20,510 nucleotides of DNA from Solirubrobacterales bacterium (GTDB lineage Bacteria; Actinomycetota; Thermoleophilia; Solirubrobacterales; Solirubrobacteraceae). The translations under genes were made by a program, and so were the position numbers. The notes beneath the pieces are model-generated. The model worked only from the letters and a program-made list of their open reading frames with translations, ran no database searches and was not told the origin of the DNA. Location: positions 13,039 to 33,548 of the forward strand of contig PLBZ01000092.1 in the NCBI GenBank assembly GCA_003134675.1, read 5' to 3'. Positions 1 to 20,510 of this stretch are shown here, one piece after another; the first letter of the stretch is position 1; each line of letters opens with the position of its first letter.

Positions 1-228
1 AGCATGATCTTCGACGACACCTATAACCACGAGGTGTGGAACGACACCGACGAGACGCGGGTGGTGCTGTTCGTGGATGTGCTGCGCCCGCTGCCCGAGC
101 CCTGGTCCACGATCAACAGGCTGATCGTCAAGGCGATCGGCTACTCCCCCTTCGTGCTCGACGCGAAGCGCAACCAGGAGGCGTGGGAGAGGCGCTACCT
201 GGCGCATAGGCAAGGCCAGCAGGCATAA
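1..228 (+). CDS. Aspartyl/asparaginyl beta-hydroxylase family protein, C-terminal fragment
   Basis: The reading frame is open from base 1, so this is the tail of a gene that starts before the window; 75 codons plus the TAA stop are visible. The motif FDDTYNHEVWND followed by RVVLFVDVLRPL matches the end of the double-stranded beta-helix of the aspartyl/asparaginyl beta-hydroxylase family (Fe(II)/2-oxoglutarate dioxygenases). The His of NHEVWN is the expected distal iron ligand of the HxD...H set. The remaining residues form a polar tail ending RQGQQA. The substrate cannot be predicted; bacterial members include enzymes acting on lipids as well as on peptides. The stop at 226-228 directly abuts the stop of the convergent ccdA-like gene. 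Confidence 0.8.
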   Translation, partial: SMIFDDTYNHEVWNDTDETRVVLFVDVLRPLPEPWSTINRLIVKAIGYSPFVLDAKRNQEAWERRYLAHRQGQQA

Positions 229-1008
229 TCAGATATTCGAGACGTTTAGGCCGGTGCCCTGCAGCAGGGTGTTGGCCTTGGCGTTGAGGATCGTGAACTC
301 GCCGGTGAGGATCAGGACGCCGAGCACGATCATCACAGCACCGCCCGCGGCGATGATCACCGGGAAGTGGCGCTTGACGACGGTGAGCGCGGTGGTCATC
401 CGCTCGAAGGCGAGCGCGATCAGCAGGAACGGGATCGCCAGGCCCGCTGAGTAGAAGGCGAGCAGCAGCGCGCCGTGGGCCGCCGAGTTGGAGACGGCCG
501 CCTGGGTGAGGATCGCGCCGAGAGTGATGCTCGTGCACGGCGTCCAGGCGATCGCAAACGCCGCGCCCGCCACGACCGGGCCGCCACGACCAGCCAGACG
601 CAGCAGCGACTCGGAGTGCCACTCTCGGTTGAGCAGGCGCACGAACGGCGTCGCGAGGAATATGACGCCCATGAGGATGATCAGAACCCCGCCCACCTGC
701 TGGAGGGTCTGTTTGTGAGCGTTGAGCGTCGACCCGATCACCGTGGCACTCAGCCCCAACAGGATGAAGATCGCCGAGAAGCTCGCGATGAACAGCAGGC
801 TCGGGATCAGCACGCGGCGGGCGCCCACGCCCCCCCTCATCTCGGCGGGTGTCACCCCGATGACAGTGGACAGGTAGCCGGGCACCAGCGGCAGGACGCA
901 TGGTGAGAGGAACGACACCAGACCAGCGGCGAGTGCGAGCGGGATGCCAACGCCGGTGGCGGTATCCGAGGAGGATGCGGCAGCGAGGATCAGGTGGGTA
1001 TGGCTCAT
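229..1008 (-). CDS. ccdA: CcdA/DsbD-type thiol-disulfide membrane transporter
   Basis: A 259-residue polytopic membrane protein of the CcdA (DsbD transmembrane domain) family, which passes reducing equivalents from cytoplasmic thioredoxin across the membrane, for example to apocytochrome c or envelope thioredoxin-like proteins. The first helix carries the family motif SFLSPCVLPLVPGYL (Cys37) and the fourth carries AIAWTPC (Cys158), the two redox cysteines. About six helices are visible, near residues 20-50, 67-95, 105-122, 145-168, 178-200 and 215-236. I chose ATG 1008 because the frame upstream of it reads as arginine-rich noise inside the neighbouring gene. The start overlaps the DUF480 stop as ATGA, so translation is probably coupled. 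No thioredoxin-like partner or cytochrome c gene is in the window. Confidence 0.85.
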   Translation of the reverse strand: MSHTHLILAAASSSDTATGVGIPLALAAGLVSFLSPCVLPLVPGYLSTVIGVTPAEMRGGVGARRVLIPSLLFIASFSAIFILLGLSATVIGSTLNAHKQTLQQVGGVLIILMGVIFLATPFVRLLNREWHSESLLRLAGRGGPVVAGAAFAIAWTPCTSITLGAILTQAAVSNSAAHGALLLAFYSAGLAIPFLLIALAFERMTTALTVVKRHFPVIIAAGGAVMIVLGVLILTGEFTILNAKANTLLQGTGLNVSNI

Positions 1009-1610
1009 GGCTGCACCGTCGCCTGAAGCTCGGCCACCGCACGCTCCAATCTCGTGACACGCTCCTCGAGACCATCCAGCGGAGCGCTCACCACGACCGG
1101 GATGGCGGCGGGAGACTCCTCTGCGACATCCTCCTCGAGCAAGTGCATATAGCGGTCCTCCTTCTGTCCCGGGCGGCGCTCCAAGCGCGCGGCCAACCCA
1201 TGCTCGATCAGCCGTGCGAGCGTCTCGTGCACCGCGGGCAACTCGGCGAAGGGATGCATGCGCTCTGTGCGTAGCTTCAGCTCTCCGGGCGTCTGCGGAC
1301 CTCGCAGCATCAGTATGCACATGACTGCCTGCTCATCACCTGTCATTGGCAGTGCCTCCGCCAGCAGGTGCCGGTACTTCGGCGTGCGGCTGCTGCGCCC
1401 GCTCGCAAAGCGCGTAAAGCCACGGCGCTCGAGATGGTGTAGCGCGTCGCGGATGATCGCGTCGTCGTACTCCACGACTGGATCGCGATTGGTCGACTGG
1501 TTGCACGCCAAACGCAGCGAGTTCAGCGTAAGGGGATACATGTCAGGAGTCGTACGCTGCTTTTCCAGCAGAGCACCCAGCACGCGCGTCTCCGCAGCGG
1601 AGAGGTTCAT
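1005..1610 (-). CDS. DUF480 (YceH/UPF0502) family protein
   Basis: A 201-residue protein beginning LSAAETRVLGALLEKQRTTP, then YPLTLNSLRLACNQSTNRDP, the signature of the YceH/UPF0502 family. The family has two winged-helix-like repeats and no settled function. Here the first repeat spans about residues 1-80 and the second (GDEQAVMCILMLRGPQTPGE) about 88-150. A C-terminal heptad segment at about 174-197 (LEERVTRLERAVAELQ) looks like a coiled coil for dimerisation. The length is close to that of E. coli YceH. It is first in a two-gene unit with the ccdA-like gene, which it overlaps by 4 nt. No Shine-Dalgarno lies before ATG 1610, but a TANNNT box ends exactly 6 nt upstream, fitting a leaderless transcript. 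DNA binding is plausible from the fold but not shown. Confidence 0.85.
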   Translation of the reverse strand: MNLSAAETRVLGALLEKQRTTPDMYPLTLNSLRLACNQSTNRDPVVEYDDAIIRDALHHLERRGFTRFASGRSSRTPKYRHLLAEALPMTGDEQAVMCILMLRGPQTPGELKLRTERMHPFAELPAVHETLARLIEHGLAARLERRPGQKEDRYMHLLEEDVAEESPAAIPVVVSAPLDGLEERVTRLERAVAELQATVQP

Positions 1611-1646
1611 GCCTTAACCCTACGCCGGTACAGTCAGGACTGTGAG
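1606..1646. promoter_or_regulatory. Divergent leaderless-type promoters between DUF480 and the ABC exporter
   Basis: Only 31 bp separate the two divergent starts. On the minus strand TAGGGT (1622-1617) ends 6 nt before ATG 1610; a possible -35, CTCACA (1646-1641), is 18 bp away. On the plus strand TACAGT (1629-1634) ends 7 nt before GTG 1642; a weak -35, TTCATG (1606-1611), is 17 bp away. Neither gene has a convincing Shine-Dalgarno. Inference from spacing and hexamers only. Confidence 0.4.
1630..1643. repeat. 14-bp perfect inverted repeat in the divergent promoter region
   Basis: ACAGTC-AG-GACTGT has two perfect 6-bp arms with a 2-bp centre. It covers most of the plus-strand TACAGT box and the first bases of the GTG start, and lies in the spacer of the proposed minus-strand promoter. 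That is a typical position for a dimeric repressor operator. No regulator gene in the window is an obvious match, except possibly the winged-helix DUF480 product itself. Confidence 0.4.
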
Positions 1647-3513
1647 CAGCCAGCCCCTTGGTCGAGGACGATCCGGCGAAGGGCCCCATGGCCAGCCCTC
1701 AGAGCTGCGCCCCGAGGATATTCCCGACCAGCCGGTCTCCCTGCGTCGCGTCGCCCGCCTGTTCATGCCCTACCGGCTGCGCCTCGGAGCATTGCTGACA
1801 CTGATCTTCCTCGGCTCGATCCTCAGCGTCGCCTCGCCGTTCCTGCTGCGCGAAGCCGTGGACAAGGGCATCCTGCACCGCAACCTCACGTTGCTTTCCT
1901 GGCTGGTCGGCGGCATGATCGCACTGGCGATCATCAACGGCGTGATCAGCGTCGCGCAGACCTGGATCTCAAACCAGGTCGGCCAGCGGGTGATGCACGA
2001 CCTGCGCGCCGCCGTATACGCGCACCTGCAGCGCATGTCACTTGCATTCTTCACGCGCACCCGCTCGGGCGAGGTGCAGGCACGGATCGCCTACGACATC
2101 GGCGGGATCGACGACGTGGTCACGAGCACAGCGACCTCAACCGTGTCAACGGTCGCCACCGTCGCCGCCACCGTCGTGGCGATGTTCGCGCTGGACTGGC
2201 GCCTGACGCTGTTCTCGCTCTGCCTGCTGCCGTTCTTCGTGTGGCTCACGCGCCGGGTCGGCAATGAGCGCCGCCGTATCCAGTCGGTACGCCAGGGCCG
2301 TCTGGCAGACATGTCGACGCTCGTGGAGGAGTCGCTGTCGGTGTCTGGCATTCTGCTCGGCAAGACGATGGGCCGCTCGCACGAGCTGGTCGACCGCTTC
2401 TCCCGAGAGTCCAGCGAGCTGGCCGACCTGGAGGTGCGCGCGCGGATGGCGGGACGTTGGCGGATGGCCTCGGTGCAGATGAGCTTTGCGATCATGCCCG
2501 CAGCCGTCTACTGGTTCGCCGGTTACAACATCGCCCACGGCCACGCCGCGATCTCGATCGGCACCGTCGTCGCGTTCACGACGCTTCAAACCCGCCTGCT
2601 GTTCCCGATGCAGCAGCTGCTGTCGGTGGGCCTGGAAGTGCAGACCTCACTGGCACTGTTTGGTCGAATTTTCGAGTACCTCGACCTGCCCGTCGACATC
2701 GTCGAGCGGCCCGGGGCCCGCGCGCTGAGCGGCGTGCGCGGCGACGTGAGCCTCCAGGACGTGTGTTTTCGCTACACGCCCGAGGCGCCCTGGACGCTGG
2801 AGGAGATCGCCGCCGAGATCCCAGCGGGGACGCGCACGGCCTTGGTTGGGGAGACGGGCTCGGGTAAGACCACGCTCGCCTATCTCGTCGCGCGGTTGTA
2901 CGAGCCCCAGCGCGGACGAGTGGCGATCGACGGGGTGGACATCCGCGATATGACACTCAATTCGTTGGCGGGCACCGTTGGGTTGGTCTCGCAGGAGACC
3001 TATCTGTTTCACGCCTCGATCCGTGAGAACCTGCGCTTCGCCTGCCCCGATGCGACAGACGAACAGATCGAAGACGCCGCTCGCGCCGCGCAGATCCACG
3101 AGCTGATCGCCTCGCTGCCCGAGGGTTATGACACGCAGGTGGGCGAGCGCGGCTATCGCTTCTCCGGCGGCGAGAAGCAGCGCATCGCGATCGCTCGCAC
3201 CGTGTTGCGTAACCCCCCGGTGCTCGTCCTCGACGAGGCCACCTCTGCGCTTGACACCGAGACCGAGCGTGCCGTGCAGCTCGCGCTCGACGACCTCTCG
3301 CGAGGACGGACCACGATCGCGATCGCCCACCGGCTTTCGACGATCCGTGACGCCGACCAGATCCTCGTGCTCGACGACGGGCGCATCGTCGAGCGCGGCA
3401 CCCACGAGGAGCTGCTCGAGCTCGGCGGGCGCTACTTCGCACTGCTTAGCGGCACTGAGGGCACCGAGGAGCGCACGGGGTCGGGTGCCGGTTCTCCGGC
3501 CGCGCTCGCCTGA
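1642..3513 (+). CDS. ABC exporter half-transporter (MsbA/MDR-like, permease-ATPase fusion)
   Basis: A 623-residue type IV ABC exporter half-transporter that would act as a dimer in the cytoplasmic membrane. The N-terminal half (about residues 40-335) has six predicted helices. The C-terminal nucleotide-binding domain is complete: Walker A GETGSGKT (403-410), Q-loop VSQETYLFH, signature FSGGEKQR (507-514), Walker B VLVLDEATSA (Asp531/Glu532) and H-loop His563. The closest general type is multidrug or lipid export (MsbA, LmrA, BmrA-like); the substrate cannot be told from sequence. The GTG start is chosen because it is the most upstream start next to the TACAGT promoter box; the next in-frame Met (about residue 42) would remove the cytoplasmic lead-in to helix 1. 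It is transcribed alone and converges on the hydrolase gene. Confidence 0.88.
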   Translation: MSSQPLGRGRSGEGPHGQPSELRPEDIPDQPVSLRRVARLFMPYRLRLGALLTLIFLGSILSVASPFLLREAVDKGILHRNLTLLSWLVGGMIALAIINGVISVAQTWISNQVGQRVMHDLRAAVYAHLQRMSLAFFTRTRSGEVQARIAYDIGGIDDVVTSTATSTVSTVATVAATVVAMFALDWRLTLFSLCLLPFFVWLTRRVGNERRRIQSVRQGRLADMSTLVEESLSVSGILLGKTMGRSHELVDRFSRESSELADLEVRARMAGRWRMASVQMSFAIMPAAVYWFAGYNIAHGHAAISIGTVVAFTTLQTRLLFPMQQLLSVGLEVQTSLALFGRIFEYLDLPVDIVERPGARALSGVRGDVSLQDVCFRYTPEAPWTLEEIAAEIPAGTRTALVGETGSGKTTLAYLVARLYEPQRGRVAIDGVDIRDMTLNSLAGTVGLVSQETYLFHASIRENLRFACPDATDEQIEDAARAAQIHELIASLPEGYDTQVGERGYRFSGGEKQRIAIARTVLRNPPVLVLDEATSALDTETERAVQLALDDLSRGRTTIAIAHRLSTIRDADQILVLDDGRIVERGTHEELLELGGRYFALLSGTEGTEERTGSGAGSPAALA

Positions 3514-3522
3514 GATTCGCCG

Positions 3523-3537
3523 CGCTACGCCGTGGCG
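3523..3537. terminator. Weak hairpin between convergent genes
   Basis: CGCTAC-GCC-GTGGCG can form a 6-bp stem (one G-U pair as RNA) 10 nt after the ABC exporter stop, in the 43-bp gap before the stop of the convergent hydrolase gene. No U-tract follows, so termination here is only a guess. Confidence 0.2.
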
Positions 3538-3556
3538 TCGATGTTACATGCGTATA

Positions 3557-4393
3557 TCACGGACGATTGGCTAACTCGAGTAGGGCTTTTGAAAGCTGTC
3601 CCCCTTGCCACGCAATCGGCGATTGGCCGGAGCCCTCCACGATCAGCCTCGCCCCGGGGATCGCCGATGCGTAGCTCTCCCCCACCTCGAGCGGATGACT
3701 CGGGTCGGCCTCGTCGCGACTGGCCACCACGATCGTTGACGCCTGGATGCCCGCCAGCTCGGCCATGTCCTCGAACGGCCGCGAGCGCGGTACCACTTCG
3801 AGCGCGTCGGCCACCGCCTGCGGGTGCTCGTGCGCGGCAAGCCTTTGGCGTAGCACCCGCTCGACCGTTCCCCGCCATGCATCAGACAGTCCCGAGAAGT
3901 CATAGGCCGCCACGAATCCCTCCACCCCACCCTCGCGCAGCCCCCGCGCCAAGGCGTCCCACCCAGAGAAGGCCGTTGCGCTGAGCGGCTCCTCGGGGTG
4001 AAAGGACGGCGTTATCAACCCCAGCCCCGCCACGCGCTCTGGGTGGTGCAGGGCAAAGCGCACAGCGGTGTGCGCCCCCATCGAGGCGCCGGCCAGGATC
4101 GCACGCTCGACCCCGGCCGCGTCGAGCACCGCGCGCAGGTCGGCGGCGAGACGCTCGTAGCCGTATGCGCGGTCACGAGCCGGCGAGGAGCGCCCATGAC
4201 CCCGTGCGTCGTAGGGGATCACGCGGTGACCGGAGCGCTCGAGCAGACGCGAGCCCATCACCACGTAGCGACGCGTTGCGGTTAGACCGTGGAGCAGGAC
4301 GATCGGAGGACCCGGGCGGGCGGGATCTGTTTCTTCGCCGGACAACTCAACCCCGTCGTCCGTGACGATGCTCAGGTCGCGTGGGTCAGGCAT
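3557..4393 (-). CDS. Alpha/beta hydrolase-fold protein lacking the usual catalytic His
   Basis: A 278-residue alpha/beta hydrolase fold protein. The oxyanion-hole motif LLHG (33-36), the YDARGHGRS strand (61-69) and the nucleophile elbow GASMG (Ser104) are all canonical. A candidate acid is Asp227 in VVASRDEAD. The position that normally holds the catalytic His in a GxGH motif reads GSGQSP, so Gln257 stands where His is expected; the bases there (about 3620-3640) read plainly as CAA. Either another residue supplies the base, or this is a non-hydrolytic or altered member. ATG 4393 is chosen because it overlaps the upstream gene by 8 nt; an extension further upstream would lie inside that gene. 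It is last in the dinB-hydrolase-hydrolase run. Substrate unknown. Confidence 0.8.
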   Translation of the reverse strand: MPDPRDLSIVTDDGVELSGEETDPARPGPPIVLLHGLTATRRYVVMGSRLLERSGHRVIPYDARGHGRSSPARDRAYGYERLAADLRAVLDAAGVERAILAGASMGAHTAVRFALHHPERVAGLGLITPSFHPEEPLSATAFSGWDALARGLREGGVEGFVAAYDFSGLSDAWRGTVERVLRQRLAAHEHPQAVADALEVVPRSRPFEDMAELAGIQASTIVVASRDEADPSHPLEVGESYASAIPGARLIVEGSGQSPIAWQGGQLSKALLELANRP

Positions 4394-5189
4394 GCACCGC
4401 TGCGTGCTCGCGCACGAGCTCGGCCGAGCGCTGGGGCTGCTCCAGGAAGAACAGGTGACCCACCCCCTCAAGGATCTCCAGGTGCGCGCCCGGTATGCGC
4501 TGCGCGACGATCCGGCCGTTGTCCACTTGGAATATCTGATCGTCGGTGCCGTGCACGACCAGCGTGGGCGTCCTCAGCCCGGGTAGGCGCGCATAGCTGT
4601 CATGCGCCGCGATCGCCTGCACCTGGGCCACGATCACCGGAAGGGCCACCCTCCGCTCCAGCGCCCTCGTGTGGTAGGCAGCGTACGCGTCTGCGTCCGC
4701 TGCGAAGCCCGCGGAGACGTTCGCTTCCCAGGAGCTGCGAATCGCGCGCTCGCGATCGCCGGAGGTCCTTCCCTCGGCCATCCGCTGGACCACCTCGGCG
4801 CTGGTGAGCGAGCTGCCCTCGCCGCCGCAATAGGTGCAGCCGAGGGTCAGCGTGCGTACCCGCTCGGGATGCGCGAGGGCAAGTTCCTGAGCGGCCATCC
4901 CGCCCATCGAGATGCCCAGCACATGAGCCGTGTCGATTTCGAGGGCATCGAGCAGCCCCGCTGCATCCTGCCCGAGCTGGCCGGTCGTGAACGGCTCCTC
5001 CATACGGCTGCTCTCGCCAATGCCACGATTGTCGTAGACGATCGTCTCGAAGTCTTGGCGCAGCGCGTCCAAGAACGGCGCTCCCCAACTCAGGGCGGTG
5101 CCGGTCGCGCCCATGATCAGCAGCAGCGGTGGGCCCGACCCGCTGCGCTCGTAGCTCAGCTCGATCTCACCGGCGCTCACAACGGGCAT
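4386..5189 (-). CDS. Alpha/beta hydrolase, intact catalytic triad (enol-lactonase/BioH-like group)
   Basis: A 267-residue alpha/beta hydrolase. The nucleophile elbow is GISMGG (Ser94), the acid is in HGTDDQIF (Asp216/217), and the base is His245 in EGVGHLFFLEQP, so the triad is complete, unlike that of the downstream hydrolase. YDNRGIGES (52-60) is the usual strand after the oxyanion region. General similarity is to the PcaD (3-oxoadipate enol-lactonase)/BioH/haloperoxidase group, but the cap region does not settle the substrate. ATG 5189 follows AGGA (5202-5199) with 9 nt spacing and lies 11 nt after the dinB stop, so the genes probably form one transcript. It ends inside the next gene with an 8-nt overlap. 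Confidence 0.85.
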   Translation of the reverse strand: MPVVSAGEIELSYERSGSGPPLLLIMGATGTALSWGAPFLDALRQDFETIVYDNRGIGESSRMEEPFTTGQLGQDAAGLLDALEIDTAHVLGISMGGMAAQELALAHPERVRTLTLGCTYCGGEGSSLTSAEVVQRMAEGRTSGDRERAIRSSWEANVSAGFAADADAYAAYHTRALERRVALPVIVAQVQAIAAHDSYARLPGLRTPTLVVHGTDDQIFQVDNGRIVAQRIPGAHLEILEGVGHLFFLEQPQRSAELVREHAAVHA

Positions 5190-5200
5190 CGCACAAGATC

Positions 5201-6355
5201 CTATAGGGGCAGCGCAAGCTGATCCAGCGGGCTCCGTAAACCGTCGGCGCCGTCGGCAGGCCCGTCCGGCGACCCGTCCAGAGCGCCGAGTCGGCTCGCC
5301 GGCTCGGCGAAAACCGAAGCGGCGGTGGAGGATAGGCCTGCGACCCGCACGCCGAGCAGGCGCACCGGCCGTGCGGGCGCGTACTCGTCGAGCAGCCGCA
5401 GTGCAACCGCGCTCACCAGCTCGTCATCGCAGGTGGGCTCCGCGACCGAATGAGCGCGGGTGACCGTCGTGAAGTCATCGAGACGGATCTTGATCCCGAT
5501 TGTGCGGCCCCGGCGTCCGTGGGCGAGGAGACTCGTGCACAGCTCGCCTGACATCCGCCTGAGCGCCTCCCGCAGGGCCGCCGGGTCACGGATGTCCTCG
5601 TCGAAGGTCCGCTCGCGCGACTCGGAGACTACCTTGCGCGCGGCTCCCACCTCGCCATCGTGCTCGAACCGCGCACGTCTGCCTAGTTCGCGGCCAAGGT
5701 TCGGGCCGAAGCGCTCGACCAGCACCTGCTCAGGGGCATCCCCAACGGCTGTGAGAGTGGTCAACCCCACTGCGGCCAAGCGCGCCGCGGTCTTCGGCCC
5801 GATGCCGGGCACCAGCCCCGGCGGCGAGTCCGCAAACCTCCGGCAGGCCTGCTCGCGGGTCAGCACGACGAACCCCGCGGGCTTCTCGGCGTCAGATGCC
5901 ACCTTGGCCACAAGCTTGTTGGGCCCGATGCCCACCGAGCACGTCAACCCAATCGACTTGCGGATCTCAACCACCAAGCGCCGCATCGCTGCGCGAGGTG
6001 AGTACAGCCCAGACAAGTCCAGGTAGGCCTCATCCAGTCCCACCACCTCCACCTGCTCCACATGGGTTCGTACGAGGTCCATCATTTGCTGGGACACTTT
6101 GCGGTAAGTCGGAAAATCGGGTGCCAGAAACACGGCCTGCGGGCACAGTCGTCTCGCTCGAGACGCCGGGATCGCGGACCCCACGCCATAGCGGCGAGCC
6201 TCGTAGCTGGCGGTCGTTACGACTGCACGCGGCCCACTGCCGGCCACCACGACGGGCTTGCCGCGCAGCTCGGGGTGGCGGCCAAGCTCGATTGAAACGT
6301 AGAAGGCGTCTGCATCGAGATGGGCGGTGCTCAGCTCGGAGTGCTCAGTGAGCAT
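5201..6355 (-). CDS. dinB: DNA polymerase IV (Y-family, DinB)
   Basis: A 384-residue Y-family translesion DNA polymerase. The palm motifs are HLDADAFYVSIE (Asp14, Asp16) and GLDEAYLDL (Asp108/Glu109), giving the metal-binding acidic set. The VGIGPNKLVAKVAS segment, the thumb helix-hairpin-helix (PGIGPKTAARL) and the little-finger domain follow. The last six residues, QLALPL, fit the beta-clamp binding motif. ATG 6355 is preferred over an in-frame TTG at 6364 because the decayed dinB copy at 11513-11593 aligns with its own GTG start exactly at this codon. TAGATT (6369-6364) upstream could be its -10 box. No LexA-type operator was found. Two hydrolase genes follow closely. Confidence 0.93.
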   Translation of the reverse strand: MLTEHSELSTAHLDADAFYVSIELGRHPELRGKPVVVAGSGPRAVVTTASYEARRYGVGSAIPASRARRLCPQAVFLAPDFPTYRKVSQQMMDLVRTHVEQVEVVGLDEAYLDLSGLYSPRAAMRRLVVEIRKSIGLTCSVGIGPNKLVAKVASDAEKPAGFVVLTREQACRRFADSPPGLVPGIGPKTAARLAAVGLTTLTAVGDAPEQVLVERFGPNLGRELGRRARFEHDGEVGAARKVVSESRERTFDEDIRDPAALREALRRMSGELCTSLLAHGRRGRTIGIKIRLDDFTTVTRAHSVAEPTCDDELVSAVALRLLDEYAPARPVRLLGVRVAGLSSTAASVFAEPASRLGALDGSPDGPADGADGLRSPLDQLALPL

Positions 6356-6369
6356 GCCGGCCAAATCTA
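6303..6369 (-). repeat. Direct repeat, copy 1: dinB 5' end (partner at 11526-11593)
   Basis: By hand alignment, 6303-6346 matches 11526-11569 at 36 of 44 positions, and the AATCTA block at 6364-6369 recurs at 11588-11593. Both copies have the same orientation. They bracket the rskA-sigK-ferritin-tatAC block. Confidence 0.7.
6364..6369 (-). promoter_or_regulatory. Candidate -10 box of dinB
   Basis: On the minus strand TAGATT ends 8 nt before ATG 6355. The same hexamer is kept upstream of the start codon in the decayed dinB copy (11593-11588, 9 nt from its GTG). Conservation in a relic supports a real promoter element. No clear -35 hexamer was found. Confidence 0.4.
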
Positions 6370-6498
6370 ACGTTCCTTACGGCGCCTTCAGATAGATGCC
6401 CAGACCGATACGACTTCAGCGAGGGACGTTCGAGCGGCTCGCCAGGATGCCGCGCGTCACCATGAGGACATCGACAGCGCCGCCGAGCGTCAGATCGC

Positions 6499-7221
6499 TT
6501 ATGTGTGGAGGACGACGCGCAATACGGGCGAGCTCGTCGGGCGGGAGCTGCCGCCGAGTGGCTCTGAGGTGACCATCACTTCCTTCACTCCGTGCAGGTT
6601 GCCGGGGACGTTGACCGACCCACTGCCCGTGCCGGTCACGTTGAAGAGCGCGTCTGTGGGCTGCGGCGAGCCCGAGCCGCGGCTCAGCCACACCTCATAG
6701 ATCTTGCCGAGTGCAGGCTGTGGCATGCCTGAGACCACCAGTTCAGCGCGACTGTCGAGGAGGCGCAGAGAAGCGTGCCCGCCGGGGATGCTCGGCGCAA
6801 CCTGCGCGACGGTCACGCGCTCCGGCGCGGTTGAGCCGACGTTGTTGAGCACGATTACGGCTGCGACCGCCACGCTTGCCGCGAGCGCGACCGATGCCGT
6901 CAGCAATGGGCCGCGGCGCGATCGCCAGCGGCTCACGGGCTTTGGCGGCTCGTCCATCTGGTGGCCGGCGGCCCAGAGCAGCCCCGCCTCCGAGCGGACC
7001 GTCGCGAGTACCCGCTCGCGCAGGGCCCGCGGGGCGAGGACGGGTGGGACGGTCGCGGGCAGGGTGTCGACTACGAGCTGCAGCTCGGCCACCTCCGCTC
7101 GACAGGTCGCGCATCCGTCGAAGTGCACACGGAAGCTGTCGGGCGCGTCGAGCGCCCCGAGGACATAGGGGGCGGCATCGACGCTCTGCTCACAGCCGAG
7201 GCCCTTCTCACGCGAGCTCAT
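6499..7221 (-). CDS. rskA: RskA-family membrane anti-sigma factor
   Basis: A 240-residue anti-sigma factor. The N-terminal cytoplasmic zinc-binding anti-sigma domain has HFDGCATC (His33, Cys37, Cys40), with Cys10 as a likely further ligand. One transmembrane segment lies at about 106-126 after a basic stretch. The extracytoplasmic part (about 135-240) has the RskA C-terminal pattern: VVSGMPQPALGKIYEVWLS and VMVTSEPLGGSSRPTSSPV. In the known SigK-RskA pair, this class holds the sigma factor at the membrane and releases it on regulated proteolysis. The start overlaps the sigma gene stop as ATGA, so stoichiometric coupled translation is expected. The symbol is by family; orthology to mycobacterial RskA is not proven. 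Confidence 0.85.
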   Translation of the reverse strand: MSSREKGLGCEQSVDAAPYVLGALDAPDSFRVHFDGCATCRAEVAELQLVVDTLPATVPPVLAPRALRERVLATVRSEAGLLWAAGHQMDEPPKPVSRWRSRRGPLLTASVALAASVAVAAVIVLNNVGSTAPERVTVAQVAPSIPGGHASLRLLDSRAELVVSGMPQPALGKIYEVWLSRGSGSPQPTDALFNVTGTGSGSVNVPGNLHGVKEVMVTSEPLGGSSRPTSSPVLRVVLHT

Positions 7222-7826
7222 GTCCCTACCGCCTGCCAGTCTCCGAGGTGGCCGCGAAGCTTTTCCAGTCCGAGGCGCATACGGCCCTTGACCGTCCCGA
7301 TCGGCGCGTTGAGCATCGAGGCGATCTCGGTATGTGTGAAGCCACTAAAATATGCTAGCTCGATGACGCGCCGCTGCTCGCTGGGCAGCTCGTTGAGCGC
7401 CACACGGATCTTATCGGATGCAGCGTTGTCGATGGCCTGGGCGTCGGTCCGCTCGGGCGCCTCGAGGTCTTCCTCGAGCCCCTCGGCGCTGGCGCGGCGG
7501 CGGTCGTGGACGCTGTTGCGGCGTAATCCGTCGATCGCGCGGTTGTGCACTATGCCGAGCGTCCATGACCGCACGCTCCCGCGCGTGCGGTCATAGCGAG
7601 CGCCGCTGCGCCACAGCGCCAGGAAAGACTCCTGTGCGACCTCTTCGGCGACCGCCGGCCTGCCGCACATGCGGTAGGCCAGCGAGAACGCGGCGTCGGC
7701 GTGGCGCTCGAAAATGATCTCAAACGCATTGGCATCACCGGCAGCGACGAGCTGCATGAGCTCCTCGTCGGCAAGCTTTCTCAGCCTGTCCTTTGAATCT
7801 ACGGCCGTACGCCGCGAGCGGGACAT
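7218..7826 (-). CDS. sigK: ECF sigma factor (SigK-like)
   Basis: A 202-residue extracytoplasmic-function sigma-70 factor. Region 2 spans about residues 30-100 (AFEIIFERHADAAFSLAYRM, AEEVAQESFLALWRS, then a region 2.4-like RSWTLGIVHNRAIDGLRR). Region 4 is at about 142-192 (LPSEQRRVIELAYFSGFTHT, EIASMLNAPIGTVKGRMRLG), a normal helix-turn-helix. Pairing with an RskA-type anti-sigma gene makes it SigK-like; precise ECF group assignment needs a profile search. No Shine-Dalgarno precedes ATG 7826; a TACAGT box 6 nt upstream suggests a leaderless transcript. It is divergent from the ferritin-like/tat operon, the natural candidate target. The symbol is tentative. Confidence 0.85.
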   Translation of the reverse strand: MSRSRRTAVDSKDRLRKLADEELMQLVAAGDANAFEIIFERHADAAFSLAYRMCGRPAVAEEVAQESFLALWRSGARYDRTRGSVRSWTLGIVHNRAIDGLRRNSVHDRRRASAEGLEEDLEAPERTDAQAIDNAASDKIRVALNELPSEQRRVIELAYFSGFTHTEIASMLNAPIGTVKGRMRLGLEKLRGHLGDWQAVGT

Positions 7827-8008
7827 TGACCAACTGTACGCACGCGAGGATCTCCTGGATCACCCAACCCTCTGCGGGGCCTGAATCGATCAACCCCCTG
7901 CGCGATCGGGTGTATTCGCCAGCGCCGGCGGCAGTCAGCGCGCTCTCCCGATGCCGTGCCCGAGCCATCTTCTGATCCGCCACTGCCTCCTCCACGTATA
8001 GGAGGTCA
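7827..8008. promoter_or_regulatory. Divergent regulatory region between sigma gene and ferritin-like operon
   Basis: This gap must hold the promoters for both directions. Two CAACCC tracts occur at 7865-7870 and 7891-7896, inside an imperfect repeat (GATCACCCAACCC and GATCAACCCCC). AAC-type hexamers are common in ECF -35 elements, so these are candidates for sigma binding. I could not pair either with a convincing -10, so no exact promoter is called. No inverted repeat or other gene is evident. Confidence 0.35.
7833..7838 (-). promoter_or_regulatory. Candidate leaderless -10 box for the sigma factor gene
   Basis: On the minus strand TACAGT ends 6 nt before ATG 7826, which would place the transcript start at the ATG. 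The same hexamer occurs before the GTG of the ABC exporter at 1642. No good -35 was found, so an alternative sigma factor is possible. Confidence 0.35.
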
Positions 8009-8065
8009 ATGGCACGACCCGACATCTCCGGGCGGCCGGCAACCGACAAGGAGACAAAGCAATGA
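8009..8065 (+). CDS. Possible 18-codon leader peptide overlapping the first ferritin-like gene
   Basis: ATG 8009 follows a full AGGAGG (8000-8005), with only 3 nt between them. It encodes an 18-residue peptide, MARPDISGRPATDKETKQ. Its TGA (8063-8065) overlaps the ATG of the first ferritin-like gene as ATGA. The arrangement resembles the coupled overlaps seen twice elsewhere in the window. It has no family resemblance and may only deliver ribosomes to the downstream start, which also has its own AAGGAG. The short spacing makes efficient initiation uncertain. Confidence 0.35.
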   Translation: MARPDISGRPATDKETKQ

Positions 8066-8757
8066 GCTATCAGATCAACATTGACGAGGTCGATGTCGAC
8101 GGTGCTGTTCGTGAGGCGGCAGAGGAGGTTTCGGGCGATACCCGTCTGAGCTTCCTGACCAAGGCAGGGGTCGGCGCGGCGGGAGTGATGAGCGGCGGCG
8201 CGGTCCTGTCGGCGCTTGCGCCCACGGCGTTTGCTGCTGGCGGTGGCCGTCCCCCGGCTTCGTTCGGCAAGGGTGACATTGGAATCCTCAACTACGCCCT
8301 CACGCTGGAGTACCTGGAGGCCGCTTTCTACAACGGCGCGACCGCGGCCAACCTGCCGCTCAGCACACAGGCGTCGGTATTCCTCAAGGTCGTCACCAAG
8401 GACGAGAACGCCCATGTCGCGTTCTTGAAGAAAGCGCTCGGCTCGAAGGCTGCGAAGGAACCGAAGTTCGACTTCAAAGGCGCCAACACCAACGCGGAAA
8501 TGTTCCTGAAGACCGCGCAGGTGCTCGAGAACACCGGCGTGCACGCTTACTCCGGACAGGCGTTGAACATCAAGAAGGGCGCCTACGTGAAGGCTGCCGT
8601 GTCGATCCTCACAATCGAGGCGCGTCACGCCAGCGTGATCGGTCTCCTGAACGACCCCAGCGGCGAAATGATCGCCCCCGACGGTCCGTTTGACACGCCG
8701 TTCACCGCCGCCGAGGTGCTCGCCGCCGTGAAGGGCACCGGCTTCATCGTCGGCTAA
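8062..8757 (+). CDS. Exported ferritin-like domain protein 1
   Basis: A 231-residue protein of the Ferritin_2 (desiccation-related) type. The four-helix diiron pattern is complete: LTLEYLE (Glu83, Glu86), ENAH (Glu115, His118), Glu156 in VLENTG, and EARH (Glu186, His189). An N-terminal leader runs from about residue 27: TRLSFLTKAG, an alanine/glycine-rich hydrophobic stretch, then a cleavage-like AFA (56-58). TRLSFLTK resembles the Tat consensus S/T-R-R-x-F-L-K with Leu in place of the second Arg. ATG 8062 follows AAGGAG (8048-8053) by 8 nt. It is first of three tandem paralogues ahead of tatA and tatC. Family members may bind or oxidise iron or protect against peroxide; the exact activity here is unknown. 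Confidence 0.85.
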   Translation: MSYQINIDEVDVDGAVREAAEEVSGDTRLSFLTKAGVGAAGVMSGGAVLSALAPTAFAAGGGRPPASFGKGDIGILNYALTLEYLEAAFYNGATAANLPLSTQASVFLKVVTKDENAHVAFLKKALGSKAAKEPKFDFKGANTNAEMFLKTAQVLENTGVHAYSGQALNIKKGAYVKAAVSILTIEARHASVIGLLNDPSGEMIAPDGPFDTPFTAAEVLAAVKGTGFIVG

Positions 8758-8813
8758 ACGGAGTGAACCCAGCACAGCTTGATGTGATCCGAAGTTTTTC
8801 ATTTCCTGCGAAT

Positions 8814-8819
8814 AGGAGG
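8814..8819 (+). promoter_or_regulatory. Ribosome binding site deciding the second ferritin-like start
   Basis: A perfect AGGAGG lies 9 nt before ATG 8829. This favours ATG 8829 over an in-frame GTG at 8763, which would add 22 residues without any leader-like character. Confidence 0.75.
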
Positions 8820-8828
8820 CGTCCCGTT

Positions 8829-9539
8829 ATGTCCAGTCCAGCGAACGAGCAATCCGAGCAGCCGGTGCCCCAGCCGGCTGGGATCGTCGAGCGCCTTGTG
8901 CGCGACGACTCTGACCGCAAGCGCTTTCTGAAGATGGCCGGCGCTGCGGGTGCCACAAGCTTCGGGGCGTTCGTGCTCGCCGCCTGCGGGAGCAGCAGCA
9001 AAAGTAAAACAGCCGCCTCGACAGCGGCGGCGCCACCAACGACGAGCACAGCGGCTCAGAACAGCAGCACGGGTGATCTGGCAATCGTTAACTACGCCCT
9101 GACGCTCGAGTACCTGGAGACCGAGTTCTACGCCAAGGTCGTCGCCTCTGGCCTGTTCACCGGCACGGTCGGCAACCTGATCAAGGACTTCGGGGCCCAG
9201 GAGCAGACCCATGTGGAAGCGCTCAAAGGCACCGCTGAAAAGCTCGGTGGGACACCCGCGGCCAAGCCGGAAGGGAAGTTCCCGATCCAGTCGGCCTCGC
9301 AGGTGGCGCATCTCGCGTACACCGTCGAGAACCTTGGCGCCTCGGCCTATCTCGGCCAGGCCGGGAGCATCCAAAGCCCCGAAGTGCTCGCCGCGGCCTT
9401 GGCGATCCATACGGTCGAGGCGCGTCACGCAGCGACGCTCGGCACGCTCGTCAAGAAGTCAGTCACACCGGATGGCGCGTTCGCCAAGCCTGCCGACATG
9501 CCCACGGTCCTGGCGGCGGTCAAACCGTTCCTGGCCTAA
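8829..9539 (+). CDS. Ferritin-like lipoprotein 2 (Tat-like leader with lipobox)
   Basis: A 236-residue ferritin-like paralogue with a lipoprotein leader. DRKRFLKMAGAAG (29-41) is Tat-like with RK for RR, followed by a hydrophobic stretch and the lipobox LAAC with Cys53 as the lipidation site. A Ser/Thr/Ala-rich linker (54-80) leads to the diiron domain: LTLEYLE (Glu94, Glu97), EQTH (Glu125, His128), Glu167 in TVENLG and EARH (Glu197, His200). So this copy should be anchored on the outer face of the membrane, while its two neighbours appear to be released. It starts 71 nt after paralogue 1 and ends 31 nt before paralogue 3. Confidence 0.87.
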   Translation: MSSPANEQSEQPVPQPAGIVERLVRDDSDRKRFLKMAGAAGATSFGAFVLAACGSSSKSKTAASTAAAPPTTSTAAQNSSTGDLAIVNYALTLEYLETEFYAKVVASGLFTGTVGNLIKDFGAQEQTHVEALKGTAEKLGGTPAAKPEGKFPIQSASQVAHLAYTVENLGASAYLGQAGSIQSPEVLAAALAIHTVEARHAATLGTLVKKSVTPDGAFAKPADMPTVLAAVKPFLA

Positions 9540-9570
9540 AACCTCAACGAGCTACATGAAAGGAACTGAA

Positions 9571-10200
9571 ATGAGCAATCACGAGATAGCCAACCCGCAG
9601 TTGGGTGGTGTCGAGGTTCATGGCATGACCCGCGCTAGCTTCATACTGCGCGGCACGCTGGCCGCAGGCGCCGTCTACGGCCTGGGATCGGTGGCGCCGT
9701 TCGTCTCCCAGGCGTTTGCCGCGGGCGGCGGGGATGCGGAAATCCTCAACTTCGCCCTCACCCTGGAGTACCTGGAGGCCGACTTCTACACCGTCAAGGG
9801 CAGACAGGTTGGCCTCTCCGGCCAGGCCAGGGCGTACGCGTCGCAGTTCAGCGCCGAGGAGTCAGAGCACGTCACCGCGCTCACCGCTGCGATCAAGCAG
9901 CTCGGCGGCACGCCCGTGAAGAAACCGACGTTCGTGTTCCCCACATCCGATGAAAAGTCGTTCCTGGCGTTGGCCTCGACACTCGAGAACACAGGTGTCG
10001 GCGCCTACAACGGCGCCGGGCCATCGATCAAGGATAAGAAGGTACTGGCCGCGGCCGGCAGCATTGTTCAGATCGAGGCGCGTCACGCCGCGGCGATCGA
10101 CCTGCTGATCGGCAAGAGCCCGACACCAAACCAGGGCTTTGACAGGCCGATCGAACAGGCCAAGGTCCTCACGGCGGTAAAGCCGCTTATCAAGGCCTGA
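9571..10200 (+). CDS. Exported ferritin-like domain protein 3
   Basis: A 209-residue third paralogue. The leader TRASFILRGTLAAG (20-33) is Tat-like with Ala replacing the second Arg, and is followed by a hydrophobic stretch ending SQAFA (46-50), a likely cleavage site. Diiron ligands are complete: LTLEYLE (Glu66, Glu69), ESEH (Glu97, His100), Glu139 in TLENTG and EARH (Glu169, His172). ATG 9571 is chosen because AAAGGA (9559-9564) sits 6 nt upstream. The frame is open far upstream inside paralogue 2, but that part reads as arginine/serine-rich noise. Core nucleotide blocks such as the LEYLE and EARH segments are almost identical to those of paralogues 1 and 2, pointing to tandem duplication. 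Confidence 0.87.
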   Translation: MSNHEIANPQLGGVEVHGMTRASFILRGTLAAGAVYGLGSVAPFVSQAFAAGGGDAEILNFALTLEYLEADFYTVKGRQVGLSGQARAYASQFSAEESEHVTALTAAIKQLGGTPVKKPTFVFPTSDEKSFLALASTLENTGVGAYNGAGPSIKDKKVLAAAGSIVQIEARHAAAIDLLIGKSPTPNQGFDRPIEQAKVLTAVKPLIKA

Positions 10201-10221
10201 GCCTGCGCCGACAGGCGGCGC
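10201..10221 (+). other. Small stem-loop between ferritin-like gene 3 and tatA
   Basis: Directly after the stop, GCCTG...CAGGC (6-nt loop) or, alternatively, GCGCC...GGCGC (7-nt loop) can pair. These mutually exclusive 5-bp stems could partly terminate or stabilise the upstream mRNA, giving more ferritin than Tat message. Weak; no U-tract. Confidence 0.25.
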
Positions 10222-10260
10222 TGGCTATCCCGTAACCAGACAGAGGAGTTGATCCACACC

Positions 10261-10509
10261 ATGGGACTCGATAACCCAATCCACATAGCGTTTCTGCTGA
10301 TCCTGCTGCTGCTCGTCTTCGGAGCCAAGCGACTGCCCGAGATGGGCCGCTCGCTCGGCAGCGGGATGCGCGGCTTCAAGGACTCGCTCAGCGGCGAGAG
10401 CGCCGAGCCGTCACTGAGCAGCACCGAGCAGCAGCCGACCCCGATAACAACCCACAACACCCCCGCCCCGGCAGCAGTCGCACAGCCCACGCCGCCGGCC
10501 GCCGCCTGA
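10261..10509 (+). CDS. tatA: Twin-arginine translocase subunit TatA
   Basis: An 82-residue TatA-family protein with a short N-terminal transmembrane helix (about 7-20), the hinge FG at 20-21, and the amphipathic helix GAKRLPEMGRSLGSGMRGFK (21-40), all classic TatA features. A Pro/Thr/Ala-rich tail follows. His8 occupies the polar position that is Gln8 in E. coli TatA. ATG 10261 gives the canonical short N-terminus; AGGAG (10244-10248) is 12 nt away, rather far, and an in-frame TTG at 10249 is possible but too close to it. TatA forms the pore-type oligomer of the Tat system. No separate tatB is seen here, so this may be a minimal TatAC system or rely on a TatB elsewhere. Confidence 0.9.
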   Translation: MGLDNPIHIAFLLILLLLVFGAKRLPEMGRSLGSGMRGFKDSLSGESAEPSLSSTEQQPTPITTHNTPAPAAVAQPTPPAAA

Positions 10510-10537
10510 GCGCCAACGACGAGCGCCGGGAGAGATT

Positions 10538-11512
10538 ATGGCTGTAGCGGCTGGCCACATCGGCCACGAAGACCGACTGGACGTCGTCGAGCACCTAACG
10601 GAGCTGCGGGTACGGCTGATCATCTCCCTGGCGGCACTCGCCGTCGCGTTCGGCCTGTGCATGTGGCAGAACCACACGCTGCTGAACATCATCAACAAGC
10701 CGCTCGCACACCAAACCCAAAAACAGGTGCGCGCGGGTAACGGCCCGCTCGGCGCTACCTACACCGTCCAGCAAAGCGCGCGCACCGTCGCAACCCAACT
10801 GGAGGTCGTGGTCGGCACGCTGCAGCGACCGGGCAGCGGCGCGTCAGCGGCCACACGCGCTTCTCTTGCCGGCGTGACCCCAGAACTCCACAAGGCGATC
10901 ACCGGTCTCTCCAAGCCACCCGAAGGCGACAAGCCCGTGACCTTGGGGATCGGTGAGCCATTCACGACCACGATCGGCGTGGCGCTGATCTTCGCGTTCA
11001 TCCTCGCCCTGCCGGTCATCCTCTACGAGCTCTACGGGTTCCTGCTGCCGGCATTCAGCCCCGAGCAGCAGAAGATCACATCCTCGCTCATGCTGTCAAT
11101 CCCGTTCCTCTTCATAGCCGGGGTGACATTCGGCTATTTCGTCGTCCTGCCGGCAGCGGTCCGCTTCTTTCAGAACTTCAACAGCAGCGAGTTCAACGTC
11201 CTCGTGCAAGCCAACCAGTACTACCACTTCGCCGCCGTCACACTGCTCGCGATGGGACTCATCTTCCAAGTCCCCGTTGGCATCCTCGCAGCCACACGCA
11301 CAGGGATCGTCACACCCCACCAGGTGCGCCACAACCGTCGCTACGCGATCCTCGCCTGCGGAGCCGTCGCCGCGTTCCTACCAGGCGACGCGATCACGCT
11401 CCTACTCGAGACAGTCCCGCTATACCTGCTGTTCGAGGCAAGCCTGCTGCTCGCCACGATCGTCGAACACAGGGAGAAAGCACGCGCGGCGCGCTTGTTC
11501 CGTTCTCGATAG
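10538..11512 (+). CDS. tatC: Twin-arginine translocase subunit TatC with enlarged first extracytoplasmic loop
   Basis: A 324-residue TatC, the receptor for twin-arginine signal peptides. The N-terminal motif HLTELRVRL keeps Glu22 (E. coli Glu15), and SPEQQK keeps Glu176 (E. coli Glu103), the two residues that contact the arginine pair. Six helices lie near 26-43, 146-166, 186-206, 230-252, 268-283 and 287-308. Between KPL (54-56) and EPFTT (140-144) there are about 83 residues against about 17 in E. coli, so the first extracytoplasmic loop carries roughly 65 extra residues. Helix 4 reads IFQVPVG where E. coli has SFEVPVA, with Gln244 at the Glu170 position. ATG 10538 follows GGGAG at 5 nt. 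It is last in the ferritin-tat operon. Confidence 0.9.
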   Translation: MAVAAGHIGHEDRLDVVEHLTELRVRLIISLAALAVAFGLCMWQNHTLLNIINKPLAHQTQKQVRAGNGPLGATYTVQQSARTVATQLEVVVGTLQRPGSGASAATRASLAGVTPELHKAITGLSKPPEGDKPVTLGIGEPFTTTIGVALIFAFILALPVILYELYGFLLPAFSPEQQKITSSLMLSIPFLFIAGVTFGYFVVLPAAVRFFQNFNSSEFNVLVQANQYYHFAAVTLLAMGLIFQVPVGILAATRTGIVTPHQVRHNRRYAILACGAVAAFLPGDAITLLLETVPLYLLFEASLLLATIVEHREKARAARLFRSR

Positions 11513-11593
11513 CCATATAGATGCAAAAGCGTCGGCATCGAGATGCGCGACGCTCAACTGGGTGTGCTCGTCTGACACTGCTCCTCGAATCTA
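11513..11593 (-). pseudogene. Decayed 5' end of a second dinB gene (direct repeat, copy 2)
   Basis: On the minus strand a GTG at 11578 begins (M/V)SDEHTQLSVAHLDADAF, which matches MLTEHSELSTAHLDADAF at the start of the intact dinB; 12 of 16 residues from the third position on are identical. About 44 bp align at 36 identical positions, and TAGATT upstream is shared. After DADAF the match fades (ASIWLSR against YVSIELGR, one codon missing) and the frame runs into the antisense of tatC. Only the catalytic-Asp start region of dinB remains, so no protein function is expected. It shows that dinB sequence once lay on this side of the sigma-ferritin-tat block too. Confidence 0.75.
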
Positions 11594-11622
11594 GCGGCGC
11601 TTGCGGCGGGTGATCCTCCGTC

Positions 11623-12645
11623 TCAGCCAACCGGCGAGCCTGCTCGCCGCGCCAGGATCGCAGCCAAACGAGCGCGGTGAGACTTCGCGCCGCCGAGCAG
11701 CGCAGCGTCGAGCTGTGCGCGCTTGTACAGCCAGTGGACGTCGGCCTCCCAGGTGAATCCGATGCCTCCGTGAGCCTGGATCGCGCTCGCGGTGACCTCG
11801 CGCCCGGCATCCGAGGCAGCCGCCTTGGCCATCGCCGCCGCCTCGGCGAGCCGCTCGGGGTCTGCGTCGGCGGTCCACGCCGCGAACGCCGCCGTGGAGC
11901 GGGCCTTCTCGGTGTCGAGCAGCATCTGCGCGCAGCGGTGTGAAACCGCCTGGTAGGAGCCGACCGGGACACCGAACTGCTTGCGCTCCTTCACGTAGGC
12001 GACGGTCATCTCCAGTGCCCGGTCGCACACACCGACCAGCTCAGAGGCGACCGCGACGATCGCGCGGTCAACGCCGGCGGCGCTGTCGCCGTCGAGCGTC
12101 TCTCCAGCCCCCGCCGGTGCGCTCACACGCGCCGCCGTGCGTGTCGGGTCGATCGAGGCGAGCGGAGTGACCTCCACCTCCTCGACGGCAAGGACTCGCG
12201 CCTGCTCGCCTTCGACGAGGACCACCACCTGGGCATCCGGCGCTCCGATTACCAACTCGGCAGTACCGTTGCGAGCCAGGCCGATCGCGCCGATGCTCGT
12301 GCCGCTGGCCAGGTCTCCCAGCCAGCGCTCCTGCTGGGATTGGGACCCGGAGTGCTCGATCAGCGTGGCCGCGAGCACGCTTCCCATAAACGGCACCGGA
12401 GCGACTGCTCGCCCCAGCTCCTCGCACAGGATCGACAGCTCGACCCGGCCGAGACCCTGGCCGCCATGCTCCTCCGATACCGCGATGCCGGGCCACCCGA
12501 GCTCGCACAGCTCGCTCCACAGGCGCTCGTCGGTGCGGCCAGTCTCGGCGTGCTCGCGCACGCGCTCGGGCCTCGCGCGCTCGGCCAGAAGCTCGCGTGC
12601 GGTGCGCTGTATTTCGCGCTGGTCGTCGGTGAGACCAAAATCCAT
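11623..12645 (-). CDS. Acyl-CoA dehydrogenase, small partner subunit (FadE28/ChsE1-like)
   Basis: A 340-residue acyl-CoA dehydrogenase fold protein. Start MDFGLTDDQREIQRTARELL, then the helical N-terminal domain, a short and poorly conserved beta domain, and the C-terminal helical domain with VKERKQFGVPVGSYQAVSHR and QAHGGIGFTWEADVHWLYKR, the FAD-contacting motifs. The NER-type catalytic Glu seen in its neighbour is not present. That combination, and the 340/388 residue lengths, match the actinobacterial heteromeric dehydrogenases (such as ChsE1-ChsE2), in which only one subunit carries the catalytic base. ATG 12645 follows a strong purine-rich GGAGGG. It lies 18 nt after the stop of its partner in the same operon. 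Confidence 0.85.
   Translation of the reverse strand: MDFGLTDDQREIQRTARELLAERARPERVREHAETGRTDERLWSELCELGWPGIAVSEEHGGQGLGRVELSILCEELGRAVAPVPFMGSVLAATLIEHSGSQSQQERWLGDLASGTSIGAIGLARNGTAELVIGAPDAQVVVLVEGEQARVLAVEEVEVTPLASIDPTRTAARVSAPAGAGETLDGDSAAGVDRAIVAVASELVGVCDRALEMTVAYVKERKQFGVPVGSYQAVSHRCAQMLLDTEKARSTAAFAAWTADADPERLAEAAAMAKAAASDAGREVTASAIQAHGGIGFTWEADVHWLYKRAQLDAALLGGAKSHRARLAAILARRAGSPVG
11633..11648. repeat. Inverted repeat near the 3' end of the acyl-CoA dehydrogenase gene
   Basis: GGCGAGC-CT-GCTCGCC has perfect 7-bp arms inside the last codons of the small dehydrogenase subunit, near the convergent tatC end. It could act as a weak transcription stop for either direction, but has no U-tract and may simply reflect Gly/Ala/Arg codon use. 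Confidence 0.25.
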
Positions 12646-12663
12646 ACCTCTCCCCCCTCCCTC

Positions 12664-13830
12664 CTACGCCGTGGCCTTCAGGCGCGGCAGGCCAAGCACG
12701 CGCTCGGCGACGATGTTCTTCAGCACCTCGGTGGTGCCCCCCTCCAGGGTGTTGCCTCTAGCGCGCAGCAGCTCATAGCTCCAGCTGGTGCCGGCGGTGA
12801 GCGCCTGTGGCCCGATCACGTCGGCGGCAAGCTGGGTCAGGCGTTGGTTGGTGTCCGACCACAGCCACTTCACCAGCGAGCCCTCGGGGCCCGGCTGACC
12901 GTACTTCTCGACGTCGGTCAGGCCCTTCCAGGCGAGCAGCCGAATCGACTCGCAGCGCACGTGCAGCTCCGCCAGCGCGTCGGCGTACAGCGCATCCTCC
13001 AGCAGCCCGCGCTCGGCCGCGATCGCGATCAGGTCGTCGAGCAGCTGGCGCAGGCGGATCTGGAGCGCGAAGCCCAGGCCGGCGCGCTCGTTCATGAGCG
13101 TCGTCAGCGCGACCTTCCAGCCATTGCCCACGCCGCCGACGACGTTCGCGTCGGGAATCCGTGCCTCCTCGATGAACAGCTCGTTGAACTCCGCCTCGCC
13201 CGTGATCTGACGCAGCGGACGCACCTGCACGGCATCCTGCTCCATGTCCATCAGGAAATACGTCAATCCCTTGTGCTTGGCGACCTCGCCGTCCGTGCGC
13301 GCCACGAGCATGCACCACTTCGAGTACTGCGCCCCGCTCGTCCAGACCTTCTGGCCCGTCACGACCCACTCCTCACCGTCCTTGACCGCACGTGTCTTCA
13401 GCGCAGCGAGGTCAGAGCCGGCGTCCGGCTCGGAGAACCCCTGGCACCAGATCTCCTCGGCCGAGAGGATCGGCGCCAGGTAGCGATCCTTCTGCTCCTG
13501 GGTACCCCACACCATCAGCGTCGGGCCGCCCAGCAGCAGACCCAGGACGTTGGCCGCCATTGGGACCCGAGCCCGGCCGAGCTCCTCGAAGTAGATCGCC
13601 GACTCGGTCAGCGACGCGCCGCGGCCGCCGTACTCCGTCGGCCAGGACGGCGCCGCCCAGCCAGCGTCGTATAGGCGCCTCTGCCAGTCGCGCCGCCAGA
13701 AGAAATGAGTCCCCTCCCTACCCTCGTCCTCTCCGCCCTCGCTGGGCTCAGGCGCGGGCGGATTCTCGGCGAGCCAGCCGCGCAGCTCCCCGCGAAAGGC
13801 GGTCTCTTGCTCACTGAACGTCAGGTCCAT
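12664..13830 (-). CDS. Acyl-CoA dehydrogenase, catalytic large subunit (FadE29/ChsE2-like)
   Basis: A 388-residue flavoprotein acyl-CoA dehydrogenase (alpha,beta-desaturation of acyl-CoA). Motifs: WPTEYGGRGAS (63-73), QGFSEPDAGSDLAALKTRAV (130-149, FAD/substrate), VTGQKVWTSGA (157-167), LTTLMNERAG (242-251) with Glu248 in the place of the catalytic base known for the heteromeric actinobacterial enzymes, and GGTTEVLKNIVAERVLGLPR near the end. First gene of a two-gene unit with the smaller dehydrogenase. Known pairs of this kind act in degradation of steroid or bile-acid side chains; no other steroid gene is in the window, so the substrate is open. ATG 13830 follows GGAGGGAG (13842-13835). TAGGAT further upstream is a possible -10. 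Confidence 0.87.
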   Translation of the reverse strand: MDLTFSEQETAFRGELRGWLAENPPAPEPSEGGEDEGREGTHFFWRRDWQRRLYDAGWAAPSWPTEYGGRGASLTESAIYFEELGRARVPMAANVLGLLLGGPTLMVWGTQEQKDRYLAPILSAEEIWCQGFSEPDAGSDLAALKTRAVKDGEEWVVTGQKVWTSGAQYSKWCMLVARTDGEVAKHKGLTYFLMDMEQDAVQVRPLRQITGEAEFNELFIEEARIPDANVVGGVGNGWKVALTTLMNERAGLGFALQIRLRQLLDDLIAIAAERGLLEDALYADALAELHVRCESIRLLAWKGLTDVEKYGQPGPEGSLVKWLWSDTNQRLTQLAADVIGPQALTAGTSWSYELLRARGNTLEGGTTEVLKNIVAERVLGLPRLKATA

Positions 13831-13877
13831 GAGGCTCCCTCCACTTCGGACATCCTATGGGTAGGACTTCACTTGCT

Positions 13878-13906
13878 TTGAGTCCATGCCCCGCAAAGCT
13901 TAAGCT
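13878..13906 (+). promoter_or_regulatory. Candidate housekeeping-type promoter of the kinase-like/ABC operon
   Basis: TTGAGT (13878-13883) and TAAGCT (13901-13906) are separated by exactly 17 bp, giving a start near 13913. An AGGGGA (13915-13920) then lies 10 nt before ATG 13931. It lies in the divergent gap with the acyl-CoA dehydrogenase operon. Confidence 0.45.
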
Positions 13907-13930
13907 CGCGCTGTAGGGGATGATGGATGA

Positions 13931-14569
13931 ATGCCGACTCCCCCCTCTGTGCGCAGCGTCAAGATTGGTTCTGACGAGCGCGGTGGGTGGACCTCTGAAC
14001 GTCCGCGCCGCGAGGGCGATGCGCCGCCCCGCCCGGTCGATGTCTCTACGCGCTGCCGCGTGCTCGCTCCGTCGGAGCGCCTGCGTTACTCGCCCGGCAA
14101 TCTGCTGCTGATCGTCTCCGCCGACGCCTCGGAGTCCGTGCGGTTCGCCGAGCGCGTCGTGGAGGAGCGTGGCGCCGTGCTCTCGCTCGCCAAGGTTCGC
14201 GCCCTGCTCGCCGGACGTGTTACGGCGGAGGAGATCGAGGCGCGGGCCCGCGAGCTGCTCGACGCTGCGGTGCTCAAGCGCTTGAGCGAAAACCATACGA
14301 TCGTCCTTGCCCTCGAGGGCCTCGACGCCGAGGAGCGCGAGCGTTACGTGCGACTTGCCCACGGACTGAAGCGCCCTCGACACCTGATTCTGCTCGAGGT
14401 CCCGCGCGAGCAAGTCCCCGAGCAGGAGCGCGCCATGCTCAACGAGCTGCGCCGTGCACTGGACGCCGGTGAGCTTGGGCTCGAGGGCTTTCAGACCACG
14501 CTGCGTCTCAGCGGCGGCGCGATGGCCGAGGTGAAGCGGATCGCCTTTCAGTGGCCCCGCGAGGACTGA
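13931..14569 (+). CDS. Polynucleotide-kinase-like P-loop domain protein without a Walker A motif (uncertain)
   Basis: A 212-residue protein of uncertain family. After a polar, probably disordered N-terminus (1-50), residues 53-160 look like the kinase domain of bacterial PNKP-like proteins in layout: YSPGNLLLIVS, an alpha helix, VLSLAKVRALLAG, a helical segment EARARELLDAAVLKRL, HTIVLALEGLDAEERERYVRLA, then PRHLILLEVPRE. The place where GxSGSGKST should follow the first strand reads SADASESVR, so nucleotide binding by a P-loop is unlikely. A C-terminal part (160-212) is charged. It is first in an apparent operon with an ABC ATPase (15 nt gap) and permease. This could be a degenerate kinase adopted as a regulatory or partner protein; the family link is pattern recognition only. 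Confidence 0.7.
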   Translation: MPTPPSVRSVKIGSDERGGWTSERPRREGDAPPRPVDVSTRCRVLAPSERLRYSPGNLLLIVSADASESVRFAERVVEERGAVLSLAKVRALLAGRVTAEEIEARARELLDAAVLKRLSENHTIVLALEGLDAEERERYVRLAHGLKRPRHLILLEVPREQVPEQERAMLNELRRALDAGELGLEGFQTTLRLSGGAMAEVKRIAFQWPRED

Positions 14570-14584
14570 CGCGCCGAGCTATAG

Positions 14585-15289
14585 ATGCTGGAGCTGCGCG
14601 ATCTCGTGAAGCACTATCCCGCCGTCGGCGGGGAGCCCGTACGCGCCGTTGACGGTGTCTCGCTGTCGGTCGCGCCGGGTGAGATGGTCGCGCTTTATGG
14701 GCCGAGCGGGTCGGGCAAGACGACGCTGCTATTGATGGTCGCGGCGTTGCTCGAGCCCACCAGCGGCTCGGTGTTCGTCAACGGCCGTGACATCTCCTCA
14801 CTGTCCGAGCGCGAGGCCTCGACCTTCCGGCTCTCGGAAATGGGCTTCGTGCGCCAGAACTTCGACCTGCTGCCCGGGGTGACCGCGATCGACAATGCGG
14901 TGCTCAAGCTGCTGAAGGACACGCGCTGGCGGGAGGCCCACCGGCGCGTGCAGCCGCTGCTCGAGCGGCTCGGCCTGGGCGGGCGCCTGGAGCACCGTGC
15001 TGAGACCCTCTCAATGGGCGAGCGCCAGCGTGTGATGATCGCGCGGGCTCTCTCCAGCGAGCCACGGTTACTGTTGGCCGACGAGCCCACGGGGAGCCTG
15101 GACTCCCAGCGCAGCCGCGAAGTGCTCGAGCTGTTGCGTGAGCTCTGCCGCGAGCGCGAGGTGGCGGTGGTGCTCGTGAGCCATGACCCACAGGCGGCGG
15201 CCTACGCTGACCGGGTGCTCGCGTTGCGTGACGGAAAGCTCACCAGCTACGACCCCGAGCAGGGGTTCGCGCCGGCCGGCTCGAAGTGA
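14585..15289 (+). CDS. ABC transporter ATP-binding protein (LolD/MacB-FtsE type)
   Basis: A 234-residue ATPase of the LolD/MacB/FtsE class that powers type VII mechanotransmission transporters. Walker A GPSGSGKT (39-46), Q-loop Gln91 in FVRQNFDLLPG, signature LSMGERQR (142-149, with Met in place of the usual first Gly), Walker B LLLADEP (Asp166, Glu167), D-loop TGSLDS and H-loop His200 are all present, so it should hydrolyse ATP. The gene starts 15 nt after the kinase-like gene and ends 19 nt before the permease, its obvious partner. Such systems export or extract envelope substrates or relay signals; the substrate is unknown. Confidence 0.9.
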   Translation: MLELRDLVKHYPAVGGEPVRAVDGVSLSVAPGEMVALYGPSGSGKTTLLLMVAALLEPTSGSVFVNGRDISSLSEREASTFRLSEMGFVRQNFDLLPGVTAIDNAVLKLLKDTRWREAHRRVQPLLERLGLGGRLEHRAETLSMGERQRVMIARALSSEPRLLLADEPTGSLDSQRSREVLELLRELCREREVAVVLVSHDPQAAAYADRVLALRDGKLTSYDPEQGFAPAGSK

Positions 15290-15305
15290 GGCCCTCCAGA
15301 GGGCC
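15290..15305 (+). promoter_or_regulatory. Hairpin covering the permease ribosome binding site
   Basis: GGCCCTC-CA-GAGGGCC is a perfect inverted repeat starting at the first base after the ATPase stop. As RNA it can form a 6-bp G+C-rich stem with a 4-nt loop. Its 3' arm contains AGAGGG, the only Shine-Dalgarno-like sequence before ATG 15309, 5 nt away. Ribosomes finishing the ATPase gene would open it, so it may couple permease to ATPase translation. It could instead be a partial terminator. Confidence 0.45.
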
Positions 15306-15308
15306 GGT

Positions 15309-17825
15309 ATGAAGCTCTCGAACGTCATACACCTCTACCGCGTGCGCCTGCGCGCACGGATCCTCCAGGAGTGCTTCGCGATCGTGGGCATCGCTGCAGG
15401 CGTGGGGCTGCTGTTCGCCTCCCAGATCGCCAGCTCTAGTCTGTCGAGCTCGGTGGGCAAGCTCAACAGCGGCATCGTGGGCCGCGCGAGCCTGCAGATC
15501 ACCGCGCGTGACGCGCATGGCTTTGATGAACGCGTGCTCGCCCAGGTGCGCCACACCCCGGGCGTGCGGCTCGCCGCGGGGCTGGTGGAAGCGAACGCCA
15601 ACGCCGTGGGACCCAAGGGCAGCGAGTCCGTGCAGCTGGTGGGCGCTGATGAAAGCCTCACACACCTGGGTGGCGCGCTGGTCAAGCGGGCCGCGCTCAC
15701 GCCCTTCGCTGGGCTCGGAGCAGTGGTGCTACCCGCGCCGGTGGCTCACACGATCGGGGTCACCAAGTTCGGCAAGAACGTGACCTTCCAGATCGCGGGC
15801 CAGAACGCGGAAGCCGCGCTCTATGCCCAGCTTCACGAAAAGCAGATCGGAGCGCTCATCAACAGCCCGATCGCGCTCGCGCCGCTTGAATATTCCCAGG
15901 AACTGGCGGGGCTCAAAGGGCGCCTGAACCGCATCCTCGTCGAGCCCGCGCCCGGACAGGGCGCCACTGTCCGGGCGGCGCTTGTGCGACTCGCGGCGGG
16001 CCGTCTGGACATAGAGTCCTCAAACCACGACGAAAAGCTGTTCGCCAGAGCCGCGGCGGCGACCAACCAGTCAACCGCGCTATTCGCCGTGATCAGCGCA
16101 CTGGTGGGATTCCTGTTCGCGTTCAACGCGATGCTGCTCACAGTGCCCCAGCGCCGCCGCCTGATCGTCGATCTGCGCCGCGATGGGTATACACCCACGG
16201 CCGTGATCGCGGTCTTGTTGCTGGACGCAGTGGTGCTCGGGTTGATCGCAACCGCGCTCGGACTGGTGTTGGGCGATGAGCTCTCGATCCACCTCTTTCA
16301 CGCCAACCCCGGTTATCTGTCCTCCGCATTCGCGCTCGGTTCTCAGCGCGTGGTGAGCTGGCAGAGCATCGCGATCGCCGCGGGCGGTGGGATGCTTGCG
16401 GCATGCGTGGCGGTGCTCAGCCCGCTGCGCGACATTCTCTCGCGCGACCCGCTCGCCGCGACCACCGTCAAGGAGGGCTCGGGGAGCTCGAGCAACAGAT
16501 GGCTCGTGCTCGGCGGACTGCTCGCGCTGGCCCTGACTCTGGGAATCCTGCTGTTCGCGCCCGCCGCCGCGATCGTGGGGATGGTGAGCCTCATCACGGC
16601 GCTGCTGTTGCTGCTGCCGATCCCGCTGGGCGCGACGCTCACGTTCGTCAAACGGCTCGCGCCGGCAGTCACGAGCGTGGTGCCCCACATTGCAGTTATG
16701 GAGTTGCGATCGGGGCGCTCACGTGCGGTCGCGATCGCAGCCACCGGCGCGATCGCGGTGTTTGGCGCGGTCTCGATCCAGGGGGCCCATGGAGATCTGT
16801 TGAAGGGGCTCGAGAACGCCGCCGCGGATACCAACGCCTCAACCGACGTTTGGGTCTCGGCGGCCGGGAGCTCAAACCTGTTGATGACGTCCCCCTTCCC
16901 ATCCTCGGCACAGGGCAAGATCGAAGCTGTGCCGGGCGTGCGGTCCGTGTCGCTCTATCGCGGGGGACTCCTTGACGACGGCGATCGCCGCATCTGGGTG
17001 ATCGCGCCACCGCGCACCGCCTCGCCCTTGATTCCGCCAACCCAGTTGATCGAAGGCAACCTCACCCAGGCCGACGCGCATCTGCGCGAAGGTGGCTGGG
17101 CGGTGGTGTCGCTGGCGATCGTCGAAGAACACCACCTGCACATCGGGCGCCCTTTCGTGCTCCCCGCGCCGCGCCCCACCACCTTTCGCCTAGCGGGAGT
17201 CAGCACGAACATTGGCTGGGCGCCTGGGGCGATCATGATCAACGCCGATGATTTCGCCCGCGCGTGGGCAAGCAAGGATGTGAGCGCCTTCAGCGTGCAC
17301 GTGGACCCCGGCACCACGCCTCGGCAGGCGCGCAGCGCGATCCGGGCGGCTCTAGGTCCACACACCGGTCTGGCAGTCCAGACCTCTGCGCAGCACGCCG
17401 ACAAGCTGCGCGCGATCACGCGTCAGGGTCTCACGCGTCTCTCGCAGATCGCGACGCTGATCCTGCTGGCGGCGGTGCTCGCGATGGGGGCGGCAATGGG
17501 CGCCATGATCTGGCAGCGTCGTCCCCGACTGGCGAAGCTCAAGCTCGAGGGCTTCGCGCGCGCAGAACTCTGGCACACGATCCTGATGGAGAGCTTCTTG
17601 CTATTGGGTGTCGGTTGCACCACCGGAGCGCTGTTCGGGTTGCTCGGCCAGCAGCTACTCGACCACGCGCTGAGCACCGTGATCAACTATCCAGTGGTCA
17701 GCTCGCTGGGCATCGTGAGCGCGGTGATCAGCCTTGCGATCGTGACGGCTGCTGCAGTCGTGATGGTCGCGGCACCCGGCTACTTCGCCTCGCGCGTGCC
17801 GGCCGCGCTCGCCCTGCAAGACTGA
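15309..17825 (+). CDS. FtsX-type ABC transporter permease, ten-helix
   Basis: An 838-residue permease with two FtsX-like units. Helix 1 (about 22-40) is followed by a large extracytoplasmic domain (about 41-255), then helices near 257-278, 299-322 and 353-373. A central pair lies near 398-418 and 421-443, and helix 7 at about 474-490. A second large extracytoplasmic domain (about 491-710) is followed by helices near 713-734, 762-781 and 802-822. This is the ten-helix type VII layout, with the whole permease in one chain. ATG 15309 is chosen since it directly precedes KLSNVIHLYRVRLRARI, a normal cytoplasmic lead to helix 1; the longer frame upstream lies inside the ATPase gene. It pairs with the ATPase gene upstream. 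It ends 12 bp before the stop of a convergent secreted-protein gene. Confidence 0.88.
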   Translation: MKLSNVIHLYRVRLRARILQECFAIVGIAAGVGLLFASQIASSSLSSSVGKLNSGIVGRASLQITARDAHGFDERVLAQVRHTPGVRLAAGLVEANANAVGPKGSESVQLVGADESLTHLGGALVKRAALTPFAGLGAVVLPAPVAHTIGVTKFGKNVTFQIAGQNAEAALYAQLHEKQIGALINSPIALAPLEYSQELAGLKGRLNRILVEPAPGQGATVRAALVRLAAGRLDIESSNHDEKLFARAAAATNQSTALFAVISALVGFLFAFNAMLLTVPQRRRLIVDLRRDGYTPTAVIAVLLLDAVVLGLIATALGLVLGDELSIHLFHANPGYLSSAFALGSQRVVSWQSIAIAAGGGMLAACVAVLSPLRDILSRDPLAATTVKEGSGSSSNRWLVLGGLLALALTLGILLFAPAAAIVGMVSLITALLLLLPIPLGATLTFVKRLAPAVTSVVPHIAVMELRSGRSRAVAIAATGAIAVFGAVSIQGAHGDLLKGLENAAADTNASTDVWVSAAGSSNLLMTSPFPSSAQGKIEAVPGVRSVSLYRGGLLDDGDRRIWVIAPPRTASPLIPPTQLIEGNLTQADAHLREGGWAVVSLAIVEEHHLHIGRPFVLPAPRPTTFRLAGVSTNIGWAPGAIMINADDFARAWASKDVSAFSVHVDPGTTPRQARSAIRAALGPHTGLAVQTSAQHADKLRAITRQGLTRLSQIATLILLAAVLAMGAAMGAMIWQRRPRLAKLKLEGFARAELWHTILMESFLLLGVGCTTGALFGLLGQQLLDHALSTVINYPVVSSLGIVSAVISLAIVTAAAVVMVAAPGYFASRVPAALALQD

Positions 17826-17837
17826 TCTCCTAGAGAC

Positions 17838-18638
17838 CTACCGTCGTCGTCGCGGACAGGGCACGACGCTCTTGGCGACGGCGCTGCTGCCGTCCAAGAA
17901 AGTGAAGCTTGCGGAGAACGGAAAGCCTCCCCGAGGGCAGCTCAGCGGCACGGAGACACCCTGCGGATGGAAAGCCACCCTCCTGCCGTGGGCATGCGTG
18001 TAGTAGGTCAGATGACTGGGCCCGATCGTCGCCTGGACACTGACGATTGAAACAGGTGGTCCATTGGGCACGCTGGGAATCAGGGGTACGGCTGTGTTGA
18101 GACTCCCGCCGAGCACTTCAGAACCTGTGAGTAATTCGCCCTGAAAGACCAGTTGAGCTGAGACCGGTTTGCGTCCTTCGGCATAGAACAGCACCACTAT
18201 GTTGCCGTTGTGTGGCGGACCCATCAGCGCCTGAATATCGGGTATCTCATACCCGCTTTCCTTACCGAACGGCAGTTCCACGAATGCGTTGCCTGCCCCC
18301 AACCGTGAGTTGGGCGAACAACCGCTCAATCCTTTGGCAAGCAGCGCCGCCGGCTGGCAGATAGCCAGACCCAAAGTGGTCTTGACGTAGTTGATGCCGG
18401 GCGGCAGGCTCAAGCTGACGCTCGTCAACGGAGCAGACATTTCATTCGTCGTGCTGGCGATATGAAAGCTGAACCCGATCGTGGTTGAGGCGCCGAGCTT
18501 GTCGGGCGAGAAGGACGTGTGGAGCGTGACCGTCTGCGCAGCGCCGGCCGAGGTGGGCAGCCACCAGCAGACCAACAGCGCAGCCGTGGCAGCTAGCGCA
18601 GCCGTGGCAGCTCCGATCCTGGAGAAGAGCTTGGACAA
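17838..18638 (-). CDS. Secreted protein of unknown function with four cysteines
   Basis: A 266-residue protein with a Sec-type signal peptide: SKLFSRIG, a hydrophobic core AATAALAATAALLVCWWL, then a cleavage-like AGA (31-33). The mature part is beta-rich by eye (repeated TVTLH, SVSLSLPPG, NIVVLFY, SASFTF) and carries Cys94, Cys107, Cys234 and Cys261, possibly two disulfides. It ends in CPRRRR. I do not recognise the family. The start is TTG 18638, with AGGAG only 4 nt upstream; no ATG or GTG start lies near enough to give a signal peptide. It follows the other secreted gene by 18 nt, so the two are probably co-transcribed. One counted line (18121-18180) is 53% G+C, clearly lower than the surrounding genes look. 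Confidence 0.75.
   Translation of the reverse strand: MSKLFSRIGAATAALAATAALLVCWWLPTSAGAAQTVTLHTSFSPDKLGASTTIGFSFHIASTTNEMSAPLTSVSLSLPPGINYVKTTLGLAICQPAALLAKGLSGCSPNSRLGAGNAFVELPFGKESGYEIPDIQALMGPPHNGNIVVLFYAEGRKPVSAQLVFQGELLTGSEVLGGSLNTAVPLIPSVPNGPPVSIVSVQATIGPSHLTYYTHAHGRRVAFHPQGVSVPLSCPRGGFPFSASFTFLDGSSAVAKSVVPCPRRRR
18577..18612. repeat. Perfect 18-bp tandem duplication in a signal peptide
   Basis: AGCGCAGCCGTGGCAGCT occurs twice without a gap (18577-18594 and 18595-18612). On the coding strand it gives the hexapeptide AATAAL twice, making up most of the hydrophobic core of the secreted protein's signal peptide. The perfect identity points to a recent in-frame slippage event. Confidence 0.85.
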
Positions 18639-18656
18639 AGAGCTCCTACCGTCTCG

Positions 18657-19205
18657 TTAGGTGGACATGCTGCCGCTCAGGCGCACGGTGACAGCGCCGC
18701 TCAGGCGCCGGATCGTGCCACTGAAGTTGAGCCCTGAGCCGTGAGCGTGAGCGTAGCTGCCCGTTCCACGCTTGATCGACAGCTTGCCGGAAAAGCTCGC
18801 CGTGCCGCCATTCACGCTGTAGTTGGCCGACCCTGATCCCGTGAGAGAGCCACCGCTCGGATAGATGTTGACTTCGGCCGTCACTCGATTGGGCGAGACG
18901 ACATTGAGATGGATATAGATCGTGCCCTTGATCGTGCCCGACGCCGAGCCCTGCTCGTTGAGCTTGAGCCCCGAGCTACTCGTGCGATGCAGATGCCCTG
19001 TCTCACTCAGCGAGATCGTCCTCGCCGCAACCGCACTCGTACCCGCCGCGCTGGAAATGCCGACCCCAAGCCCGGCAGCGCCTGTGAGAACACCAGCAGA
19101 CATGATCCCCGCCACCATCGCGACTCGTGCACGTGCGTGTCCGCCGAGCGAGCGCACTCGGACTGACCTGCTTGCAACGTTGTGGCTACCGGTTATGCGT
19201 CCCAT
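18657..19205 (-). CDS. Secreted Ser/Gly-rich beta-repeat protein of unknown function
   Basis: A 182-residue protein with a basic N-terminus (about 1-28), a hydrophobic segment (about 29-50) and a Ser/Gly/Thr-rich mature part. The mature region alternates short strands with glycine turns (SGTIKGTIYIHLNV, GSLTGSGSANYSVNGGTAS, GTGSYAHAHGSGLNFSGT, VTVRLSGSMS), suggesting a small beta barrel or sandwich. No cysteines and no recognisable catalytic motif; family not recognised. ATG 19205 follows GAGGGG (19220-19215) with 9 nt spacing. The long basic lead before the hydrophobic core is unusual for Sec; a start at Met30 is possible but lacks a ribosome site. First gene of a probable two-gene operon with the secreted protein downstream. 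Confidence 0.72.
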   Translation of the reverse strand: MGRITGSHNVASRSVRVRSLGGHARARVAMVAGIMSAGVLTGAAGLGVGISSAAGTSAVAARTISLSETGHLHRTSSSGLKLNEQGSASGTIKGTIYIHLNVVSPNRVTAEVNIYPSGGSLTGSGSANYSVNGGTASFSGKLSIKRGTGSYAHAHGSGLNFSGTIRRLSGAVTVRLSGSMST

Positions 19206-19243
19206 CTGACAGAACCCCTCTCTCCTCTAATGACCTTGCGCAC

Positions 19244-19249
19244 ATACTA
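19244..19249 (-). promoter_or_regulatory. Candidate -10 box of the secreted-protein operon
   Basis: On the minus strand TAGTAT lies 38 nt before ATG 19205, leaving room for a leader with the GAGGGG ribosome site. No convincing -35 was found. The rest of the gap 19206-19311 holds nothing else recognisable. Confidence 0.3.
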
Positions 19250-19311
19250 GTTTACGGAGCGTCGTAGTGAGCCAGCTCGCTGGACGCGCACGGTCGATGC
19301 ACTACCGCGAC

Positions 19312-20388
19312 TCAGCGTGCAGCCGACAGCGAGCCTCCCGCGAACATGAGCATCCGCGAAAGGTGGGCTTGGAGCGTTTCCAAGCTGTGGTCGCCCGGGT
19401 AGACGGCGCTCCTGGCGCTTGCTCCCGACCGTCGCAGCGCAGCAGCGAACGGGGCGTTCTCGGAAGGATCGGCGATCTGGTCAGATTCACCGCCGTAGAG
19501 GAAGGCGTGGAGTCCCATCTGCCTGAGGACGGGCCGGTCGGCGCGCAGCTTGCCTTCGAGGCCGTTGAAGAAGCCGAGCCAGCTCTCGACCACGCCGAAG
19601 CGGAAAGGGTTGCCGAGTGCGATGTTCATCGCGCCGTAGCCACCCATTGAGTCGCCGGCGATCGCGCGAGCGTCACGGTGAGCCACGGTGGGGAGCATCC
19701 GATCCACGAGTTCCTGCACTTCGAGTACGTAGGTCTCATAGCGCCGCCTGCCCTGATTACGCCAGTTGTTCGCCCCTCTGCCACCTTGAATCATCACCGC
19801 GATCAGCGGCGGGATCTCGTGCCGGGCGATCAGCCGATCGAGCGCATCCTGCAAACCAATCTGGAGGAACGCGTCGGCCGGCTGGTTGTTGCCGTGCAGC
19901 AGGTAGAGGGTGGGATAGTGACGCGTCGTGGAGGCGAAGCCTGGCGGCAGGTAGACCAGGAACGAGCCTGTGCCGGCGAGCGCCGGAGCGCTGTAGCTGG
20001 CCGTGTCGATCGAGCTGCCCGCCGCGTCGTGGCTCGTGGAGAGGAGCGTTGGAAGCGGCTGTGGTGCGGCACCGCGAGCCGTGGTCGTCTTCAAAGCGGG
20101 CGCGGAGGAGCGCAGGCCCAGCAGGAGCTCGAGCTGGCCGTTGAGCGCGAGCGCCGCACAGGCTGCAAGCAGTGCGCCAAGGATCATCCCAAGCACTAGC
20201 CGGCGTCTACGTTGCCAGGAGGCGGGCGCGGCCGGTGGCGCGAGCACGGGTTCGCGACGCGGCGGGAACGCTGGCACCCAGGGCGGTGGCAGGACTTCGG
20301 CCGCGGCGCCGCCGCGGCCGGGCCAGCTCCAGTCGCCCAGGTTTTCCGCCCACACCTGCGTGCGTGAGGTCTTCATTGCAACGGACAT
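19312..20388 (-). CDS. Membrane-anchored putative esterase (esterase D/antigen 85-like fold)
   Basis: A 358-residue protein with a proline-rich cytoplasmic N-terminus (1-60), a basic QRRRR stop signal, one transmembrane segment (about 64-82) and an extracytoplasmic alpha/beta hydrolase domain of the putative esterase family. Motifs: FLVYLPPGF (143-151), YLLHGNN (162-168), nucleophile elbow AGDSMGGYGAM (Ser247), an acid in the ESDQIADPSE loop (Asp303 or Asp307) and PGDHSLE with His334 as base. The triad therefore looks complete. Relatives include ferric-enterobactin esterases, S-formylglutathione hydrolases and mycolyltransferases; the substrate is unknown. ATG 20388 has no Shine-Dalgarno (the sequence before it reads CTCCTGG); Met5 is an alternative start. 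It stands apart from the secreted genes by 106 bp. Confidence 0.85.
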   Translation of the reverse strand: MSVAMKTSRTQVWAENLGDWSWPGRGGAAAEVLPPPWVPAFPPRREPVLAPPAAPASWQRRRRLVLGMILGALLAACAALALNGQLELLLGLRSSAPALKTTTARGAAPQPLPTLLSTSHDAAGSSIDTASYSAPALAGTGSFLVYLPPGFASTTRHYPTLYLLHGNNQPADAFLQIGLQDALDRLIARHEIPPLIAVMIQGGRGANNWRNQGRRRYETYVLEVQELVDRMLPTVAHRDARAIAGDSMGGYGAMNIALGNPFRFGVVESWLGFFNGLEGKLRADRPVLRQMGLHAFLYGGESDQIADPSENAPFAAALRRSGASARSAVYPGDHSLETLQAHLSRMLMFAGGSLSAAR

Positions 20389-20510
20389 CCAGGAGATTCA
20401 ACGAACGTACGGCGAGAAACCCAAGCCCTGCACGAACATGCCCAAAGCGTCTCATCCCGCCGCGCGAGGCCCGCGGGGTTGCTTGGGGCGGGCAAGCCAC
20501 ACCCGAGCAA
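20389..20510. other. Upstream region of the esterase gene; no gene seen
   Basis: These 122 bases to the window end contain no open frame with a plausible start and family match, and no clear inverted repeat. They presumably hold the esterase promoter, but no convincing -10/-35 pair was found. Confidence 0.4.

What the first reader, a model, noticed from the sequence alone, without database searches (positions are those of the whole stretch)
6499..11512. A self-contained sigma/anti-sigma, triple ferritin-like and TatA/TatC module
A coupled ECF sigma/RskA pair is divergent from three tandem ferritin-like genes, followed in the same direction by tatA and tatC. All three ferritin-like proteins keep a full diiron ligand set (two Glu plus two ExxH units) and an export leader, one of them as a lipoprotein. 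Genes for cargo and translocase in one apparent operon, beside their likely regulator, suggest an envelope iron or oxidative-stress system with its own export route. The gene families are known; the combined role is inferred.
Basis: partly seen in the sequence, partly recalled or inferred. Interest (0 to 1): 0.8.

Follow-up and report, generated by a model that had tools for sequence, protein, structure and literature searches.

The report
Stress regulon with its own Tat exporter
Soil bacteria of the Solirubrobacteraceae carry a small gene module in which a stress sigma factor appears to switch on metal-binding "ferritin-like" proteins together with a second, separate Tat export channel, and both the cargo and the channel lack one half of the contact that normally defines Tat export.

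Summary
The genes are as described: RskA-type anti-sigma and ECF sigma, divergent from three Ferritin_2 (PF13668) genes, tatA and tatC. It is a conserved module: the parts recur, reshuffled, in other Solirubrobacteraceae and in two further families of the class. A motif TGATCC-N16-CG[TA]A occurs 43 times in 22 loci with module genes, against 0-5 at other spacings; it precedes the tat genes of 11 of 13 cassette loci but 1 of 31 unlinked tat loci, and equals a published consensus of RpoE/ChrR singlet-oxygen sigma factors. Cassette TatCs form one clade (12 rows, 100/100) beside the hosts' other TatC. A sigma-controlled regulon with a dedicated second TatA-TatC is thus well supported. Iron storage is not: PF13668 proteins with published biochemistry are dinuclear-metal phosphatases. 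Unexpectedly, the three signals keep the first Tat arginine but lack the second (TRLSFL, DRKRFL, TRASFI), and 12 of 12 cassette-clade TatCs have lost Glu103, which salt-bridges that arginine in E. coli, while 44 of 44 other TatCs in the set keep it. Against a strict single-arginine code: such signals also occur where only Glu103-type TatC was found, and Glu103 is missing in all 36 TatCs read from another family. Nothing was tested at the bench.

The parts
6499..7221 (-). rskA-type membrane anti-sigma factor; cytoplasmic HxxxCxxC motif (HFDGCATC), RskA_C domain
   Evidence: Pfam PF10099 54.3 bits, NCBIfam NF052375 101.2 bits (cut-off 100); HxxxCxxC read from the sequence
7218..7826 (-). ECF sigma factor (SigK/RpoE-like, not an orthologue by NCBIfam cut-offs), overlapping rskA by 4 bases
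   Evidence: Pfam PF04542, PF08281; best NCBIfam PRK09646 SigK 146.7 bits, cut-off 226 not reached
7835..7863 (-). sigma-type promoter motif GTGATCC-N16-CGTACA, ending 9 bases before the sigma start codon (autoregulation, near-leaderless; inferred)
   Evidence: present before sigma in 8 of 13 rows
7972..8000 (+). sigma-type promoter motif CTGATCC-N16-CGTATA, 62 bases before FerA
8062..8757 (+). FerA, Ferritin_2 protein; signal DTRLSFLTKAG (first arginine kept, Leu in place of the second), AxA-type end
   Evidence: PF13668 130.8 bits
8784..8814 (+). weaker promoter-like site GTGATCC-N18-CGAATA before FerB (spacer 18 here; 16 before FerB in L079, L080, L078)
8829..9539 (+). FerB, Ferritin_2 lipoprotein; signal SDRKRFLKMAG (Arg-Lys), lipobox LAAC
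   Evidence: PF13668 127.7 bits
9571..10200 (+). FerC, Ferritin_2 protein; signal GMTRASFILRG (Ala in place of the second arginine)
   Evidence: PF13668 139.8 bits
10261..10509 (+). tatA
   Evidence: PF02416 54.0 bits; TIGR01411 52.7 bits, cut-off 53.9 just missed
10538..11512 (+). tatC with a long first periplasmic loop; Glu15 and Phe94 equivalents kept, Glu103 equivalent is Gln (PAFSPEQQK)
   Evidence: PF00902 171.8 bits, TIGR00945 155.8 bits; residue mapping to E. coli 9dzz_A

Best explanation
A sigma/anti-sigma-controlled export regulon. A membrane anti-sigma factor (RskA type) holds an ECF sigma factor. On an envelope signal, probably oxidative or photo-oxidative stress, the sigma factor is released and recognises TGATCC-N16-CG[TA]A. 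It transcribes its own operon and the ferA-ferB-ferC-tatA-tatC run (in relatives also a cupredoxin). The three Ferritin_2 proteins take up two metal ions and fold in the cytoplasm. They are then moved folded across the membrane by the TatA-TatC pair made with them, a second Tat system beside the housekeeping one; FerB stays as a lipoprotein. Outside, they most likely act as dinuclear-metal enzymes (metabolite phosphatase, or detoxification of reactive oxygen), not as iron stores. The R2-Glu103 contact of classical Tat recognition has been dropped in cargo and cassette TatC, while R1-Glu15 and the Phe-Phe94 pocket remain. Shown by computation: gene content, conservation, promoter motif, second TatC in relatives, residue losses. 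Inferred: transcription by this sigma, Tat dependence of the cargo, pairing of this cargo with this TatC, stress signal, enzyme activity.
For: Module conservation in three families: f1 G355, G346, G349, G336, G358, G303, G160, G254, G208, G359, G356; f3 G118, G103 and G169; f7 G057 with Sig-RskA-Fer-Fer-TatA-TatC in one run. Second TatC: 13 of 30 chosen genomes hold two or more TatC matches; in 10 of 13 the extra TatC lies with Sig and/or Fer, in 2 more (G238, G347) with TatA behind the motif. Eight g1 genomes (G341, G344, G352, G186, G290, G216, G151, G246) hold one TatC; six of them have no PF13668 match and two a weak one. TatC tree: cassette clade of 12 with 100/100. Promoter: 43 sites at spacing 16 in 22 loci, 0-5 at spacings 8-15 and 17-25; 6 at spacing 16 in 798 kb of unselected stretches, other spacings 0-10. 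It precedes tat genes in 11 of 13 cassette loci against 1 of 31 unlinked ones, and in 4 of 4 cassette loci (L087, L043, L046, L138) not used to find the motif. Consensus identical to the RpoE/ChrR type. Glu103: 0 of 12 in the cassette clade, 44 of 44 in the rest of the set. Biochemistry of the family.
Against: The window's own tatA has no motif, its FerB site has an 18-base spacer, and two loci with the fer-tat run (L093, L177) have no site near the module genes. In the window's genome 4 sites match, 2 of them in the module. G349 has the cassette without TatC and one unlinked TatC, and G350 has FerB-FerC behind the motif but one TatC, so the cargo can live without the second TatC. In f3 genus g26 the linked TatC is the only one. 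Signals lacking R2 also occur in genomes with only Glu103-type TatC, such as G077 and G316. Cassette TatCs without Glu103 sit beside canonical RR proteins in G208 and G356. Sec export of the three proteins is not excluded. The sigma was never shown to bind the motif, and the MAG is incomplete, so a second TatC in this organism is inferred from relatives.
Confidence: 0.72

Rival explanations
1. A sigma regulon whose Ferritin_2 cargo is exported by whichever Tat system is present; the second TatAC only adds capacity under stress and has no specificity of its own. The missing Glu103 is drift in a duplicated gene.
For: Cargo lacking R2 exists in genomes with a single Glu103-type TatC (G077, G316); G350 has the FerB-FerC pair behind the motif without a second TatC; canonical RR proteins lie beside Glu103-less TatCs in G208 and G356; Glu103 is missing in all 36 TatCs read from family f7 (after removing two mislabelled rows).
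Against: The rest of the cassette TatC is well conserved (59-78% identity in alignment A3; E15 and F94 kept), not decaying; the loss coincides with the linkage clade in f1 while the other TatC of the same genomes keeps Glu103. The TatC tree suggests transfer between genera; that the whole cassette moved as a unit is inferred.
Confidence: 0.35
2. The three proteins go through Sec; TatA-TatC are neighbours by chance or serve other cargo.
For: No signal has the twin arginine; FerB-type lipoprotein signals can use Sec; R2 replacements include Leu, Ala, Gly, Ser.
Against: The signals keep [ST]R-x-x-F-[LI] before weak Gly/Ala-rich h-regions of about the same hydrophobicity as RR signals (15-residue maximum 1.65 for 84 R1-only Fer, 1.61 for 12 RR Fer, 1.54 for 21 EfeB; no Sec set was measured for comparison). 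Of 7 Ferritin_2 proteins from four records outside the class, the 6 with a visible signal have RR (64 plasmid records matched). Linkage to TatA-TatC recurs in three families.
Confidence: 0.12
3. An envelope iron-storage or iron-oxidation system, as first proposed (true ferritin function).
For: Ferritin-like fold family with carboxylate/His ligands for two metals.
Against: Pfam gives PF13668 only, not Ferritin or bacterioferritin; the closest solved relative by sequence (RvY_06210, E 6e-16) and DRB0118 are metabolite phosphatases reported to form dimers (PMC11616004, passages).
Confidence: 0.08

Closest known systems
Bacillus subtilis phoD-tatAd-tatCd (PMC3068169, passages read)
   Same: Cargo gene next to its own minimal TatA-TatC pair, a second Tat system in the cell, all induced together by one stress; PhoD is a phosphodiesterase and the PF13668 enzymes tested elsewhere are phosphatases.
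   Different: Here the regulator is an ECF sigma with RskA, not phosphate starvation; cargo is a different family in up to three copies; cargo lacks the second arginine and TatC lacks Glu103.
RpoE-ChrR singlet-oxygen regulons (PMC5507510, PMC4336711, passages read)
   Same: Promoter consensus TGATCC-N16-CGTA is the same.
   Different: Anti-sigma is RskA-type, not ChrR; the regulon genes found here (tat, Ferritin_2, cupredoxin) are not among the published core genes named in the passages.
SigK-RskA (ECF18/19; PMC7509140, passages read)
   Same: Closest NCBIfam model for the sigma, and the RskA_C anti-sigma domain; overlapping pair.
   Different: SigK model cut-off not reached; a mycobacterial SigK-type promoter (recalled form) was not found in 44 of 45 regions; linked genes differ.
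Ferritin-like metabolite phosphatases RvFeMP-1/-2 and Deinococcus DRB0118 (PMC11616004, abstract and passages read)
   Same: Same Pfam family PF13668; Glu51, Glu90-x2-His93 and Glu132 of RvFeMP-1 align with Glu, ExxH and Glu here; Gly at the Asp135 position and an extra Glu on helix 1, as the passage tells for DRB0118.
   Different: Asp162 of RvFeMP-1 aligns with Glu here; activity, metal and location of the proteins of this module are untested.
Thermus thermophilus plasmid cluster: sigma-70 factor, anti-sigma, Ferritin_2 (L351, NZ_LR027520.1)
   Same: Sigma/anti-sigma pair beside Ferritin_2 proteins.
   Different: No tat gene annotated in the 8.5 kb read; the one Ferritin_2 protein with a visible signal there is RR.

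Membership tests
TatC (Pfam PF00902 / TIGR00945) | profile score over the curated cut-off | tested here: met
   171.8 bits (cut-off 25.1) and 155.8 bits (cut-off 132.7)
TatC (signal-recognising residues) | Glu15 and Phe94 equivalents | tested here: met
   E at the Glu15 position in all 57 rows incl. window; F94 in 56 of 57 rows of the f1 set
TatC (signal-recognising residues) | Glu103 equivalent, contact of the second arginine, described as almost completely invariant (PMC5539426) | tested here: not met
   Gln in the window; 0 of 12 Glu in the cassette clade
Tat signal peptide | twin arginine R1-R2 | tested here: not met
   TRLSFL, DRKRFL, TRASFI; R1-only in 24 of 24 FerA/FerB/FerC read from f1 module loci and FerB-FerC pairs
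Tat signal peptide | first Arg, Phe at +3, weakly hydrophobic h-region | tested here: met
SigK-RskA pair | SigK model cut-off and SigK promoter | tested here: not met
   146.7 of 226 bits; recalled SigK-type promoter pattern found in 1 of 45 upstream regions
SigK-RskA pair | adjacent RskA_C-domain membrane anti-sigma | tested here: met
   PF10099, 4-base overlap
RpoE-ChrR regulon | promoter TGATCC-N16-CGTA | tested here: met
   published consensus
RpoE-ChrR regulon | ChrR-type anti-sigma | tested here: not met
   anti-sigma hits RskA_C; no ChrR-type model listed at E 0.001
PF13668 Ferritin-like metabolite phosphatase | PF13668 profile and dinuclear ligand residues | tested here: met
   by sequence only, no structure was obtained
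PF13668 Ferritin-like metabolite phosphatase | phosphatase activity | not testable with these tools
   needs purified protein
Cargo-dedicated TatA-TatC operon (PhoD-TatAdCd kind) | second TatC, linked to cargo or its regulator and behind a shared promoter motif | tested here: met
   in relatives; in the window's own incomplete MAG only one TatC is visible
Cargo-dedicated TatA-TatC operon (PhoD-TatAdCd kind) | cargo strictly depends on this TatC | not testable with these tools
   needs deletion strains
Iron-storage ferritin / bacterioferritin | hit to the Ferritin family proper | tested here: not met
   only PF13668 at E 0.001; NCBIfam none

The most novel reading that the evidence does not exclude
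A natural single-arginine Tat route: in this lineage cargo and translocase have together given up one half of the twin-arginine code. The cargo keeps R1 and Phe, the cassette TatC keeps Glu15 and Phe94, and the R2-Glu103 salt bridge is gone on both sides, so that an insulated, sigma-controlled second Tat system exports its own metalloenzymes and leaves twin-arginine cargo to the Glu103-type TatC.
Probability: 0.25. Interest if true: 0.85.

Novelty: new variant of a known kind. Interest (0 to 1): 0.66.

Why it matters
Glu103 of TatC serves as the inactive, binding-negative control in current structural work on Tat (E103A, PMC13323110), and the second arginine is treated as part of the defining motif. 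Natural TatCs without Glu103, co-regulated with cargo lacking the second arginine, give a ready-made system to ask how much of the twin-arginine code is needed and how two Tat systems in one cell keep their cargo apart. It also ties an ECF/RskA pair to a concrete regulon, gives an export route to a stress enzyme family now known from tardigrades and Deinococcus, and would let genome annotators find Tat cargo that RR-based predictors may miss.

Tried and rejected
SigK-type promoter (recalled CCATCC/CGAATA form): searched in 45 upstream regions, one weak match, dropped. Unbiased enumeration of paired 5-mers in 10 of the loci, same call, gave TGATCC...CGTA. The counts include these 10 loci.

Tardigrade Mn-peroxidase as model for the Ferritin_2 proteins: I suspected that RvY_06210 was that protein; PMC9145152 (passages) describes g12777 with a beta-sandwich domain, so the idea was dropped. 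PMC11616004 then gave the identity, metabolite phosphatase.

Organism-wide loss of the second arginine: rejected. EfeB/Dyp cargo in f1 has RR in 22 of 22 visible N-termini (L255 begins too late to see, L266 read, seven further Dyp loci gave no exported-type N-terminus by my pattern). A scan of 40 stretches of about 20 kb from G160 and G336 found too few Tat-like signals to help.

Glu103 loss as a marker of linkage everywhere: rejected. Family f7 lacks it in linked and unlinked TatC alike, and linked TatCs of f3 (G103, G118, G172) keep it.

The tool's own control for the motif (pattern read backwards, 4 hits against 90 in 8 genomes) was not used as main evidence because the reversed pattern contains CTAG, which is rare in many bacteria (recalled); the spacing scan and the tat-locus control replace it.

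Structure prediction of FerC and TatC was wanted for ligand geometry and the Glu103 site; no request was accepted because the machine was busy.

Signal counts: mis-picked several rows, so all rows were printed again and read by eye. f1/f3: 82 distinct rows, 6 without a readable signal dropped, 60 of 76 R1-only and 16 RR; one of the 6, L057 FerB, reads SRKRFM and would make 61 of 77. f7: 41 distinct rows, 2 without N-terminus dropped, 34 of 39 R1-only and 5 RR. In one search two rows labelled f7 (L362 of G172, L363 of G264) belong to f3 and f2; removing them leaves 0 of 36 Glu103 in f7.


Full report
1. Observation. Reading frames, Pfam and NCBIfam confirm an RskA-type anti-sigma factor (6499-7221 -), an ECF sigma factor (7218-7826 -), three Ferritin_2 genes (FerA 8062-8757, FerB 8829-9539, FerC 9571-10200), tatA (10261-10509) and tatC (10538-11512). 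FerB and FerC are 40% and 46% identical to FerA, with the helix-1 Glu pair, ExxH, Glu and ExxH invariant, also in all 16 sequences of a wider alignment. The window lies on a 33.5-kb contig of a 1.43-Mb MAG, 66.7% complete. Of 11 named loci fetched with the window TatC, 9 are titled Solirubrobacteraceae or Solirubrobacterales MAGs, one 'Chlamydiae' and one 'Actinobacteria'. NCBI places Solirubrobacteraceae in the class Thermoleophilia. I call the window's family f1; other family numbers are the tool's unnamed groups in the same class.

2. Conserved module. Flanks of relatives were searched for the window genes. G355 repeats the window order. G346: FerA-FerB-FerC-TatA-TatC-Sig-RskA. G349: FerA-FerB-FerC-TatA-Sig-RskA without TatC. 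G336: TatA-Sig-RskA, divergent FerA, TatC, with FerB-FerC on another contig. G303: Fer x3-TatA-TatC without Sig in 16 kb. G160, G208 and G359: Sig-RskA-TatA-TatC, in G208 followed by a distant Ferritin_2 protein, in G160 with FerB-FerC elsewhere. G254: TatA-TatC-FerA. In family f3, G103 and G118 have FerB/FerC divergent from TatA-TatC with Sig and RskA alongside, and G169 has TatC (cut by the contig end) | RskA-Sig | FerB-FerC. In family f7, G057 has Sig-RskA-Fer-Fer-TatA-TatC in one run; G079, G179, G365, G221, G223 and G231 have Fer with TatA-TatC and no Sig in the stretch read (G079 has an RskA-like frame after TatC). The parts stay together while their order changes.

3. A second TatC. PF00902 was counted in 30 genomes that I chose: 13 hold two or more matches. 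In 10 of these the extra copy lies with Sig and/or Fer (G355, G346, G336, G358, G303, G160, G254, G208, G356, G359); in two (G238, G347) it lies with TatA behind the promoter motif; one (G278, on a 3.1-kb contig) was not examined. Eight g1 genomes without linkage hold one TatC (six have no PF13668 match, two a weak one). In f7, of 61 genomes searched, seven hold two full-length TatC matches (G079, G179, G365, G221, G223, G057, G003), and in each one TatC sits beside Fer; four more have a second match that is a fragment, and G231 has a single TatC beside Fer. The tree of 56 TatCs (the cut-off row of G358 left out) puts the linked f1 TatCs in one clade of 12 (100/100), sister to 14 g1 housekeeping TatCs; members from g14 and g119 have their other TatC elsewhere in the tree. 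This points to one duplication followed by transfer between genera. In f3 genus g26 the linked TatC is the only one and is a separate lineage. In the window's own MAG only the cassette TatC is seen, with two more TatA/B-type genes on other contigs.

4. Promoter. Enumeration of shared 5-mer pairs upstream of Sig, Fer and Tat genes of 10 loci brought out TGATCC and CGTA/CGAA at 16 bases. In the window the motif precedes Sig (9 bases before its ATG), FerA (62 bases) and, with spacer 18, FerB; tatA has none. In 22 loci with module genes (296 kb, including those 10) spacing 16 gives 43 sites; spacings 8-15 and 17-25 give 0 to 5. In 798 kb of unselected stretches of G160 and G336 spacing 16 gives 6, other spacings 0 to 10. 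Per gene, one search found sites before TatA in 14 of 19, Sig 8 of 13, FerB 7 of 11, FerA 4 of 9, FerC 2 of 12, TatC 2 of 18, RskA 1 of 12 and cupredoxin 0 of 1; some low figures belong to genes inside operons or with over-extended starts, but L093 and L177 have no site near their fer-tat genes at all. The motif lies before the tat genes of 11 of 13 cassette-clade loci and of 1 of 31 unlinked tat loci; of four cassette loci not used to find it, four have it. It also precedes unlinked FerB-FerC pairs in G160 and G350 and exported cupredoxins (PF13473) in G160, G359 and G346; a TatA-TatC-cupredoxin run is seen in L183. The consensus equals the ChIP-seq consensus TGATCC-N16-CGTA of the P. syringae RpoE/ChrR-type sigma, which answers singlet oxygen and t-butyl hydroperoxide (PMC5507510, abstract and passages), and the Shewanella RpoE2 promoters (PMC4336711, passages). 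The anti-sigma here is of RskA type, so the signal may differ.

5. The signals lack the second arginine. FerA TRLSFL, FerB DRKRFL, FerC TRASFI. Of FerA/FerB/FerC read from f1 module loci (window 3, L079 3, L080 3, L078 3, G303 3 in L077 and L093, L086 1, L087 1, L043 1) and FerB-FerC pairs (L085, L088, L089), 24 of 24 keep R1 and lack R2; FerB has Lys there, FerA Leu, FerC Ala, Ser or Gly. Across all Ferritin_2 rows with a readable signal, 60 of 76 (f1/f3) and 34 of 39 (f7) are R1-only. Of seven Ferritin_2 proteins from four records outside the class, the six with a visible signal have RR; Miltoncostaea oceani, in the class, has one R1-only and two RR. EfeB/Dyp cargo in f1 has RR in 22 of 22 visible cases. 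h-region hydrophobicity is alike in the three groups. So the loss looks like a derived trait of this cargo family in this class, not of the organisms' Tat signals in general.

6. The cassette TatC lacks Glu103. Alignment to E. coli TatC (9dzz_A, numbered from the printed alignment) shows Gln at the Glu103 place in the window. In the set of 57, the cassette clade has Q in 8, A in 2, D in 1 and R in 1 (0 of 12 Glu; a 13th linked row, G358, is cut off before the site), and the other 44 have Glu, among them the two linked f3 TatCs. Glu15 is kept in all 57. In the 2026 cryo-EM structure R1 contacts E15 through a water and stacks under F94, R2 makes a salt bridge to E103, and E103A is the binding-negative control (PMC13323110, passages). 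F94 and E103 are called almost completely invariant; E103K is inactive but rescued by more hydrophobic signals, and single-arginine signals can work when more hydrophobic (PMC5539426, passages); E103G/K inactivate (PMC3712464, passages). Thus what is missing in the cargo is what is missing in the receptor.

7. Limits of that reading. In f1 the loss is one event on the tree. R1-only cargo also exists where only Glu103-type TatC was found (G077, G316). In G208 and G356 Glu103-less TatCs sit beside RR proteins. Family f7 has no Glu103 in any of 36 TatCs read, linked or not (two mislabelled rows removed), yet has some RR cargo: Ferritin_2 of G267, G241, G227 and G231 and EfeB of G085. Linked TatCs of f3 keep Glu103. 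So the cassette TatC may be indifferent to R2 rather than specific for its absence.

8. What the cargo does. The best solved relative by sequence is tardigrade RvY_06210. It and Deinococcus DRB0118 are reported as metabolite phosphatases, the tardigrade protein with a dinuclear metal site and activity also on damaged nucleotides (PMC11616004, abstract and passages). The window proteins have Gly at the Asp135 position and a second helix-1 Glu, as the paper tells for DRB0118; this rests on the alignment and the passages. I therefore prefer a stress-induced extracytoplasmic dinuclear-metal enzyme over an iron store. Tat export would fit a protein that takes its metals in the cytoplasm (inference).

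9. Novelty. A cargo-linked second TatAC with common induction is known from phoD-tatAd-tatCd (PMC3068169, passages). Control by an ECF/RskA pair, the Ferritin_2 cargo, and loss of R2 and Glu103 together were not found in print, which cover openly licensed PMC papers only; one search listed one paper and six, of which I read passages of one. I rate it a new variant of a known kind.

Noticed in passing
L308-L337 (family f7): In another family of the class none of 36 TatCs read has Glu at the E. coli Glu103 position, although the residue is described as almost invariant in all domains.
   Followed up: partly
window 10538-11512; L020-L057: TatCs of the window's family carry an insertion of some 60 residues in the first periplasmic loop; in the listed part, full-length matches outside it are few (f3: G103, G118, G172).
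   Followed up: no
L137 10567-11004, L089 8642-9238, L183 5126-5677, L081 8739-9389: Exported cupredoxins (PF13473) beside or behind the same promoter motif, a likely further regulon member; L183 has no exact site directly before it.
   Followed up: partly
L140 5027-5266: A 79-residue protein with no Pfam hit and a canonical TRRAFVKR signal behind the motif, next to the cassette TatC of G356.
   Followed up: no
L351 (NZ_LR027520.1): Thermus thermophilus plasmid: sigma factor, anti-sigma, Ferritin_2, peroxiredoxin-like and imelysin genes close together.
   Followed up: no
L348 (NZ_CP064357.1): Cultured Miltoncostaea oceani carries an adjacent FerB-FerC-like pair on a plasmid; its FerC-like protein is 58% identical to the window FerC and R1-only (TRSAFV), its FerB-like one is RR. 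A possible laboratory strain.
   Followed up: partly
L177: A contig titled 'Chlamydiae bacterium' carries the fer-tat run with TatC 78% identical to the window; probably a mis-binned or mis-named MAG contig.
   Followed up: no
L363 7424-8507: In G264 (family f2) a TatC with Gln at the Glu103 place has the same promoter motif directly before its tatA; the one other TatC of that genome that was read has Glu (one search counts four matches there).
   Followed up: partly
L161 +1527, L167 +1527, L157 -392: Motif also 5-73 bases before an FAD oxidoreductase (G349), a universal-stress protein (G336) and a 51-residue membrane peptide in the window's own genome; single cases, may be chance.
   Followed up: no
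window 5201-6364 and 11623-13830: The module is flanked by a DNA polymerase IV gene and a pair of acyl-CoA dehydrogenase genes; in the flanks of relatives only one weak acyl-CoA dehydrogenase hit was seen.
   Followed up: no
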